Both the position numbers and the translations under genes were made by a program. Below the pieces are notes generated by a model. That model made no database searches, was not told the origin of the DNA, and saw nothing but the letters and a program-made list of their open reading frames with translations. From Devosia submarina (GTDB taxonomy: Bacteria; Pseudomonadota; Alphaproteobacteria; Rhizobiales; Devosiaceae), in NCBI RefSeq assembly GCF_003056345.1, contig NZ_PYWB01000014.1, positions 1 through 64,000 on the forward strand: a stretch of DNA of 64,000 bases, in the 5' to 3' direction. This document shows, piece by piece, positions 1-64,000 of the stretch; within the stretch, counting starts at the first letter, position 1, and the number at the start of each line of letters is the position of its first letter.

Positions 1-66
1 CACGGAAGTAATCACTTCGACCCGTCGAAACGGCTCATCGGCACTCTTGGACATAGTCGTACTCAT
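1..66 (-). CDS. IS66-type accessory transposase protein (TnpA/OrfA), N-terminal fragment cut by window edge
   Basis: Reading leftwards, an open frame begins at an ATG (or a second ATG twelve bases on) and runs off the window after 22 codons. Its last visible residues include RRVEVITSV. That stretch resembles the start of IS66-family TnpA and related helix-turn-helix orfA proteins, which usually continue with an arginine-rich WS-EEK-type HTH. This is motif recall from a very short fragment, so the family is probable, not certain. It lies beside a broken acyltransferase on the same strand, which fits an insertion sequence that landed in that gene. The terminal inverted repeat was not securely identified; a sequence starting GGAGCGCACCC on the minus strand near base 126 is a weak candidate. 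Confidence 0.45.
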   Translation of the reverse strand, partial: MSTTMSKSADEPFRRVEVITSV

Positions 67-76
67 AGGCGTATGC

Positions 77-277
77 CTATGCCTTATCAGCTATGCCACA
101 TGTCCGGTCAAAATAGGGTGCGCTCCAATGAGGAACCCAGGTGAAGATGGGAGTAAGCCCCATTTCTCCTGTGTATTCAGCGTGCAGGTAGATCGCGTGA
201 TACGCGATAACCAAGATCACGCCGATGGCGCGACCGACTTGTATACTCTCTAACCTGCTCTTTGATGGTACTGGCAT
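77..277 (-). pseudogene. acyltransferase-3 family membrane protein, 5' remnant
   Basis: The 66-residue frame starts at an ATG and has the N-terminal signature of acyltransferase-3 (OafA/ExoZ-type O-acyltransferases): residues 12-28 read IQVGRAIGVILVIAYHA, with the conserved Arg and the catalytic-type His in the first membrane helix. The following GVDIFFVLSGF-type segment is missing. The frame instead runs into about 15 unrelated residues and a stop beside the IS66-like orfA start. I infer truncation by insertion. It lies antiparallel to the phage structural genes, like a moron (lysogenic-conversion gene). A second acyltransferase lies at 11.6-12.6 kb. Confidence 0.5.
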
Positions 278-384
278 TTCCCCCGCCTGCTGTATGCTTC
301 TACCAAAGCACAGTTCAGAAGGTCAGGGTAGCTTTCTAACGTTTGGGGCTAACCCCACGCCCTCTCATCAAGTGTGCTTACCCC

Positions 385-407
385 AGCCCGCCTAGTGCGG
401 GCTTTTT
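385..407 (+). terminator. intrinsic terminator ahead of the connector genes
   Basis: AGCCCGC (385-391), a five-base loop and GCGGGCT (397-403) form a seven-pair stem followed by TTTTT. It ends only 13 bases before the ATG of the next gene, so it separates the connector/tail block from whatever lies to the left. A smaller hairpin (TGGGG/CCCCA, 344-357) lies just upstream. Confidence 0.75.
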
Positions 408-419
408 CATGAGGCCACC

Positions 420-722
420 ATGGCAAACGTTGTGATTACCCAGCTTGGCCCGCTCTACTCCATCGAAGAGGTGAAGCAGCACCTGCGCGTGGAGGGCAGC
501 GATGACGACGAGCTCATTGAGGCCATGATGGATGCTGCCGAGCAGCAGGTTCTCCAGTACTGCAACATCTCTCTGGTCCCGTATGGGAAAGAAGCGACGT
601 TCAAGGTCGCTGCTCTCATGGCGATTACCGCCATGTACGACAACCGGGCAGGCGAGGGCGAGATATCGCTCCCAGCATCATCCCGCAATCTTATCAATCC
701 GTATCGCTGGCTTCGTGTTTAG
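420..722 (+). CDS. phage head-tail connector protein (HK97 gp6-like)
   Basis: This 100-residue protein has the pattern of the small gp6/gp15-type connector family: YSIEEVKQHLRV near residue 15, an acidic stretch DDDEL, a helix LIEAMMDAAEQQV and a C-terminal segment around NPYRWLRV. Such proteins form the ring between portal and tail in siphoviruses. It is the first of a tightly packed rightward block of connector and tail genes, and its ATG follows a short purine stretch. Capsid and portal genes would be expected to the left, outside the window. The family call rests on the N-terminal helix motif and position. Confidence 0.75.
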   Translation: MANVVITQLGPLYSIEEVKQHLRVEGSDDDELIEAMMDAAEQQVLQYCNISLVPYGKEATFKVAALMAITAMYDNRAGEGEISLPASSRNLINPYRWLRV

Positions 723-731
723 GAGATCGCC

Positions 732-944
732 ATGCCAAAGTTCCGCTTCACCAAGGATTATGACTTCAAGCCAACGTCGCAGATGACGGTGGCATTCCCG
801 AAGGGCCATGAAGGCGAGATCGTCACCGGCGCTGCCGCATCGGGGAAAATCACCAACGCCGTTGTGGAAGCGGCGCTGAAAGCTGGCGCAGGCGAGCATG
901 TAGGTGAACCAGCCAAGGCCGAGAAGCCGAAGGCCAATGGCTGA
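732..944 (+). CDS. small phage protein of the connector cluster
   Basis: The product has 70 residues, with a beta-rich N-terminal half (KFRFTKDYDFKP, then TVAFPKGHEGEIVT) and an alanine/lysine-rich end. It starts with ATG after AGGAG and overlaps the next gene by eight bases. Small proteins of this shape occur between connector genes of many rhizobial siphophages. I do not know a defined function. It may belong to a head or connector accessory family. Confidence 0.6.
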   Translation: MPKFRFTKDYDFKPTSQMTVAFPKGHEGEIVTGAAASGKITNAVVEAALKAGAGEHVGEPAKAEKPKANG

Positions 945-1305
945 GAACTTCCGCAGGGCAGGGGCGCTGCGCGAGCGCGTTCTGTGCCAATCTGCGTCTG
1001 CTCCCGCTGATGATGGCTGGGGCAACCCGCTTCCTGGCGCTGGTGACTTCGCCACGCAGTTTACCGTGTCTGCCGGCATGCGTCCGCGCACCGGTGGGGA
1101 GCAAGTTGACGCTGCCCGACTAGGTGGACGTCAGCCGTTTGTGGTCACCGTCCGCAACACGTCGCAAACCTGCCAGATCACCACAGCGTGGCGGTTGGTC
1201 GATGCTCGGAATGAAAGCCGGGTGTTTGCCATTACCTCCCCACCAGCCGATCCTGATGGGAAGAACCAATGGCTGGAATTTATCGCAGTGGAGGGGCAAA
1301 TCTGA
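937..1305 (+). CDS. phage head closure / head-tail adaptor protein
   Basis: The 122-residue product starts at the ATG inside the last codons of the preceding gene. It contains REDD-free but typical adaptor features: an N-terminal LRERV..QSAS segment, the DGWGNP loop and the later DARNESRVFAITSPPADP, which resemble the SPP1 gp16/HK97 gp7-type head-tail adaptor family (for example RVFEI...PD.....L). Such proteins seal the capsid after packaging. Position between connector and gp10-like genes agrees. An upstream in-frame start at 904 would overlap more and has no better ribosome site. Confidence 0.7.
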   Translation: MAENFRRAGALRERVLCQSASAPADDGWGNPLPGAGDFATQFTVSAGMRPRTGGEQVDAARLGGRQPFVVTVRNTSQTCQITTAWRLVDARNESRVFAITSPPADPDGKNQWLEFIAVEGQI

Positions 1306-1493
1306 TAGCCGTATTGACCACGAAGCTCACCGTCAAAGTCGCCTGGTGGGTGCAGCCATATCTCGATCTGCTGATGCTGATGTTCTACGTCATCGCGCCC
1401 TTCCTCGAAGAGGATGATCCGACGATAGATTGGTTGCTCAAACTGCACTCCGGCTTCATCTGCCGGTTTGGCATTCGCTGCCTAGCTGACTGA
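1269..1493 (+). CDS. small phage protein with a hydrophobic KVAWWV segment
   Basis: The product has 74 residues and contains KLTVKVAWWVQPYLDLLMLMFYVIAP, a single probable membrane helix with a basic start. Short proteins carrying a K-V-AWW-PY segment recur in alphaproteobacterial phages near the head-tail genes. No function is known to me. The ATG at 1269 overlaps the adaptor gene by 37 bases. A TTG at 1314 would give a shorter form nearer the conserved core. Its stop overlaps the next start (TGATG). Confidence 0.55.
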   Translation: MAGIYRSGGANLIAVLTTKLTVKVAWWVQPYLDLLMLMFYVIAPFLEEDDPTIDWLLKLHSGFICRFGIRCLAD

Positions 1494-1960
1494 TGGCCAC
1501 GAAGATACTCGGCCTCGATCGGCTCAAACGTAAGCTGAAGCGGTTTCCTCAAGTTGTTGAGGCCGAAATCAAAGCCGCGATGGAAACGAGCGCCAATGAG
1601 ATCGTAGCCTTGGCCAAGTCTTTGGCTCCGGCTGACAGCGGCGACCTCCGCAACAGCATTGCATGGACCTATGGCGATGCTCCGCAGGGTGCGATCGTCT
1701 TGGGAAAGGTGAAGGGCAGGCAGTCCAGAAACCTAAAGATCACGGTCTATGCTGGTGGCCCTGATGCCTATTACGCGAGGTTTATTGAGTTTGGCACCGC
1801 GCCACACGTAAATGGCGGGCGCTTCGCCGGATCGCACAACCCTGGCACCGCGGCGCAAAGTTTCTTTTACCCCGCATATCGAGCAAATCGAAAGCGGGCA
1901 AAGGGCCGGGTTACCCGTGCCGTCAACAAGGCCGCCAAGAAGGTTGCGGCTGGGGGCTGA
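1493..1960 (+). CDS. HK97 gp10-like tail/neck protein
   Basis: The 155-residue product has hallmarks of the HK97-gp10-like family: an N-terminal helix (LDRLKRKLKRFP), the stretch ALAKSLAPADSGDLRNSI, a later YARFIEFGTAPH segment, and a basic C-terminus rich in Lys/Arg/Ala. The family forms part of the tail completion/neck region in siphophages. Start and previous stop overlap (TGATG), which suggests coupled translation. The order gp10-like, DUF3168-like, tail tube is standard for this phage type. Confidence 0.85.
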   Translation: MATKILGLDRLKRKLKRFPQVVEAEIKAAMETSANEIVALAKSLAPADSGDLRNSIAWTYGDAPQGAIVLGKVKGRQSRNLKITVYAGGPDAYYARFIEFGTAPHVNGGRFAGSHNPGTAAQSFFYPAYRANRKRAKGRVTRAVNKAAKKVAAGG

Positions 1961-1961
1961 C

Positions 1962-2402
1962 ATGGAACCGACTTATGAACTGCAGCTTGCGGCGCTCAAT
2001 GCGCTGCGAGCAACGCCTGAACTTGTCGCTTTGGTCGGCAATCGAATCTACGACCGAGTTCCGGAAAAGCAGGTTGGCGAGCAGTTGGTGGCTGATGTCG
2101 TCAGCCCCTACATCAGCTTCGGCCCGGTGACAGTCATCAGTGACGACGCAGAATGCATTGATGGGCTGGAGGTCACATTCCAGCTCGACGCCTGGTCCTG
2201 GGGTTCTGGTGAGGCTTACGGGTCGGTGCAGGTCCGCAAGATCACTGGCGCGATCCGGAAGGCGCTCCACAACGCTGAATTGACGCTCGGCACGAATGCC
2301 CTGGTGACGCTGACACACGAATTGACCCGCATCCTGCGAGATCCGGATGGGGTCACCAATCATGGCGTGATCCAGTTCACGGCCATAGTCGAAACCCACT
2401 GA
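1962..2402 (+). CDS. tail terminator/completion protein (DUF3168 type)
   Basis: The chosen start is the ATG at 1962, one base after the previous stop. The 146-residue protein begins EPTYELQLAALNALRA and includes NRIYDRVPE, PYISFGPV and a core with LEVTFQLDAWSWGSGE. These are the usual features of DUF3168 proteins (tail terminator gpU-like, binding the head-proximal tail end). A longer reading frame reaches back to 1812 but lies within the preceding gene and is unlikely. Confidence 0.8.
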   Translation: MEPTYELQLAALNALRATPELVALVGNRIYDRVPEKQVGEQLVADVVSPYISFGPVTVISDDAECIDGLEVTFQLDAWSWGSGEAYGSVQVRKITGAIRKALHNAELTLGTNALVTLTHELTRILRDPDGVTNHGVIQFTAIVETH

Positions 2403-2423
2403 TCATCTCCAAAGGAGGCCCTT

Positions 2424-2873
2424 ATGGCCGTTGCAACCACCATCAAGGGCGGCTCGAAAGTTCGCGTCCTCATTGGCAATGATACCAATCCTATCGTTTA
2501 TTCCGCACCCTGCGGCTTCACCTCCAAGAGCATCACCTTCAACAAGGGGCTTGAGGAAGTCGTCGTTCCCGATTGCGCCGATCCCGACAAGGTTGATTGG
2601 GTCGGCCGCGATACCGTTTCGCTGTCGATCTCGATCAGCGGAGAAGGCGTTTTGGCGTCGGAATCGGTGGAGACTTGGTTTGACGCTTGGGAGAGCATTG
2701 AAAGCTTGCCTGTCAAAATCGAGTACGAGTTTCCGGCCACTACCTATACCTACACGGGTCGGATGCACGTTGAAAGCCTGGAGCAGGGTGCACCAAACGG
2801 CCGGCGCGTAACGCAGAATGTCTCCATGCAGTCGGACGGTGAAATGGTCCGCACTTCTGCTGTGACCACCTGA
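2424..2873 (+). CDS. major tail tube protein
   Basis: The 149-residue protein is preceded by a strong AAAGGAGG ribosome site, as expected for an abundant structural protein. It is beta-rich and contains VPDCADPDKVDWVGRD and SISISGEGVLA, with a C-terminal TGRMHVESL segment. This matches the phage tail tube family (TIGR02126 type). Placement between the DUF3168 gene and the tail chaperone gene supports the call. It stops with the TGATG overlap to the next gene. Confidence 0.85.
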   Translation: MAVATTIKGGSKVRVLIGNDTNPIVYSAPCGFTSKSITFNKGLEEVVVPDCADPDKVDWVGRDTVSLSISISGEGVLASESVETWFDAWESIESLPVKIEYEFPATTYTYTGRMHVESLEQGAPNGRRVTQNVSMQSDGEMVRTSAVTT

Positions 2874-3259
2874 TGAGCAGAGACGCTAAGATCGATCTCG
2901 ACTGGGCGGATGGTCATTACGATTTCCGCCTGGCATGGGGCCATCTGATCGAGCTCCAGGAGCAATGCGATGCGGGCCCATTCGTGATCCTGCAGCGCCT
3001 CTCCACAGGGCAGTGGAAGCTGAACGACATCAGCCACACGATACGGCTGGCACTGATCGGCGGTGGCGTTGAGCCAGCCAAGGCCATCAAGCTCACTCGT
3101 GATTATGTCGAGAGCCGGCCGCCTCTGGAAAACGTCATGCTGGCCCGCGGTATTTTGGGCGTTGCCCTGCAGGGAGCGCCAGATGAAAAACCGGGGGAAG
3201 CCGAGGGGGAGGCGACGGGCAGCGGCTCGATGACCTCCCCAACGGAAAGTTCCGAATAG
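2873..3259 (+). CDS. tail assembly chaperone, GTA-gp10-like (frame 0 product)
   Basis: The 128-residue product contains the core of the gene-transfer-agent gp10-like family: AWGHLIELQEQCDAGPF, then ISHTIRLALIGGGVEPAKA and the helix AIKLTRDYVESRP. The low-complexity end (GEAEGEATGSGS) overlaps an open -1 frame that leads directly into the next chaperone part. By position between tail tube and tape measure it corresponds to lambda gpG. It chaperones the tape measure before tail tube polymerisation. The start is translationally coupled to the tube gene. Confidence 0.8.
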   Translation: MSRDAKIDLDWADGHYDFRLAWGHLIELQEQCDAGPFVILQRLSTGQWKLNDISHTIRLALIGGGVEPAKAIKLTRDYVESRPPLENVMLARGILGVALQGAPDEKPGEAEGEATGSGSMTSPTESSE

Positions 3260-3528
3260 CGGCCATCTACGGCGCTGCGGCTGCAATGGGCTTCACGCCC
3301 CAGCAGGTAAACGACATGAGCATGTGGCAGTACTTTGCCGCTCTCAACGGCTTCATCGAAGCCAATACGCCAAAAGACGGCAACAAGCTCACTGACACGC
3401 AAGCCGATGAACTGTTCGACTGGATCGAGCAGAGCGATAGCGGCGCGGTTCAGCTCTCCACACAGACCTATTGGCTAAACGGCGAGCACCTGGTGCCAGC
3501 TGGCGTGGTCACGTTCGAGGTTCAATAG
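3187..3528 (+). CDS. downstream tail assembly chaperone, likely a -1 frameshift extension
   Basis: The ATG at 3286 would give 80 residues, but it cuts the conserved block FRIAAIYGAAAAMGFTPQQV, which resembles the MG-xPxEVxxMS motif of alphaproteobacterial tail chaperones (rcc01693 type). The frame is open back to 3187 and has no ATG, GTG or TTG before 3286. It lies in the -1 frame relative to the gpG-like gene. G_GGG_GAA at 3193-3199 and G_GGG_GAG at 3205-3211 are possible slip sites. The frameshifted fusion would be about 218 residues, like lambda gpGT. Coordinates give the open frame, not a proven start. Confidence 0.65.
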   Translation, partial: KTGGSRGGGDGQRLDDLPNGKFRIAAIYGAAAAMGFTPQQVNDMSMWQYFAALNGFIEANTPKDGNKLTDTQADELFDWIEQSDSGAVQLSTQTYWLNGEHLVPAGVVTFEVQ

Positions 3529-3529
3529 C

Positions 3530-5734
3530 ATGGCAACAGATGTCGAGCGGCTGGTGGTGTCACTTGAAGCCTCTGTGACCAAGTTTGATCGCGCCATGGC
3601 AAAGGCGTCTGGTGTATCTGACGCCACTGCTCGCAAGATCGAGCGCCGCTTCGCCTCCATGAACGATCGCATGCAGGCCAGTTTCGCCGGCGTGGGGCGC
3701 GGCATCGCTACTGCGTTTGCCAGTGCAGCCGCTTTGCGCGGGGCCCAGCAACTGATCGACACCAGCACTCGCATTGAGAACAGCCTGAAGGTGGCGGGGC
3801 TCGCCGGCGAAGATCTGACGAATGTATATGACAGCCTGTTCGCCTCAGCGCAGCGCAACGCCGCCCCACTTGAAAGCCTTGTGCAGCTGTATGGCCGCGC
3901 CGCGATCGTCCAGAAGGAACTCGGCGTCAGCACTGAGGAACTTCTCGGCTTTACTGACAACGTGGCTGTTGCGCTGCGCGTGGCCGGCACGGACGCACAG
4001 TCTGCATCGGGCGCGCTGCTCCAATTGTCTCAGGCGCTGGGCGCCGGAACTGTACGAGCAGAAGAGTTTAACTCCATCCTGGAAGGTGCTTTGCCAGTTG
4101 CGCAAGCTGCTGCGGCTGGCTTGGAAGAGGCTGGCGGTTCTGTTGCCAAGCTCCGCGCCTTGGTTGTGGATGGCGAGGTCAGCAGCGAGGCGTTTTTCCG
4201 CGCCTTCGAAGCCGGTTCGGTCATCCTCACCGATAAGGTTGCCGATGCAGAGCTAACTGTCTCCCAAGGCTTCGTGCGGCTGCAGAATGTCTTGATCGAT
4301 GTTGCTGGGAAGTTTGACGAAACCACCGGCGCTTCGCAGAACCTCGCCAATTTCCTCGAAAGCCTCGGCGATTCGATCGAGCGCGTCTCCGATAGCCGTG
4401 CATTCGAAGCCATCATCGGGTGGTTGGATGATCTCGGCAACAGCCGCTTAGAAGGAACAGCCCGCGAGCTCGAGGCTATCGGCTCAGCACTTGAATATGT
4501 GATGAGCCGTTTTGATCGGTTCGGTTCCGAAGTGTCGGATGCCGAGCTGGAGATCGCCTCTGCTGAACAGGCCCTAGTCAATCTTGCCCAAAACACCAAA
4601 GGCAGCTTCGGTGAGGTGGACGCAGCGTTCCAGGATCTTGTTCAGCAGCTGCTGGAGGGCAGGGGTACAGCAGAGAGCGCCGCGGCAGCTATCGAAGCTC
4701 TAGGCGAAGCCAATCCCGACTTCTCAGCGCTGCAAAGCAAGATCGCTGCGGTGATCCAGAACTTCATCGCTCTGCGCCAAGCCGCTGTTGCTGCGACCCG
4801 GCTGGATGATGTCGGGTCGTTCCCCAGCATGGCGGAGTTCAATGGCGAGTTCAAGCCGCCTACTCCCGTCAAGCCAGTGTCGATCGCAGATTATACCCCG
4901 CCAACAAGTGGCGGCGGCGGTAGTGGCAAGAAGGGTGGTGGTGGAGGCCGTTCCCCAGGCGAGCGCTTCAATGAAGCCCTTGAGGATCAACAGCGGCGAA
5001 TTGCCGAACTGCAGCGTGAAACCGAACTGCGCCGGCAGCTTGGTGCTACATATGATGAAAATGGCTTCGCGGCTGAGCGCTTGCGAGTTCAGCTTGATTT
5101 GGAGAACGAAGCGGCGCGGGCTGGCCTGGAACTCACGCCGCAGCGCGCAGCTGCCATTGAAGAGGTTGCATCAGCCTATGCTCGAGCATCGGTCGAAGCC
5201 GAACAGCTCAAGCAAGCCCAGGATATGGCCGCCGATGCCATGCAGAACTTCGCAGATGTCGCCGAGAGCGGACTGCGCGGCTTCATTGACGATCTGATCG
5301 AGGGCAAGTCGGCAACTGAAGCTCTAGGCAATGCTCTGGCCAGCATCGGCAATGCTTTGTTGGATTTCGGCCTGAACAGCCTCTTCAGCATGTTGATGCC
5401 AGGTCGCGGTGGGGGCATCGCATCGTTGTTCCAGCGTCGTGAGCGCGGCGGGCCGGTAACTGCCGGAAAGCCGTACATCGTTGGTGAGAAGCGCCCTGAG
5501 ATATTCGTGCCGAACCAGAGCGGGCGGATCATTCCCCGCATTCCAACTATGCCGAGCGCCGGCGCTGCTGCCGCCTCCGGTGGCGGGTCAATGTCCATCA
5601 ACGTTGACGTTACAGGCGCCCGTGGGAATACCGAGATTATGCAGATGGTTCAGGCGGGTGTCAGTGCAGGGCTCAAGGGGTACGACAAGCAATTGCCTGG
5701 CAAGCTTCGCGACATCAACCAAAGGACCGGCTAA
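3530..5734 (+). CDS. phage tape measure protein
   Basis: The 734-residue protein has an N-terminal tape-measure domain (VERLVVSLEASVTKFDRAM, ending near residue 230 with NVLIDVAG-type sequence), a long helical middle, a Gly-rich hinge with Pro-rich flank around residues 445-475, and a C-terminal membrane-interacting segment containing ALLDFGLNSLFSMLMPG. Length sets tail length in this family. At about 0.15 nm per residue it predicts a tail near 110 nm. It follows the chaperones by one base and overlaps the next start (TAATG). Confidence 0.93.
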   Translation: MATDVERLVVSLEASVTKFDRAMAKASGVSDATARKIERRFASMNDRMQASFAGVGRGIATAFASAAALRGAQQLIDTSTRIENSLKVAGLAGEDLTNVYDSLFASAQRNAAPLESLVQLYGRAAIVQKELGVSTEELLGFTDNVAVALRVAGTDAQSASGALLQLSQALGAGTVRAEEFNSILEGALPVAQAAAAGLEEAGGSVAKLRALVVDGEVSSEAFFRAFEAGSVILTDKVADAELTVSQGFVRLQNVLIDVAGKFDETTGASQNLANFLESLGDSIERVSDSRAFEAIIGWLDDLGNSRLEGTARELEAIGSALEYVMSRFDRFGSEVSDAELEIASAEQALVNLAQNTKGSFGEVDAAFQDLVQQLLEGRGTAESAAAAIEALGEANPDFSALQSKIAAVIQNFIALRQAAVAATRLDDVGSFPSMAEFNGEFKPPTPVKPVSIADYTPPTSGGGGSGKKGGGGGRSPGERFNEALEDQQRRIAELQRETELRRQLGATYDENGFAAERLRVQLDLENEAARAGLELTPQRAAAIEEVASAYARASVEAEQLKQAQDMAADAMQNFADVAESGLRGFIDDLIEGKSATEALGNALASIGNALLDFGLNSLFSMLMPGRGGGIASLFQRRERGGPVTAGKPYIVGEKRPEIFVPNQSGRIIPRIPTMPSAGAAAASGGGSMSINVDVTGARGNTEIMQMVQAGVSAGLKGYDKQLPGKLRDINQRTG

Positions 5735-6429
5735 TGCCCGCAAGAGCAATGTCTTGGCCGGCTGCGCTTCCTCCGTGGCGGGTAGAATTCGTCCCTATGA
5801 ACCAATCGCGTTCTGGTGGGGCTTCACTATCTGGCTCAGAGCAGATCATCGTCTCGCTGGCCGGCATGTGGAAGGCCACCGTTACAGTTGCGGTTCGGGG
5901 TGAAAGTTCGAACCTTGCTGCCCGGGCGTTCGTTGCTCAGATGGAAGGCAGGGCAGGGACTGTCTTGGTTCCCAAATGGGACAAGTACCGGCCCCGCAAC
6001 ATTAACGGGCGCCAGTTCTCACAGGCGCTAGCGGTAGGCTATGACGCCGCCCGCGAGGACGAGTTCAACTTCGATCTGTCAGGGTTCGGCCAGGAAGAAA
6101 CGCCCCACGCTACAGTCTCCGGATCCGCCCCGCTGGGCGCCACCCAGATTGCCCTGAACCTGCTGGATGGCGAAGGGCCGCGGCCAGGCCATTACTTCGG
6201 CATAGGGCAGCAGATCTATCGCTGTCAGCAGGTCTGGCAAGAGAATGTAGGCGATCCCACCATAGTGCAGTTCTGGCCGCGCCTGCGAGCTCCTGCTCCA
6301 TCAGGAACAACGGCTATCATTGATCGGCCGGTCTGCCTCATGCGGTTCGCAACTGACGACACTGGCGACATTGCTTTGAGCCGTGCCGGCTCGGGAATGG
6401 TCACCTTCGATTTTGTGGAAGCTTGGTGA
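5734..6429 (+). CDS. minor/distal tail protein
   Basis: The product has 231 residues and is beta-rich. Repeated hydrophobic stretches such as TVTVAVRG and RAGTVLVPKWDKYRP are seen, with a C-terminal end GSGMVTFDFVEAW. Many rhizobial and GTA-like siphophages have a gene of this size and ending here, between tape measure and tail tip, and it is assumed to build the distal tail disc. I recognise the class by position and C-terminus only. Start and stop overlap both neighbours. Confidence 0.65.
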   Translation: MPARAMSWPAALPPWRVEFVPMNQSRSGGASLSGSEQIIVSLAGMWKATVTVAVRGESSNLAARAFVAQMEGRAGTVLVPKWDKYRPRNINGRQFSQALAVGYDAAREDEFNFDLSGFGQEETPHATVSGSAPLGATQIALNLLDGEGPRPGHYFGIGQQIYRCQQVWQENVGDPTIVQFWPRLRAPAPSGTTAIIDRPVCLMRFATDDTGDIALSRAGSGMVTFDFVEAW

Positions 6430-7016
6430 TGGGATTTTTCTCTCAGACCATCGAAGCCAAGCTGGCCGGCCGGGAGGTCGCGGCGTCGCTCCTTGTTTAT
6501 ATGGGGTTTCGAGACGCGCCCCGTCACTGGTGGATGGGCTTTGGCGATCTCACCGCCGGCGGCCACACGTGGCAAGGCACAGGCGAGATGATCCAGATCG
6601 ATGGTCTGGAGTCTGCCATCGGCACGGTAGCGCCTAAAACAACCTTCACGCTCTCCGGTGTGGACAGTGCGATTGTCACGCTCGCCCGTCAGTCAAGCGC
6701 ACGGGTCAAGGATCGGCCGTGCCAGGTGTTCATCCAGTTCTTCGAGATCGCGCCTGGCGGCGATCAGATGCCGTGGCAACCGCTCGATGCGCCTTATGCA
6801 ATTTGGTCCGGTATCATGGACCAGATGAGTTATGCCGCAGACGGACCAAGCCAAAGGCGCGTAACGCTGACAGCAGAGAGCATCTGGACCGGGCGGCGCA
6901 GGCCCGCCTACGGTTTCTGGACCGATCGCGATCAGAATGCGCGCTTCCCCGGCGATCGGGGCTTAGAGCAGGTCGTGAACTTGGTCATGAAAACGGTGAG
7001 ATGGCCCGCATTTTGA
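6429..7016 (+). CDS. minor tail protein
   Basis: The chosen ATG overlaps the previous TGA (TGATG). The 195-residue product starts FFSQTIEAKLAGREVAASLLVYMGF and has the end DRDQNARFPGDRGLE..VNLVMKTVRWP. The latter (DRDQ-ARFPGD-G) is a familiar end of a conserved tail protein that follows the distal tail gene in alphaproteobacterial phages. Biochemical role is unknown, and a hub or baseplate part is likely. An HNH gene lies between it and the remaining tail-tip genes. Confidence 0.65.
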   Translation: MGFFSQTIEAKLAGREVAASLLVYMGFRDAPRHWWMGFGDLTAGGHTWQGTGEMIQIDGLESAIGTVAPKTTFTLSGVDSAIVTLARQSSARVKDRPCQVFIQFFEIAPGGDQMPWQPLDAPYAIWSGIMDQMSYAADGPSQRRVTLTAESIWTGRRRPAYGFWTDRDQNARFPGDRGLEQVVNLVMKTVRWPAF

Positions 7017-7125
7017 GCCTATGTGTTTGATATTTAAGCGGTAATTTGCTACAAGTGACGGGCTGATTTGGTGCTTGGAACCACCGAACCAGCCCTAACC
7101 GAAATCAACACGGGCGAGTGTCGAA

Positions 7126-7737
7126 ATGGCTGAAACTAATCGTATATGTTCCGTCGAGGGCTGCAACAAGCCTTATGAGGCGTTGGGATATTGCTCGGCG
7201 CATTACACTCGCGTTCGAACTCACGGCAATCCCATGGCCCATGTGCCTCTGAGGGCCAGCCGTGGCGAGCCATCCAAGTTTTTAGAGCAGGTCATCGCGG
7301 GAGAAATTACGTCAGGTGGGTGTATTATTTGGCCCTATGGCCGCTTCTCTAGCGGCCGGGCTCAAATATCAGACCCCAGGTATGACACTTCACTCGCATA
7401 TCGCGTCGTGTGCGAGCGCGTTCACGGCACTGCACCAACACCAGATCATGAGGCGGCGCACTCCTGCGGCAAGGGTCACCTTGGATGTATTGCACCGCAT
7501 CATCTGAGATGGGCGACATCGCATGACAACCATCAAGACCGGAAGCAGCACGGCACTTGGCGATCCGGTGAGAACCACGGCAGCGCTAAGCTAACCGAAG
7601 CTGACGTTCGGGAAATCCTAAGGCTCAAGGGTGAGGTCGGACAGCGCCGGTTGGCGAAGCGGTACGGCGTCTGCAAGAGCCTTATCGGGGCGATCCATCG
7701 TAGAGAAATCTGGACCTCTTTGGAGGAAGCAGCATGA
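7126..7737 (+). CDS. HNH homing-type endonuclease with CxxxC zinc finger
   Basis: The 203-residue protein begins with a small zinc-finger-like segment (CSVEGCNKPYEALGYCSAHY, residues 8-27). It continues with the HNH_3-type core GGCIIWPYG..., the block HEAAHSC.KGHLGCIAPHHLRWAT with the expected histidines and cysteines, NHQDRKQHG, and a C-terminal DNA-binding NUMOD-like helix (LTEADVREILRLKG...RRLAKRYGV). This architecture is standard for phage free-standing homing endonucleases. It splits the tail operon after a 109-base AT-richer gap, so it is probably a later insertion. Confidence 0.9.
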   Translation: MAETNRICSVEGCNKPYEALGYCSAHYTRVRTHGNPMAHVPLRASRGEPSKFLEQVIAGEITSGGCIIWPYGRFSSGRAQISDPRYDTSLAYRVVCERVHGTAPTPDHEAAHSCGKGHLGCIAPHHLRWATSHDNHQDRKQHGTWRSGENHGSAKLTEADVREILRLKGEVGQRRLAKRYGVCKSLIGAIHRREIWTSLEEAA

Positions 7738-7856
7738 GCCTACCAAAAACACTTGCCGCGCTAGATTGCTCTGCTGACGCTGTTGCCAAGTGGCTCGGGC
7801 GCATTGCCGCATGGGGGCTGATCTGGGGCGCGCTCATCTGGGCCGCTCTCGTCTGA
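7734..7856 (+). CDS. tiny membrane peptide (40 residues)
   Basis: The ATG overlaps the HNH stop (ATGA) and the TGA is directly followed by the ATG of the acetyltransferase gene, so it looks translated as part of the operon. After a polar start the second half (LGRIAAWGLIWGALIWAALV) forms a single Trp-rich membrane helix. No family is known to me. Role unknown; possible superinfection or holin-like membrane peptides have this shape. Confidence 0.5.
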   Translation: MSLPKTLAALDCSADAVAKWLGRIAAWGLIWGALIWAALV

Positions 7857-8279
7857 ATGATCCGGCCAGCAACGACAAACGACATTGCGGCAATCGTCGC
7901 AATGACAGAGCGGCTGCGCGCATCAATCGGCTCGCCGCTGCCAGTTGATCCTCTAGTTGCGTCCCGGTTTGTCTCTGGCTTGTTGGGGAGCCCGTTGGGC
8001 TGGGTTCACGTGGTGGACGGGGACGATGGGCCTGCAGGCTTCTTGGCGGCTTCCATTGGCACCGCATCTATCTCCATGGCCCCAGTTGCCGTGGAGCATG
8101 GCTGGTGGGCAGGGAAGGGCGGCGGAATGGATCTGCTCCGCGCCTATTTGACCTGGGCCAAAGAGCGCGGCTGCTTTGCCGTTCGCATGTCCACGCCGCC
8201 GAATAGCGAAAGAGCCGGAATGATCTTGAAACGCTGCGGCTTTCAGCTGGCAGAGCAGGCATGGGTGCGGGTGCTGTAG
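7857..8279 (+). CDS. GNAT family N-acetyltransferase of the phage tail operon
   Basis: The product has 140 residues. It starts MIRPATTNDIAAIVAMTERL, the usual GNAT first strand and helix, and ends with PNSERAGMILKRCGF, the classical motif B-like end (N-x-RAxxxYxxxGF). The middle holds GWWAGKGGGMDLL, in the place of the acetyl-CoA-binding loop. It lies between tail genes, where some alphaproteobacterial phages also place a GNAT protein. Whether it modifies a phage protein or a host target is unknown. Starts immediately after the preceding stop. Confidence 0.8.
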   Translation: MIRPATTNDIAAIVAMTERLRASIGSPLPVDPLVASRFVSGLLGSPLGWVHVVDGDDGPAGFLAASIGTASISMAPVAVEHGWWAGKGGGMDLLRAYLTWAKERGCFAVRMSTPPNSERAGMILKRCGFQLAEQAWVRVL

Positions 8280-10085
8280 ATGGATATGAACCGCTGGCCG
8301 CCCCGCCCTTGGGAAGCCACAACGCCGCGCCGCGCCTTTGCGATCTTCACGGCCATTACTGGCTATGTCGCAAGCGCCCTGGTCGGCATTGGCCTATCAA
8401 CGGCTCTGGCGGGTGTCGCTGCCAGTGTGATCGTCGGTGCTGCGTTCCTTGGCGTCTCGATGCTGCTGACGCCGCGCCCGCCGGTTATGAAAACGCCGCA
8501 GGCGCAGGCAGTGGTGAACCAATCCACCGGTGCCCGCCTGCGTGGCTATGGCTATGCGCTGCTGGGTGGAACCCGTGCGTTCTTCGATAGCAAGGATGGC
8601 TTTCTCTACCAGGTCATCATGATGCACTCTGGGTGGATCGACTTTATCGAGCATTTCCGAGTGGGTGATCAGCAGGTCACGCTGAATGGCGATGGCGATG
8701 TGACGGCACCAGACGTGTTCGTTTCGGACAACACGGGCAACCCGTATATCCGCATTCGCGCTCATACCGGTTCGCCCAACCAACCTGCCGATGCAATGAT
8801 GATGGATGCTTGGCCTGGGGTTTGGACCAGTGCTCACCGTCTGCGCGGCATAGCCTATCTCGCCACGCGGTTCCGATCTCCACGCAGCGACAATGCCTCA
8901 ATCGTCTACCCAGAGAGCTACAATACACCAGTGCGCGCCTTGTGCCGGCTCTCCCGTATCTGGGACCCACGCAACGGCAACACCGTTTGGAGCGATAATC
9001 CAGCACTCTGCATCCTCGACTACCTGACCCATCCTGACGGCTTCAAGAAAACTCGGGACGATATCGACCTCAACAGCTTCGCCATCTTTGCCAATCTTTG
9101 CGATGAGGCCGTCCCGCTAGCTGCTGGCGGCACGGAGAAGCGCTATCGGCTCTGGGGCGTCTACAGCCTTAATGATGAGCCAGAAGACATCCTGCGAAAG
9201 ATGCGGGCCACCTGTGACGCTGAGCTCTATCAGAACGCCCAAGGTAAGATCGCAATCAGGGGCGGCAAGTGGGAAGCGCCAACGGTCACGATCACAGACC
9301 GGGATATCCTCGGCCACTCTATGGAGCAGGGGAACAACCGCTTCGCCGCCTTCAACGAACTTAAGATCATGTACACGTCGCCGCTCCATGACTTCCAAAC
9401 CATGGAAGCAACGGCTTGGATCGACACTGCCGACCAAGACGAGCGCGGCCCTATTCCTTCTGACTTAGACCTGGACTTTGTGCCTTCGCCTTCGCAGGCC
9501 CGTCGCTTGGCCAAGATCCACATCAGCAAGTCCAATCCTCGCTGGAAGGGCAGGGTGAAAACCAACCTGCTCGGGCTCAATGCACTAGGCGAACGCACCA
9601 TAGCGCTGGAGATCAGCGAGCTTGAGATTGACGAGGCGTTCTATGTGGCGGGCTTCTCGATCGCGTCCGATCTGACTTCAGTCGAGATCGAGGTGATGAC
9701 CATCTCGGAGGCTGCGTATCAGTGGAACCCTGCATCGGAAGAGGGGCAGAACCCCGCCATTCCGCAGGACACCACGCCTGACCTTTCCTATCCGGTCCCA
9801 GAAGGTCTGGAGCTCTCAGTTGATGATGACGGGATCATCACGGCAACTGTCGATGATCCGGCACGCTCCGGCCTCGCCCTGCAGGTTCAAATCCGCGCTG
9901 GGGCGGGGTCCACGTGGCAGGAGATGGACGTTCAAGACGACAACGTTTCGGCTGTTTTCGGTCCAGTTGCTGATGGCACCTACGAAGTTCGCGCTCGCTG
10001 GACTGGGGCTCTGAACGCAGCCGGGGAATGGGCTTTCCCATACGTCACGATCACCGTGCCGGTTCCTCCGCCACCAGGCCCTTGA
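8280..10085 (+). CDS. tail tip / central fibre protein (lambda gpJ-like)
   Basis: The 601-residue protein has an N-terminal hydrophobic region with two helices (residues about 20-62), a gpJ-type body (GTRAFFDSKDGFLYQVIMMHSG; later NPALCILDYLTHPDG and DILRKMRATCDAELYQNAQGK, the latter typical of the tip attachment domain), and a C-terminal fibronectin-III-like end (GLALQVQIRAG...YEVRARW). It should form the tip to which the tailspike attaches. The ATG overlaps the previous TAG by base order TAGATG. A terminator follows. Confidence 0.8.
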   Translation: MDMNRWPPRPWEATTPRRAFAIFTAITGYVASALVGIGLSTALAGVAASVIVGAAFLGVSMLLTPRPPVMKTPQAQAVVNQSTGARLRGYGYALLGGTRAFFDSKDGFLYQVIMMHSGWIDFIEHFRVGDQQVTLNGDGDVTAPDVFVSDNTGNPYIRIRAHTGSPNQPADAMMMDAWPGVWTSAHRLRGIAYLATRFRSPRSDNASIVYPESYNTPVRALCRLSRIWDPRNGNTVWSDNPALCILDYLTHPDGFKKTRDDIDLNSFAIFANLCDEAVPLAAGGTEKRYRLWGVYSLNDEPEDILRKMRATCDAELYQNAQGKIAIRGGKWEAPTVTITDRDILGHSMEQGNNRFAAFNELKIMYTSPLHDFQTMEATAWIDTADQDERGPIPSDLDLDFVPSPSQARRLAKIHISKSNPRWKGRVKTNLLGLNALGERTIALEISELEIDEAFYVAGFSIASDLTSVEIEVMTISEAAYQWNPASEEGQNPAIPQDTTPDLSYPVPEGLELSVDDDGIITATVDDPARSGLALQVQIRAGAGSTWQEMDVQDDNVSAVFGPVADGTYEVRARWTGALNAAGEWAFPYVTITVPVPPPPGP

Positions 10086-10112
10086 GCCTTCCAACATCAT
10101 TGACTGCAACAT

Positions 10113-10135
10113 GGCTCGCTTCGGCGGGCCTTTTT
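10113..10135 (+). terminator. intrinsic terminator between tip and tailspike genes
   Basis: GGCTCGC, a TTCG loop and GCGGGCC form a seven-pair stem (one G-T), followed by TTTTT. The next ATG is 15 bases after the T-run, so the terminator sits inside the leader of the tailspike gene, as at 385-407. Confidence 0.75.
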
Positions 10136-10149
10136 CTTGAGGGCACCCC

Positions 10150-11631
10150 ATGCCAACTATTGCTGAGGCAAAGACAGCTATCCTTCGGGCCTTTCGTGAG
10201 TTCCGGCGTTATACCGGCGATGGGCTGCCTGCCGAGCCTATAAGCGCACCGTTGCCCGTTGGCGACCCGCAATCAGGCGTGAACAATCCTAATAAGGCAA
10301 TCATTCGGAATGCTTTTGGCTTAGCATTTGATGCTCTGCAAGAGATCGCGGACGATATTGCAGCGGGTGCCGTTCCGGACAACGGCGTCACCACTGCGAA
10401 GCTGATAGATAGTGCAGTCACTCGCCCCAAGCTGCTGCCGGCTGTGGCGAAGTCTGTCTCGATCAACGTTTATGAGTTCGGCGCGCTCGGCAATGGCGTA
10501 AATGACACGGCGGCTGTGCAGGCAGCAATAGACTATTTGCCCTCTAGTGGCGGGGAACTGCTTTTCCCTGGGGGCGGGACTTACAAGCTGGGGCAGGTGA
10601 ACGTTGCCAAGCCCCTAAACATCAAAGGAGCAGCCCGAGAGGGCGCAAGCGTCATTAAGCCTTTGGCAGCGACGGGAGACTTATTCAATGTAACAGGTGT
10701 CGCCTTCACCGCAAGGGATCTACAGTTTAGCAGCGATGTGGTCAGGACTACTGGCGCCACTATAAAGGTGACTGGCCCCGGACGTGGGTCTATCCGTGAC
10801 TGCATGATGGAAAAGCATTTCCAAGGCATCGTTCTGGACGGCGCGTTTGCTTTCGTTCTGGACGGCGTGAATTTCTTCGACGCAACGCCTAGCGCAACAG
10901 CGGTAGGTTCTTGCAACATTTCGCTTGGTCCAACCCAATACACTCCCAGCATTTCGATCAACAACTGCAAAGCCAACCAAAACAATGAGAGCCTTCAGCC
11001 GTCTTTCGGCATTGTCATGGGGTACGTTGATATTATCAACATGACAGGCGTCGACATGATAAAGCAGGGCACTAACCTGTCGATCCGACCTTCCGCTGGT
11101 CAATTCGCGCACGGTGTCTATGGTGCGAATTGCTGCTTCGATAGCGGGCTGATTGCAATGGCAATCACCCCTAGCGGCGGGGACGTTCGCCAGTGCGGTT
11201 TCACTACCTCATGGTTCAGCGGCAGTCAGCAATCAGGCATCGTGGTTGACCCGTCCGGCTCTGCAATAGTAGCCGGTGTGGGTATTGCAAACAGCGACAT
11301 CATCAGCAACGGCAAAGGCGGCGCTGGTCATGGTATCGCCCTGATAGGCCCTAACGTGTCCAAGCTTTCCGTCACTGACGGTTGCCGCATTAGCGACAAC
11401 CCGAATAATGGCATCGACGTCTCTGGCGGCGCTACTGAGTTGATCATCGTGAACAACTTCGTTGGCCAAGTCGGTAACCTTGGCGGTAACGGCCAGACTG
11501 GCTTGGTCTTTGCCGGAGCCATGGACTACTCCGTAGTGACGGGAAACAATGTCGGGGGGAACGGCACCGCAGGGCTGTTTAACGTCGCAACCGGAACGCA
11601 CAACGTCATTGCTAACAATCCAGGAGCCTAG
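10150..11631 (+). CDS. tailspike protein with pectate-lyase-like beta-helix
   Basis: The 493-residue protein has an N-terminal virion-binding part (residues 1-100, including PNKAIIRNAFGLAFDALQ), then SINVYEFGALGNGVNDTAAV near residue 105. That pattern (the FGAxGDGxxDDTxAxQxA motif) opens the pectate-lyase-3/GH28-like beta-helix domain of tailspikes. Repeats of GI.., NN.. and GNG... fit a right-handed helix through the C-terminus. Such spikes cleave or bind surface polysaccharide. It ends convergently with an acyltransferase gene, whose stop shares bases with its own. Confidence 0.85.
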   Translation: MPTIAEAKTAILRAFREFRRYTGDGLPAEPISAPLPVGDPQSGVNNPNKAIIRNAFGLAFDALQEIADDIAAGAVPDNGVTTAKLIDSAVTRPKLLPAVAKSVSINVYEFGALGNGVNDTAAVQAAIDYLPSSGGELLFPGGGTYKLGQVNVAKPLNIKGAAREGASVIKPLAATGDLFNVTGVAFTARDLQFSSDVVRTTGATIKVTGPGRGSIRDCMMEKHFQGIVLDGAFAFVLDGVNFFDATPSATAVGSCNISLGPTQYTPSISINNCKANQNNESLQPSFGIVMGYVDIINMTGVDMIKQGTNLSIRPSAGQFAHGVYGANCCFDSGLIAMAITPSGGDVRQCGFTTSWFSGSQQSGIVVDPSGSAIVAGVGIANSDIISNGKGGAGHGIALIGPNVSKLSVTDGCRISDNPNNGIDVSGGATELIIVNNFVGQVGNLGGNGQTGLVFAGAMDYSVVTGNNVGGNGTAGLFNVATGTHNVIANNPGA

Positions 11632-12617
11632 GCCTTAGCGTGGCTTGAAGAGATGTGGAGTGTGGCGTTAACCGCTAGGCCAGTGGCGACTGACGCTCCA
11701 GCAACAATCGTCCAAAAGAGCATGTGCCCCAGAGCACTTTGGGGCTCTCCCGGAATAAGGGTATCAACAATGCGAAGGTATGGCCCGTGGAATACAAACA
11801 GGTAAACTGAGAAGTCTGCCAAAAATTTCCACTGGCCATTTATCAGCGACAGTCCCTTTGAGACTGCCCCTGCCTGATTGGACAATAACAGGATGAAGAA
11901 GCCGCTGACTACCAGAAATGCTGCAAGGTAATTCGATGCGTCCACGGGTGCGAACACCATGTAGTAAAACATGATGCTTATGCAGGCGCATTCAAGGGCA
12001 GTCGCAACAACTAGCGGCATACGGTGAAGCTGGGGATATGCCGAGTAGACGGCATAAACCACCGCGCCTAAACCGAAGCCGGCAATGGCCCTCATCATCC
12101 CCATGCTCAGGAACCCGAAGCGGACCTCCCATGTAAAGTTTATGCTCCCGCTATAGTTTAGGATCATCGCGTAACCAGCAAACGCAGCAACAGCTCCTCC
12201 GGCCAGAAACCATTGGCGGGGGATGTATATGCTCAGGAGTAATGCGGTGATCGAGACAAGGAGGTAGCAGGACAGGAACCACATAGGCCCGTTAACAATG
12301 AATTTATTCAATCCAGTGGATTGAAGCATCGTTACTGCTAGGAGCAGATCGGGAAGCGCGGGCCACGGGAAAACTACTAGCGTGAGGACGACCCCGGCAA
12401 AGTAGTAAGGGTATATTTTCCAAATTGTAGACGCGATTGCCGACGATGGCGGCTTTTTGGCAGGGCGATCATACCTGGAAGCCGCGAGAAACCCGGCCAA
12501 GACAAAGAATATCTCCACGGCCAAGTAGCCTTGTGGGGCCAAGCGCCAATTGCTGTGGAAAATCAGAATTTCAAAGGCGAGGATAAAGCGGAATGGCTGA
12601 AATGCACCCCAAGTCAG
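11628..12617 (-). CDS. acyltransferase-3 family membrane protein, probable CTG start
   Basis: About ten hydrophobic segments and the block GYLAVEIFFVLAGFLAASRY identify the acyltransferase-3 family (O-antigen or exopolysaccharide O-acyl transferases). Upstream in frame the first membrane helix FRFILAFEILIFHS retains the conserved Arg and His. A TTG at 12542 would remove that helix. No ATG or GTG exists in the open frame back to about 12757. A CTG at 12615-12617, where an ATG would be expected, gives LTWGAFQPFRF and 329 residues. Next to a tailspike it may mask the phage receptor. Start, and hence function, is unproven. Confidence 0.7.
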   Translation of the reverse strand: MTWGAFQPFRFILAFEILIFHSNWRLAPQGYLAVEIFFVLAGFLAASRYDRPAKKPPSSAIASTIWKIYPYYFAGVVLTLVVFPWPALPDLLLAVTMLQSTGLNKFIVNGPMWFLSCYLLVSITALLLSIYIPRQWFLAGGAVAAFAGYAMILNYSGSINFTWEVRFGFLSMGMMRAIAGFGLGAVVYAVYSAYPQLHRMPLVVATALECACISIMFYYMVFAPVDASNYLAAFLVVSGFFILLLSNQAGAVSKGLSLINGQWKFLADFSVYLFVFHGPYLRIVDTLIPGEPQSALGHMLFWTIVAGASVATGLAVNATLHISSSHAKA

Positions 12618-12640
12618 AGGGCGCGCAGCTAGATCGTTTG

Positions 12641-12970
12641 TCAGCGGACTTGCTCCCGACCCCTTTTGGTCAGTTTGTAATAGCTGCGAAACCCTATGGC
12701 GTCGTGATACTCTTCGAAAAAGCCAGAGCGCACGCCCTCATCCATCGCCTTTGCCTGTGCTGGGCTGAGCTCGTCGTCGGTCAGCTGTTCACGACCGCGC
12801 TCTAAAGCCCACAACATGAGGGATTGCAGACTTACCAGGTCTTCTGCCTCGGCACTCTGAGTCAGGCGGTCAACGGCCTTCGTTAGTGTGTTGCGAAGTT
12901 CCACCCTTTCTCGTTCCAGCATCGCTATCTTGGCTTCGAGCTGTTGGATAGTTTCCTGCGGATCGATCAC
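12641..12970 (-). CDS. coiled-coil phage protein of unknown function
   Basis: The 109-residue product starts at GTG preceded by GAGG. Residues 5-45 form a coiled coil (ETIQQLEAKIAMLERERVEL), and the C-terminal part ends SYYKLTKRGREQVR, resembling the wing of winged-helix or MarR-like proteins. I know no assigned family. Its end lies upstream of the acyltransferase gene on the same strand, so they may be co-transcribed. It could be a small regulator of the conversion gene; this is inference. Confidence 0.5.
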   Translation of the reverse strand: MIDPQETIQQLEAKIAMLERERVELRNTLTKAVDRLTQSAEAEDLVSLQSLMLWALERGREQLTDDELSPAQAKAMDEGVRSGFFEEYHDAIGFRSYYKLTKRGREQVR

Positions 12971-13117
12971 TAAAACCTCGCTACGTTCACCACCGCCCGG
13001 CTATTGCTGCCTCTTACCCGAGCCATCCCCACTTGCATAGCCTGACGCTCCTCCCGCTCCATTGAGTGCATAGGGCAGGGCGCGGCGCAATCCTCTTACA
13101 TCACTGGAGATCAGCAC

Positions 13118-14059
13118 ATGCTGACCACACGCATCGTCCGCTTCATCGGCGGCCACGAAGGCTTTGTCTCGACTATGTACCTGGACCCGACCGGCACGCC
13201 AACGATCGGGTACGGCTTCACTTGGGGCAGCCGGGTGTTCCGCGAATGGTGGACAGCCAAGTACGGGCGCAAGATGCGCAAGGGCGACACCATCGGGCAG
13301 AACGAAGCCTATGAGGTGCTGCTGAAGGTACTCGATGCCGAGTATCTTCCTCCCGTCGAAGCTAAGATGCCGACGGCGCCGATCAACGTCAAAGAGCCGG
13401 CGCTCTCGGTAGTTTTCAATGCCGGGGCAGGTGCCTTGGCATGGAAGTGGGCCGCTGCTTGTGCCCGCGGCGACTACAAGGGCGCTGCCAACCTTTGGCG
13501 CAATACAGCAACCACATCCAAGGGCAAGCGCCTCCCGGGGCTGGTACGTCGACGGAACGAGGAAGCAGACATTGCTGCCTTTGATAAATGGCCGACATGG
13601 ATGGGAACGGCAGTCGCTGACGTACCTCCCGAAACCCACGTCGATGAAGTTGACGTCAAGCAAGCCCAGTTGTGGCTGAACGATCTTGGCTATCAGCTCG
13701 GCCGTGCCGACGGCATACCCGGGCCCCGTACCGTTCTTGCGGCACGGCGCTTTCAGCAGGATCACGGCACGCTCAAGGTCGACGGGATTATTGGGCCTGC
13801 AACCCTGGCTGCACTGCAGCGCGCCATCGACCTCAAGCGCAAGGCCGCGCAGGTGGCGGCCGGCGGAACAGTCACGGCCGGGGCAGGGGCGGCAGAAGGT
13901 GCAACGGGCGCAGCTGACCATGTTCCCACGCCTGTGGGAGATGCCGGCTGGCTCGGTGACCTTCTTCTCTGGGGCGGGCTCGCCATCCTTGTTCTTGGTC
14001 TGGCTTACCTCGCCTGGCGCTATCGCGACGAACTCACCGCAGCTTTAAGGAAACTATGA
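13118..14059 (+). CDS. endolysin: lysozyme-like domain, peptidoglycan-binding domain and C-terminal anchor
   Basis: The 313-residue protein opens with a T4-lysozyme-like (GH24 type) fold. E14, D23 and T29 have the E-9-D-6-T spacing of the catalytic triad, in GHEGF...LDPTGTPTIGYG. Residues about 180-235 form a PG_binding_1 domain (AQLWLNDLGY, then RTVLAARRFQQDHG and DGIIGPATLAAL). After a Gly/Ala-rich linker a single membrane helix (LLLWGGLAILVLGLAYLAW, about 280-300) and a basic tail end the protein. It degrades host peptidoglycan at lysis. The C-terminal anchor is unusual. It heads a run of membrane genes. Confidence 0.85.
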   Translation: MLTTRIVRFIGGHEGFVSTMYLDPTGTPTIGYGFTWGSRVFREWWTAKYGRKMRKGDTIGQNEAYEVLLKVLDAEYLPPVEAKMPTAPINVKEPALSVVFNAGAGALAWKWAAACARGDYKGAANLWRNTATTSKGKRLPGLVRRRNEEADIAAFDKWPTWMGTAVADVPPETHVDEVDVKQAQLWLNDLGYQLGRADGIPGPRTVLAARRFQQDHGTLKVDGIIGPATLAALQRAIDLKRKAAQVAAGGTVTAGAGAAEGATGAADHVPTPVGDAGWLGDLLLWGGLAILVLGLAYLAWRYRDELTAALRKL

Positions 14060-14060
14060 A

Positions 14061-14582
14061 ATGGACCTTTCAACAATCCTGGTCGCAGCCGGTGCGCCGC
14101 TGCTCAAGGAAATCATTCAATCCAAGCTAGGCGGTGTTGGCGGCCAGATGGCAGGTGTTGTTGTGGATACTCTGGCCGAACGGCTCGGCGTTCCAGCCAC
14201 GCCTGAAGCCATCGGCGCTAAGATCGAGAGCGATGTGAACGCTCCTGTCGTGGTGCGCCAGGTCGAAGCTGAGGTTCGGCAGGATCTTGCCCGCATCGCT
14301 GAAGCCGACCGCGACATGATGTTGAGCTATCACCGCATGCTCGAGGGCGACCAGAAGTCAGAAGGATGGATACAGGCCCGCTGGCGCGGCATCTTCGCCC
14401 TAGCCTTCACTGCCTGCTTCGTCGGCATCGTGCTGACGATCTGCCGCGCCATCTGGATCGGCCAGCTCACTGGCATTGAAGCCGTGGCAGGCCTTCTCAT
14501 CACTCTAGTTGTCGCCGGCTGCGCCGTTCTTGGCGTGCAGGTCTATCAGCGCAGCGAGGAGAAGAAGGCAGGGGTGATCTGA
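14061..14582 (+). CDS. holin-like membrane protein (3TM holin superfamily type)
   Basis: The 173-residue product begins with a helix LLKEIIQSKLG, has a coiled middle and then WIQARWRGIFALAFTACFVG, followed by two clear membrane helices (about 118-140 and 146-165) and a charged end RSEEKKAGVI. The sequence RWR/RP-x-x...FA around the first helix resembles the phage holin of 3TMs family. It starts one base after the endolysin stop. Acting as holin is likely from neighbours and shape, not proven. Confidence 0.65.
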   Translation: MDLSTILVAAGAPLLKEIIQSKLGGVGGQMAGVVVDTLAERLGVPATPEAIGAKIESDVNAPVVVRQVEAEVRQDLARIAEADRDMMLSYHRMLEGDQKSEGWIQARWRGIFALAFTACFVGIVLTICRAIWIGQLTGIEAVAGLLITLVVAGCAVLGVQVYQRSEEKKAGVI

Positions 14583-15055
14583 TGGATCACCAGCCATACA
14601 CTGGCACAGGCCTGTGGGTGCAGATCACCCACAGGTTCGGCCCTCGAATGCCCGAATGGTTCATGGCGGGGCACACGGCAGTTTTTGGGTTCGTCCTGCT
14701 GATTGCGCCCGAGCTTTTTACACAACCCACCTGGGCTGGCTTTCTCAAGCTCTTCTCCTGGCTGCCGCCTGATGCTGTGCAGTTCTACATGGGCGTAGGC
14801 ATGCTGATCGCTGGCCTAGCTCGCGTTGCAGGCCTGATCGTCAATGGTGCCCGCAAGCACGTGACACCAAGGATCCGGCAAGTGTCGGCCGGCGTCGGCT
14901 GCATGATCTGGTTTGGCATTACCTACGCTTTCGCCTCGTCTGATGTCGTCAGCACGTGGCTCGCGATCTACCCGCTTTTTGGGATTTGCGAGCTGGTCAA
15001 TATCCACCGTGCCGCGCACGACGAAGGAGAGACGCGGAATGGACGAACTGGTTAG
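14582..15055 (+). CDS. phage membrane protein with about three to four helices
   Basis: The 157-residue product begins with a hydrophilic segment (ITHRFGPRMPEW), then helices around FMAGHTAVFGFVLLIAPE, FYMGVGMLIAGLARVAGLI, GVGCMIWFGITYAFAS and a final TWLAIYPLFGICELVNI. Such proteins follow lysozyme and holin genes in some rhizobial phages, and no function is assigned. It starts in the previous stop (TGATG). It may be a second holin or an antiholin. Confidence 0.6.
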   Translation: MDHQPYTGTGLWVQITHRFGPRMPEWFMAGHTAVFGFVLLIAPELFTQPTWAGFLKLFSWLPPDAVQFYMGVGMLIAGLARVAGLIVNGARKHVTPRIRQVSAGVGCMIWFGITYAFASSDVVSTWLAIYPLFGICELVNIHRAAHDEGETRNGRTG

Positions 15056-15416
15056 GCTTATCGGGTCACTGCCCATGCCTGCTCTACTTGTATTTGCTGC
15101 GGTGCTGGCCCTGATCTTTGGCGTCCGACACATGGGCTTGCTGCAGGGCCTTCGCGCACTTGCTCCCGCCGAGGGAGCGGGCGAGGGAACAGGGCGCATT
15201 CTGGGCGCGGTGATCGACAACAAAAAAGCCGATGAACTGATCGCAGCGTTTACCAAGGTAGCCAGCGAGCTGGCCGACAACACCGAAGCTACCAAGGAGA
15301 CGGGCAATGCCATCCGGGCCAACACTGCCGCGGCGATTTCCATGGGCGGGGACATCACTGATGCAAGGACTGACATTCGCGAGCTCACGCGAGAAATCGT
15401 GCGGTCTGGCAGGTGA
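15039..15416 (+). CDS. single-helix membrane protein with coiled coil (spanin-like shape)
   Basis: The chosen ATG follows AAGGAGA and overlaps the previous gene by 17 bases. The 125-residue product has an N-terminal helix (MPALLVFAAVLALIFGV) and a long helical periplasmic-type part (ADELIAAFTKVASELADNTE..., ending TREIVRSGR). That is the shape of an inner-membrane spanin (Rz-like), and the position in the lysis cassette fits. No recognisable outer-membrane partner was found. Function by analogy only. Confidence 0.55.
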   Translation: MDELVRLIGSLPMPALLVFAAVLALIFGVRHMGLLQGLRALAPAEGAGEGTGRILGAVIDNKKADELIAAFTKVASELADNTEATKETGNAIRANTAAAISMGGDITDARTDIRELTREIVRSGR

Positions 15417-15640
15417 TCTGCCTTTGCCCCTCATGCGGGCGGCCCGCCAGTTGGGAGCTGCAGCGCGTCGGACCATTGGCCATGCTGATGGTGAAGTGTT
15501 TCGTCTGCGACCCTCAAGGCCCATGGTTACATGAGCCTGTCGAGATAATCAGAAAGCCAGCGGGCAGGGCGGGAATGTGGCCCGCGGCCACCGATGCACC
15601 GGCTATGCACCAAACTGTTGGAGACGCTGTTTCCCCATAA
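15413..15640 (+). CDS. small zinc-ribbon-like protein
   Basis: A GTG start overlaps the previous stop (GTGA). The 75-residue product contains CPSC at residues 6-9 and CFVC about 20 residues later, giving four cysteines arranged like a zinc ribbon. No further match is known. The overlap suggests coupled translation with the lysis genes. The C-terminal half lacks recognisable motifs. Confidence 0.5.
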   Translation: MICLCPSCGRPASWELQRVGPLAMLMVKCFVCDPQGPWLHEPVEIIRKPAGRAGMWPAATDAPAMHQTVGDAVSP

Positions 15641-15665
15641 TTATCCACAACCAACCATCCATCTT

Positions 15666-15680
15666 GTTCTTATTCTGTTC
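15666..15680 (+). promoter_or_regulatory. LexA (SOS) box, GTTC-N7-GTTC
   Basis: GTTCTTATTCTGTTC matches the alphaproteobacterial LexA site exactly (two GTTC spaced by seven bases). It lies 38 bases before the ATG of a small HTH gene, where a repressor would block transcription. Implies damage-induced expression of the rightward genes from here. Confidence 0.7.
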
Positions 15681-15718
15681 ACGCTGATAGGACTCGCCAC
15701 ATCCAGAAGGAGGTGACG

Positions 15719-15895
15719 ATGATTCCAATCGCAGCAAAGCCACAGAACAAGGCAGAGATGATCCGACTGGCAAACGCTAAGGAGCCTTTGCTTACTCCCG
15801 AGCAGCTGGCCGCAAAGATGGGCGTTCCCACCCAGCAGGTACGCCAGGCTCTCCGTAGCAAGGGCATCCCACTCAAACGCGGGCTTCGGTCCTGA
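15719..15895 (+). CDS. small HTH protein under a LexA box
   Basis: ATG follows AAGGAGG with good spacing (the GTG two codons earlier is also possible). The 58-residue product has a helix-turn-helix core, TPEQLAAKMGVPTQQVRQALRSKGI, and a basic C-terminus. The HTH resembles those of small phage transcription regulators and excisionases (the latter less well). The LexA site at 15666-15680 points to induction on DNA damage. A role in the lytic switch is inferred. Confidence 0.6.
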   Translation: MIPIAAKPQNKAEMIRLANAKEPLLTPEQLAAKMGVPTQQVRQALRSKGIPLKRGLRS

Positions 15896-15907
15896 TATTG
15901 GCCGGCT

Positions 15908-16381
15908 GTGTCGACGCTTCGTCAAATGAAGGAAGAGGGGTGGCGCATCACCCTCTGCTGCAAGGCGGCGAACGCCCGCTGCACCCATAGCTGGCAGCCG
16001 ACATGGGATCAGCTGATCCAGTATTTCGGCCCGGACGCTGACTGGGTGAAGGACCGGACTGGCTTCGAGCGCCTAGTGTGCGAGGTATGTGGCGGCCGAG
16101 GCGCTACCGTCATCGTTCAGCCTTCAGCAGACACCCACGGCATGGGCGGCGCAGGCGGCGCTCATGATCACGGGCCTATGCCGGCACCCGAGGATATTGC
16201 CAAGCGCAAGGCCGAGTTCGAAGCGTGGTTCCGGTTCCACGGGTTCAAGACCAATGCCGAGATAGCAGCAGAGGCACGGGCAGAGCGGAAGCGGATAAAG
16301 GAAGCAGAGAAGGAAACCAGCAAGCACTTCATTGGCCCGCCAAACCCGTGGAAGTACCGGAAGCGGGGCAGGTGGCTTTAG
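15908..16381 (+). CDS. Cys-rich phage protein of unknown function
   Basis: The 157-residue product uses a GTG start 12 bases after the preceding HTH gene, so both likely form one SOS-controlled unit. It has CCKAANARC near residue 17 and CEVCGG near 58, which may bind zinc. Residues 105-150 form a charged helix ending WKYRKRGRWL. The N-terminal WRITLCCKAANARCTHSW recurs in small phage-borne proteins, but no activity is known to me. Confidence 0.55.
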   Translation: MSTLRQMKEEGWRITLCCKAANARCTHSWQPTWDQLIQYFGPDADWVKDRTGFERLVCEVCGGRGATVIVQPSADTHGMGGAGGAHDHGPMPAPEDIAKRKAEFEAWFRFHGFKTNAEIAAEARAERKRIKEAEKETSKHFIGPPNPWKYRKRGRWL

Positions 16382-16587
16382 GCCGCGTTCTCGTTCAGCC
16401 TGGCCGCTTCGTATTGCGACAGCAGCCGCAATCCAGATTGGGTGGCATGGGCCTTGCTGGGTGATCCCATTACCAGGCGATCGGCTAAGAGCAACTGCAG
16501 GGTCGGGCTGTCCTCGATAGCGTGTGGGTTATTGATTAGGCTGCGGAGGATTGCGACGGCTTCGGGCGTGAGCTCTTCGATAGTCAT
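16378..16587 (-). CDS. small helical protein, unknown
   Basis: The 69-residue frame has ATG start and reads as amphipathic helices (TPEAVAILRSLINNPHAI...LLADRLVMGS). Its end overlaps the end of the convergent Cys-rich gene by four bases. No family recognised. Composition fits a small phage early protein. Support is limited to length and convergent packing. Confidence 0.4.
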   Translation of the reverse strand: MTIEELTPEAVAILRSLINNPHAIEDSPTLQLLLADRLVMGSPSKAHATQSGLRLLSQYEAARLNENAA

Positions 16588-16657
16588 GGCGGCTCGATAG
16601 CCGATTCATCCGTCTCCGCACAGGCCCAAGCAACCTCGCGCCTTTAGTGGGCTGGTG

Positions 16658-17812
16658 TCAGTCGAAAAGGATCTCGTAATAGGCGTTGGCTATGATTTCA
16701 CATAATGCCTGATGATGCGGACTGTGCCTGCTTCTTTGGTTTAGCTGTCCTATCATCCCGTCGACGTATTCTTTGAGGCTTTTCCAAGCGCGTTCGTCCA
16801 AGCCCGATTGACTAGCTCGGACGAACCCATCAAAGTCAGCGATCATTTTTCTTGCCAAGGATAGTCGTGGGCCAGGTGGAAGGCCTTCAATGACGTACGT
16901 AGCATTGGTTCCCGGAGCCAGTTCAGCTGGGGCCTGAATTTGAATGAACTGGCTCACTGGTGGCGCCGTGATCGAGGCGGTCGACCGGTCCCGGTGGTGA
17001 TATGGTTCCTGCTCATAAGCAGTGCTAGCGCCGCGGCACACATAATCATTCCTGACTGCCGAATTATCGGAAGTAGCTTCGCGTTCGGGCAAAGAAGGGG
17101 CATCGACCGCAACGATGATGGGTTCGCGTTGGTATTCTGGATTAAGCGATACAGGATTGAGCCATCGATCTGAATCATCTTCATCATCTGCAGGCGGCTC
17201 TAGGTCACTGTCGCCATCTATCTCATCTATGATCGCTAAGGCGCGCTCAACAAGGTCGGCAAGGATGTGGCGAGCAAGCCTTGGCGTTGTTGGCGTGCCC
17301 CCGATCGCGCTATGCACGTCGGCAAGCAACCGGCTTATGCCTTCATAGTCGACAACGTCGCCGTCATCATCCTGCAGGTCCAGGAAACCAGGTAGATCGA
17401 CTTCTTCGTGGGCGCAAATCCAAGCTTTCACCATAGTTCCATTAGCGAGGAACAGGTGTAAGCCACAGTGCTCACCCTCCACGATCGGTTTAAGCACGCG
17501 AGCCCCGGTCAGCACTCGCAATTGCGTTTCTGCTAGACGAGCGCCGATCGAGACTGGGTTTAGAAGATCATGATCGCGAAGCAGAGCGCCAGCTGCGCCG
17601 AGGTTGTCGGTCCCAAGCTTTTCTTCGAGGTCATTTATGATCTTGCGCAGCGAGGCCCTGTCTAGCGCCGTGAGCCACATGATTCTGAGCTCTGATGCGC
17701 CTAGGACGATGAGGTCAAGAACGTACTTCTCCTCCTCGGATAGTTCGACAAAGCAGACCTCCTCAAAGAGTACTGGCTTCTCCCAAGACCTGTAATTCGT
17801 GTTGTGAAGCAT
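16658..17812 (-). CDS. 384-residue protein with LuxR-like HTH at the N-terminus
   Basis: ATG is preceded by GGAGGG. Residues about 24-85 (LSEEEKYVLDLIVLGAS, ... IINDLEEKLGTDNLGAAGAL) parallel the LuxR/GerE HTH pattern L..RE..VL.L...G...., with a final KLG...L region, though residues in the recognition part have drifted. The rest has a small beta-like part, an acidic linker (DGDSDLEPPADDEDDSD) and a C-terminal helical part. No known family fits the whole. It follows a LuxR gene on the same strand by 122 bases. It may be a regulator with a new sensing or interaction part. Confidence 0.55.
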   Translation of the reverse strand: MLHNTNYRSWEKPVLFEEVCFVELSEEEKYVLDLIVLGASELRIMWLTALDRASLRKIINDLEEKLGTDNLGAAGALLRDHDLLNPVSIGARLAETQLRVLTGARVLKPIVEGEHCGLHLFLANGTMVKAWICAHEEVDLPGFLDLQDDDGDVVDYEGISRLLADVHSAIGGTPTTPRLARHILADLVERALAIIDEIDGDSDLEPPADDEDDSDRWLNPVSLNPEYQREPIIVAVDAPSLPEREATSDNSAVRNDYVCRGASTAYEQEPYHHRDRSTASITAPPVSQFIQIQAPAELAPGTNATYVIEGLPPGPRLSLARKMIADFDGFVRASQSGLDERAWKSLKEYVDGMIGQLNQRSRHSPHHQALCEIIANAYYEILFD

Positions 17813-17934
17813 CGTCCCTCCAGAGCCATGGCTTGGGAGAGATTTTGCGTAATCATAGGAGTTCCACTACCCTCCGAACGGAGGGGAAATTAACGAAACG
17901 TCAACCCTGTTTGACTGGCGTTTCGCGCTATCAT

Positions 17935-18681
17935 TCAGACCTTGATTTGCTTCAACCGGATTGCCGCTACAACTGCCTGCGTGGTGCTTGCTGCATCCAT
18001 CTTTAGCCGAGCAGCTTCTACGTAGGATTTCACTGTGGTGCGGGACAGGTCCAAAATCTCAGCCGTTTGGGTCAGGTTGTGTCCACCGGCAAGCCATGTC
18101 AGCACTTCTCGCTCTCGATGCGACAAGTTAGGGTGGGCTCGCCTCTTTTGATCCATGATCTCGATGGCACGAATTTGGGCGTGCAAGCATGCCATGTGTA
18201 GAAGTTTTCGCTCCCACCCGGTGGGTTGAACCTTTCGCTCGGATGCTAGCGACACAAGGGCTTGCGTAGTTAGGCTATCGTGCAATGCAACGATAAGACC
18301 GTCCACCATTGCGAACTCGGCGGCCTCTGCCGCAATCTTCTTAGAGATCGGAGTGGCTCGAATGCGCTCCCTGGCTTCGATCCAAGTCCAAGGGCGAAGT
18401 TGGCCGTAAGCGAAGTCAGCCACTAGATCGTGCTTGGCATAATTCTCACTGGAGTATCGATCCAGCCAAGCTTGTGGCAAGTTATGCGCTATGGACGCAA
18501 CCGCGAGCCTTCCACCGACTTCTTGTTTTAGTCTGGTGATCGAAAAACGGGTAAATCCAAAACTCCGGATCGCGCTGGTAAAGGCCTCTATAAGCCCCCG
18601 CAAGCTTGTTTGTCTGTCAATATTCTCACAAAAATCTAGCACGCTGTAAGTTAGGCTGTCCAAGAATGCCCCCACTGGCAC
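17935..18681 (-). CDS. LuxR-family regulator with autoinducer-binding domain (solo)
   Basis: The 248-residue product has an autoinducer-binding fold with the invariant set at the right spacing: W, Y four residues on, D nine further (corresponding to W57, Y61, D70 of TraR numbering) and W fifteen after that (W85); P71 is replaced by Leu. The C-terminal GerE HTH (LSHREREVLTWLAGGHNLTQTAEIL...TVKSYVEAARLKM) has the conserved E/L/G. No luxI homologue lies in the window. It would bind a host acyl-homoserine lactone. The start is GTG with weak ribosome site; a shorter form is possible. Confidence 0.85.
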   Translation of the reverse strand: MPVGAFLDSLTYSVLDFCENIDRQTSLRGLIEAFTSAIRSFGFTRFSITRLKQEVGGRLAVASIAHNLPQAWLDRYSSENYAKHDLVADFAYGQLRPWTWIEARERIRATPISKKIAAEAAEFAMVDGLIVALHDSLTTQALVSLASERKVQPTGWERKLLHMACLHAQIRAIEIMDQKRRAHPNLSHREREVLTWLAGGHNLTQTAEILDLSRTTVKSYVEAARLKMDAASTTQAVVAAIRLKQIKV

Positions 18682-18708
18682 ATATGGAAAGTCTTTCTAA
18701 GGCTAAAT

Positions 18709-18731
18709 ACCTAGTAATTACTTACTGAGGT
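18709..18731. promoter_or_regulatory. lux-box-like imperfect dyad
   Basis: ACCTAGTAA (18709-18717) and TTACTGAGGT (18722-18731) are inverted repeats apart from one inserted base, with TTAC between. The core AGTAATTACT is itself a perfect palindrome. It lies 28 to 50 bases before the luxR start and 49 bases before a small rightward ORF. This is the size and place of a LuxR operator. Identity is inferred. Confidence 0.4.
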
Positions 18732-18779
18732 TCGCTCGCGTCGGTGAGCAGCAAGCAAGCACAGAAAAGGAGGATCGCT

Positions 18780-18866
18780 ATGTTTCCTAGCAAGCTTGCG
18801 TTAACAACCCGGGGTTTTTGTCAGGTCGTTGTCAGGCGCACTGTGGTACGCCATGCAGGCAATTAA
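18780..18866 (+). CDS. 28-residue ORF with strong ribosome site, divergent from luxR
   Basis: AAAAGGAGGATCGCT precedes an ATG that opens 28 codons: basic and hydrophobic, starting MFPSKLALTTRGFCQVV. The sequence carries a direct repeat GTCAGG...GTCAGG. The ribosome site is better than that of most neighbours, which is the main evidence it is real. No match is known. It stands next to a dyad that could be bound by the adjacent LuxR protein, and small peptides driven by phage LuxR-like regulators are known (Qtip of phage VP882), but no sequence link is claimed. Confidence 0.35.
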   Translation: MFPSKLALTTRGFCQVVVRRTVVRHAGN

Positions 18867-18944
18867 CATACATTAGGCTCTTTGGTGGTGATCGGTCGGT
18901 TCTTTTACGCAGCGCAGGTTCCCGATCAGTGCGTCGGAGTCGAA

Positions 18945-19196
18945 ATGCGCTGGAGCGACAGCAGACCCGAGGGGGTGTTGCATATCCCATCTGCTCTTAC
19001 CGGAGTGCTTGTCGCGGCAGGTTACGACCAGTTCGAAACAGGTCACACCTATCACTTGCCTATGGCTGTTGGGATTGCAGTAACACTGAGCATGCTCACC
19101 TATACGCCCATGTATTTGACCGGCGATCTATCTGTCTGGACAGAGGAATGGGCTGAGCTGAAGCTCAGTGATGAGGCAGTCTCAGACGCAAACTAG
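18945..19196 (+). CDS. short hypothetical protein with one hydrophobic stretch
   Basis: The ATG at 18945 has GGAG five bases upstream and gives 83 residues; upstream GTG/TTG starts (18882-18888) lack ribosome sites. The middle, TYHLPMAVGIAVTLSMLTYTPMYL, is hydrophobic. No family recognised. It stands alone between the luxR region and the convergent SRAP operon. Could be partly spurious. Confidence 0.35.
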   Translation: MRWSDSRPEGVLHIPSALTGVLVAAGYDQFETGHTYHLPMAVGIAVTLSMLTYTPMYLTGDLSVWTEEWAELKLSDEAVSDAN

Positions 19197-19225
19197 ACGG
19201 GCCTGACCTTGATTGAGCCTAGCTT

Positions 19226-19912
19226 TCAAAGCGAGTTGATCAGCGGCTTCTTGGTATCTGTGCCTTCATAGCGGCTGTTGTTGACTGCGCGGGTGACGCG
19301 GTGAAACTGGAGCTGGCTATCAATCTGGCTGTCCATCAGCAGCGCTTTTGCACTAACGCCCTGGTCCTCGCATGATAACCACTGTTCATATGCTTCCGGC
19401 CCGATGATCAGCGGCATGCGGGTATGGATGTGGGCGATGCGCTCGACGGCCGGCGCCGTGATGATGGTGCAGCTGGTGACGCCAAGGTTATCGTTGTGCG
19501 CCCAAATGCCGGTAAAGCTGAATGGCTGGCCATCTGGTAGTTGCAAGAGCCATGGATCTTTGCCGCCGTCCTCGGCCCTGGTCCATTCGAAATAGCCATC
19601 GGCTGGGATCAGACAGCGTCGTGACTTGAAGCCCTTTCGGAATGCGCCGGAGGTGTCCACCGTCTCGAGGCGAGCATTGAACATCGCGGCCTTGGGCAAT
19701 TCCCTGGCAAAGAACGGCACAAGCCACCACCGGCCCCGATCCAGCTCCATGTTTCCGGCCTTGTCCAGGTGGACAAAGTCAACGTCTTGCGTCGGCGCGA
19801 TGTTGTACCGCGGTTGCATGTTGTGCGGCGGCACGGGATGGAGCTCGTCACTCAGCTTGTAGAGGGCGTGAAGCTCAGGCCAGGTCAGTTCGTTGGTGAA
19901 GCGGCCGCACAT
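19226..19912 (-). CDS. SRAP-domain DNA-protein crosslink protein (YedK/HMCES family)
   Basis: The 228-residue product starts MCGRF, exposing the conserved Cys2 that forms the thiazolidine link to abasic sites. Further family signs are PRYNIAPTQ (residues about 29-37), FNARLETV, DGYFEW with the catalytic Glu, and HTRMPLII with the catalytic His. It protects abasic sites in single-stranded DNA. Its start overlaps the end of the preceding gene of a three-gene operon that begins after a LexA box, in line with the name SOS-response-associated peptidase. Length is normal (about 220-240). Confidence 0.93.
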   Translation of the reverse strand: MCGRFTNELTWPELHALYKLSDELHPVPPHNMQPRYNIAPTQDVDFVHLDKAGNMELDRGRWWLVPFFARELPKAAMFNARLETVDTSGAFRKGFKSRRCLIPADGYFEWTRAEDGGKDPWLLQLPDGQPFSFTGIWAHNDNLGVTSCTIITAPAVERIAHIHTRMPLIIGPEAYEQWLSCEDQGVSAKALLMDSQIDSQLQFHRVTRAVNNSRYEGTDTKKPLINSL

Positions 19913-20340
19913 TCTGACTTGCCTCGCAAAACGGCTGCTTCTGCTTCAAGGCGAGCTACATTCGCCTGCAGTTCAGCAATCTGGGCGTGAAGGGCCTCTG
20001 TTTCCATTTTATGGTACTGCAGAGCCAACTCAACAGCGTTCCGGGCGCCAAGCTTCTTCATTAGGCGATATCTGTGCACCTCGATCGTACGCTCAGAAAG
20101 TCCAATTTTTTGGCTGATCTCAGCACTGGTAAGCCCTTGCGCAGCGAGCTCCGCGACTTCCTGTTCACGGCCGGTTAAGGGAGCCCCCAACTTGAGCAGT
20201 GCGCCAGCGCGGCAGTGTTTTACAACGGCTAAGCTCAGACTGAGCCGATGAGCTATAGCTCTACTGCTCAGGCCCTGAGCTGACAGCGTTAGGATTTGCT
20301 CATCCCGAGCCTTAAGAGCGGTGCCAATATGATCTTCCAT
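19885..20340 (-). CDS. tandem LuxR-type HTH protein with C-terminal coiled coil
   Basis: Start chosen at the ATG that overlaps the preceding stop (TAATG), giving 151 residues. Residues about 12-50 (RDEQILTLSAQGLSSRAIAHRL...LLKLGAP) and 54-102 (GREQEVAELAAQGLTSAEIS..., then TIEVHRYRLMKKLGARN) are two copies of the GerE/LuxR HTH. The second is canonical and the first is degenerate. A Glu/Ala-rich helix follows (about 110-140). There is no sensor or receiver domain. It is the middle gene of the LexA-controlled SRAP operon and may control it. No close family known. Confidence 0.7.
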   Translation of the reverse strand: MEDHIGTALKARDEQILTLSAQGLSSRAIAHRLSLSLAVVKHCRAGALLKLGAPLTGREQEVAELAAQGLTSAEISQKIGLSERTIEVHRYRLMKKLGARNAVELALQYHKMETEALHAQIAELQANVARLEAEAAVLRGKSECAAASPTN

Positions 20341-20666
20341 TAGTCCAGCCCCTCCAGTTCGGCCAAGCGTCCCCATTCTGGCCGCCACAATGCCCTGTCC
20401 TGGATGGCAATGACAACGCGATTGTAGGCCCACAAGGCACAAAGCTCGTCGGCTCGCCTGAGAGCTTCAGGGACGGAGTAGGGGCCTTCAAGAGACGCCT
20501 TCACCTTGTCGCCCTGGCGAATCCAGTCCGGCCAGTAGATCGATGCTAGGACCTCGCCGTACTCAATGCCAGCAGCCGTGAATGCCTTCTCGTCCGATCC
20601 AATGCCGACGATGATTGCATCTAGCGCAACTTCGTCATCGTCTGTGGTCCACTGGTAGATGGTCAC
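20340..20666 (-). CDS. hypothetical protein, first gene of the SRAP operon
   Basis: The 108-residue product begins MTIYQWTTDDDEVALDAIIVG and includes PDWIRQGDKVKASLEG, then ADELCALWAYNRVVIAIQD. It overlaps the next start and lies 42 bases downstream of a LexA site, so it leads an SOS-induced operon. Similar small acidic proteins with RVVI-IQD-type ends are seen as uncharacterised proteins in rhizobial genomes, as far as I recall. No function can be given. Confidence 0.6.
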   Translation of the reverse strand: MTIYQWTTDDDEVALDAIIVGIGSDEKAFTAAGIEYGEVLASIYWPDWIRQGDKVKASLEGPYSVPEALRRADELCALWAYNRVVIAIQDRALWRPEWGRLAELEGLD

Positions 20667-20708
20667 AGCTCTGGCGCCATCTGTTCGGGTGTTTCAGGCA
20701 TCGATTCG

Positions 20709-20723
20709 GAACCTCTCCAGAAC
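20709..20723 (-). promoter_or_regulatory. LexA (SOS) box upstream of the SRAP operon
   Basis: On the minus strand the site reads GTTCTGGAGAGGTTC, an exact GTTC-N7-GTTC LexA box. It lies 42 bases before the first start codon of the operon 20666 to 19226. A gene of the SOS-response-associated class (SRAP) being in this operon supports function. Confidence 0.75.
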
Positions 20724-20803
20724 AGATTTTGCACACACCACGGATAGTGTGTGCAATCCTTGTCTTGACAGGTAGGCCCAAACCCCAGAAAAGGCGGGCG
20801 TGA

Positions 20804-20877
20804 GGCCACGTGGCGGAGTGGTGACGCAGCGGATTGCAAATCCGTGTACTCCGGTTCAATTCCGGACGTGGCCTCCA
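20804..20877 (+). tRNA. tRNA-Cys (anticodon GCA)
   Basis: A 74-base cloverleaf is seen: acceptor GGCCACG pairs with CGTGGCC, anticodon arm GCGGATTGCAAATCCGT holds GCA, the T-arm has GGTTCAATTCC, and CCA is encoded. The short variable loop and anticodon give Cys. It lies on the border between the phage-derived arm (its 5' side) and ordinary chromosome (its 3' side). Confidence 0.96.
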
Positions 20878-21202
20878 AATTTCCCTGAACATTTTTGGTG
20901 CCGCAACGGGTTCGTCTGAACTCTGGCTTTATTGCGCCGATGCGTGCGGTACTCAGTAGTTCTCCTGGGCATCATCAACCGCCGCATCGCTTCTTGTGCA
21001 GATTGCTGGTCGGCAATTTCGTCTTTCGCCAAATGGCTCCTGGACCTGGATCAGTTGTTTACTGGTAGGTATTTACCCGTACACGATCGGTTAACCAGCA
21101 TGTAGCGGCGTCTATACTTTTTGCCGCTTCAAAAAGACAAATCAGAGAACAATTGCATCTAGGTTCACCTCGCCGCAGACAAGATCTACTTCGGGGGACC
21201 AG
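20878..21202. other. intergenic region between tRNA-Cys and the RTX gene
   Basis: Some 325 bases without a credible gene. A near-palindromic GCGGC...GCCGC segment lies at about 21104-21126. An AT-richer run with TTGTTTACTGG and TAGGTATTTACC could carry a promoter for the RTX gene. No integrase remnant or repeat of the tRNA 3' end was seen. Confidence 0.5.
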
Positions 21203-22144
21203 ATGGCCAAGATATCAGCATTCAACAATTTCCGCTTCGACTTCCGCAATCCTGACTCCATGAATGTTGGCGATTGGATCGGCCAACCGATCGTTTCATC
21301 GACCAAGGTGTCGGTGCCGACCAATGCGGGCGTCTTCGATCTCTATGGCAGCAATTTCTCGTTCAATTTCCAGACCGGGGCGGTATCGGGTCTGGTTACA
21401 GAGGTGACGTTCTCACAGAACGGCCAACTCACGGCCAGCATCAGCGACCTCAATCTCTCTGCTGCGGAGGTTTTGAGTTATGCGCAGCTCAACAATGGCG
21501 CTTACCTCCTCGTCGACCGGCTGCTGTCTGGCGACGACAGCATGAAGCTGAGCGGCGGCAACGATGTTGTAGCCGGCCTGGGTGGCAGCGACACCATCGA
21601 TGCCGGCGAGGGCTTCGACATTGTGCAATTTGCGCAGAACGCCTCGAGCTACACGATTGGCAGGGTTGGCGACGCAATTGTTGTGAGGGATGCCGGTGGC
21701 GACACGGACACGCTGATCAATGTCGAGCGCGTTCAGTTCGCCGGCGAAACGCTGGCCCTCGACACCGATGGAATTGCTGGCGCAGCATACCGGCTTTATC
21801 AGGCGGCGTTCGATCGTGCTCCGGACCAGCAGGGCCTGGGTTATTGGATCGACGAACTCGATGCCGGCAAGGGTGACCTGGCCTGGATGGCCAACAATTT
21901 CATCATCTCCGAGGAGTTTAAGGACACCTACGGCACGCCATCCAGCGTCAGCAATGAAGCCTTCCTGGAACTCATCTACAACAATGTTCTTGATCGCGCG
22001 CCCGATGGCGAAGGCTACCAATATTGGATGGCCGAGCTGAACCGCGGCTTTGAACGCGAGCGCGTGCTGGCCTCGTTCTCGGAAAGCGATGAAAACCGGG
22101 CCAATGTGGCGGACGCCATAGCAGACGGTATCTGGTACTTCTAG
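21203..22144 (+). CDS. RTX-repeat and DUF4214 secreted protein
   Basis: The 313-residue protein has a beta-rich N-terminus, a glycine-rich RTX-like segment (GGNDVVAGLGGSDTIDAGEG, residues about 117-137) and two DUF4214 units (YRLYQAAFDRAPDQQGLGYW near 195; FLELIYNNVLDRAPDGEGYQ near 255), ending ADGIWYF. DUF4214 with RTX repeats is typical of type I secreted, surface-associated proteins of rhizobia. No signal peptide is present, as expected. A TolC-like gene lies 2 kb on, though TolC serves many systems. Confidence 0.85.
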   Translation: MAKISAFNNFRFDFRNPDSMNVGDWIGQPIVSSTKVSVPTNAGVFDLYGSNFSFNFQTGAVSGLVTEVTFSQNGQLTASISDLNLSAAEVLSYAQLNNGAYLLVDRLLSGDDSMKLSGGNDVVAGLGGSDTIDAGEGFDIVQFAQNASSYTIGRVGDAIVVRDAGGDTDTLINVERVQFAGETLALDTDGIAGAAYRLYQAAFDRAPDQQGLGYWIDELDAGKGDLAWMANNFIISEEFKDTYGTPSSVSNEAFLELIYNNVLDRAPDGEGYQYWMAELNRGFERERVLASFSESDENRANVADAIADGIWYF

Positions 22145-22150
22145 CACATC

Positions 22151-22180
22151 CTGGCGTCGGCACGCTGTGCCGGCGCCAAG
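22151..22180 (+). terminator. strong hairpin after the RTX gene
   Basis: TGGCGTCGGCAC and GTGCCGGCGCCA form a long stem (one G-T pair) just after the stop codon. There is no T-run, so it may act as terminator or as an RNA-stabilising hairpin. Confidence 0.45.
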
Positions 22181-22258
22181 CACAGCAAGCGGCCGCAATG
22201 AGCGGGGTCTAACGCATGTTATCGTGCTGCCCCAGCACTTTGGGTTACGATCCCGCTC

Positions 22259-22621
22259 ATGATTCAAAACCTGTCGGTCGCACTTCTTCTGGAAGATGAA
22301 GCCATCATCGCGATGGACATGGAGCAAGCCCTCGGCGATGCCGGGTTCGATGTGTCCACGGCCATGACCTGCGCGGCGGCCGAAGCTTGGCTGCTCGAGA
22401 AGCGTCCCGATGTCGCCATTGTGGACATCACCCTGCGCGATGGGTCCTCCGAAGCGATTGTTGCCCGCTTCGTGGAGGATGGGGTGCCCTTTGTTGTGCA
22501 CTCGGGTGACCTGCCGCTGCACCACCAAGGAACGCCCTATGCCTCGGGCATCTGGGTTGACAAGCCCGCCACCCGCGAAGCCCTGATCGACGCCGCCAAT
22601 GCAGCGATAAAGCGCCGCTAA
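22259..22621 (+). CDS. single-domain response regulator (receiver)
   Basis: The 120-residue product is a CheY-like receiver without an output domain: acidic LEDEAIIAMDM near residues 11-21, phospho-acceptor Asp in VAIVDITL (about residue 56), and the Lys of DKPA near 101. Such short receivers in rhizobia act as shuttle or adaptor regulators. No histidine kinase is next to it. Start overlaps no neighbour; expression and partner are unknown. Confidence 0.9.
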   Translation: MIQNLSVALLLEDEAIIAMDMEQALGDAGFDVSTAMTCAAAEAWLLEKRPDVAIVDITLRDGSSEAIVARFVEDGVPFVVHSGDLPLHHQGTPYASGIWVDKPATREALIDAANAAIKRR

Positions 22622-22723
22622 GCTCTTTGCTGCGGGTCGCTGGCACGCACCTCGTCCACCGCCTTGTTGCGTTGCCACAACCTTGCGGCTATCTGGCGCC
22701 ACCCGCCACAGCTGAGTGCCTCC

Positions 22724-22981
22724 ATGGAAAAGCCTGCCACACCGACAAAGCTTATTGTCTATCTTGCATTTGTACGCGACGAGGAAGGCGAACTCCGGCC
22801 TGCCTTTGACGCGCGCGAGGCGCAGTCGGAAAGTGCCGCCAAGCAGCAGGCGCGCTTGCTGTGGTCGAGCGGCAAATATGCCGGCGTACTCGCCTGGTGG
22901 CGCGCGGCTGATTTGGTGAACGGGGAATTCGGCGATCCCGTCGTCCTGCTACAAGAGGGCGATGTTCCGGACATGGAATAG
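22724..22981 (+). CDS. hypothetical protein (85 residues)
   Basis: The ATG at 22724 starts MEKPATPTKLIVYLAFVRDE, followed by an acidic-basic helix with SESAAKQQARLLWSSGKYAGVLAWWRAADL. Uncharacterised proteins of this pattern (...A.LL...YAGVIAWSR...) occur widely in alphaproteobacteria. No function is known to me. It lies between a receiver gene and a convergent PilZ gene. Confidence 0.6.
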   Translation: MEKPATPTKLIVYLAFVRDEEGELRPAFDAREAQSESAAKQQARLLWSSGKYAGVLAWWRAADLVNGEFGDPVVLLQEGDVPDME

Positions 22982-22997
22982 GGCTTTTCGCCCGTCT

Positions 22998-23267
22998 TTA
23001 TGCCTCAGGGCTATCCAGGAAATGCACGCCAGCCAGGGTGCCATGCTGCCAGACAAGCTGGCAGGGCTCGGCGCGATGGTCGAACAGCAGGACGAACTGC
23101 TCGGGCAGGATATTGGCATGCGCCATTTCCAGCATGGCGCCCGAGCGGGATCGATTCACCAGGTGAAGCGGCAAACGGCTCAGGCCGTCAGAAGCAACGG
23201 CCGTTGCCTCGATCCGCGTCGCATGGCGAGCATGACGCCGTCTGTCTTCATGGGTGCTCATGGCCAT
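22998..23267 (-). CDS. PilZ-domain protein
   Basis: The start is set at the ATG giving MAMSTHEDRRRHARHATRIE, 89 residues. RRRHARHATRIEATAV and later LVNRSRSGAMLEMA correspond to the RxxxR and D/NxSxxG parts of the PilZ c-di-GMP-binding domain. Here the second motif is N-x-S-x-S-G, which may weaken binding. The domain makes up the entire protein, suggesting an adaptor. A longer frame reaches 23324 without better evidence. Confidence 0.8.
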   Translation of the reverse strand: MAMSTHEDRRRHARHATRIEATAVASDGLSRLPLHLVNRSRSGAMLEMAHANILPEQFVLLFDHRAEPCQLVWQHGTLAGVHFLDSPEA

Positions 23268-23575
23268 AGAACTACCCTCAAGCCTTAAAACTGGGTGAAG
23301 CGGATCGCTGCGCATTTGCAGCAAATTGGATCGATATTCTCCGCCTCAGGGGGAATACCTAAGGGCCTTTCTCGGGCAAATGGAACTAGCTCCTTTGGAT
23401 GGGGGAATATCCGGTCGTTCGGGCCTAAGCCTTTGCCCGAGCATCAAGATCGCGCGATTCGGCGACCAGCCTTTGGTGACAGAAGCGGCAATTCGCCATC
23501 CGCACTCGCCGCTTGCCAAGCTGCACCAGCGGGAGATATTCACCATCAGTGTTTAAAAGGGGCGGCACTCTTTCG

Positions 23576-24220
23576 ATGACCGACTTCCGGCGTGCGCGCA
23601 CGCATATGATCGATAGCCAGTTGCGCAGCACCGGCGTCACCGACAAGCGCATCCTTGCGCGCATGAGCGTCATCGAGCGCGAGCGCTTTGTTTCGCCTGC
23701 CCGCCGGGTGACTGCCTACACCGACAGCGTGCAATGGCTGGGCAAGACGGGCAGCGGCCGCTTCATCGCGCCGCCGGCAATCTTTGCCAAGCTCCTGCAA
23801 CTGGCCGAAATCACATCGGATGAGCGCGTGCTCGATATCGGCGCCGCCACAGGCTATTCGACCGCCGTGATCGCCGGCCTTGCCGCTTCGGTAGATGGCT
23901 TTGAGCCGGACGCAGAACTCGCCAGCACAGCGCAGGCCAATCTGCGCGAGCTCGGCCTGGCCAATGCCAACATGGTCGAGACGATCGGGCAGGGGCTCTA
24001 TGAAGTTGTTTTTGTGGAAGGCGCGCTGCAGACTGTTCCGCAGGACTATTTTGACGCGCTCAGGGAAGGCGGGCGCCTCGTTGCGCTGATCTGGTCCGGC
24101 GGTGTGTCGGTCGCCCATGTTTTTGTGCGCACTGCCAAGGGCATCGCCGCGAGTGCCGAGTTCAATGCTGCGCTGCCACCATTGCTGCCGATGCAAAAGG
24201 CGCAGGAATTTGTCTTTTGA
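23576..24220 (+). CDS. protein-L-isoaspartate O-methyltransferase family protein
   Basis: The 214-residue product opens with the PCMT-type helix RRARTHMIDSQLRSTGVTD, has the SAM motif VLDIGAATGYSTAVIAG near residues 85-101, and ends with a degenerate strand region. In rhizobia this shorter PCMT-like gene typically precedes tolC, popZ and valS, as here. Activity on isoaspartyl residues is uncertain: the family contains divergent members. The ATG is chosen over an upstream in-frame GTG region because it follows the usual start of the family. Confidence 0.85.
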   Translation: MTDFRRARTHMIDSQLRSTGVTDKRILARMSVIERERFVSPARRVTAYTDSVQWLGKTGSGRFIAPPAIFAKLLQLAEITSDERVLDIGAATGYSTAVIAGLAASVDGFEPDAELASTAQANLRELGLANANMVETIGQGLYEVVFVEGALQTVPQDYFDALREGGRLVALIWSGGVSVAHVFVRTAKGIAASAEFNAALPPLLPMQKAQEFVF

Positions 24221-24352
24221 GAATCATCAAAGCTCGGCGTGTTGCCGATTGGGCACGGTTCCTAAACCTCTTAAGCGTTATAGTTCAAATTGCTTGCGTC
24301 CGGAGAGTCGAAGTCCAGTGACCGCGAGCATAGTACCAAAGTGGAGTCGGCA

Positions 24353-25714
24353 ATGAGTTTTCGCGCAACAATGGTCGCCAGCGTCTTGGCGCTTAGCATG
24401 GCCTCGTTGGCTGTCTCGGGCGCCCAGGCGCAGTCGATCACCCAGGCGCTGACCAGGGCCTATGATTATGCACCCGATCTGCAGTCGGCGCTGCTGGCGG
24501 CTAAGTCGGCTGCTGAAAACGTTGCACTCGCCAAGGCTGGCAAGCTCCCCACGATTGGCGCTTCCATCGGCGGCACCTATTCGGGCTCGCTCACCGATGC
24601 AGGTTTCACCGACGGCACGTCGCTGACAACGGGCCTCACCTATAACCAGACCATCTTCGACAATTTCCGTACCGACGCCGAGATCGAAGCAGCTCGCGCC
24701 GGCGCTGAAGCCGCTGAATTCCAGATCCGGAACACCGAGCAGAACGTGCTCCTGTCCGTCGTGCAGGCCTATATGTCCGTTCTTTCGGACCGCCAATTGG
24801 TGGCCCTGCGGCGCGAAAACGTCACCTTCTTCCAGGCCCAGCTGCAATCCTCCGAAGATCGCCTCGAAGTGGGCGAGGGTACGCGTATCGACGTTGCCCA
24901 GGCTCGCGCGCGTCTTGCCCAGGGCCAGGCTACGCTGGACGCAGCCATCAACAGCCTTGAAATCAGCGAGGCCACCTTCCAGCGCTATGTCGGCGTCGCG
25001 CCGCAAAGCCTTGATGGCTCGCACAATTATTCTCGCCTCGTTCCCCGCAATCTGCAGGCTGCCATTTCTGAAGCCGAAGTCGGCCATCCCGCTATTTTGG
25101 GCGCCAAGGCCGCGATCCGCGCCGCTCAGGCCAATTCCGATGGCGCCCAGGCAGAGTTCGGCCCCTCAGCGAGCGTAACCGGGCAGGTCGGTTCGAGCTG
25201 GAGCCAGCCCAATAGCCCCGCCGATGGTTTCTCGGGCTCGGTCCGTTTCCAGATCACGGTTCCCATCTATGCCGGTGGCGCGATTGGCGCCTCGGTGCGC
25301 CGCGCCAATATCGAGCAGATCCGTTCCGAAGTGGACGCCATGTCTGCCTATGACCAGATCCGCGAATCGGTGATTTCGGCCTGGGCCGGCATCCAGAGCG
25401 CCGACGCGCAGATCACCGCCGCCAATGCTGCCGTTGCCGCCGGCCGTGAGGTAGTGGAAGGGGTGATCCAGGAACGCGATTTGGGCACCCGCACCACGCT
25501 GGACGTCCTGAACGCGCAGGCCGAACTGACCTCCGCCCGCGAAGGTCTAATCACCGCCTCCGCCAACAAGGTCGTCGCGACCTTCTCTCTGCTTGCCGCC
25601 ATCGGCAATTTGACCGCGACCGATCTTGGCCTGCCGGTCGAGGTAAAATCGGCGGTGCGCTACAACCAGGCCGTCGAAGACGTTTGGCAGGAATTGCGCA
25701 CCATCGCCGAGTAA
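24353..25714 (+). CDS. tolC: TolC-family outer membrane efflux/secretion channel
   Basis: The 453-residue protein begins with a signal peptide (MSFRATMVASVLALSMASLA...AQA, cleaved before Q). Two OEP repeats follow with long helices (TRAYDYAPDLQSALLAAKSA..., later AVAAGREVVEGVIQERDLGTRTTLDVLNAQ) and characteristic GTRT-x-LDVLNA motif. It forms the outer-membrane tunnel for RND efflux and type I secretion (possibly including the RTX/DUF4214 protein at 21.2 kb). Start chosen at the Met before the signal peptide. A terminator follows the stop. Confidence 0.93.
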   Translation: MSFRATMVASVLALSMASLAVSGAQAQSITQALTRAYDYAPDLQSALLAAKSAAENVALAKAGKLPTIGASIGGTYSGSLTDAGFTDGTSLTTGLTYNQTIFDNFRTDAEIEAARAGAEAAEFQIRNTEQNVLLSVVQAYMSVLSDRQLVALRRENVTFFQAQLQSSEDRLEVGEGTRIDVAQARARLAQGQATLDAAINSLEISEATFQRYVGVAPQSLDGSHNYSRLVPRNLQAAISEAEVGHPAILGAKAAIRAAQANSDGAQAEFGPSASVTGQVGSSWSQPNSPADGFSGSVRFQITVPIYAGGAIGASVRRANIEQIRSEVDAMSAYDQIRESVISAWAGIQSADAQITAANAAVAAGREVVEGVIQERDLGTRTTLDVLNAQAELTSAREGLITASANKVVATFSLLAAIGNLTATDLGLPVEVKSAVRYNQAVEDVWQELRTIAE

Positions 25715-25740
25715 CATCTGCTCGAGTCCGATGCTCTCTA

Positions 25741-25772
25741 TTGTGGCTGGGCAATGCCCGGCCACAAGTTTT
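25741..25772 (+). terminator. rho-independent terminator after tolC
   Basis: TTGTGGC-T-GGGC, a three-base loop AAT, and GCCC-G-GCCACAA form a long stem with one internal mismatch pair, followed by AGTTTTAG. It lies 27 bases after the tolC stop. Confidence 0.7.
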
Positions 25773-25908
25773 AGTGGAAGACATCTCTGCCCCTTGCCTC
25801 CGCGATTCACATGGAGGCTTGCCAGCGTTAATGTGTTCTCAACGAATCACGCAGCAACCAGGGCGGTTGGTAGGCTGCGGGTCGAGCGCGCATGAGTAAG
25901 AGGCAGCT

Positions 25909-26703
25909 ATGAACAAGCCGGCACCCAAAGAACCTTCCATGGACGAGATCCTGTCGTCCATCCGGCAGATCATTGCCGATGACGACGCTGCCGGCGCACC
26001 TCGTCGGCCCGCCATCCAGGCAGCGCCCCCTCCCATGCAGGCAGCGCCGGCGCGCACGGCGGACAATTCGCTCGACCGTGACCTTAGCGACATGCTCGAT
26101 GACATCGAGCCATTGGCCTTGTCCCCCTCCCAGATCGTGGAGCGGCCCGGCGACAATGACGATGTCGGCGGTTTCAGCTTTGATTCGATCCTTGCGGACA
26201 CAGCCGCCGAAGAGGAAGAGGAGCCAGCTCCCGCCGCGGCCCTGATCGATCCCGAAGACATCAGCTTTGCCGCCGATGACAGCGATGATGGGCTGCCCGC
26301 ATTCGATCCTCCGCCCATGCGTGTCGTCGAGCCATCACCACGGCCTGCGCCTGCCGCTGCTCCCGTCGCCTTTCGCGAGCCGGAGCCCCAGCCCGAGCCG
26401 CGTCCGGCGCCCGAACCTGTGCGTCCTCCGCAGCCCTCGATTGCCCAGGCCGCGCCTTTGCCCGATCCAAAGCTCACCAGCGACATGACCGAGCAATTGC
26501 TTGAGCCCGCGACGCAAGCCGCCGTGCGCAGCTCCATCACCAAGCTTAACGGCATTGGCCTTGGCAATGGTGGCGCCACCATCGAGTCGCTGATGCGCGA
26601 CATGCTGCGCCCCATGCTCAAGGAATGGCTGGACGAAAACCTGCCTGCCGTCGTCGAGCGCATGGTCGAAAAGGAAATCGCCCGCGTCGCCCGCGGCGAC
26701 TAA
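25909..26703 (+). CDS. popZ: PopZ-type polar organizing protein (DUF2497)
   Basis: The 264-residue protein has the PopZ signature at both ends: N-terminal EPSMDEILSSIRQIIADDDA and C-terminal LRPMLKEWLDENLPAVVERM, joined by a Pro/Ala/Glu-rich disordered linker. PopZ forms the polar scaffold that anchors the centromere and cell-cycle regulators in alphaproteobacteria. The position between tolC and valS is the conserved one. Start is ATG after a GAGGCAGCT ribosome-site region. Confidence 0.9.
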   Translation: MNKPAPKEPSMDEILSSIRQIIADDDAAGAPRRPAIQAAPPPMQAAPARTADNSLDRDLSDMLDDIEPLALSPSQIVERPGDNDDVGGFSFDSILADTAAEEEEEPAPAAALIDPEDISFAADDSDDGLPAFDPPPMRVVEPSPRPAPAAAPVAFREPEPQPEPRPAPEPVRPPQPSIAQAAPLPDPKLTSDMTEQLLEPATQAAVRSSITKLNGIGLGNGGATIESLMRDMLRPMLKEWLDENLPAVVERMVEKEIARVARGD

Positions 26704-26710
26704 GGGCATC

Positions 26711-26810
26711 AATCTCTCCCTCCCCGGCGGGGAGGGGGTGGGACACACGATCCCGCCACTTCCAGGATGTCACGCCGGCCTCAAGCCGGGGCCCATCCCG
26801 AGAACAAGCC
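26711..26810. repeat. palindromic intergenic repeat (family B) with GC hairpin
   Basis: A CCCTCCCC/GGGGAGGG hairpin is followed at about 26767 by GTCACGCCGGCCTCAAGCCGGGGCCCATC, the same pattern (gtca-ccgg...ccggg-ccat) seen at other intergenic sites. It fills the popZ-valS gap. Confidence 0.65.
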
Positions 26811-26950
26811 ACAGCCGCGTGATGGCTCGGATTTGGTTCAGGCCGCCACTTCCTGTTGACCCATCCCCCCGCATTTGCTTGAAGTCTGCCAAACCTTGAT
26901 CCGACCCGCCAGCATCCCAATGGCGGGTCGCTGCTGTTGGACCCTGACCT

Positions 26951-29707
26951 ATGCTTGAAAAGACCTATGAGCCCGGCGCCGTTGAAGGCCGCATCTTTGC
27001 CGAATGGCTCGAGGCCAATGCCTTCGCGGCAGGGGCAGGAGCCAAGCCCGGCGCCGAGCCCTTCACCATCGTTATTCCACCGCCCAACGTTACCGGCTCG
27101 CTCCACATCGGCCACGCGCTCAACAACACGATCCAGGACATTCTCGTCCGGTTCAACCGCATGCTGCACAAGGATGTCCTTTGGCAGCCCGGCATGGACC
27201 ACGCCGGCATTGCTACCCAGATGATCGTCGAGCGCCAGCTTGCCGAAAAGCAGATGAACCGTCGCGACATGGGGCGCGAGAAGTTCATCGAGCGCGTGTG
27301 GGAATGGAAGGGCGAAAGCGGCGGCACCATTATGAACCAGCTCAAGCGCCTGGGCGCTTCTGCTGACTTCTCCCGCGAACGCTTCACCATGGGCAGCAAT
27401 GGCGCGCCCGACGACCAGATGGTCCGCGCTGTCACCAAGGTCTTTGTGGAACTGCACAAGCGCGGCCTCATCTACCGCGCCAAGCGCCTCGTGAACTGGC
27501 ACCCGGGCCTTGAAACGGCCATCTCCGATCTTGAAGTCGAGAACATCGAGATCAAGGGCCATATGTGGCATCTGCGCTATCCCCTGGCCGATGGCGTAAC
27601 CTATCAGTTCCCGATCGCGCACGATGAAGAGGGCAAGCCCAGCGAATGGGAAACCCGCGACTACATCATCGTCGCCACCACCCGCCCCGAGACCATGCTG
27701 GGTGACTCGGGCATAGCCGTGCACCCCGAAGATCCTCGCTATGCTTCGCTCGTCGGCAAGTTCGTCGACCTGCCGCTGGTCGGCCGCCGCATTCCCATCG
27801 TTGCCGACGAATATGCCGATCCGACCCTGGGCACTGGCGCCGTCAAGATCACGCCGGCCCACGATTTCAACGACTTCGAAGTCGGCGTTCGCAACGGGCT
27901 TGAACAGATCAACGTCTTCACGACGCGCGGGTCCATCATCGATGCCGACTTCATCCCTGCCGCCTATCGCGGCCTCGACCGCTTCGCTGCCCGCAAGGCC
28001 ATCGTCGCAGATCTGACCGCCCTTGCTGAGGAAACCCCCACCCGCGGCCTCGACCATATTGAAGACAAGAAGATCATGGTCCCGCATGACGAGAAGTCCA
28101 AGCTCGTCGTCATCGAGCCATTCCTGACCGACCAATGGTGGGTCAAGGCCGATGTGCTGGCCCAGCCCGCGCTCGCGTCCGTCCGCGAAGGCCGCACCAA
28201 ATTCGTGCCCCAGCAATACGAGAACACCTATTTCGCTTGGCTTGAAAACATCAAGCCATGGTGCATTTCGCGCCAGCTCTGGTGGGGTCACCAGATCCCA
28301 GCCTGGTACGGCCCGGACAATGAAGCCTTCGTCGCCTCCAGCGCCGATGAAGCGCAGGCCATGGCCGATGGCCATTATGGCAAGCCCGTCGAGCTCAAGC
28401 GCGACGAAGACGTGCTCGACACCTGGTTCTCCTCGGCCCTCTGGCCGTTCTCGACCATGGGCTGGCCCGACGAAACGCCGGAGCTCAAGCGCTATTATCC
28501 GACCAGTGTTCTGGTCACGGGCTTTGACATCATCTTCTTCTGGGTCGCCCGCATGATGATGATGGGTCTCGAGTTCCTTGAGGAAGAGCCCTTTCACACC
28601 GTCTACATGCACGCCTTGGTCCGCGACGAAAAGGGCCAGAAGATGAGCAAGACCAAGGGCAATGTCATTGATCCCTTGGCGCTGATCGACCAATACGGTG
28701 CCGATGCCACCCGCTTTACCCTGGCTGCTATGGCTGCACAGGGGCGCGACCTGAAGCTCTCCATGTCGCGCGTGGAAGGCTACCGCAACTTCGTGACCAA
28801 GCTTTGGAACGCCTCGCGCTTCCTTGAGATGAACGAGTGCCGCCGCGTCGAAGGCTATGATCCCAAGGCGAACCGCCTTTCGCTCAATCGCTGGATTGTG
28901 GGCGCCACTTCGCGTGCGGCAGCCGCCGTCACCCAGGGAATTACCGACTACAAATTCAACGAAGCCGCCAACGCGGCCTATGACTTCGTCTGGGGCACGT
29001 TCTGCGACTGGTATGTGGAATTCGCCAAGCCCGTCTTCATGGGCGAGGACGAAGCTGCCAAACGCGAAACGCGCGCCACGGCCGCCTGGGCGCTGGACCA
29101 GATCCTGGCAATCCTGCACCCCTTCATGCCCTTTGTCACCGAAGAGCTCTGGGCCGAAACCGGCAAGTTTGGGCCGGCCCGCGATAACATGCTGGTCCTG
29201 AGCGACTGGCCGAACGTGGCTGGCCTCGAAGATGCGGAAGCCGATGCCGAACTCAATTGGTTGATCGACGTGATCACCAATGTTCGCTCCGTTCGCAGCG
29301 AAATGAATGTGCCCGCCAGCGCCAAGCTGCCGCTGGTTGTGGTCGGGGCAGGGGACCAGACCCTGGCGCGCCTCGTCGCCGGCACCTCGCTGATCACCCG
29401 CCTTGCCCGCCTCGACAGCATCTCGCCGCAATCCGCCATTCCCGGCGAATCGGCGCAGTTCGTGGTCGGTGAAGCTACCTGGGCGCTGCCCCTGGCCGAG
29501 TTCATCGACATCCCCACCGAGCGCGCGCGCCTAGAAAAGGAAATCGGCAAGCTCGACGGCGAAATTGCTGGCATCGATAAGAAGCTCGGCAACGAACAAT
29601 TTGTCGCCAAGGCGCCCGAGGAAGTCATCGAAGAGCAAAAAGCGCGCCGCGAAGCCGCAATCGATCGGCGCACCCGCATCGCCGAGGCCCTTGAACGGCT
29701 GAAATAG
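26951..29707 (+). CDS. valS: valyl-tRNA synthetase
   Basis: The 918-residue protein is a class I synthetase: [16 protein letters not shown] with HIGH at about residues 51-54, the CP1 editing region ([15 protein letters not shown] and later), [14 protein letters not shown] with KMSKT near 563, an anticodon-binding domain, and a C-terminal coiled-coil tRNA-binding arm (about 850-918). Length is within the usual 880-960. It charges tRNA-Val and edits Thr. The start is an ATG eleven bases after GGACCCTG. Confidence 0.98.
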
Positions 29708-29724
29708 TCAGAAGGGTAACCTCA

Positions 29725-29915
29725 GTAGACCTCATGGTGAGCCTGTCGAACCATGGGGTCGTGCGAGCGAAGGCCCGTGCCAGCCCTTCTCCTTCGACAG
29801 GCTCAGGATGAGGGCCACTGGGGCATTCATCGGGACGCACAGCGCCCGCCTGTGCTATTCCCGGTAGGCCCATAGACCTCATGGTGAGCTTGTCGAACCA
29901 CAAAGTCGTGGCACT
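29725..29915. repeat. palindromic repeats (family A)
   Basis: CCTCATGGTGAGCCTGTCGAACCATG (29730-29755) is answered by the inverse CTTCGACAGGCTCAGGATGAGG near 29790-29812. A further half element CCTCATGGTGAGCTTGTCGAACCAC occurs at 29878-29902. The unit also occurs at 46.9 and 53.8 kb. Such elements are REP-like RNA hairpins or non-autonomous mobile palindromes. Confidence 0.75.
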
Positions 29916-30511
29916 GCCCCTTAGGCGCTCCACGCCTCCCGAGCCGCCCAACTATGGGGTTCTCCCAAGTCCAATGTGCCGATTCCGCAACAGCAATGCG
30001 GATTCAATGTACCCAGCTGGGCTGGCAACCATTTGGCGATGTTTTACGCCACATTCTCACCCTAAACGAAACGGCATAGGCATTCGGGGGCGGATGGCTG
30101 CAAGCACCAAGAGCAAATGCTTCTGCGTGCATCAGGCTATGCCGGTCTTTTGCCAAATGCAGGCATTCTGGCTTCCTTTCCGCTCGCCCTTTGGGCGGCG
30201 CGGGAGCGGGATCGGCTGCCTGCGAGGAGATAGGACGTGAAGGTGACTGCATCTCGGCTCGCTCATCCCGGACAGGTCCGCATCGCCAGTATCAAGGCAG
30301 GCGCGATCTCGTGATGGGTTTGGCTCTAATGCGGTCACAAAAGGGGTTTACCTCTTTCTTAACAAAAGCTTTCCAGAGGCCCTTACCTAGGGGAAGCTTG
30401 CTGCAACAAACCTCGGGCTCTGCTGAAAAAGTCGGTGGACGCCTACGGAACTCGCATGGCCGGGTCCGTCCATTTGTGTTGGTTCACCGAGAGGTGGACA
30501 AAAGGAGAATG
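29915..30511. other. about 600 bases without a recognised gene
   Basis: Between the family A repeats and the Sel1 gene no protein with a known pattern was found on either strand. Short frames exist, but none with ribosome site plus family motif. A GC-rich region with possible hairpins lies at about 30185-30235 and an AT-richer promoter-like run TCTTTCTTAACAAAAGC at about 30350-30370. Confidence 0.45.
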
Positions 30512-31321
30512 ATGCGGACCGTTAGGGACTATTCCCTGATTTCCGTGGCTGTGGCAGGTGTGATGGGCCTTTGGGCCACCATGCTTCCGGCACACGCCCA
30601 GACAGCAGCCGACGCTGCGCTCAACATGGCCAACATGCTCGACGGGGCAGGAGGCGGCGTATCCAGCAACGACCTGCTTTCGGCGCTACAGAATGCGGCC
30701 GATGCAGGCCAGCCCATGGCCATGTGGCAGCTCGGCACCATGTATGAAAACGGCGAAGGCGTCACCAAGGACCCGGTCAAGGCCTTCGGCTATTTCGCCC
30801 AGATCGCCAACCAGCATGCCGACGCCGCGCCCAAGGGCGTCGAGGCGGACATCGTTGCTCGCTCATTCGTCAAGGTCGGCGACTATTATCGCAATGGCCT
30901 GCCCGATGCCGGCATCCCGGCCGATGCGGAACGCTCCCATGCCTTGCTGCTGCATGCCGCCACCTATTTCGGCGACGCGGATGCGCAATATCGCGTCGGT
31001 TTGCTGTATAGCGAGAAGGGCGAACTGGGCGTCAACCCGCTCCAGAGCGCCCGCTGGTTTTCGCTAGCTGCCCGCAAGGGGCATTGTCCCGCCCAGGCCA
31101 AGCTCGGCCATCTGATTTTCCACGGCCTCGATGGCATCGAAGCCCAGCCCGTGGAAGGCCTTATGTGGCTGACCATCGCCCAGGAGCGCTGCGCCAACAC
31201 GGCCGACGCTTCATGGATCGGCGAACTGCTGCAAACCGCCAGCAGCCTGTCCTCGCCCGAAGAGCAAGCCGAAGCCAAAACCCTGGCTCAAGGCATAGCT
31301 CCTCAATTCGCGGCCTTTTAA
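30512..31321 (+). CDS. Sel1-repeat exported protein
   Basis: AAAGGAG precedes two ATGs; the second (30512) has better spacing. The 269-residue product has a signal peptide (ISVAVAGVMGLWATMLPAHAQ), then Sel1-like TPR units, for example AMWQLGTMYENGEGVTKDPVKA near 65 and DAQYRVGLLYSEKGELG near 150. Sel1 proteins act as periplasmic interaction scaffolds. A longer reading frame extends upstream to 30191 without a ribosome site. The function is not known beyond the fold. Confidence 0.8.
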   Translation: MRTVRDYSLISVAVAGVMGLWATMLPAHAQTAADAALNMANMLDGAGGGVSSNDLLSALQNAADAGQPMAMWQLGTMYENGEGVTKDPVKAFGYFAQIANQHADAAPKGVEADIVARSFVKVGDYYRNGLPDAGIPADAERSHALLLHAATYFGDADAQYRVGLLYSEKGELGVNPLQSARWFSLAARKGHCPAQAKLGHLIFHGLDGIEAQPVEGLMWLTIAQERCANTADASWIGELLQTASSLSSPEEQAEAKTLAQGIAPQFAAF

Positions 31322-31342
31322 CTGGCACGCGCCCCGATCCCG

Positions 31343-31382
31343 AAGTCATCCCGGCATTGAGCCGGGATCCATCCTAAGATCC
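31343..31382. repeat. palindromic repeat (family B)
   Basis: GTCATCCCGGCATTGAGCCGGGATCCATCC (about 31346-31375) matches the family B pattern, lying between the convergent Sel1 and exonuclease genes, where it may also serve as a terminator hairpin. Confidence 0.65.
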
Positions 31383-31409
31383 CCCACGTCCGCCGGACGC
31401 AGCAGCCCC

Positions 31410-32189
31410 TTACAAGCTGAACTGTCCCTCAACGGGCACATGGTCGCTCGGCTTCTCCCAGCCCCGCACCTCCTTGTGCACCCTGACGCCGTCCAGCCGA
31501 TCGGCGGCTTGGGGCGATAGCAGCAGGTGGTCAATCCTGATCCCGGCATTGCGCCGCCAAGCGCCCGCCTGGAAATCCCAGAACGTATAGGATGGCTCGC
31601 TCGTCGTCGCACGAACGGCATCGGTCAGTCCCAAATTCACCAGCGTCCGCCAGCGCTCAAGGCTCTCCGGCCGGAACAGCGCATCACCCCACCACCCCTC
31701 AGCATTATGCGCATCGATCGGCTCGGGGATGAGGTTGAAGTCGCCAAGCAGGATGAATGGCTCCTCCAGAGCCAATCGTCCTTCCACGAAGCTCTCCAGC
31801 CGACGCATCCAGCCCAGCTTGTACGGAAATTTCTCGGAATCGACCGGATTGCCGTTCGGCAGATAGATGCCGCAGACCCGCACGACACCGCTTTCCACCG
31901 AGAACACGCCCTCGATCAGCCGCGCCTGCTCGTCGCTCTCGTCGCCGGGCAGACCGCGCCACACCTCGTCGAATGGCAAGAGCGACAGGATCGCAACGCC
32001 GTTCCAGCTTTTTTGCCCATGCGTCTCCACATTGTAGCCCAACGCCTCGATCTCGGCGCGGGGGAATGCCTCGTCGACCGACTTGATTTCCTGGAGCACC
32101 ACAATGTGGGGCTTCTCCTGCGCCAGCCAGGTCAGCAGGATTTCGAGACGGGCCTTAATGCCGTTGATGTTCCAGGTCGCTATGCGCAT
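31410..32189 (-). CDS. xthA: exodeoxyribonuclease III (Xth family)
   Basis: The start is set at MRIATWNINGIKARLE, the usual N-terminus, giving 259 residues. Family motifs are LQEIKS near residue 33, the GDFN block (ILLGDFNLIPEPID), SYTFWDFQ and the C-terminal RIDHLLLS...SDHVPV with the catalytic Asp-His. It cuts at abasic sites in base excision repair. A longer in-frame start at 32240 has no matching N-terminus. Confidence 0.95.
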   Translation of the reverse strand: MRIATWNINGIKARLEILLTWLAQEKPHIVVLQEIKSVDEAFPRAEIEALGYNVETHGQKSWNGVAILSLLPFDEVWRGLPGDESDEQARLIEGVFSVESGVVRVCGIYLPNGNPVDSEKFPYKLGWMRRLESFVEGRLALEEPFILLGDFNLIPEPIDAHNAEGWWGDALFRPESLERWRTLVNLGLTDAVRATTSEPSYTFWDFQAGAWRRNAGIRIDHLLLSPQAADRLDGVRVHKEVRGWEKPSDHVPVEGQFSL

Positions 32190-32240
32190 CAAAAATCTCC
32201 ACCTTGGGGCAAGGCTATCGCTACCCCCTTCACCGGGCAA

Positions 32241-33359
32241 TCACGTAAGGGCGGAATACACCGCATCGCGCATCTGGTCCTTGAATGGTCCGTCGCACCC
32301 TTCAATGCCCGTATTGCTCATCGACACAACGGACAAGCCATTCTCCGGGTCCAAAAACCAATTGTGCCCATAAATGCCGCCCCAGCGATTGGTGCCGCGT
32401 GCGGCGGGCGAACCTGCCAACGCCGGATCGTCGAGCCATGCCCCGAAATAGCTGAAGCCCCAGCCCGGACCTTGCGCCTGCTGCAATTGCCTCGTCTGGT
32501 TCGCAAGGCCCATCGCGACCATATCCCGGCTCAAGATCGCGCCACCGCCTGTTCGAAGTGCCTCGATCAGCATCATGAAGTCCGGCCCGCTACCCGCCAT
32601 GCCGCCGCCACCAGACTGGAATGCCTCCGCGTCAAAGATGCGGCCCGGATCATAGGTCGTGATTCCCCCAGATGCATTGCGAACACTATACGGATCGCCC
32701 ATCAACACGGCGCCATTTTCGCCATCGGCATAGGCCGCCGCGAGCCTTGCAGTGTCTGTCACCGTAAACCGCGTATCCACCATCCCCAGCGGCCCGCTTA
32801 CATATTGCCTAATGGCATCTTCCGGCTTGCCGCCCACCAGATTGCCGGCAATAGCCCCCAGCACATCGATCGAGGGCCCATAGGACCAGCCTTCACCCGG
32901 CGCAAACAGCAAAGACAGCGCTGCCAGCCGGCGCAGGATCTCCCCGGTACCCAAACGCCACCGGTTCACGCCTGCCGCAATCTCGTCCTCGCTCAGGATG
33001 GAAGCGCTGCTCACTCCCGAAGTGTGCGTCAGCAAATGGTGGATCGTGATCTCCGGCACGCTGCCATCCGCCGGCTTCGGTTTGAACTCTGGCAGGTAGC
33101 GCGTAACTGGATCCTCCAGCCGCAACTTGCCGGCTTCAACCATGGCCAGGATCGTCGCCGCAACGATCGGCTTGGTGAGCGAAGACAGCCGGAAAATCGT
33201 GTCCAGCCGCATGGGGACACTATTCTCCCGGTCCGCCAGACCATGCGCCTTCTCGTAGAGGACCTCGCCATGCCTGCGCACAAGCAACACGGCCCCCACG
33301 ATCCGCTTCTCCTCGATTGCCCGGTTCACCACCGCATCAAGGCGCTGCTCCATCTTCAT
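32241..33359 (-). CDS. serine hydrolase of the class C beta-lactamase/PBP family
   Basis: ATG at 33359 with GGGG upstream gives 372 residues. SxxK is S-L-T-K (residues 60-63), in RLSSLTKPIV. The second motif is YGP rather than the usual YxN, in GWSYGPSIDVLG, and the third region contains HNWFLDP. No signal peptide is seen, so it is probably cytoplasmic, an esterase-like member. The gene is 52 bases upstream of xthA on the same strand. A terminator of the preceding gene lies just ahead. Confidence 0.85.
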   Translation of the reverse strand: MKMEQRLDAVVNRAIEEKRIVGAVLLVRRHGEVLYEKAHGLADRENSVPMRLDTIFRLSSLTKPIVAATILAMVEAGKLRLEDPVTRYLPEFKPKPADGSVPEITIHHLLTHTSGVSSASILSEDEIAAGVNRWRLGTGEILRRLAALSLLFAPGEGWSYGPSIDVLGAIAGNLVGGKPEDAIRQYVSGPLGMVDTRFTVTDTARLAAAYADGENGAVLMGDPYSVRNASGGITTYDPGRIFDAEAFQSGGGGMAGSGPDFMMLIEALRTGGGAILSRDMVAMGLANQTRQLQQAQGPGWGFSYFGAWLDDPALAGSPAARGTNRWGGIYGHNWFLDPENGLSVVSMSNTGIEGCDGPFKDQMRDAVYSALT

Positions 33360-33370
33360 CTGATTCCCCA

Positions 33371-33396
33371 AACAAAAATCCCCGCTTGCGCGGGGA
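33371..33396 (-). terminator. terminator of the Fe-S insertion gene
   Basis: On the minus strand CCCCGC, a GCAA loop and GCGGGG form a stem followed by ATTTTTGTTT. It lies 25 bases after the erpA stop, on the way to the hydrolase start. Confidence 0.8.
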
Positions 33397-33420
33397 CCTT
33401 AGAACCATCTGCTGGGGAAG

Positions 33421-33771
33421 TTAAACCGCGAAACTTGTTCCGCAGCCGCAAGAAGCCACCGCATTGGGGTTGCGGATCTGGAAGGCCTGTCCGATCAGAT
33501 CATCCACAAAGTCGATTTCCGATCCGCCCATGAACTCAAGGCTCATGGAGTCGATCAGCACCACGGCATCGCCCTTTTGCAGAACAGTGTCGTCGCTCCC
33601 AGGTTTTTCCTGTACGAGGTTGTATTCATACTGGAATCCGGAGCAGCCACCACCCGCGACCGAAATTCTGAGGACCGTACCCGCAGGCTCCTTGGACAAA
33701 ATCCGCGAGACGCGCTTTGCAGCCCGATCGGTCAGAACCACGTTGGGGGAGACAAGGGCGGTGTCGGTCAT
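33421..33771 (-). CDS. erpA: Fe-S cluster insertion protein ErpA/HesB type
   Basis: The chosen start (MTDTALVSPNVVLTDRAAKR) gives 116 residues. The three cluster cysteines are in GGGCSGFQYEY (residues about 42-52) and the C-terminal CGCG (near 108), followed by TSFAV. It is an A-type carrier that inserts clusters into target enzymes. It lies divergent from dgt, the common arrangement in rhizobia. Upstream in-frame Met residues lack a better ribosome site. Confidence 0.93.
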   Translation of the reverse strand: MTDTALVSPNVVLTDRAAKRVSRILSKEPAGTVLRISVAGGGCSGFQYEYNLVQEKPGSDDTVLQKGDAVVLIDSMSLEFMGGSEIDFVDDLIGQAFQIRNPNAVASCGCGTSFAV

Positions 33772-33856
33772 ATCAAATCCATGCCGCGTCAAGAATGAAC
33801 GGTAAGGCTAAAATAGTAACTCTTGCCGTCAATGAAAAGGGCCATAAACATCACCG

Positions 33857-35047
33857 ATGAGCGAAACAGCTCCCTACGCCAGCAAGCCCGAACACTCCCT
33901 GGGACGCCTGCACGACACTGGCCCCAGCCCCACACGCAGCGAATTCCAGCGCGACCGTGACCGCATCATTCACTCCACAGCCTTTCGGCGCCTCCAATAC
34001 AAGACGCAGGTATTCCTCCAGCATAGCGGCAAGCACTATCGCAACCGCCTGACCCATACGCTTGAGGTCAGCCAGATGGCGCGCTCCATCGCCCGTGCAC
34101 TCCGGCTTGATGAAGACTTGGCGGAGGCTATCGCCCTTTCGCATGATCTGGGCCACACGCCCTTTGGCCATGCCGGCGAACGGGCGCTCCACGCCTGCAT
34201 GGCTCCCTATGGCGGCTTCGATCACAATTTGCAGGCCATGCGCGTGGTCACGCTGCTTGAGAATCGCTATGCCGAGCACGACGGCCTCAATCTCACCTGG
34301 GAAACACTTGAAGGCATCCTCAAGCACAACGGCCCGCTGACCAACCCGGATGGCACGCCGTATGGCCGCTATGCCAAAGAGGGCCTACCCGACGGCATAG
34401 GCGACATCCGGGCGATTGCGGATCTGCGTCCCTCCAGCTTTGCCTCGCTTGAAGCGCAATCCGCCGCCATTGCCGACGACGTCGCCTACAATGCTCATGA
34501 CATCGACGACGCCCTGCGCGCCCGCCTCATCACGCTGGCAGACCTCCAGGACGTGCCACTCGCCGGTCCAATCGTGCGCGAAGTGCTCCACCGCTATCCC
34601 GACGCGCCGTCCAAGCGGCAGGCCCATGAAGTCCAACGCCGCCTCATCACTCGTTCCATCGAGGACGTGATTGCAACTAGCCGTGCCAACATCGCCGCAT
34701 CCGGCGTCCAATCGCCCGAAGATGTGCGCAATGCCGGCCAAACGCTGATTGGCTTTTCGCCCGATATGGCCGCCGCCGAGCGAAGTCTCAAGCAATTCCT
34801 GTTTGAGCGTGTTTACCGCCACGAAGCCGTCATGGCGCCCGTGCGCGAAAGCGAAAGGATCGTCACCGAACTTTTCCAAAGCTACATGGCCAATCGCGAC
34901 ATGCCGGGCCGCTGGGGCGTGGCAGCCATGTCCGCCGACGAACTCCCTCTCGCCCGCATCGTCTCCGACTTCATCGCCGGAATGACCGACCCCTATGCCT
35001 TCGAGGAACACGCCCGCTTGTTTGACGGTGGCCAGGATTTGATTTAG
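33857..35047 (+). CDS. dgt: deoxyguanosinetriphosphate triphosphohydrolase-like protein
   Basis: The 396-residue product is an HD-domain dNTPase: FRRLQYKTQVF, then RLTHTLEVSQMARSIAR, and LSHDLGHTPFGHAGERAL with the HD pair. It hydrolyses dNTP to nucleoside and tripolyphosphate and probably keeps dNTP balance. Divergent from erpA and upstream of argS by 33 bases, which is the expected rhizobial order. Length is normal for the short dgt class. Confidence 0.93.
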   Translation: MSETAPYASKPEHSLGRLHDTGPSPTRSEFQRDRDRIIHSTAFRRLQYKTQVFLQHSGKHYRNRLTHTLEVSQMARSIARALRLDEDLAEAIALSHDLGHTPFGHAGERALHACMAPYGGFDHNLQAMRVVTLLENRYAEHDGLNLTWETLEGILKHNGPLTNPDGTPYGRYAKEGLPDGIGDIRAIADLRPSSFASLEAQSAAIADDVAYNAHDIDDALRARLITLADLQDVPLAGPIVREVLHRYPDAPSKRQAHEVQRRLITRSIEDVIATSRANIAASGVQSPEDVRNAGQTLIGFSPDMAAAERSLKQFLFERVYRHEAVMAPVRESERIVTELFQSYMANRDMPGRWGVAAMSADELPLARIVSDFIAGMTDPYAFEEHARLFDGGQDLI

Positions 35048-35080
35048 TCCGGCCCCTCAAGCTTTTCTCCCGAGTACACC

Positions 35081-36826
35081 ATGGACGTTTTCGCCATTTT
35101 CTCCGCGCGCATTGCCCAGGCGATGCAGTCACTCTTCCCCGAAGCCGGCGCCGATCTCCTGGCCCGCATCGTGGTAGAGCCCCCGCGCGATCCCGCCCAT
35201 GGTGATCTCTCCACCAATGCTGCCATGCTGGTTGCCAAGCCGCTCGGCAAGAACCCGCGCGAGATCGCCGGCGCCTTGGTCGAGCACTTCCGCAACGATC
35301 CCGATGTCACCTCGGTGGAGATCGCCGGCCCCGGATTCATCAATTTCCGCCTGGCCAATCCCTTGTGGCACCAGGTCCTGCGCTCCATCGGTGAGCAGGG
35401 CGCCGCCTTTGGCCGCTCAAGCCTAGGCGGCGGCGAAGCCGTCAACATCGAATATGTCTCGGCCAACCCGACGGGCCCCATGCATGTGGGCCACACCCGC
35501 GGCGCTGTGTTCGGCGACACGCTGGCCGAACTCATGAGCTATTCCGGCTACGAGGTCACCCGCGAATACTACATCAACGATGCCGGCAGCCAGATCGACA
35601 CGCTCGCCCGCTCCACCTTCCTGCGCTATCGCGAAGCGCTGGGGGAAACTATCGAGATTCCCCCGGGCTTTTATCCCGGCGATTACCTGATCCCCGTTGG
35701 CCAGGCGCTTAAGGACGAATTCGGCGATAGCCTTCTTGGCAAGCCCGATGAGGAAGTCACCCCGCTCGTCAAGGAGCGCGTCCTTGCTGCCATGCTGGAG
35801 CTGATCAAGGCCGACCTTGCCAAGCTCAACATACACCACGATGTGTTCTTTTCCGAGCGCACGTTGCACGGGCAGGGCGGTGACATCGAGAGCACCCTTG
35901 CCTGGCTGCGCGACAAGGGCATGATCTACGAAGGCCGCCTTGAGCCTCCCAAGGGCAAGACGCCCGACGAATGGGAAGACCGCGAGCAAACCCTTTTCCG
36001 CGCCACCGATTTCGGTGACGACGTGGATCGCCCGCTGGTCAAGTCCGACGGCTCCTACACCTATTTTGCGGCCGATATTGCCTATCACCGCAACAAATAT
36101 CTGCGCGGCTTCAAGCACATGATCAATGTGCTGGGCGCCGACCACTCGGGCTACGTCAAGCGCCTCCAGGCTGCCACCAAGGCCGTCTCGCTCAACGAAG
36201 CCGACATGGACGTGCGGATATGCCAGCTCGTGCGACTCCTCAAGAACGGCGAGCCGTTCAAGATGAGCAAGCGGTCCGGCGACCTCGTCACCCTGGCCGA
36301 TGTGGTTGAGGAAGTGGGCGCCGACGCCACACGCTTCATGCTTATGTACCGCCGGAACGACGCGGCCATGGATTTCGACTTCGCCTTGGTCAAGGAACAG
36401 ACCAAGGACAATCCTGTCTTCTATGTCCAGTACGCGCATGCCCGTGCCTACTCGATCTTCAAGACCGCCGCCCGCGATCTGCCCGAGCTCGATGTCTCGC
36501 CCGAGGCACTCCGGGCTGCCGATGTGAGCCTGCTGCAATCAGCAGCCGAACTCGACCTCGTCCGCGTGCTCGCAGCCTGGCCGCGCACGGTCACGGCCGC
36601 CGCCATCGCGCACGAACCGCACCGCATCGCCTTCTATGTCCACGAGCTTTCCGCGGCCTTCCACGGCTTCTGGGCCAAGGGCAAGGATGATCCCTCGTTA
36701 CGGTTTGTTAATGCTGAGGATCCAAAGCTAACCCTGGCGCGACTCGCACTGGTTGATGCCGTCCGGCAGGTGATCGTGAACGGACTGGGAATTCTGGGCG
36801 TCTCCGCTCCCGAGGAGCTTTCATAA
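35081..36826 (+). CDS. argS: arginyl-tRNA synthetase
   Basis: The 581-residue class I synthetase has an N-terminal Add1 domain, HVGHTRGAVFGD (HIGH-like, residues about 135-146), a KMSKRSGDLVTL segment near 394 and the C-terminal anticodon-binding DALR domain (VQYAHARAYSIFKTA onwards). It charges tRNA-Arg. It lies between dgt and a SPOR gene, as in other rhizobia. Confidence 0.97.
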   Translation: MDVFAIFSARIAQAMQSLFPEAGADLLARIVVEPPRDPAHGDLSTNAAMLVAKPLGKNPREIAGALVEHFRNDPDVTSVEIAGPGFINFRLANPLWHQVLRSIGEQGAAFGRSSLGGGEAVNIEYVSANPTGPMHVGHTRGAVFGDTLAELMSYSGYEVTREYYINDAGSQIDTLARSTFLRYREALGETIEIPPGFYPGDYLIPVGQALKDEFGDSLLGKPDEEVTPLVKERVLAAMLELIKADLAKLNIHHDVFFSERTLHGQGGDIESTLAWLRDKGMIYEGRLEPPKGKTPDEWEDREQTLFRATDFGDDVDRPLVKSDGSYTYFAADIAYHRNKYLRGFKHMINVLGADHSGYVKRLQAATKAVSLNEADMDVRICQLVRLLKNGEPFKMSKRSGDLVTLADVVEEVGADATRFMLMYRRNDAAMDFDFALVKEQTKDNPVFYVQYAHARAYSIFKTAARDLPELDVSPEALRAADVSLLQSAAELDLVRVLAAWPRTVTAAAIAHEPHRIAFYVHELSAAFHGFWAKGKDDPSLRFVNAEDPKLTLARLALVDAVRQVIVNGLGILGVSAPEELS

Positions 36827-37002
36827 TTCGGGCGCAATACTGTGTTGACTCGCGGCAAAATTGCCCACCAAGGGCACCGTAGTAAAACCTAGAGCATCGG
36901 GCGGGGAAGGGGACACCCGTTCCTCGCTTGGACGATGCACCAACCATTAAAGAGCAGGCGATCTGGCGCTGCCGGGTCGCATGAGGCTCTAGAGGGCGCT
37001 GC

Positions 37003-39330
37003 TTGATGACAGCGAAACCGCAGCCAATGGCCGGAAACTCCGACGCCGCCGATGATCTGATTGCCGAACTGGCCAAGCTGATGGCCCAGGATGCGCAGGA
37101 CACGCCGCCTCCCAAGGCAGCCACCCCGTCGCCTTTCACCGTGCGTATCCCCGGTGAACCCGCCAATGCCGCTGCCCCGCGCCGCGAAGAGCCTGTTCGC
37201 ATCCCCTCGGCGGTGCCACCTGCGGCCTCCGCAACCACCATTGTGGAACCCGTGCGCCAGCAACCCGCGTCCGCGGCCGGCAATGAACGTGACACGTTCA
37301 GCTTCGCCTTTGAGCTCGGCCAGCGCAAGGAAGCTTCTGCGCCTGCACAGGCCCCTGTTGAGCCCCAGCAGGCTGCGCCGACCGTTCCGCCCGAGCCCGC
37401 GACGGCACCGGCCCCCATGCCCGAATCTGCAGCGCCCCAACCCATCGAGCACGACAGCATCGCCGATCTGATCGCGGCCGAACTGGCGAGCGAACAGCAA
37501 GCCGCTGCCCCCATCATTCCAACAGCGCCCCCGATTGCGGCGGCCCCTGCCGAACCCGCCCAGCGCCCGCAGCCTGCCGCAAACCCGAGCGCCGATTGGC
37601 AGCCCGTCAATTCCTCGCCTGCGTCAGCAAGCCAGGATCGCCAACCCCAGCCAGAGCTGCGGCCAGTCAATTTGCAGCCAACGCCGCGCCCGGAGCCCAC
37701 GCGCCCCGAGCAGGATAAGTTCAAGGTGCCGCCGGTTTTTGGTCTTTCCGCCAAGCCTGCGACCCCGCCGGCAGAAGCCAGGGCACCTGAACCCGTATCC
37801 GCTCCGCCGCCCGCCACAACGGCCCAGCCGACCATGGCCCCAACGCCCGTTCGCGCGGAACCCGCGCCTGTTGTGGAGGTGCCTGCGCCCGCCGCGGCAA
37901 GGCCGGCAGTCGAAGACAATATCGGCCTTGATCCAATCGACGAGATCGAAAGCCTGATCGGGCGTGCCGTACGTGTGGATCTCGATGATACGCCTCAGCC
38001 GGCGCCGAAAGCAGAACGTCCCGCTCTTCGCAGTCTCGCTACCCCGCAAGTGCCCAAGCAGGCTCCGCCGCCACCGCGCAGCGTTTCGAGCGCCGACGAG
38101 GCGATCCTGGCTGCCGCCCATGCATCGGGCGCCGAAATCGGCTGGGTGGAAGCGCCCGAGGTAGATCAGGTCGAGCCGCGCAGTCGCCGCGAGAAGCGTG
38201 CCTTCGCTATGCCTAAGCTTGGCTTCAGCCGCGCTCTGGCCGGTCCGCTCATTGCGCTTGTTTTGCTGCTTGCAGCAGGCTTTGGCCTTTATTGGGTGCT
38301 TGGCTTGAGCGGCGGCGAGAGCGGCCCGCCGCCCTTGCTCACGGCAGACGCCACCCCGGTCAAGGAAACGCCCGAGCCCCAGCCCGAGGCTGCTTCGCAA
38401 CAGCAATCCGTTGTTTTCAACGAGATGGAAGGCGTTGTTCCCGGCGCCGAGGAGCAGCTTGTTTCGCGCGATCAGGCCGACCTCAATGAAGTAACGCAAA
38501 CCCCTGTCGCACCCGACATCAGCTCCGAGGGCCTTGCCAACCGCAAGGTGCGCACTGTCACGGTTCGCCCCGACGGCACGATCGTGAGCGCCGACAACAG
38601 CCTTGCCGGCAGCACGATTCTCCCAGTGGATCGCCCCAATGTTCCGGAAATCCCGGGTGCACAGACCGCAAGCCCCGAACTGCTCGCTGCTCAGGGCGCC
38701 GTGCCACCTCCGGCCGATCCGTCTGCCGCAGCGCCAGCAAGTCCAGCATCTGAAGCTGGCGCCGTGCCGCCCCCTGCAGCGCCTGAAGCCGCGGCCCTCC
38801 CGCCGACCCCCGAGGTTCCGCCCGTGCCAGTAGTCACCCCTGGTGCAACGGTTCCGGCCGTCGACGCAGCGGGCAATGTCTTGCCAGGCAAGACCACGGT
38901 CATCCCCTTGCAGCGACCCTCAAGCTTTGCGCAGCGGCCTCAGGCCGCCGCGCCAACAACGCCGGCAAATGCCGCAATCGGGCAGGACTCCGCGGCCTTG
39001 GCCGCAGCACAGCAATTGCCGCCGCCTCCAGCCGCCCAGCCATCCGTCAACATCCCTGGCGCTACCGAAGTGCCCGCCGTTTCCAACGACGCCCCGGCCT
39101 ATGTGCAGCTCGCCTCGCAGCGCACAGAAGCCGAAGCCCGCGCCACGGCCCAGGGCCTCGTCACCCGCTTTGGCCCGCTGTTCGGCGGCGCCAACATGGA
39201 AGTCCAGCGCGTCGACCTCGGTGACCGGGGCATATTCTACCGCGTCCGCGTCCCCGCCAATTCCCTGGAACAAGCCTCCAACATCTGCACCAACGTCAAA
39301 GCCGCCGGCGGCGACTGCTTCACGATGTAA
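37003..39330 (+). CDS. SPOR-domain membrane protein with long disordered region
   Basis: The 775-residue protein has a Pro/Ala-rich cytoplasmic part, a basic stretch (SRREKRAFAMPKLG), one membrane helix (GPLIALVLLLAAGFGLYWVLG, about 410-430), a long Pro/Ala linker, and a C-terminal SPOR domain (residues about 697-775, YVQLASQRTEAEARATAQGL...). SPOR binds denuded glycan at the division site. Type II topology is inferred. Codon-level low complexity is natural here. It is longer than the usual 250-1000 range midpoint. No nagZ gene follows, unlike many relatives. Confidence 0.85.
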   Translation: MMTAKPQPMAGNSDAADDLIAELAKLMAQDAQDTPPPKAATPSPFTVRIPGEPANAAAPRREEPVRIPSAVPPAASATTIVEPVRQQPASAAGNERDTFSFAFELGQRKEASAPAQAPVEPQQAAPTVPPEPATAPAPMPESAAPQPIEHDSIADLIAAELASEQQAAAPIIPTAPPIAAAPAEPAQRPQPAANPSADWQPVNSSPASASQDRQPQPELRPVNLQPTPRPEPTRPEQDKFKVPPVFGLSAKPATPPAEARAPEPVSAPPPATTAQPTMAPTPVRAEPAPVVEVPAPAAARPAVEDNIGLDPIDEIESLIGRAVRVDLDDTPQPAPKAERPALRSLATPQVPKQAPPPPRSVSSADEAILAAAHASGAEIGWVEAPEVDQVEPRSRREKRAFAMPKLGFSRALAGPLIALVLLLAAGFGLYWVLGLSGGESGPPPLLTADATPVKETPEPQPEAASQQQSVVFNEMEGVVPGAEEQLVSRDQADLNEVTQTPVAPDISSEGLANRKVRTVTVRPDGTIVSADNSLAGSTILPVDRPNVPEIPGAQTASPELLAAQGAVPPPADPSAAAPASPASEAGAVPPPAAPEAAALPPTPEVPPVPVVTPGATVPAVDAAGNVLPGKTTVIPLQRPSSFAQRPQAAAPTTPANAAIGQDSAALAAAQQLPPPPAAQPSVNIPGATEVPAVSNDAPAYVQLASQRTEAEARATAQGLVTRFGPLFGGANMEVQRVDLGDRGIFYRVRVPANSLEQASNICTNVKAAGGDCFTM

Positions 39331-39360
39331 CGCCCTTCCAATTGTGGTTCCGCGCTTGCC

Positions 39361-39412
39361 GCACCCACAATGTCACCTCGGCCCCGACCCGGGGCTCATC
39401 TCGAGATGCAGC
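39361..39412. repeat. palindromic repeat (family B)
   Basis: TGTCACCTCGGCCCCGACCCGGGGCTCATC (from about 39371) matches the family B pattern. It lies between the SPOR and scpA genes. Confidence 0.65.
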
Positions 39413-39501
39413 CACGGCCGCCGGGTTTCTCAGCCCCCGCTTGACGCCCCCCACCCAAGCCTCCAAGGATAGCCGCCAAACCCGAGCGGCACCCTGAACC
39501 C

Positions 39502-40290
39502 ATGACCGAAACACCGACAAACTGGTTCGACACGCCGGCTCCCCCGGCTGCTGACGACGTCATGTATGTCGATGTGGACGGCTATGAGGGCCCGCTCGAT
39601 CTGCTGCTCGATCTGGCGCGGCGGCAAAAGGTAGACCTCGCCGCCATTTCCGTCCTTGCTCTCTCCGAGCAATATCTCGCCTTTATCGAGAAGGTTCGCG
39701 AGAAGCGGATCGAGATTGCCGCCGATTACCTCGTTATGGCAGCCTGGCTTGCCTATCTTAAAAGCCGCCTCATGGTGCCCCGCGCCCCATCGGACGAGGA
39801 ACCCTCGGGCGAGATGCTGGCTGCCATGCTCCAGTTCCGCCTCAAGCGTCTCGAGGCCATGCGCCAGGCCGCCAATCAGTTGATGAGTCGGCCGCGTCTC
39901 GGCTTTCAGGTCTATGCCCGCGGCATGCCCGAACCCATCCAGATACAGCGCACCAGCCTCTGGGAAGCCTCGCTCTATGATCTGCTCAAAACTTATTCCG
40001 CCCAGCGCGAGCGCGGCTCGATCACCGAATACACGCCCCTGCAGCGCACAGTCTGGTCACTGCAGGATGCCCGCGATATTCTCCAGCGTCTGATCGGCGA
40101 CAGCTTTGAATGGGTGCCCATGGACACCTATCTTGCCGAATACCTGACCACCCCCGCGGAACGCGCCACCGTACGGGCTTCGAGCTTTGCCTCGAGCCTT
40201 GAACTGGTGCGCCAGGGCAAGATTGACCTGCGGCAGACCGAGACCTTTGGCCCCTTGTTCATGCGCCGCCGCAAGGCCGATACGCCGTGA
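39502..40290 (+). CDS. scpA: segregation and condensation protein A (kleisin)
   Basis: The 262-residue protein has YEGPLDLLLDLARRQKVDL near residue 30, then YLVMAAWLAYLKSRLMVP and a winged-helix C-terminus (FAASLELVRQG-type sequence at about 232, here SFASSLELVRQGKIDL). It bridges SMC heads with ScpB in chromosome condensation. The last bases overlap the scpB start (GTGA). Confidence 0.95.
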   Translation: MTETPTNWFDTPAPPAADDVMYVDVDGYEGPLDLLLDLARRQKVDLAAISVLALSEQYLAFIEKVREKRIEIAADYLVMAAWLAYLKSRLMVPRAPSDEEPSGEMLAAMLQFRLKRLEAMRQAANQLMSRPRLGFQVYARGMPEPIQIQRTSLWEASLYDLLKTYSAQRERGSITEYTPLQRTVWSLQDARDILQRLIGDSFEWVPMDTYLAEYLTTPAERATVRASSFASSLELVRQGKIDLRQTETFGPLFMRRRKADTP

Positions 40291-40925
40291 CCGAGTTGGA
40301 CGAGCGCACCGAAATCACCGAACGCAATCTGCGTATCCTTGAAGCGCTGCTGTTCGCTTCAGCCGAGCCGCTGGCTCCATCGCAAATGGCAATCTATCTG
40401 GGGCAGGGCGCCAACACTGTCCAACTCCTCAAGATGCTGCAGCAGCGCTACGCCAGCCGCGGTGTCAATCTGGTCCAGCGCGCCGACAAATGGGCCTTCC
40501 GAACCGCCGAGGATCTCGGCTTCCTGCTGCGCCGTGAAGAGCAGGAAACGCGCTCGCTCTCCCGCGCTGCGCTCGAAACCCTTTCCATCATCGCCTATCA
40601 TCAACCGGCGACTCGCGCCGAAATCGAGGAGGTGCGCGGCGTCGCAACGGGGAAGGGGACTATTGACCTGCTGATGGAAGCTGGCTGGGTGCGCATGCGC
40701 GGCCGCCGCCGCACGCCCGGTCGCCCCGTCACCTATGGCACGACCGAAGCCTTTCTTGATCATTTCGGCCTTCAGTCGCTCAGCGACCTGCCGGGTCTTG
40801 AGGAGCTAAAGGGCTCCGGCCTTCTTTCCGGCCGCCTGCCGCCCGATCTGCAGATCCCGCTACCATTCGACGGCGCCCTGCGCGAAGATGAAGATCCTCT
40901 CGATGGCGACGAAACCGACGAGTGA
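40287..40925 (+). CDS. scpB: segregation and condensation protein B
   Basis: The 212-residue product starts at GTG overlapping scpA. Two winged-helix parts are seen: RNLRILEALLFASAEPL near residue 13 and ALETLSIIAYHQPATRAEIEEVRG near 96, with LLMEAGWVRMRGRRRTPGRP, which is diagnostic. The acidic tail (EDEDPLDGDETDE) is typical. It dimerises and binds ScpA. Confidence 0.95.
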   Translation: MTELDERTEITERNLRILEALLFASAEPLAPSQMAIYLGQGANTVQLLKMLQQRYASRGVNLVQRADKWAFRTAEDLGFLLRREEQETRSLSRAALETLSIIAYHQPATRAEIEEVRGVATGKGTIDLLMEAGWVRMRGRRRTPGRPVTYGTTEAFLDHFGLQSLSDLPGLEELKGSGLLSGRLPPDLQIPLPFDGALREDEDPLDGDETDE

Positions 40926-41090
40926 ATGGCTAGGCGAATGCGTTCCGGCCTTCCAATAGGGGATTAAGCGTGGGACAAGATGTCCCGAGACGCTTGATTG
41001 GGGAACACGTTCTTGTGTTTCAGAGCGATTAAACCTATTTCTGACCTACATTTCGCGTGTAACGCGTACTGAGTTTTTAGGGAGAGACAT

Positions 41091-41300
41091 ATGCACGCGC
41101 CAAGTATCTGGGGTATTCTCGTAGTTGCCGTCGTGGTTATCCTGCTGTTCGGCCGCGGCAAGATTTCGGGCATGATGGGTGAAGTGGCCTCGGGCATCAA
41201 AGCCTTCCAGAAGGGCATGAAGGACGACGATGATCGTCCCGTCGATCGCGTCACGACGACCGCCGACGTTCGCGAGCCCGAAAAGAAAGACGTCGTCTGA
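41091..41300 (+). CDS. tatA: Tat translocase subunit TatA
   Basis: The 69-residue product has a short N-terminal membrane helix ([21 protein letters not shown]), an FGRGK hinge, an amphipathic helix ([20 protein letters not shown]), and an acidic tail. Preceded by AGGGAGAGA. TatA forms the pore component exporting folded proteins. tatB and tatC follow, in an operon that starts after a hairpin-containing gap. Confidence 0.95.
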
Positions 41301-41341
41301 CGCTTTCGCCTGACTTGCCCTTGCTCTGAAGGAATAAGACT

Positions 41342-42031
41342 ATGCTCGGCTTGGGCTGGACTGAGATGTTGGTGATCAGTGTCGCCGCGCTGATTTTTAT
41401 CGGCCCCAAGGATTTGCCGGTGGTTATGAACCGCGTCGGCAAGATCGTTGGTCAGATCCGCCGCATGGGCAATGAGTTCCAGCGCGAGATCAACAAGACC
41501 ACTGGCCTTGATGAAGTGCGCAATCTGCGCAATTCGATCACGGCGCCGCTGAAAAAGACTAGCGAAGAGATCCGGCGTGAGTTTAACACCATGACGCCGA
41601 CTGGCCCCAAGCCAAGTGGCGTCATCAAGCCGACCGATCCCAAGGTCGAAAGCGTTGTCGATGAAATACGGGCGAGGGCGGGCATGACCGAGCCCGCGCC
41701 TGTCGTGGCTGCACCAGCGGCCGGTGAGACGCCGCTGGAGGTTCAACCCCCTGCGGAGGCCCCGCCTATGAAAAAGCCTGTTAAAGCCGAGCCGTCGCCC
41801 ACGCGCCCCGTCGTTACCACGGAGCTTCCTGCGCTCGACGCCGTGCCCGCGCCCGCGGAATCACAGCCCATCGACATGGACCCGCCGGTCAAGAAGCCGC
41901 GCACCCGTAAGCCAGCGGCCAAGAAAAACGTCTTGCCGACCGAACCAGCAGATTCGCCGGCCGCTCCCACGCCCAAGGCGCGCACGTCACGCAAGCCCAA
42001 GCCAGACACTACGCAAGCCGGAAACGAATAA
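41342..42031 (+). CDS. tatB: Tat translocase subunit TatB
   Basis: The 229-residue product begins MLGLGWTEMLVISVAALIFIGPKDLP, with the characteristic E in the helix and the GPKDLP hinge, followed by a long amphipathic helix (RVGKIVGQIRRMGNEFQREI) and a Pro/Ala/Lys-rich C-terminus, typical for rhizobial TatB. AAGGAATAAG lies before the ATG. It delivers twin-arginine substrates with TatC. Confidence 0.95.
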   Translation: MLGLGWTEMLVISVAALIFIGPKDLPVVMNRVGKIVGQIRRMGNEFQREINKTTGLDEVRNLRNSITAPLKKTSEEIRREFNTMTPTGPKPSGVIKPTDPKVESVVDEIRARAGMTEPAPVVAAPAAGETPLEVQPPAEAPPMKKPVKAEPSPTRPVVTTELPALDAVPAPAESQPIDMDPPVKKPRTRKPAAKKNVLPTEPADSPAAPTPKARTSRKPKPDTTQAGNE

Positions 42032-42034
42032 GTT

Positions 42035-42853
42035 ATGGCCGACGCCAAGCAGATCGAGGACAAGACCAAGACGCCCGAGGACGAGCTCGCTGGCAGCGAA
42101 GCACCGCTTCTCGAGCACCTCATCGAGCTGCGCAAGCGCCTGATCTATTCCGCCATCACCATTGTTGCGCTGATGGCGTTCTGTTTCATCTTCGCCAGCA
42201 CCATTTATGATTGGCTGCTGATCCCCTATAAGCGGGCCGTTCCTGGCGCCAACCTCATCTTCACGGCGCCTCAGGAACTCTTTTTCACCTATCTCAATGT
42301 GGCCCTGTTTGGCGCCATCTTCCTCGGCTTTCCGATCATTGCGAGCCAAATCTACATGTTCGTCGCGCCGGGTCTTTACAAGCACGAGCGCAAGGCCTTC
42401 ATTCCCTATCTCATTGCCACGCCTATCTTCTTTCTGGCCGGCGCCGCGCTCGTTTATTTCATCGTCCTGCCCATGGCGCTGCATTTCTTTGCCGGCATGC
42501 AGACCGAGGATATCGAGATGCTCACCAGCGTCAGCGAATATCTCGGCCTCGCCATGCTGCTGATCCTGGCCTTTGGCATCTGTTTCCAGCTGCCGGTTAT
42601 TTTAACCCTGCTGGCTCAGATCGACCTCGTCCATGTGGATCTGCTCAAAAAGGGGCGCCGCTACGCCATCGTCGGCATCCTGATGTTCGCGGCCTTCATC
42701 ACGCCGCCCGATCCGATCTCCCAGATCGGCCTCGCCCTGCCCATGTACATGCTCTACGAGCTGGCCATCATCTCGGTCCGCATGGTCGAAAAACGCCGTG
42801 CCCAAGCCCTGGCTGCCCAGGAAGCCGAACTCACCGGCACGTCCAAGCCGTAA
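42035..42853 (+). CDS. tatC: Tat translocase subunit TatC
   Basis: The 272-residue product has six membrane helices, the N-terminal [15 protein letters not shown] motif, and the FAATFITPPDP-like pattern ([20 protein letters not shown]). Starts three bases after tatB. TatC is the signal-peptide receptor. Its C-terminal tail ([14 protein letters not shown]) is charged as usual. Confidence 0.97.
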
Positions 42854-42884
42854 GTAGCGGTCAGCGCACCGCTGGTGCCCCACC

Positions 42885-42930
42885 CCCCGATCGTCACCCG
42901 CGGGCTCGACCCGAGGGCCTGCACTTCTGC
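42885..42930. repeat. palindromic repeat (family B variant)
   Basis: CGTCACCCGCGGGCTCGACCCGAGGGCCTGC at 42891-42921 resembles family B with other arms. It fills the gap between tatC and serS. Confidence 0.55.
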
Positions 42931-43029
42931 AGCAGCCAACCGCTCCCCTTTTCGGGATTGCGGTCATCCCCCATCCACCTTAGACAATCCAGACCCAAAC
43001 CAGAGGCGGGCAGCGCCCCGAAGCAAACG

Positions 43030-44358
43030 ATGTTCGATATCAAGTGGATCCGAGCCAATCCCGAAGCCTTCGATGCTGCCATTTCCCGGCGCAAAGGTGT
43101 GTCGGTCCGCTCCTCCGATCTGCTTGCCATCGATGACAAGCGGCGCGACATCATCGTGCGCCTCAACGAAGCGCAGGAAAAGCGCAACGCCTTGTCTAAG
43201 CAGATCGGCCAGGCCAAGGCGCAAAAGGATGAGGCCAAGGCCCAGCAGCTGATGGCGGAAGTGGCGGGCCTTAAGGAAATGATCCCGCAAGGCGAGGCCG
43301 AGGAGCGCGCGATCGAGCTCGAGCTGCGCAACGCTCTCTCGGTTATCCCCAATCTCGTCTTCGACGACGTTCCCACTGGCGTCGATGAAAACGACAACGT
43401 CGAATATTTCGGCCGCAACGGCACTGCCGAAACCGCTGCCAAGGCCCGTGCCCCCAAGCCCAGCTTCAGCTTTGCGCCCAAGGAGCACTACCAGATCGGC
43501 GAAGCCATAGGCCAGATGGACTTCGAAACCGCCGCCAAGCTCTCCGGCAGCCGCTTCGTGGTGCTGAAAGGGCAGGTGGCCCGCCTCGAACGCGCCTTGG
43601 GGCAGTTCATGCTGGACCTGCACACGACCGAACACGGCTACACCGAAGTCCAGCCGCCCCTTCTGGTTCGTGACGAAGCTCTTTTCGGCACCAACCAACT
43701 GCCCAAGTTCGAAGAAGACCTCTTCTTTACGCCCCACGGCGAAGGCCGCCTCGCGCTGATCCCCACCGCCGAGGTGCCGCTCACCAATCTCGTGCGCGAA
43801 TCCATTCTCGGCGAAGAAGAACTCCCCCTGCGGCTCACGGCCCTTACGCCGTGCTTCCGCTCCGAAGCCGGTTCGGCCGGTCGCGACACGCGCGGCATGC
43901 TGCGCCAGCACCAGTTCAACAAGGTGGAGATGGTCTCCATCACCACGCCCGAAACCTCAGTCGACGAACACGAGCGCATGCTCGGCTGCGCCGAGGCGGT
44001 GCTCCAGAAACTGGGCCTGCACTACCGCGTCATGAACCTTTGCACCGGCGACATCGGCTTTGGCGCCAAGAAGACCTATGACCTTGAAGTCTGGCTACCT
44101 GGCCAAGACACCTATCGGGAAATCTCCTCGGTTTCGGTCTGCGGTGATTTCCAGGCCCGCCGCATGGATGCGCGCTATCGTCCCGCCGGCGAAAAGCAGG
44201 CACCGCGTTTTGTCCACACGCTCAACGGCTCCGGCACGGCCGTCGGCCGTTGCCTCATCGCGGTCATGGAAAACTACCAGCAGGAAGATGGCTCCGTCGC
44301 CATCCCCGAAGTCTTGCAGCCTTACATGGGTGGCCTCACCTCCATTGGTGGGAAGTAA
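43030..44358 (+). CDS. serS: seryl-tRNA synthetase
   Basis: The start ([18 protein letters not shown]) gives 442 residues. An N-terminal long coiled-coil arm, the class II motif 2 ([20 protein letters not shown]) and motif 3 ([20 protein letters not shown]) are present. It charges tRNA-Ser and tRNA-Sec-like substrates. Stop and surE start overlap (TAATG). Confidence 0.97.
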
Positions 44359-45128
44359 TGGCCCTGCGCATCCTCATCACCAATGACGATGGCGTGGATG
44401 CGCCAGGCATTGCCATCATGGCGGACATTGCCAACAGGCTCAGCGACGACGTCTGGATCGTTGCGCCCGATGGCAACCAGTCGGGGGCAGGGCACCGCTT
44501 TACCCTCGGCCACGAACTCGCCATCGACCAGCGCGGCCCTCGCACCTTCTCCATCGTCGGCGGCTCCCCCGCCGATTGCGTGGTCGCCGGCATGACCCAC
44601 CTCCTGGGCGACCATCCAGCCGATGTGGTACTCTCCGGCGTCAATGCCGGCCAGAACCTTGGCGATATCGTCAATTGCTCTGGCACAGCTGCCGGCGCGC
44701 GCGAAGGCGCCCTCCAAGGTGCCATTGGCATAGCCATGAGCCAGGGGATCAATTACGAGCATGGCCGTGAGGTCAACTGGTCCAATGCCAGCCAACACGG
44801 CCTTGCCGCAGCTCGCGCCATCATTGCTGCGGCCGGCAACACGCGGGACCACTACTACAACGTCAATTTCCCCTTCTGCGACCCGGCAGCAACACGCGGC
44901 ATTGCTGTCGTGCCCCACCAGCGCTTTTCGCGCTCACCTTTCCGCTATTATCAAAGCGACAACGCCGGGAAATTCTTCGTCGCCATTCCCGAAACGCCCC
45001 TGCCGCTCGATCCCGAAGCTGATTTCGAAACCATGCGCCGCGACGGCTTCATCACCGTCACCCCCATGATGCTCCAGCAAACCGACATGGCCGTCGTGCA
45101 GCGCCTCAAGGGCATGCTCTCGCTGTAG
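44358..45128 (+). CDS. surE: 5'-nucleotidase SurE
   Basis: The start ([18 protein letters not shown]) overlaps serS and gives 256 residues. The metal-binding NDD at residues 9-11, the conserved PDGNQSGAGHRFTL, SGVNAGQNLGDIV and the VTPMMLQQTD end are all present. It is a stationary-phase nucleotidase/polyphosphatase. In many relatives a pcm gene follows surE; here repeats follow instead. Confidence 0.97.
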   Translation: MALRILITNDDGVDAPGIAIMADIANRLSDDVWIVAPDGNQSGAGHRFTLGHELAIDQRGPRTFSIVGGSPADCVVAGMTHLLGDHPADVVLSGVNAGQNLGDIVNCSGTAAGAREGALQGAIGIAMSQGINYEHGREVNWSNASQHGLAAARAIIAAAGNTRDHYYNVNFPFCDPAATRGIAVVPHQRFSRSPFRYYQSDNAGKFFVAIPETPLPLDPEADFETMRRDGFITVTPMMLQQTDMAVVQRLKGMLSL

Positions 45129-45461
45129 GGTCGGCACACCCTCGCCACGCACTCGATGTCACCCCGGGCTCGACCCGGGGCCCATCTCGAGATTCCTCCC
45201 CCGCCGCAAAGTGGCTCTAGTAACCGCCGCACTCAATCCATCCGTTTCAGGATGCATCTCGGATCAAGCCTAGGATGACCCCGCGTGAGTGCTGCCGAGG
45301 TGCCGGTCCTACGCCGCCATCACACCCCCACCGCTCTTAACCTTACCCAATCCCAAATCGGCCCCTTACGATTTTGCTCAAATCGCATCGGCTTTAAACT
45401 CGTCTTTACCTTACCCGCCTAGATTCAATCTCGTGTTGAGTACCTGCGTACGAGTTAGCTG
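45129..45461. repeat. gap with palindromic repeats (family B)
   Basis: TGTCACCCCGGGCTCGACCCGGGGCCCATC (from about 45157) and an inverted copy ending AAGCCTAGGATGACC (45264-45278) fill this 333-base gap, which holds no gene. The last 80 bases are AT-richer and may carry the promoter of the lipoprotein gene. Confidence 0.7.
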
Positions 45462-46793
45462 ATGAATATCCGCGTATGCCGTCAGGCGCCGAAAAGCGCT
45501 GTTGCAATGGCCGGTCTGGTTACTGCTGCCATTGCCCTTTCCGGCTGTTCCAGCCTGGGCAGTCGCGCATTCAGCGACAATACAACGACAAGCTCGATAG
45601 GGCAGTCGGCTCCCGCATCGGTCAACCAGCGCATGCCATCCAGCCTTGGGGCACCCCAGGCCATGGTTGCCGAAAACCAGTTTCTCCCGCCAGCGCCCTT
45701 GGGCAATGGTGGTGGGTGGAACAACCAGCCGGCCCAGCCCGCCTGGAACAGCCAGCCTGCGGCGCAACCCGCATGGAATCAGCCAGCGCAGACGGCCTAC
45801 AGCCAGCCACTCGCGCCCCTGCCGACGGGCGGCTCCGCGCCCTCCGTCCAGTCCCAAGACCTTCCAGTATTGAGTTCCTCGTCCCAGGGATCCCTTCCAG
45901 CCATGCAAGCACAGCCCGCTTTCGCTTCGGCCGCTCCGATGCCGTCTCCAGCCGCACTCGGCAGCCTGCCCACCAACAATTCGGTTCCAACTGTTGCCGC
46001 AACGCCCGCGCCGGCCGTATCCGCCAACGGCAACGGCTTCCGCCACACCATTGCCAGCGGTGAATCGCTCTACACCATCGCCCGCCGCTATGAAGTGACC
46101 ACCCAGGCGATCGTCCAGGCCAATGGCCTGTCCTCGCCAGACAAGATCGTCGTCGGTCAGTCCGTTATCATTCCGGGCCGCGCTGATCTGCTGGCCACCA
46201 AGGCGCCAACCCAAATCGCCAGCGCCGCTCCTGCCGCGACAACGCCTGCGCCGGCCCAGCCTACCCTGCCAGCTGCCGCCAACACGCTGCAGACGACGCC
46301 AGCCGCCGCGCCCCAGGCTGCAGCACCTGCCGCAACCCCAACGCCAGCTCCAGCAGCCACTCCCGCACCGGCTGCTCCAACGCAGGTCGCAACGGCGCCC
46401 GCTGCGCAGCCTGCCGCCGCAACAACCAGCGACAAGTTCCGTTGGCCCGTCAGCGGCCGTATCCTGACCGATTTCGCCTCCTCTAAGGGCACCGGCATCA
46501 ATATCGAAGCCTCCGAAGGCTCGCCCGTGAAAGCTGCCGAAAACGGCACCGTGATCTACGTGGGCTCGGGCGTTGAAGGCTACGGAAACCTGATCCTGAT
46601 CCGCCACCCCAATGGCTATGTCTCCGCCTATGCCCACCTCGGTTCCATGAACGTCACCAAGGGCGCCAACGTTTCCCGCGGGGACACCATCGGCGCCGCC
46701 GGGATGACCGGCTCGGTCACCAAGCCCCAGCTCCACTTCGAACTGCGCAAAGGCGCGACCCCCGTGGACCCCGTCCCGCTGCTCGCCAGCTAG
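45462..46793 (+). CDS. NlpD-like lipoprotein: LysM plus degenerate LytM/M23 domain
   Basis: The 443-residue protein has a lipobox ending LSGC (Cys29), a Pro/Ala/Gln-rich linker, a LysM domain (residues about 193-239, TIASGESLYTIARRYEVTTQ), a second linker and a C-terminal M23 fold (323-443). The first zinc motif, normally HxGxD, is GTGINIEA here, so His and Asp are absent. LHFELR keeps only the last histidine region. I infer a non-catalytic activator of amidases, as for NlpD/EnvC. A terminator follows. Confidence 0.88.
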   Translation: MNIRVCRQAPKSAVAMAGLVTAAIALSGCSSLGSRAFSDNTTTSSIGQSAPASVNQRMPSSLGAPQAMVAENQFLPPAPLGNGGGWNNQPAQPAWNSQPAAQPAWNQPAQTAYSQPLAPLPTGGSAPSVQSQDLPVLSSSSQGSLPAMQAQPAFASAAPMPSPAALGSLPTNNSVPTVAATPAPAVSANGNGFRHTIASGESLYTIARRYEVTTQAIVQANGLSSPDKIVVGQSVIIPGRADLLATKAPTQIASAAPAATTPAPAQPTLPAAANTLQTTPAAAPQAAAPAATPTPAPAATPAPAAPTQVATAPAAQPAAATTSDKFRWPVSGRILTDFASSKGTGINIEASEGSPVKAAENGTVIYVGSGVEGYGNLILIRHPNGYVSAYAHLGSMNVTKGANVSRGDTIGAAGMTGSVTKPQLHFELRKGATPVDPVPLLAS

Positions 46794-46811
46794 GTTCGGA
46801 ACAATTTGAAA

Positions 46812-46840
46812 CCCCCGCCTATGGCGGGGTTTTGCTTTTT
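46812..46840 (+). terminator. intrinsic terminator after the LytM gene
   Basis: CCCCGCC, a short TAT loop and GGCGGGG, followed by TTTTGCTTTTT. It begins 19 bases after the stop. Confidence 0.85.
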
Positions 46841-46937
46841 AGATCCCGAGCTTCCCAGTCGACAGCCTGCTACTTTGCGGAAAGGGAAAAGGGTGGGCTG
46901 CTGAGCCACCATGATGGCAGCCCACACTAAACGCTCA

Positions 46938-47032
46938 AAGGCCTCATGGTGAGCCTGTCGAACCACGAGGTCGAGCGAGTGGAGCTATCCTACCACGCCC
47001 CCATGGTTCGACAGGCTAACCATGAGGCCTAC
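46938..47032. repeat. long palindrome of family A
   Basis: GGCCTCATGGTGAGCCTGTCGAACCA is answered by ATGGTTCGACAGGCTAACCATGAGGCC about 40 bases on, giving a nearly perfect 26-base inverted repeat. Same unit as at 29.7 and 53.8 kb. It lies in a 420-base gap between the LytM gene and a convergent ATPase gene. Confidence 0.8.
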
Positions 47033-47074
47033 TGAAATAGTGGCCCCACTCGACGCGGCCGCCTATCATCGACC

Positions 47075-47170
47075 GATCGTCACCCTCGAGCCTGACCCGA
47101 GGGCTCTACACTCCAACACTCCTTCCGCAAGCGAAGACTCCTCGGGTCAAGCCCGAGGATGACGATCGCA
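47075..47170. repeat. long palindrome of family B
   Basis: GATCGTCACCCTCGAGCCTGACCCGAGG and the inverse CCTCGGGTCAAGCCCGAGGATGACGATC (47143-47170) frame about 40 bases. This is the full palindromic form of family B. Confidence 0.75.
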
Positions 47171-47216
47171 GATGTGGCGCCACTCCAGTGAACCGCCCCT
47201 CGCGTCGCCTCGCTCC

Positions 47217-48089
47217 TCAAGCCTTCTTCCCCAACTCCCCAGCCAGTGTCCGCACCAACTGCACAGCGACTCGCCCGGAGCGCGCGCCACGCGTCGCTGC
47301 CCATTCGATCGCCCGCGCCCGCAGCGTCTCGTCATCGATCTGCAACCCGAAATGGTCGGCATACGCCCGCACCATGGTGAGAAACGTTGGCTGGTCGCAA
47401 TTGTGGAAGCCCAGCCACAACCCAAACCGGTCCGAGAGCGACACCTTCTCTTCCACGGCCTCGCCCGGATTGATCGCCGTAGAGCGCTCGTTCTCGATCA
47501 TGTCCCGCGGCATGAGGTGCCGACGATTGGATGTGGCATAGAAAAGGACGTTCTCCGGTCGTCCCTCGAGCCCGCCATCCAGAATCGTCTTGAGCGATTT
47601 GTAACTCGTCTCGCCATTGTCAAAGCTGAGGTCATCGCAAAATACGATGAACCTTGCCTTCTCCCGCCCGATCCGCCGCATCAGGGCAGGGAGGGAATCA
47701 AGGTCCTCCCGTGCGATCTCGATCAGCACCAGCCGCTCGAAACCCTCGCGCCCGACAATGTCGCCATGGATCGCCTTGACCAGCGACGACTTGCCCATGC
47801 CCCGTGCGCCCCATAGCAGGGCATTGTTGGCGCCATGTCCGCGGGCGAATTGTTCCGTGTTGCGCAGGAGGATGTCTTGCACCGCATCGATCCCCTTGAG
47901 CATGGCCAGGGGAACTCGGCTCACCACTGGCACCGGCATCAACACTCCGGCATCGCCATCCCAATGGTAGGCGTCCGCATCGCCCGTTAGCGGATTCGAT
48001 TCGTGAGCTGTCGGCGCCAAGGCCTTCAATGATTGAGCAATTTCCCCAAGCGTCTGGGCGATCTGGGCGAGGTGGTCTTTGCTTTTCAT
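47217..48089 (-). CDS. AAA+ ATPase, DUF815 family
   Basis: The chosen start MKSKDHLAQIAQTL gives 290 residues. Walker A is GARGMGKSSLVKAIHG (about residue 92) and Walker B FIVFCDDLSFD (about 145), with sensor 1 VLFYATSNRRHLMP. DUF815 ATPases are conserved next to yajC in rhizobia, divergently transcribed as here, but their role is unclear. The helical N-terminus is predicted coiled. Confidence 0.9.
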   Translation of the reverse strand: MKSKDHLAQIAQTLGEIAQSLKALAPTAHESNPLTGDADAYHWDGDAGVLMPVPVVSRVPLAMLKGIDAVQDILLRNTEQFARGHGANNALLWGARGMGKSSLVKAIHGDIVGREGFERLVLIEIAREDLDSLPALMRRIGREKARFIVFCDDLSFDNGETSYKSLKTILDGGLEGRPENVLFYATSNRRHLMPRDMIENERSTAINPGEAVEEKVSLSDRFGLWLGFHNCDQPTFLTMVRAYADHFGLQIDDETLRARAIEWAATRGARSGRVAVQLVRTLAGELGKKA

Positions 48090-48290
48090 TGTTCTGGCTT
48101 CCTTTGGTCGGCGCGGCAATTTGCGACCCCCTGAATGCCTTTGCAATCACAGGGGTGCAAATGTATAGTCCGGCCGATTTTGACCGGGGCGCAAGTGCAG
48201 CGAGCCCCATATGCGTCCAGTAGCCGTGGTGCTTGCAGCAGGTCTGGCGCGGTCCCCTCACAAACCAAGAAGAAGCAAGGAACTCGCCTC

Positions 48291-48644
48291 ATGTTTGTAA
48301 CGCCCGCTTTTGCTCAGGCAGCCGGCGCGCCCGCCACCGGCGGCGGTATGACCGATATTTTCGTCCAGCTCATGCCGATCCTTTTGCTGGTGATCATCTT
48401 CTGGCTGCTGATTTTCCGTCCGCAGCAGAAGCGCCTCAAGGCACAGCAGGCGATGCTCGCAGCCATCCGCCGCGGCGACACCGTGGTCACCACCGGCGGC
48501 ATTGTTGGCAAGGTCACCAAGGCCGTTGACGGCGAAGACCTCGAAGTCGAAATCGCGCAAGGCGTGAAGGTCAAGCTGGTGCGCGGCATGGTCGCCGATG
48601 TCCGCTCCAAATCCGAGCCGGTCAACGACAACAAGCCTGCCTGA
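48291..48644 (+). CDS. yajC: Sec translocase accessory subunit YajC
   Basis: The start at MFVTPAFAQAAGAPATGGGM gives 117 residues. One membrane helix (LMPILLLVIIFWLLIFRPQQKR) with the diagnostic FRPQQKR, then RGDTVVTTGGIVGKV. YajC binds SecDF. The long N-terminal Gly/Ala segment is usual for rhizobia. A terminator separates yajC and secDF. Confidence 0.95.
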   Translation: MFVTPAFAQAAGAPATGGGMTDIFVQLMPILLLVIIFWLLIFRPQQKRLKAQQAMLAAIRRGDTVVTTGGIVGKVTKAVDGEDLEVEIAQGVKVKLVRGMVADVRSKSEPVNDNKPA

Positions 48645-48662
48645 GGCAGCATCCACACATCG

Positions 48663-48687
48663 CCGGAGCCCACGGGCTCCGGTTTTT
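48663..48687 (+). terminator. terminator or attenuator between yajC and secDF
   Basis: CCGGAGCC, loop, GGCTCCGG (eight pairs) and TTTTT, located 18 bases after the yajC stop and 22 bases before the secDF ATG. It leaves little room for a separate promoter before secDF, so partial read-through is likely. Confidence 0.75.
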
Positions 48688-48708
48688 CCGTTCAGGACGT
48701 TTTCACCA

Positions 48709-51258
48709 ATGCAGTTCTCGCCGATCCGCACCGCCATCATCGCCTTTGTTGCTCTCCTGGGCGTGCTTTTTGCCGTCCCCAGCTTCCTGCCGCAGGACGT
48801 GCGCGATGCCTGGCCAAGCTTTTTGCCCAAGCAGACAGTGGTGCTAGGTCTGGACTTGCAGGGCGGTTCACACCTGCTCTTGCAGGTTAACGAGCAGGGC
48901 ATTGTATCGGAGCGCCTGCAGAGCCTGCGCCGCGATGTGCGCAACAAGCTCGCCAATGAAAACGGCATTGGCAATCTGATCACTACCGATCCAGCGACCA
49001 ATTCGCTGACGATCGAGCTCACCGATCCCGCGCAGAAGCAGGCTGCGGTCACCGCCCTGCAGGCGCTGCAAAACACCATCACCAATTCCCTGATCGCCGT
49101 CGGCGGCGTCAACGAACTGGCTTTTGGCGAAACCCCCGATGGCAAGCTCACCGTAACGCTCACGCCCGAAGGCGTGGAGCAGCGCACATCGGCGCTCGTG
49201 TCCCAGTCCATCGAGGTCATTCGCAACCGTATCGACGAACTCGGCACCACCGAGCCCTCCATCCAGCGCCAGGGCACCAATCGCATCCTGGTCCAGGTGC
49301 CTGGCTTCGGCGATTCCACGCGCCTGAAAAACATCATTTCGCAAACCGCCCGCCTGACCTTCCACATGGTCTATCCCGGCATGAGCGCCCAGCAGGCGCA
49401 GGCCCAGGGCCTGCCCGCCGGCACGATGGTTCTGCCTTCGCAGGATGGCGGTGAAGAGCTGCTTTATGAAGACGTCGCCCTGGGCGGCGAGTCGCTGGTC
49501 GATGCGCAGCCAAGCTACGATCAGCAGCGCGCCATGCCCGTCGTGAGCTTCCGCCTCGACACCCGTGGCGCCGTTACCTTCGGCCAGATCACCTCCGCCA
49601 ATGTCGGCCAGCGCTTCGCCATCGTGCTCGACAACCAGGTCATCACCGCACCTGTGATCCAGCAGCCGATCACCGGCGGCACGGGCCAGATCAGCGGCAG
49701 CTTCACCACCGCCACGGCCAACGACCTTGCAGTCCTGCTGCGCGCCGGCGCCTTGCCCGCCAGCCTCGACATCGTCGAGGAGCGCACCGTGGACGCGAGC
49801 CTCGGCGCCGATTCCATCCAACATGGCCTCACGGCCGGTGTTGTTGCCTCGGTGCTGGTGATCTCCTTCATGGTCATCGCCTATGGCCTTTGGGGCGTGT
49901 TCGCCAACATCTCGCTGGTGCTCAACATCATCCTGATCTTTGGCGCTCTCTCCATGCTCGGGGCAACGCTGACCCTTCCGGGTATCGCTGGCATCGTGCT
50001 CACCATCGGCATGGCCGTCGACGCCAACGTCCTCATCTATGAGCGCATGCGCGAAGAGCAGAAGGCCGGCAAGTCGCCACTTCAGGCGATCAATGCTGGC
50101 TTCTCGCGCGCCTGGTCCACCATTGTTGACTCGCACCTGACCCAGCTCATCGCGGCCATCGTCCTGTATTTCCTGGGCTCCGGTCCCGTGCAGGGCTTCG
50201 CCGTCACCCTGGCGCTCGGCATTCTTACCTCGCTCTTCACCTCCTACACGGTCACGCTCTATTTCGTGGGCATGTGGTATCGCGCCAAGCGCCCCAAGAT
50301 CCTCAAGATCCAGCACTTCCGCTTCATCCCGGACGGCACGCGCATTCCGTTCATGAAGATCTCGCGCTATGTGATCGCCTTCTCGATCGTCGCGAGCCTA
50401 CTCTCCATCGGCTCCGCCTACTTCAAAGGCTTCAACCTTGGCATCGACTTCGTTGGCGGCACGGCCATCGTGCTCCAGCATGAAGGCGGCCCGGCCGATG
50501 TGGGCGAATTGCGCGAAACGCTCAGCGGGCTTGATCTGGGTGAAGTGCAGGTCCAGGGCTTCGGCACGCCACAGGACGTGCTCGTCCGTGTCCAGGCGCA
50601 GGAGGGTGGGCAGGATGCCGACCAGGCCGCCGTCGCCAAGGTTCGCGACGCGCTCGCGAGCGAAAACTACACCATTCGCAGCACCGAGGCCGTCAGCGGC
50701 ACGGTATCGGGTGAGCTCGCCTGGAAGGGCACGATCGCCGTCATCGTTGCGCTGGTTGCGATCCTGATCTACATCTGGTTCCGTTTCGAGTGGCAGTTCG
50801 CCATGGCCGCGATCACCACCACCACGCATGATATCATCATGACCATCGGGCTGTTCAGTATCACCGGGCTGGAGTTCAATTTGACCTCCATCGCCGCGGT
50901 TCTGACCCTCGTGGGCCTCTCGCTCAACGAAACCGTCGTGGTCTCCGACCGCGTCCGCGAAAACCTGCGCAAGCACCGAAAGATGCCACTGCCGGAACTG
51001 ATCGACCTGTCGATCAACCAGACCATTGTGCGCACGTCCCTGACGCAGTTCACCGTGTTCCTCGCGCTGATTCCGCTGGTCCTCTTCGGCGGCGAAGTGA
51101 TCCGCTCCTTCACCATCGCCATGACCTTCGGCTCGCTGGTGGGCATGTATTCGTCCATCATCGTCAACGGCCCGATCCTGATCAATTTCGGTCTCAAGGC
51201 CCGCTCCGATACCGAAAACGTACCCGCTGCCAAAACTGCCGACGGCGCTTCGGTCTGA
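48709..51258 (+). CDS. secDF: fused protein translocase SecDF
   Basis: The 849-residue protein begins MQFSPIRTAIIAFVALLGVL and joins SecD (GLDLQGGSHLLLQV near residue 46, LRAGALPASLDIVEERTV, and the TM block with GMAVDANVLIYERMREE) to SecF (FNLGIDFVGGTAIVLQ near 575, and GLSLNETVVVSDRVRENLR). About twelve membrane helices. It uses the proton gradient to finish Sec export. Fusion is common in rhizobia. A shorter start would remove the first helix. Confidence 0.97.
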   Translation: MQFSPIRTAIIAFVALLGVLFAVPSFLPQDVRDAWPSFLPKQTVVLGLDLQGGSHLLLQVNEQGIVSERLQSLRRDVRNKLANENGIGNLITTDPATNSLTIELTDPAQKQAAVTALQALQNTITNSLIAVGGVNELAFGETPDGKLTVTLTPEGVEQRTSALVSQSIEVIRNRIDELGTTEPSIQRQGTNRILVQVPGFGDSTRLKNIISQTARLTFHMVYPGMSAQQAQAQGLPAGTMVLPSQDGGEELLYEDVALGGESLVDAQPSYDQQRAMPVVSFRLDTRGAVTFGQITSANVGQRFAIVLDNQVITAPVIQQPITGGTGQISGSFTTATANDLAVLLRAGALPASLDIVEERTVDASLGADSIQHGLTAGVVASVLVISFMVIAYGLWGVFANISLVLNIILIFGALSMLGATLTLPGIAGIVLTIGMAVDANVLIYERMREEQKAGKSPLQAINAGFSRAWSTIVDSHLTQLIAAIVLYFLGSGPVQGFAVTLALGILTSLFTSYTVTLYFVGMWYRAKRPKILKIQHFRFIPDGTRIPFMKISRYVIAFSIVASLLSIGSAYFKGFNLGIDFVGGTAIVLQHEGGPADVGELRETLSGLDLGEVQVQGFGTPQDVLVRVQAQEGGQDADQAAVAKVRDALASENYTIRSTEAVSGTVSGELAWKGTIAVIVALVAILIYIWFRFEWQFAMAAITTTTHDIIMTIGLFSITGLEFNLTSIAAVLTLVGLSLNETVVVSDRVRENLRKHRKMPLPELIDLSINQTIVRTSLTQFTVFLALIPLVLFGGEVIRSFTIAMTFGSLVGMYSSIIVNGPILINFGLKARSDTENVPAAKTADGASV

Positions 51259-51289
51259 TAAACCCAGGGCTGCGCTGAAAGCTCTCCCA

Positions 51290-51340
51290 CCCACGATGTC
51301 ACCCCGGCCCTGAGCCGGGGTCCATCCTGAGGTGTTCGGG
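51290..51340. repeat. palindromic repeat (family B)
   Basis: GATGTCACCCCGGCCCTGAGCCGGGGTCCATC (51295-51326) is the typical family B half between secDF and the Mth938-like gene. Confidence 0.7.
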
Positions 51341-51457
51341 CGTTTAACCCCGGGCAGAGCTGGCTCTAACAGCAACAACCTTCACCTTGCCCCTTCTCAC
51401 CAGGACGCAAGGTGAAGTTCCGGAACAACGCCGCCAAAAGGACGTTCCCGCCACATC

Positions 51458-51859
51458 ATGGACAAACCGCGCGACGTCAACCAATCCGGCTACTACCCCC
51501 AACAGGTCGGCATTGACGCCTATGGCAAGGGCGGCTTTCGCTTCGCCGGCATGTCCCATCGTGGCTCGCTCCTCTGCCTGCCCACCGGCATGCACGCCTG
51601 GCCTGCCGCGTCACCCCCCGACATAACAGCTGAATCCCTCAAGCGCGTCTTTGCCGCCGCCGATCAGATCGATGTCCTCCTGATCGGCCTTGGTCCTGAC
51701 ATTGCAGCCTTTCCCCGTCCGCTGCGCGAAGCCCTCCGCGCACGCAAGATCATCGTGGAAGCCGTCAGCACTGGCGGAGCCGTGCGCACCTACAATGTCC
51801 TTCTCGCCGAGGAACGCGCTGTCGCCGCAGCGCTGCTCGCGGTGGAAAGTGTGCGCTGA
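51458..51859 (+). CDS. Mth938-like domain protein (DUF498; NDUFAF3 relative)
   Basis: The 133-residue protein has GYYPQQVGIDAYGKGGFRFAG near 10, DVLLIGLGPDIAAFP near 71 and VEAVSTGGAVRTYNVLLAEER, the usual Mth938 pattern. Human NDUFAF3 is a complex I assembly factor of this fold; activity in bacteria is not established. Its stop overlaps the start of the phytoene-synthase-like gene, which is related to NDUFAF6. Confidence 0.88.
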   Translation: MDKPRDVNQSGYYPQQVGIDAYGKGGFRFAGMSHRGSLLCLPTGMHAWPAASPPDITAESLKRVFAAADQIDVLLIGLGPDIAAFPRPLREALRARKIIVEAVSTGGAVRTYNVLLAEERAVAAALLAVESVR

Positions 51860-52704
51860 TGCCCGCCGAAAGTTTTGCGCACGCCGCCGAAGCGCTGCGG
51901 GCAGGGGACCACGACCGGTACCTGTCTACCCTGATCCTGCCTCCGCAGCACCGGGACGCCGTTACCGCGCTTTATGCCTTTAATGCCGATGTTGCCGCCA
52001 TTCGCGATCGCATCAGCAATCCGGCACCCGGCGAAGTGCGCCTCCAATGGTGGAGCGATGCCCTTAATGGGCAGGAACACGGCGCTATCCGGCAAAACCC
52101 CGTTGCCGATGCGCTGCTGCAAACCATTGAACGCTACAATCTGCCGAGCGGTACGCTGCTGCGCCTGATCGGCGCCCGCCGCTTCGATCTCTACGACGAT
52201 CCCATGCCGGACCTGCAGACCTTTGAAGGCTATGCGGGCGAAACAGCCTCAACCCTCTACCAGCTCGCGGCGATGATCCTCAACGACGGCCAAATAGTGG
52301 AGACCGGCGACGCCGCCGGCCATCTGGGCGTCGCCCACGCCATGATCGGCCATCTCCGCGCCTTCGGCTATGTCTCGGCCCAAGGCCGGATCATGCTGCC
52401 ATGGTCGATTTTTGAAGCGAACGGCGTCCAAGAAGGTGAAATTTTTAGCCAGACCGACAGTGAAGGCCTTCACGAAGCCCTGAGCCAGATCACCGAACTC
52501 GCCGCCGAGCACCTCCGCAAGGCCAAGGCCGCCATCAAGCTCCTGCCCGGCCCCCTCAAACCCGCCTTCGCCCCTCTTGCGATCCTGCGCCCCCAGCTCA
52601 CCGCCCTTGTCAGTCGCGCCAGCTCACCTTACGAGCCACTCCCGAACACCCCCGACTGGCAAAAAATCGCCCGCCTGTCTTGGTGGACCCTGCGCAATCG
52701 CTAA
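51859..52704 (+). CDS. squalene/phytoene synthase family protein (NDUFAF6-like)
   Basis: The 281-residue product is a class I terpene synthase-fold protein: FNADVAAIRDRISNPAPGEVRLQWW near 38-60 and YCGETAS-like GYAGETASTLYQLAAMIL near 128. The aspartate-rich DxxxD motifs of true phytoene synthases appear degenerate. That is typical for the NDUFAF6 branch. Coupled with the Mth938-like gene, it fits a role in complex I assembly, which is inference. Confidence 0.8.
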   Translation: MPAESFAHAAEALRAGDHDRYLSTLILPPQHRDAVTALYAFNADVAAIRDRISNPAPGEVRLQWWSDALNGQEHGAIRQNPVADALLQTIERYNLPSGTLLRLIGARRFDLYDDPMPDLQTFEGYAGETASTLYQLAAMILNDGQIVETGDAAGHLGVAHAMIGHLRAFGYVSAQGRIMLPWSIFEANGVQEGEIFSQTDSEGLHEALSQITELAAEHLRKAKAAIKLLPGPLKPAFAPLAILRPQLTALVSRASSPYEPLPNTPDWQKIARLSWWTLRNR

Positions 52705-52740
52705 AAAAATGGTCGTAGCCTTAGGCTCCGACCTGATTGC

Positions 52741-53532
52741 CTAGAAATGCAACCCGCATGCTCGCCTTATTGCTATCTGCACAGGTGAAGGTGGCAGGGC
52801 AGGGTCGAACTCACCTACCCGCAGCAATGGCGGCTGCGCCATGAAGCGCGGCTTCTGTCCCCGATGCGGCTGCGCCGCATGCACCACAAATGGATGGCAT
52901 AGGTACACCGTCCCCGCAGGCCCTGTCGCCAGCACTTCCGGGCAGTGCGCCGTCGAGGCAAAGCCATCCGCCGCCAATTGCCCCAGCGTCAGCCCGGCCT
53001 CCCCATGTGGCAGGAGTTCGCGCGCAATCACAGCATGCGAGCCTTCCCGCAGCCGCGTCGGTGTATCTTCCGGCCCTACATCGGAGAACAGAAACAGCAT
53101 GAGCAGCGCGCGTCCGCGGCTTTGGACATTGATCCGCCACTGCATGAAGTCGGGATTGTCCGTCCCGAAGCTCATGTCCACATGCCAACCCGCATCGCCC
53201 GGATCGTCCGCCGACGGGAACCGCACGGGAAAGGAGCCAAGCCCCTGTGGCGCAACCCATCGTCCTTCACCCACCAGGGCATCATAGGCACCATGAAGCC
53301 GAGGCGTATTGGCCGCCTCCACAAAGACGGGCCCCGACATGAACGGCACCCGCACAACAGGCCTTATCCAGCCTTCCGGCGCATCGGGCGAAAGTCCCAT
53401 CGCCTTCCAGAGCTCATCGCGGCCGCGGTGGGCAAGATCGGCACCAAAGGCACCCTCCAGCCGCACAAAGCCGCACTCAATGAAATCCTCAACCTGAGCC
53501 GTGCTCAGGCCCGGTGAAACAACATCTGACAT
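52741..53532 (-). CDS. phytanoyl-CoA dioxygenase family protein
   Basis: The 263-residue product has the Fe(II)/2-oxoglutarate fold signs of PhyH: HVDMSFG (HxD, residues about 114-116), later CHPFVVHAAQPHRGQKPRFM with the distal His and Arg. It starts MSDVVSPGLSTAQVEDFIECG. The substrate cannot be told from sequence. It lies convergent with the NDUFAF6-like gene. Relatives act on small acids or amino-acid-like compounds. Confidence 0.85.
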   Translation of the reverse strand: MSDVVSPGLSTAQVEDFIECGFVRLEGAFGADLAHRGRDELWKAMGLSPDAPEGWIRPVVRVPFMSGPVFVEAANTPRLHGAYDALVGEGRWVAPQGLGSFPVRFPSADDPGDAGWHVDMSFGTDNPDFMQWRINVQSRGRALLMLFLFSDVGPEDTPTRLREGSHAVIARELLPHGEAGLTLGQLAADGFASTAHCPEVLATGPAGTVYLCHPFVVHAAQPHRGQKPRFMAQPPLLRVGEFDPALPPSPVQIAIRRACGLHF

Positions 53533-53853
53533 AGAAAATCTCCACTCATCCGCCTGCAGGCGGAGTGTTCAATCTGAGCGGCACCCAGTGCCGCAACGAC
53601 CGGGGTCGTTCAGACGAGCGGAAAGAAAACCGACATAAACATCATGCCCGAAAAGCTAGCGGAGGAGACAGGAAGGCGCAAGCACCAACCTGTCTGGAGT
53701 GCTCTCGGGAGCAAACCGGTCGAACGAGCAAGCCATGCCGCCAAGCTCCCTCAAGGTCCGGCACGACATTAGCAGTAGACCTCATGGTGAGCCTGTCGAA
53801 CCACGAGGTCGTGCCCCGTTCCCCAGACACGCACCCCCAGCGCCAAGCCTCCA
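53533..53853. repeat. 320-base gap holding a family A half element
   Basis: CCTCATGGTGAGCCTGTCGAACCACGAGGTCG lies at 53780-53811, identical over 26 bases with the copies at 29.7 and 46.9 kb. The rest of the gap has no gene that I can support. Confidence 0.7.
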
Positions 53854-54315
53854 TCAAACCCCAGGCGGCTCCGCAGTTATGAACTCGAACTCCAACCCCC
53901 GACACAGCGGCAGGTCAAACCCGTCCCTGAGTGAAACCTCCTGCTCCCCCGAAAAGAACAATACTACGTCATAAACAATCCCGCTCGGGTCCTTGGGCCC
54001 GAACCAGGCCCTGAAAGCCTGCGCCATGGCTGCGAAGAACCCGCTCGGTGGCGCCGGAGCCGGAATGCCCCTCACGCAAACAAACCAGCGCCTTGGCGAA
54101 AACACCGTCTCGCCCAGCGTCGTCATGGGCCGGGAAACGCGCACAAAGCCCGGATCGGCGTCGCGCTCCTGCACCACGCGCGCGGCCTCTATTTGGTAGC
54201 CATAGGGATAATCGCGCGCCTCGGGCGAATATTGCAGCGTGTTTGTGCCCGCATTATTGCTGGAGCACCCGACCAGCATGGCAGCCAATCCAAGCGAAAC
54301 AAATAGTCTCAACAT
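53854..54315 (-). CDS. hypothetical lipoprotein
   Basis: The 153-residue product has a signal peptide with lipobox (LGLAAMLVGC, Cys17). Mature part begins SSNNAGTNTLQYSPEARDY and includes GETVFSPRRWFVCVRG and IVYDVVLFFSGE. No family recognised beyond the lipoprotein signal. Likely outer-membrane anchored. The convergent REP element lies at its end. Confidence 0.7.
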   Translation of the reverse strand: MLRLFVSLGLAAMLVGCSSNNAGTNTLQYSPEARDYPYGYQIEAARVVQERDADPGFVRVSRPMTTLGETVFSPRRWFVCVRGIPAPAPPSGFFAAMAQAFRAWFGPKDPSGIVYDVVLFFSGEQEVSLRDGFDLPLCRGLEFEFITAEPPGV

Positions 54316-54407
54316 GCCGTCGCTCCTGCTCGCACGGCCGCCATCGCCCGGACCGGGCGTCGCTGCCCAAGGCCCTGGCGATCAGGCCAACCGATCAGTG
54401 GGAAAAG

Positions 54408-54716
54408 CTATTTGTCCGTCGGCCCAAGCGAATGGAGCCCGGCCTCATACATGCGAAGCGTTGCTTCGATGTCCTCAATATGAACGGCAAAGCCTCGGTC
54501 AACGGCTTCCAATTGCTGACGTAGAAAATCGCGCCTCGCCTGGAGCTCGAACTTCTCGCTCTCGAGCGCCATGATCGCCATGTAGACAAGGTCTCGATGT
54601 GCGGACAGACGCTGCACCAGCGGAGCCGTTTCTCCGATTGGGTCCTTGAACTCTGGTTTGCTATGTTGATTTTCGCCGTCAGCCGGCATAGTTTCAGTTG
54701 TGGCAAGTAAAGCCAT
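54408..54716 (-). CDS. small coiled-coil protein, unknown
   Basis: ATG at 54716 with GGAGGA upstream gives 102 residues. Residues 35-85 form a coiled coil (AHRDLVYMAIMALESEKFEL...RRDFLRQQLEAVDRGF). No family recognised. It stands between a lipoprotein gene and a thioesterase gene on the same strand, but with gaps of about 90 and 140 bases. Confidence 0.6.
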   Translation of the reverse strand: MALLATTETMPADGENQHSKPEFKDPIGETAPLVQRLSAHRDLVYMAIMALESEKFELQARRDFLRQQLEAVDRGFAVHIEDIEATLRMYEAGLHSLGPTDK

Positions 54717-54855
54717 ACGGTCCTCCACAAAACTTGCTAGAACGATCTAGGGGTACGTTCTGATCTTATTTGTGGATAACAACCGCGATTGCTGGAAACA
54801 CCAAGGATTTCCGGGCGTTAATCTAAACGCTAAAGGTAAATCGCAGAATAGCTTG

Positions 54856-55299
54856 CTATTCAGCGAAAGCCACGAATTCACCTTCAAACACACCAGCACG
54901 TTGTCCCGCGCATTCCAGCACGGCGCCCAGTTTGATCCGCCCGCGGCCGCGCCGCGTCAGCATGCGCATAAACGCGTCCCAAGCTGGAGCGTCTTCAAAC
55001 GAAGCGATTGCCGTGAAATCCCCGGCCATGGGCAGCAGATAGTCCATAGTACTGCGCTGAATAACCAGCCGGCTCGGCACGCCCGAGCTTACGAGCCGCA
55101 CATGCAGCAGTGACCAGGCGGCCAGCGTCGCCACCGACGCCGCGCTGCCGCCAAAAACCGTCTGGTGATGATTGATGTTGGGCGCAAGCGGCGCCTCCAG
55201 CGCCACGCGATTCCCCGCAACGCTCGCCACCCGCACGGCCATGGCCCGCGACAGCGGAATATGGTCGTGCAAGAAAGTTTCGAGCTCGGCTGCTGTCAT
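54856..55299 (-). CDS. YiiD C-terminal-type hotdog thioesterase
   Basis: The 147-residue product contains [23 protein letters not shown] near residue 41, with N-HxTxFGGS the active-site signature of the YiiD C-terminal/PaaI-like thioesterase domain. It overlaps the trmFO start by four bases at its own start codon, so the two form a unit with trmFO read first. Substrate unknown. Confidence 0.85.
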
Positions 55300-56675
55300 G
55301 CCCAGGCCTGGAGATCCTCCAGCGCCCGTCCGGTGATCGCCCTGCGCTTGGCTATGGTCTTGTCATTGCCCCGCCAGCGGCCCACCCCTTCGGGCTTTAC
55401 AACGCTGACTTCTGGGAACAGCCCGAAATTGACGTTCATCGGCTGGAAGCTCCGCGCCCCGCTGTATCCCTCGGCTTCGATGTGCCCGCCAGTGATATGC
55501 GCCACCAGCGCACCCAGAGCCGTCGTGATCGGCGGCGTCGGCATCGGTTCACCCCTTGCGTCCGCTGCCGCGAGGCGCCCGGTGATCAGCCCGATGGCAG
55601 CACTTTCCACATAGCCTTCCACACCCGTCACCTGGCCGGCAAAACGGATCCGCGGATCGGCCTTGAGCCTGAGATCTGGCCCCAGCACCTTGGGCGAGTT
55701 GAGGAACGTATTCCGGTGCAAGCCGCCAAGCCGTGCAAACTGCGCGTTCTCCAGGCCGGGGATCATGCGGAAGATTTCCGCCTGGATGCCGTAGCGCATC
55801 TTGGTCTGGAACCCGACCATGTTCCAGAGTGTCCCCAGTGCATTGTCCTGCCGCAGCTGCACAATGGCATAGGGCTTGACGGTTGGGTTGCGCGGATTGG
55901 TTAGCCCCACCGGCTTCATCGGCCCATGGCGCAGCGTTTCCACACCGCGCTCCGCCATCACCTCGATGGGCAGGCAGCCGTCAAAATACGGCACCTTTTC
56001 CCAGTCCTTGAACTCATGCAGCGGCGCGGTCTTCAGCGCCTCCACGAAGGCCATGTACTGGTCCTTGTCCATGGGGCAGTTGAGGTAGTCCGCGCCCGTA
56101 CCGCCAGGGCCGGCCTTGTCATAGCGCGACTGCGCCCAGACAATGTCCATGTTGATGCTGTCGCGGTGAACGATCGGCGCGATCGCATCAAAGAACGCCA
56201 GCGCATCCTCGCCCGTTACCTGCAGGATTGCTTCGGCAAGGGCAGGGGAGGTCAGTGGCCCCGTGGCAATGATCACATTGTCCCATTCCGGCGGCGGCAA
56301 ACCGGGGACTTCCTCGCGCATGATCGAAATATTCGGGTGGTTCTCGATGGCGCGGGTCACTTCGGCCGAAAAGCCGTGGCGATCCACCGCCAGCGCACCG
56401 CCAGCCGGCAGCTTGTGCTGGTCGGCCGCCCGCATGATCAGCGAACCGCAGCGCCGCATTTCTTCGTGCAGCAGTCCAACGGCATTTTGCTCATGATCGT
56501 CCGAGCGGAAGCTGTTGGAGCACACGAGCTCCGCCAGGCTATCGGTCTGGTGCGCATCGGTTGCGCGTACTGGACGCATTTCGTGGAGAATGACTTGGGC
56601 GCCAGCCTCGGCCGCCTGCCAGGCAGCTTCGGAGCCGGCCAGGCCCCCGCCAATAATATGTATGGGATTTCGCAT
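55296..56675 (-). CDS. trmFO: methylenetetrahydrofolate-tRNA uracil-5-methyltransferase (TrmFO)
   Basis: The 459-residue flavoprotein begins [20 protein letters not shown] (dinucleotide-binding GGGLAGSE), then [11 protein letters not shown] near residue 50 with the catalytic-type Cys region, and the C-terminal [18 protein letters not shown]. It makes ribothymidine-54 in tRNA using folate and FADH2, an alternative to TrmA. Size is standard. The following thioesterase gene is coupled. Confidence 0.96.
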
Positions 56676-56719
56676 GACGGGCAGATACCAAGCCCGCCAT
56701 GCAGAGGCAATGCAATCCT

Positions 56720-57280
56720 TTAGGCTGCGCGCTTCTGGTGCAGCCCCTCCAGCACTTCTTCGATGATCTTGTCACAGAATGCCGGCAGATCGTCCGGCTT
56801 GCGGCTGGTCACCAGCCCCTGGTCCGAAACAACCGGGCTGTCTTCCCATTTGCCGCCCGCATTTATCACATCCGTCTTGATTGAGTTGTAAGACGTAACG
56901 CGGCGATCCATAAGGATCCCCGTTTCGATCAGCAGCCATGGCGCATGGCAAACCGCAGCCACCACCTTCTTTTGGGTCCAGAACGCCTTGATCAACTCGA
57001 GCACTTTGGGCTCGACCCGCAACAGGTCCGGATTGATCTGCCCGCCCGGCAACACGATCGCGTCATAGCTGTCCGCCGAAACCTGATCGATGGTTTTGTC
57101 GACCGGAACACTGCTGCCCCAATCGTCCTTGTCCCAACCTTTGATCTCGCCGGCTTCAAGCGAGACCACATGCACATCTGCACCGGCCTCGCGCAAGGTG
57201 TTGAGCGGCACCTCCAGCTCTGATTGCTCGAAGCCGTTCGTTGCGACGATAGCGATGGATTTCCCTGATAGTTTTGACAT
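56720..57280 (-). CDS. DJ-1/PfpI family protein
   Basis: The 186-residue product shows [20 protein letters not shown] and [15 protein letters not shown], then the nucleophile elbow [10 protein letters not shown] with Cys. It is of the PfpI/YhbO class (deglycase or stress protein). Starts MSKLSGKS after AAGGAGTCAAAC. It lies 44 bases ahead of trmFO on the opposite side of its start, i.e. upstream on the same strand. Confidence 0.9.
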
Positions 57281-57402
57281 GTTTGACTCCTTTGATCTGT
57301 TGTGACCAACGAAGGCGGAGTCGGGCCAGTTCCAGCCCTCAACGGTAACAGTCTGTTAACGCGAAGCACCCAGCGGTGACACAAGCGGTGTCAGCAGGCG
57401 CC

Positions 57403-57441
57403 AAAAGCAAAACACCCGCATCTCAAAGAGAAGCGGGTGTT
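57403..57441 (-). terminator. terminator of the first DUF1127 gene
   Basis: On the minus strand AACACCCGC, a 13-base loop and GCGGGTGTT are followed by TTGCTTTTGG. It lies 37 bases after the stop of the small DUF1127 gene. Confidence 0.75.
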
Positions 57442-57477
57442 CGGTCTGCGTATTCCGAATTGCTGGCGAAGTATAAC

Positions 57478-57627
57478 TTAGAGGCCAGCAGCATGGTCGC
57501 GCGCGATGCGATTGATGTCGGTGCGCGAAATGCCCAAATCGTTGAGCTGGCGATTGTCCAGAGCGGCAAGCTCACGAACGGTTTGCTGGTACGCAGCCCA
57601 CTTCTTGAAGGTTTTACGGATGTCCAT
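57478..57627 (-). CDS. DUF1127 small protein
   Basis: The gene encodes 49 residues, MDIRKTFKKWAAYQQTVREL, then ALDNRQLNDLGISRTDINRI, the classical DUF1127 pattern (LxxLxDRxLxDIGLxRxxI). AGGAGAG precedes the ATG. Such Arg-rich peptides are often RNA-binding or phosphate-responsive regulators in alphaproteobacteria. It has its own terminator. A second, divergent DUF1127-like ORF lies upstream. Confidence 0.88.
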   Translation of the reverse strand: MDIRKTFKKWAAYQQTVRELAALDNRQLNDLGISRTDINRIARDHAAGL

Positions 57628-57813
57628 TTGGTCTCTCCTGCTTGTTTACGAGTTCATATTTAGGGCAGGGCCACAAAGATGAGCAGATGGTCTTTGGTCA
57701 AACTAGCCATGCAATCAGTGCGGGGCTTTAACTAGTCGTGTTCATCTCTGATTCAGGAAGATGGCAAGCCTTGGCCAAACCTATGGCTTCGGCGCGGCTC
57801 AAGCGCACTGGTT

Positions 57814-57966
57814 CTACCGGTCAAACAGGGACTGGGTCATTTTCTTGAAGTCGGGACCAGAAATCCCCAGGAAATCCGCCTCTTTGGTCGAAGGGACATC
57901 CATCTCTCGCAAGGTTTGGCGGATATCAACGAGGCGCTTCACACGCCATACTGCACGCACAAACAT
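57814..57966 (-). CDS. second DUF1127-like small protein
   Basis: Start at the ATG preceded by GGAGA gives 50 residues: MFVRAVWRVKRLVDIRQTLR then FLGISGPDFKKMTQ. It keeps the basic N-terminus and the LGI...F/I end of DUF1127 but with changed central residues (DVPSTKEAD). It lies 186 bases upstream of the canonical copy on the same strand, so it may be an old duplicate with changed role. Confidence 0.65.
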   Translation of the reverse strand: MFVRAVWRVKRLVDIRQTLREMDVPSTKEADFLGISGPDFKKMTQSLFDR

Positions 57967-58144
57967 CGGCTTTTCTCCACACGGATAAAGGATGAAACGC
58001 ACCATGAGCCAATGCCAAGCGCTTCGCCATTCCACCAAGCACACGAGCATCATGCGCTTGCTGCATGGCTAATTTCACGTGATTGTTGTGTCTGTTGTGG
58101 CATGCTTCAAGCGTCCTATGCCTTGCACAAGGAGGATTCACCGC

Positions 58145-58642
58145 ATGCTGACTTTGCCGCAAGTCTTTGATCGAGAAGAACAATCCTACGCTTTCGTCAC
58201 CTTCACCGTCCGCATGAACGAGATGCAGAAGCCCGCCGAACAAGGCTTTCCGCTACTGTTCCAGACTCTTGAGCAACAAGGCATCACCCCGATCGGCGCC
58301 CCGTTCTACAACTACCGCCGCATCAACATGGCCGAAACCCTTGACGTTGAAGCCGGAATTCCCGTCTCCCATCAGGGACAGGAGACAGGCGCAGTGAGGT
58401 TCGGTACCTTGCCTGCAGGTCGCTTTGTTGGCCTCACCTGGCATGGCCACCCCGACAAACTTGAACCGGTCACGGGCTTGCTGATCGGCTGGACCCACCA
58501 GACGCAAACTCCTCTGGATATGGAAGAATTACCCGACGGCGATCATTTCGCCTGCCGGCTGGAAATCTACGAAACCGACCCGGACGATGAGCCTGACATG
58601 GAAAAATGGGTGACGCACCTGGCCTTCAAGCTGAAGGACTAA
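58145..58642 (+). CDS. GyrI-like small-molecule-binding domain protein
   Basis: AAGGAGG precedes the ATG. The 165-residue product resembles the AraC-effector/GyrI-like fold: SYAFVTFTVRMNEM near 14, IGAPFYNYRRINMAET and later AGRFVGLTWHGHPDKL and CRLEIYETDPDDEPDMEKW. No DNA-binding part is present. Stand-alone GyrI domains bind hydrophobic drugs or hydrolyse cyclopropanoid toxins. It ends overlapping the convergent aat gene by 17 bases. Confidence 0.8.
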   Translation: MLTLPQVFDREEQSYAFVTFTVRMNEMQKPAEQGFPLLFQTLEQQGITPIGAPFYNYRRINMAETLDVEAGIPVSHQGQETGAVRFGTLPAGRFVGLTWHGHPDKLEPVTGLLIGWTHQTQTPLDMEELPDGDHFACRLEIYETDPDDEPDMEKWVTHLAFKLKD

Positions 58643-59273
58643 GCTGCATTCTGTCCCAGGCCCGCCAGTCTCCGTCCACCTCGAGAGCCTCGGCAAGCCG
58701 CTCTTCATAAAGGGCGCGCGGAATTTCTATCCCCCCGAGCGAAGCCAGATGGTCGGTGACAAATTGAGTGTCGAGCAGGGTGAACCCGCCGGCATTGAGC
58801 CGCTCCACAAGATGTGCCATGGCCATCTTGCTGGCATTCGAACGCCTGTGAAACATGGATTCTCCAAAGAACGCACCGCCGATCGCCAAACCATAAAGGC
58901 CGCCGACGAGATCGGGTCCGTCCCAGACCTCAACCGTATGGGCCACACCCCGCCGGAACAATTCCCCATACACGGAGCGGATGGTACGATTGATCCAGGT
59001 CGAATTCCTGTCCTGGCCCACTGTCGCGCAACCCTCGATAATGGCCTCGAAGTCGGTGTCGACCTTTATGGTGAAAGGGGATTTTCGGATGGCCTTTCTG
59101 AGGCTCGTGGACAGGCGAAATGCGTCAAGGGGGATAACTCCACGCATTTCCGGGCTAACCCAGAACAAATCTTCGTCCTGGGCATCCTCGGCCATCGGAA
59201 AAATGCCCGCGCGATAAGCCCGGACAATAAGTTCGGGCGTGATGTCGACGTCAAAGGGGCTGCGCTTTGCCAT
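58626..59273 (-). CDS. aat: leucyl/phenylalanyl-tRNA-protein transferase
   Basis: The start MAKRSPFDVDITPELIVRAY gives 215 residues. AGIFPMAEDAQDEDLFWVSP and ESMFHRRSNASKMAMAHLVE are diagnostic for Aat, as is FTLLDTQFVTDHLASLGGIE. It adds Leu/Phe to proteins with basic N-termini (N-end rule). An in-frame upstream Met at 59351 is less likely. It lies downstream of accC on the same strand. Confidence 0.95.
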   Translation of the reverse strand: MAKRSPFDVDITPELIVRAYRAGIFPMAEDAQDEDLFWVSPEMRGVIPLDAFRLSTSLRKAIRKSPFTIKVDTDFEAIIEGCATVGQDRNSTWINRTIRSVYGELFRRGVAHTVEVWDGPDLVGGLYGLAIGGAFFGESMFHRRSNASKMAMAHLVERLNAGGFTLLDTQFVTDHLASLGGIEIPRALYEERLAEALEVDGDWRAWDRMQLSPSA

Positions 59274-59319
59274 GCTGAAACTTACTGAAGCAAAAGGGGC
59301 GCAGTGCGCCCCTTCCGGA

Positions 59320-60666
59320 TCAAACCTTGTTCTCGGCCAGGTATTTCTCAAGCCAGTGAATATCGTAATTGCCTGCCAGGATGTCAGGCTCGCGGATCAG
59401 GCGTTGGAACAATGGCAAGGTCGTCTTGATACCGTCGACCACGAACTCATCGATCGCCCGGCGCAAACGCTGCAGGCATTCGTCGCGTGTGCGCCCATAG
59501 ACGATCAACTTGCCAATCAGCGAGTCGTAGTACGGGGGGATTTTGTAGCCTTGGTAGACCGCTGAGTCGACGCGCACCCCAACACCACCGGCAGGATGGT
59601 AGAAAGTGATCGTGCCCGGCGACGGCGCAAAACTTTGCGGATCCTCGGCATTGATGCGCACTTCAATGGCATGACCATAAAAGCTCACATCGGACTGCTG
59701 CATGGAGAGCTTTTCGCCCGACGCGACACGGATCTGCTCGTAAACGATGTCCACGCCCGTAATGCGCTCCGTAACGGGATGCTCCACCTGTAGGCGCGTG
59801 TTCATCTCGATGAAGTAGAACTCGCCGTTTTCATAAAGAAACTCGATGGTTCCAGCGCCCGAATAGCTGAGCTTGCGCATGGCCGCGGCGCAGATCTCAC
59901 CGATCCTGTCGCGCTCTTCCGGCTTGATGGTCGGCCCGCCAGCTTCTTCCCAAACCTTCTGGTGACGCCGCTGCAGCGAGCAGTCGCGTACACCCAGATG
60001 CACGGCATTGCCCTGTCCATCCCCGAGCACCTGCACCTCGATGTGGCGCGGCTTGCCCAAATACTTTTCCATGTAGACGGAATCATTGCCGAACGCAGCC
60101 TTGGCTTCCGAGCGCGCGGTGGACCACGCCACCAACACATCGTCTTCGCTCTGGGCAACCTTCATGCCGCGGCCACCGCCGCCAGCCGTTGCCTTGATAA
60201 GGACGGGATAGCCGATTTGCCGCGCCGTGCTCAGCGCTTCTTGTTCCGTTTCAACGGCTCCAGCCGAACCCGGAACCACCGGAATACCAAGCTCCACGGC
60301 CGTTTTCTTAGCCGTGATCTTGTCGCCCATGATCTCGATATGATGCGAGGAAGGCCCGATAAAGGTGATCTTGTGCTCGGTCAGAATCTTTGCAAACCGG
60401 GCATTCTCGGACAGAAACCCATAGCCTGGATGCACTGCATCGGCGCCGGTGATTTCGCACGCCGCCATGATCGACGGGATGTTGAGATAGCTGTCCTTGG
60501 CCGAGGGCGGGCCAATGCAGACGCTCTCATCGGCTAGCCGCACATGCATGGCGTTGGCGTCGGCCGTCGAGTGCACGGCAACAGTTTGAATGCCAAGCTC
60601 TTTGCAGGCGCGCAGGATGCGCAAAGCGATTTCGCCGCGATTGGCGATCAGGACCTTCTGGAACAT
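59320..60666 (-). CDS. accC: acetyl-CoA carboxylase, biotin carboxylase subunit
   Basis: The 448-residue product starts MFQKVLIANRGEIALRILRA and has the ATP-grasp GGGGRGMKVAQ near 164, HIEVQVLGDGQGNAVHLGVR and the ERFSVQ... end with EMNTRLQVEHPVTE. It carboxylates biotin on AccB. It lies 11 bases after accB on the same strand. Confidence 0.98.
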   Translation of the reverse strand: MFQKVLIANRGEIALRILRACKELGIQTVAVHSTADANAMHVRLADESVCIGPPSAKDSYLNIPSIMAACEITGADAVHPGYGFLSENARFAKILTEHKITFIGPSSHHIEIMGDKITAKKTAVELGIPVVPGSAGAVETEQEALSTARQIGYPVLIKATAGGGGRGMKVAQSEDDVLVAWSTARSEAKAAFGNDSVYMEKYLGKPRHIEVQVLGDGQGNAVHLGVRDCSLQRRHQKVWEEAGGPTIKPEERDRIGEICAAAMRKLSYSGAGTIEFLYENGEFYFIEMNTRLQVEHPVTERITGVDIVYEQIRVASGEKLSMQQSDVSFYGHAIEVRINAEDPQSFAPSPGTITFYHPAGGVGVRVDSAVYQGYKIPPYYDSLIGKLIVYGRTRDECLQRLRRAIDEFVVDGIKTTLPLFQRLIREPDILAGNYDIHWLEKYLAENKV

Positions 60667-60677
60667 GAAGTTCCCCC

Positions 60678-61172
60678 TTACTCGATGACGACGAGCGGCT
60701 CGCCGTATTCCACCGGCTGGGCATCCTGGACAAGAATGCGGGTGATCGTGCCCGAACGATGGGCCGGGATCTGGTTCATCGTCTTCATGGCCTCGATGAT
60801 CAGCACGGTCTGGCCCTCGCTGACCTTGGTGCCGACTTCAACAAAGGCGGGCTTGCCCGGTTCGGGCGAGCGATAAGCCGTGCCCACCATCGGCGAGGTG
60901 AGCGTTCCGGGATTGCTTGCCAGATCCTCTGGGCTCGCTGCGGCTGCAGCAGGCACGGAGCCAGCCGGAGCAATGGAAGCGGGAGCCGCATGCTGCGGGG
61001 CCTGGATGTATTGTGGTGCAGCCGCGTAGGAAACGTTCTCGCTGGGATAGGAGCGCGTTACGCGAACCCGGAAATCCTCTTGCTCGATTTCGATCTCGGC
61101 GAGATTTTCCTTGTTGAGCAGTTCGGCGATGGCCCTGATCAGGTCCTGGTCCACTTGCGATGACTTCGTCAT
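60678..61172 (-). CDS. accB: acetyl-CoA carboxylase biotin carboxyl carrier protein
   Basis: The start at [18 protein letters not shown] gives 164 residues. A coiled N-terminal part, an Ala/Pro linker, and the biotinyl domain follow, with Lys in [11 protein letters not shown] (EAMKM-type; here T follows K, unlike the canonical MKM, so the last Met is shifted). It carries biotin between AccC and the transcarboxylase. Length is typical. Confidence 0.95.
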
Positions 61173-61206
61173 TCTTATTGGTCTCCCGCGCGCTACGCGT
61201 TGTTCG

Positions 61207-61644
61207 TTATGAAAGCTTCTCGGCAAGGGCCATCAGGGACAATCTATACCCTGCAATGCCAAAGCCGCAAATGACACCAACTGCAACGGCCGAGACATAG
61301 GAATGGTGCCGAAACGGTTCACGTTGATGGATATTTGAAAGGTGCACTTCCGCCACGGGCAGGCCGACGGCCTTGAGCGCGTCGTGAATGGCGACAGAAG
61401 TATGGGAATAAGCAGCCGGATTGATCAGTATGGCGTCGGCGCTTGATTGCGCCTCCTGAATCCAGGTCACTAGCTCCCCTTCATGGTTGGACTGGCGGAA
61501 ATCGATCGAAAGCCCAAGCTCCTGGCCCGTTGTCTCGCAAAGGGCCTGCACATCGCCAAGCGTATGGGCGCCGTATATACCGGGCTCTCTGGTGCCCAGC
61601 ATGTTCAGGTTCGGACCATTGAGGACTAGAATGCGCTTCGCCAT
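61207..61644 (-). CDS. aroQ: 3-dehydroquinate dehydratase, type II
   Basis: The start [20 protein letters not shown] gives 145 residues. [16 protein letters not shown] (catalytic Arg and Tyr), [34 protein letters not shown] and [15 protein letters not shown] (catalytic His) are all present. It acts in the shikimate pathway. It is upstream of accB on the same strand with 34 bases between. Confidence 0.97.
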
Positions 61645-61725
61645 GATCTCTGCCTTGTGCACCTGTCGCTTGGACAGGCGCAAGCCGGGTTATACGAAAT
61701 GCACCAAAAAGGCAAAATCTGCGGC

Positions 61726-62592
61726 TCAGCCCTCGCATTCCGTTTCGCCGCACGCCCGCATATTGGCAATGCGTGCACGCAGCTCATCAACCCCAATGGC
61801 GCCGGGTATGATCTCGTTGCCGATGATGTAAGTGGGCGTTCCGGTGATGTTGAGAGCCCGAGCGATCTCGTATGACGACTGGATCGATTGGGCAACAGCC
61901 TCTGTCCCCATCTCCAGCTCAAGGCTGACGGGGCTCAGCCCCAGATCGGCCGCCGCCTTCAGCGCGGCAGCCTTATCCACCTGGCCCCGGCTGGTGAACA
62001 GCGCCTCATGGAAGCTCCAGTAATCGACATCAGCTTCGCCAACCAGAACAGCCACGCGAGCAGCGTCTATTGATTCGTTGGAAAGGATCGGAAATTCCTT
62101 GAGCACCACTCGCAGGTTTGGATCTTCCGCCAGAAGTGACGCCATGTCGGGCAGGGCAGTGCGGCAATAGCCGCAATTGTAATCGAAGAACTCGACAAGC
62201 GTGACATCGCCTTCAGGATTGCCAAGGACGACTTGCCTGGGATCGTTGAAGATCTTGTCCCGCATCGACGCAATGGCCGTGCTCGCGGCTGAGCGTTCCT
62301 CGGCCTGCAAGGTGCTATCGAGAGCAATGGACATGCGCTGCAGGATCTTAGGGTCGCCCATTAAATAAGATTCGATCAGCGGATTAAGTTGTTCCGGATC
62401 GATCTCGGCAACAGTCGTTGCGGGCGGAGCAGCTGCGGCGAGCTTGGCATCATAATCAGAGATTGCCTGGTCGATCATGGCTTGCACGCTAGCATTGTCG
62501 AGCCCTGGTGCGGGCCTGTCGACGGTGGCGTAACCTAATCCCCCGGCAAGAATGCCGGCTAGTCCAACAAGGGCAAGTGTTACGCGGGACAT
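61726..62592 (-). CDS. DsbA-family thioredoxin-like protein
   Basis: The 288-residue product has an N-terminal signal-anchor (ALVGLAGILAGGLGYATV), a helical region, and a thioredoxin domain with CGYC (NCGYCRTALP, about residues 144-153) and cis-Pro in GTPTYIIGN. It ends with CGETECEG, an additional CxxxxC. It probably oxidises or isomerises disulfides in the periplasm. It lies upstream of aroQ by 81 bases on the same strand. Confidence 0.9.
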   Translation of the reverse strand: MSRVTLALVGLAGILAGGLGYATVDRPAPGLDNASVQAMIDQAISDYDAKLAAAAPPATTVAEIDPEQLNPLIESYLMGDPKILQRMSIALDSTLQAEERSAASTAIASMRDKIFNDPRQVVLGNPEGDVTLVEFFDYNCGYCRTALPDMASLLAEDPNLRVVLKEFPILSNESIDAARVAVLVGEADVDYWSFHEALFTSRGQVDKAAALKAAADLGLSPVSLELEMGTEAVAQSIQSSYEIARALNITGTPTYIIGNEIIPGAIGVDELRARIANMRACGETECEG

Positions 62593-62744
62593 CGATCAAG
62601 GCTCCAGCAAATAGTTTGCGCACTCTTTAGCAGAGCTTGCGCAAGTTTGGCAGCCAGAGAAAAACGCAAGGCTAAAGCCGCAATCAATTGTGGTTGAGCG
62701 CCCAGCCCGAACTCGCTAGGTCAGGAGGTTCAAGAGGAAGCGCT

Positions 62745-63890
62745 ATGTCCAATTTGCCTGCCGACGGCTTGATGCCGTTCCATGCCATGGAAATTCTTAA
62801 ACGAGCCAAGGCGATCGAGGCCGGCGGCCGCACCGTATGCCACCTTGAAGTGGGCGAGCCCGGCTCGCCCCCTGCGCCACGGGTTCTTGAGGCTGTGCGG
62901 CAGGCCCTTCCGCAGGCGCAGGGCTATACCAACGCCAAGGGCTTGCCCGAACTGCGCGAGGGCCTTGCGACCTACTACGCTCACCAGCACAACGCTGCTG
63001 TGGACCCCGACAACATCGTAACGACCATGGGCTCGTCCGCTGGCTTCATCATTGCCTTCCACACGGCGTTCCAGCCCGGCGCCCGCATCGCGATCACCCG
63101 GCCCGGTTACCCCGCCTATGTTAACACCTTGCTGGGCCTGGGCTTTGCTGTCACGGAGATTCCTCTGTTTCCGGAAAATGGCTGGAAGCTCACCGGCGCC
63201 GATATCGCCGCGGCGCATGAGCAAACCCCATTTGATGGCCTGCTCTTTGCCAGCCCCGCCAATCCCACCGGCGCTGCAGTAGACCGTGCGCAATTGGCCG
63301 ACATCGTCGCCACATGCAACCAACTCGGGGTGCAGCTCATCTCCGACGAGATCTATCACGGACTTGACTATCGTGGCCCATCGGTCAGCGCACTGGAGCT
63401 GACGTCCAATGCCATCGTCATCAACAGCTTCTCGAAATATTACTGCATGACAGGCTGGCGTGTGGGCTGGATGGTATTGCCCGATCATCTGGTGCGGCGT
63501 GCCGAAATCCTGCAGCAAAACCTGTTCATTTCAGCGCCGACCCTGAGCCAGATTGCCGCCACGGTGGCGCTTAGCGAACGCGACTATTCCGAGCAGCAAA
63601 AGGCCGGCTACGCGGCCAATCGCGCCTTGCTGGATGATGGTCTAAGGCAGATCGGTTTCCAGACCGGCAGCCCTTCGGATGGCGCCTTTTATGCCTATGC
63701 CGATATCAGCAGCTTTTCCAACGACTCCATGAGCTTTTGCGAACGCTTGCTTGAAGAAGCAGGCGTTGCGGCAACTCCGGGCATCGACTTCGACCGGGCA
63801 GGGGGCAATCGTTACGTCCGTTTCTCCTATGCCGGCAAGGCCGAAACGATGGAGATCGCCCTGGAGCGGATGCGCGCCTTTCTCAAGTGA
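62745..63890 (+). CDS. class I/II pyridoxal-phosphate aminotransferase
   Basis: Start MSNLPADGLMPFHAMEILKR gives 381 residues. VGEPGSPPAP near 38, NPTGAAVDRAQL, the cofactor lysine in SFSKYYCMTGWRVGWM (about residue 232) and YVRFSYAGKAETMEIAL near the end identify the aspartate/alanine aminotransferase family. The substrate is unclear. An intrinsic terminator follows the stop. Confidence 0.93.
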   Translation: MSNLPADGLMPFHAMEILKRAKAIEAGGRTVCHLEVGEPGSPPAPRVLEAVRQALPQAQGYTNAKGLPELREGLATYYAHQHNAAVDPDNIVTTMGSSAGFIIAFHTAFQPGARIAITRPGYPAYVNTLLGLGFAVTEIPLFPENGWKLTGADIAAAHEQTPFDGLLFASPANPTGAAVDRAQLADIVATCNQLGVQLISDEIYHGLDYRGPSVSALELTSNAIVINSFSKYYCMTGWRVGWMVLPDHLVRRAEILQQNLFISAPTLSQIAATVALSERDYSEQQKAGYAANRALLDDGLRQIGFQTGSPSDGAFYAYADISSFSNDSMSFCERLLEEAGVAATPGIDFDRAGGNRYVRFSYAGKAETMEIALERMRAFLK

Positions 63891-63914
63891 CAAGCGGCGC
63901 AAAGCGCAAAAGAA

Positions 63915-63939
63915 AAGGCGGTCCGAAGACCGCCTTTTT
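63915..63939 (+). terminator. intrinsic terminator between convergent genes
   Basis: AGGCGGTC, a CGAA loop and GACCGCCT, followed by TTTTTG; the other side carries AAAAGAAA, so it can end both the aminotransferase gene and the minus-strand gene at the edge. Confidence 0.9.
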
Positions 63940-63945
63940 GTTGTT

Positions 63946-64000
63946 CTAGCCTAGGCCAAGCTTGCGCTGCCACCAGCCCGCCTTCTTTTTTGGCGGCTCG
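63946..64000 (-). CDS. C-terminal end of a minus-strand gene, possibly ribonuclease E
   Basis: The last 17 residues in frame are EPPKKKAGWWQRKLGLG and then TAG. The KKxGWWQRK pattern resembles the very end of rhizobial RNase E, which usually closes with KxGWWQRR-like sequence. Only a short piece is seen, so the call is weak. Upstream is outside the window. Confidence 0.4.
   Translation of the reverse strand, partial: EPPKKKAGWWQRKLGLG

Follow-up and report, generated by a model that had tools for sequence, protein, structure and literature searches.

Three neighbouring units, including a putative AHL-sensing receiver cassette, predicted on the right arm of a Devosia prophage

In the soil bacterium Devosia submarina, the right arm of a dormant virus probably comprises three separate units lying side by side, an explanation that we hold as a whole with somewhat better than even confidence. 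The first would be an acyl-homoserine lactone (AHL)-sensing cassette made up of a LuxR and a divergent small ORF, corresponding to the receiver in a luxI-luxR-small ORF arrangement that is complete in related Devosia prophages; the second would be a p20340-(tandem HTH)-SRAP operon; and the third an SOS unit consisting of a LexA box, a small HTH gene and a Cys-rich gene. Comparison with related loci supports the prophage location, the unit structure, the conservation of the cassette, the lack of a detectable luxI and the conserved position of the SOS box. The features of the arm in the window, i.e. the whole stretch of 64,000 nucleotides that was analysed, are as follows.

15666–15680, minus strand: conserved LexA (SOS) box, GAACAGAATAAGAAC
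15713–15895, plus strand: small HTH protein, first gene past the conserved SOS box (HTH_23, E 4.9e-4, under the curated cut-off)
15908–16381, plus strand: p15908, Cys-rich and zinc-ribbon-like by inspection, no Pfam match
16378–16587, minus strand: p16378, 69 amino acids
16658–17812, minus strand: p16658, 384 amino acids, weak GerE-like match
17935–18681, minus strand: LuxR-type AHL receptor without luxI (a solo), Autoind_bind and GerE domains
18682–18881: luxR/small-ORF intergenic region, 200 bp, presumed divergent promoters, no recognisable lux-type box
18882–19196, plus strand: small ORF, 104 amino acids, divergent from luxR and convergent with the SRAP gene
19226–19912, minus strand: SRAP (abasic-site crosslink protein), 228 amino acids (PF02586, E 2.7e-56)
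19885–20343, minus strand: tandem GerE (LuxR-type HTH) protein, 152 amino acids, two GerE stretches, ATG at 20343
20340–20666, minus strand: p20340, 108 amino acids, first gene of the operon, no Pfam, PHROG or NCBIfam match
20709–20723, plus strand: exact GAACN7GAAC, previously claimed as a LexA box, 42 nt 5' of the operon start codon, probably a chance match
20800–20843, plus strand: attR core, 44 bp, 5' half of tRNA-Cys, right end of the prophage
20804–20877, plus strand: tRNA-Cys (gca), the attachment site (ARAGORN)

All of the genes studied lie on the right arm of a Devosia prophage for which an integrase, an att repeat and structural and lysis genes are present. The attR core is 100% identical to positions 24370–24413 (minus strand) of contig C43 of the host genome (G000), with identity ending at both borders, and an integrase ORF (C43:23179–24300) adjoins the C43 copy; the repeat within tRNA-Cys and this integrase bear out the right-arm placement given in a preliminary description of this DNA. 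The assembly splits the two arms between contigs C43 and C6, which share no overlapping ends, and the prophage repressor, which has a Peptidase_S24 domain, is encoded on the left arm, opposite that of luxR.

The luxR product matched Autoind_bind (E 1.8e-22) and GerE (E 1.9e-13), both above the curated cut-offs, and its residues W72, Y76, D85 and W100 align with pocket residues of CviR/TraR-type proteins; four of the five usual residues are therefore kept, with L86 in place of the usual proline. In TraR numbering (W57/Y61/D70/P71/W85) these are the W57, Y61, D70 and W85 equivalents and the P71 to L exchange that had been described before. From its domains and pocket residues, the protein is predicted to be a LuxR of the AHL-binding type; its reading frame is open across 248 codons and the HTH is kept. 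A LuxI profile gave no match in the host genome, while the same model found LuxI in four of six Devosia genomes, and so this LuxR would have to listen to the signal of others; as the host assembly is in 45 contigs, a luxI may be hidden in a gap. In a phylogenetic tree the window LuxR falls among the cassette LuxRs with support of 99/94; its branch is long (1.79) and basal in the clade, a position compatible alike with loss of luxI and with an ancestral solo state.

The luxR gene and the small ORF are divergent in all six loci found to hold them side by side (the window, L072–L075 and L160). In the five loci other than the window luxR is followed by luxI and then a radC-like gene; LuxI family matches were obtained at all four Devosia places and in L160, and a RadC domain was found in L072 and L074. 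Three of these five related loci have a phage context: L160, an IMG/VR viral contig, matches an integrase and, weakly, an endolysin; in L073 a major-head-protein match is accompanied by an integrase; and L074 has an endolysin. Three of the relatives, L073–L075, also carry a lux-type dyad, TTTTACCN4GGTAAAA, at 13, 13 and 14 of 14 positions, a level reached by none of 500 shuffles each, although these shuffle counts flatter the pattern because it was derived from the same sequences. The best fits were 10 of 14 in L072, 9 in L160 and 8 in the window, which 54, 182 and 446 of 500 shuffles respectively reached. With the dyad of its relatives missing, DNA binding by the window LuxR may have changed or been lost. 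A dyad had previously been assigned to this intergenic region; it holds two of the 88 perfect 10-bp palindromes of the window, and the dyad was rejected.

The small ORF is present as previously described, and matches to it occur at 35 places in 29 of 136 Devosiaceae genomes, two of these 35 being fragments of a single place (in G002). The host itself has a paralogue of the small ORF on contig C34, with a PAS-GerE neighbour. Five members of the family share 14 invariant columns. An AlphaFold2 model (pLDDT 82) had no match in the PDB at E ≤ 0.001, and the D. riboflavina small ORF as query found none among phage records. A GerE domain was detected near the small ORF at 14 of 30 loci compared with 0 of 27 controls; the remaining 16 have no GerE gene within approximately 1.5 kb. 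Four of the ten domains behind the GerE model came from these same neighbourhoods, and the 14 positives include five founders of the small-ORF family. PAS-GerE domains were confirmed in six partners of the small ORF, and five of the family members inspected lie tail to tail with PAS-GerE genes. The family is a concrete candidate for a modulator of LuxR-type regulators. The small ORF and p20340 may be distantly related: between them there is an 18-column hhalign match around W..EWG.L, with a weak HMM hit (E 0.0025).

Among phage records, the LuxR query had two distant matches and the LuxI query five. Scans of viral contigs with the small-ORF alignment, and with the single tandem-HTH and single LuxR queries, found no relative, an absence that is weak because these scans use short peptide patterns; scans with the LuxR alignment and the LuxI alignment both returned one identical contig, in which the small ORF is present though its own scan had missed it.

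The neighbouring operon, described earlier as a gene of no recognised family, a tandem LuxR-HTH gene and an SRAP gene, was confirmed as a run of overlapping genes. The start of the tandem GerE gene, which sits between p20340 and SRAP, overlaps the p20340 stop (TAATG), and a related GerE protein is encoded near SRAP in L077, L078 and L210 too. The SRAP protein begins MCGRF and has an SRAP domain with Cys2; its relatives in IMG/VR comprise 10 contigs at 68–82% identity and 2 more at 54%. p20340 has matches in 39 of 136 Devosiaceae genomes, and its AlphaFold2 model (pLDDT 81) gave no match in the PDB at E ≤ 0.001. Judged by sequence comparison, the p20340-(tandem HTH)-SRAP operon is common in Devosia prophages. 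SRAP in temperate phages has already been published (PMC3765255); insofar as the accessible part of that account allows comparison, the prophage SRAP gene is alike, and in G033 it adjoins a umuC-type polymerase gene, whereas the window differs in its p20340 partner and accessory tandem GerE gene.

The exact LexA-type motif at 20709–20723 was previously taken to lead this operon. The motif is there, but it resembles background and lacks conservation. Bare GAACN7GAAC occurs at chance level, with 2 copies in the window against 1.36 expected and 117 genome-wide, where the reversed pattern has 147. With a matrix made from all 19 exact boxes of the other 20 SRAP arms, excluding recA and the window, the motif scored -6.2 and ranked 62 among the 100 own-genome matches listed; it ranked 60 with our first matrix, which held 15 of these 19 other-arm boxes, picked by eye at loci with two of them, together with two recA boxes. 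A low score alone is no proof of non-function, as in a leave-one-out analysis 3 of the 19 training boxes scored about as low (-6.6, -6.4 and -6.1). However, among 19 SRAP loci with enough upstream sequence, an exact box within 200 bp 5' of p20340 was found in the window only, being absent from the 18 other p20340-SRAP operons. The motif is probably a chance match, and it was rejected as an SOS control of SRAP.

The box at 15666–15680 ranked second, after recA, among the 100 own-genome matches listed, and an exact box lies on this side of SRAP at 16 of 21 loci. A small HTH-like protein is also encoded behind the box in L207, L261, L266 and L268 (by inspection), and in L269 a 55%-identical relative of p15908 is the immediate neighbour behind the SOS box. 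The case illustrates that an exact but short SOS motif calls for a conservation test: the motif that had been chosen looks like background and one 5 kb off is conserved. The conserved box, approximately 5 kb from the 20709 motif, was absent from the preliminary description.

An SRAP domain was found at 3 of 6 LuxR/small-ORF loci (the window, G033 and, as a different subtype, G056) and at 3 of 13 other small-ORF loci; as SRAP recurs near such cassettes, the vicinity of the AHL cassette and the SRAP operon may be no accident. Within the stretches examined, a LuxR of this kind occurs at 2 of 21 SRAP loci (the window and G033) and a GerE gene of any kind at 6 of 21. The order luxR-small ORF-SRAP-p20340 recurs in one other genome, G033, but the tandem HTH gene is absent there. 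The circuit proposed previously, in which the SRAP operon answers to LuxR and LexA together and the phage reads both damage and crowding, could draw on the exact motif upstream of the operon start codon and on the cassette adjoining SRAP of the same type here and in G033, with the other subtype near the cassette in G056. Such direct wiring is nevertheless highly improbable: gene orientation makes LuxR/small ORF and p20340-tandem HTH-SRAP separate transcription units, the motif is background-like and has no counterpart close to where the other p20340-SRAP operons begin, and a LuxR of this kind is missing from the stretches examined at 19 of the 21 SRAP loci.

In our preferred explanation of three separate units, ligand, DNA target, small-protein action and output are what we infer: LuxR would most likely read AHLs from neighbours or from cells with the complete cassette, AHL-bound LuxR would alter transcription over the 200-bp divergent region, and the small protein is probably a modulator, acting on its cognate GerE protein or on the repressor circuit and thereby biasing the choice between lysogeny and lysis. 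Damage is also expected to act via the S24-type repressor of the left arm. That the LuxR solo is instead the relic of a luxI-luxR cassette, idling in the prophage as a decaying passenger, would fit its long branch, the P71L exchange, the missing dyad and the failure to find luxI; we consider it rather unlikely, since LuxR retains an open frame, its HTH and the remaining four of the pocket residues checked, and the small ORF is open and conserved as well. An induction switch of the type reported for Aeromonas phages Apop and ARM81ld, whose TF-smORF modules include LuxR (PMC10432266; PMC6456758), carries more weight but is still on the unlikely side. AHL-LuxR would here activate the small ORF, the product of which would inactivate the repressor, leading to SOS-independent lysis. 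The accessible parts of these accounts describe the same geometry and receptor type, a phage-borne LuxR-type receptor and a divergent small gene, and the Devosia prophage does have an S24 repressor. However, the smORFs are said in PMC10432266 to be without homologues, whereas this small protein belongs to the conserved family of 35 places, which pairs with PAS-GerE genes too, tail to tail in five of the cases inspected; no XRE partner was seen beside luxR in the window, and the repressor gene lies on the opposite arm. Further, Apop/ARM81ld is given there as a linear plasmid-like phage and the window holds an integrated prophage with an att site.

Prophage switches of the form xre-luxR-luxI have been described from the Roseobacter clade, and the modules are reported, in the part of this 2026 preprint available, as confined to that clade (PMC13345283). 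A prophage LuxI/LuxR pair in Alphaproteobacteria with a counter-oriented neighbour is shared with the relatives of the window; the differences from the account in PMC13345283 are the host (Devosia, Hyphomicrobiales), the order luxR-luxI-radC, a counter-oriented gene with no recognised HTH and, in the window copy, the lack of luxI. No xre was found beside luxR in the window or, by inspection, among the listed ORFs of the luxI-bearing relatives, and luxI and xre are thus not joined with luxR in one operon as in the Roseobacter switch. If our explanation is correct, prophage AHL signalling would extend beyond the Roseobacter clade and the XRE-type switch, and a single bacterial genus would harbour one cassette in both a sender and a listener form. 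More tentatively, quorum sensing in Devosia prophages may follow a further, XRE-free architecture that pairs one invariable small protein with interchangeable GerE regulators, be they PAS-GerE proteins or AHL-LuxRs that come with luxI or lack it. The small protein would be a general modulator of GerE activators, and luxI-less prophages would eavesdrop on luxI carriers; we regard this as possible but doubtful. Phage VP882 has the VqmA-Qtip system. VqmA likewise lets a phage perceive a signal of its host and thereby start the lytic program, but it is outside the LuxR-type family and binds DPO (described in PMC6456758) rather than an AHL; the VP882 receptor is also treated in PMC13345283. Our literature searches found no paper joining SRAP, prophage, LuxR and LexA, none joining 'LuxR solo', prophage, Alphaproteobacteria and quorum sensing, and, for Devosia with quorum sensing, luxR and luxI, none on Devosia prophages as judged by title.

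Of the other genes of the arm, p16658 has matches in 2 other genomes of 151 searched, and its GerE match (E 0.014) was obtained with all filters off. An 83%-identical copy of p16378 lies on contig C45 of the host, in a second, paralogous arm (L211) where p16378, SRAP and p20340 are contiguous, p16378 directly adjoining SRAP, without LuxR or the small ORF between them. On plasmids, LuxI relatives below 60% identity are common (708 records).

The LuxR and SRAP genes lie near one end of a prophage, among the following features:

15666-15680, conserved SOS box
15908-16381, plus strand, Cys-rich gene
16378-16587, minus strand, p16378
16658-17812, minus strand, p16658, unknown, 384 aa, matching GerE weakly (E 0.014)
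17935-18681, minus strand, LuxR
18882-19196, plus strand, small ORF (104 aa)
19226-19912, minus strand, SRAP
19885-20343, minus strand, tandem GerE protein
20340-20666, minus strand, p20340, first gene of the SRAP operon
20709-20723, LexA box of the preliminary description

Matches to tape-measure, tail, fibre, endolysin and holin proteins run across the window up to approximately 20.8 kb. The 44 bases at 20800-20843, the 5' half of a tRNA-Cys gene, exactly repeat positions 24370-24413 of a second host contig, C43, with identity stopping at both ends and an integrase gene adjoining the C43 copy; judged by sequence, this half-gene is the predicted end of the prophage. The other arm (C43:1-24413) carries the integrase, terminase and capsid genes and a repressor that combines HTH and Peptidase_S24 domains; no overlap was found between the ends of C43 and C6, the contig of the window. 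Given the repeat, the integrase and the gene content of the arms, LuxR and SRAP are therefore placed inside a prophage, in agreement with the preliminary description, whose gene content was also borne out. An IS-type transposase fragment (rve_3; L097:11-187) opens C43, where the assembly breaks between the two arms. An O-acetyltransferase match (11628-12542) adjoins the tail-spike gene and by inspection resembles an ORF on the other arm (L097:248-1183); both are candidates for host surface modification.

LuxR contains both family domains, and the proposed acyl-homoserine-lactone pocket stands as regards its usual residues, with leucine replacing P71 as previously noted. A search of 151 genomes, of which 125 gave some match, placed five Devosia proteins, 37-41% identical, nearest to the window LuxR. 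In a 31-protein tree the window LuxR formed a long basal branch of a group (support 99/94) comprising these five, an IMG/VR protein and one protein of genome G081. A LuxI model that matched in four of six Devosia genomes, and in none of the 14 named control genomes of the same search, had no match in the host genome; a LuxR solo is credible.

The interest lies in the cassette of luxR and divergent small ORF together with its luxI-bearing relatives in prophages. The order small ORF, divergent luxR, luxI and radC-like gene is found in D. riboflavina (G054), a D. ginsengisoli MAG (G014), a Devosia sp. MAG (G056), G033 and viral contig IMGVR_UViG_3300024046_000025, with LuxI family matches at all four Devosia places and on the viral contig, and a RadC domain confirmed in G033 and G054. 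Phage matches stand beside three of these five cassettes: major head protein and integrase in G014, endolysin in G033, and integrase with a weak endolysin match on the viral contig; inspection of the ORFs around the G054 and G056 cassettes revealed no clear phage genes. The LuxI clade is rare, reaching E <= 1e-40 in 5 of 397 genomes, an even draw over the order in which G014, G054 and G056 are not listed, and scoring far above the rest in G033 only. According to an excerpt of a 2026 preprint, prophage luxI modules, of xre-luxR-luxI form, are found in the Roseobacter clade only (PMC13345283). The viral contig also has, close to a tRNA-Ser, a pair of exact LexA-type boxes that overlap each other (L160:6888-6913).

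Many loci of Devosia, and many viral contigs, have p20340 adjoining SRAP; in three loci (L077, L078 and L210) SRAP has a related tandem-GerE gene nearby. The host has another copy of the arm (L211:5749-6912, contig C45), and there p16378, SRAP and p20340 are contiguous; p16658 and the LuxR/small-ORF cassette, which separate p16378 from SRAP in the window, therefore look like an insertion. The C45-copy SRAP is 86% identical, and that arm has its own box of the conserved SOS type. The LuxR cassette adjoins SRAP-p20340 in G033, as does a PAS/GerE-small ORF pair in G060, and an SRAP protein of another subtype (L075:2420-3187; PF02586, E 5.3e-19) lies near the luxI-luxR cassette of G056. L219 has a protein similar to this other subtype. 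An SRAP domain was present in two of five other LuxR/small-ORF loci (window excluded), and in 3/13 other small-ORF loci versus 0/5 further stretches. These arrangements support shared residence of SRAP and the cassettes on prophage arms; joint control does not follow from them. On the divergent side of p20340-SRAP in G033, the stretch L074:11903-13897 contains a umuC-type polymerase gene together with a LexA-type box and two ORFs, one small and HTH-like, the other umuD-like by inspection.

The Caulobacter SOS box is given as GTTCN7GTTC, or GAACN7GAAC on the opposite strand, in an excerpt of PMC9578287. A copy of GAACN7GAAC precedes recA in 19/19 Devosia recA loci (5 exact, 14 with one mismatch); in the host genome the bare motif occurs at chance level. 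Merging three pairs that were 100% identical over 6.9-7.7 kb reduced 24 SRAP loci, including the window, to 21. An exact box lay within 4.5 kb on the SRAP 3'-end side in 16 of these, with 20 boxes in total versus 3 for the reversed control, the window's member being 15666-15680. By inspection of 14 of the 15 non-window loci, the next gene after the box was Cys-rich in seven, small HTH-like in four and other or unclear in three (L201, L226 and L267). The window box is followed by a small HTH gene and the Cys-rich gene, and faces the side of the arm that carries SRAP. Using a matrix built from 19 arm boxes of other SRAP loci (window's left out), the recA box ranked 1, 15666 ranked 2 and 20709 ranked 62 among 100 listed own-genome matches. 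An exact box within 200 bp upstream of p20340 was found in the window only, of 19 loci with enough sequence; two more had one at 240 and 278 bp. The combined LuxR/SOS/SRAP circuit, which had been built on the 20709 box, is not supported by this rank and distribution.

The small ORF, whose family has 14 invariant columns common to five members, gave 35 match places in 29/136 Devosiaceae genomes, two being pieces of one and four lying in this host. A GerE domain was present within about 1.5 kb in 14/30 loci versus 0/27 control loci (19 at recA, 8 at GAACN7GAAC matches), where five of the 14 are family founders and four neighbourhood proteins went into the GerE model. PAS_3 and GerE domains were confirmed in six partner proteins; such a partner is tail to tail with, and overlaps, the small ORF in five loci (L214, L219, L220, L223 and L224) and is divergent in L217, and in L210 PAS and GerE are split over two ORFs. 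Action of the small protein as a modulator of the GerE protein would suit the two orientations better than a role as promoter target alone, and an anti-repressor of the kind described in an excerpt of PMC10432266 is possible. Its AlphaFold2 model (pLDDT 82, from five sequences) had no significant match in the PDB. Both the small ORF and p20340 have W..EWG.L-like motifs at their ends, a faint resemblance by which they may be distantly related. Just before the small ORF is a 28-codon ORF (18780-18866) with a good Shine-Dalgarno sequence, possibly a leader peptide.
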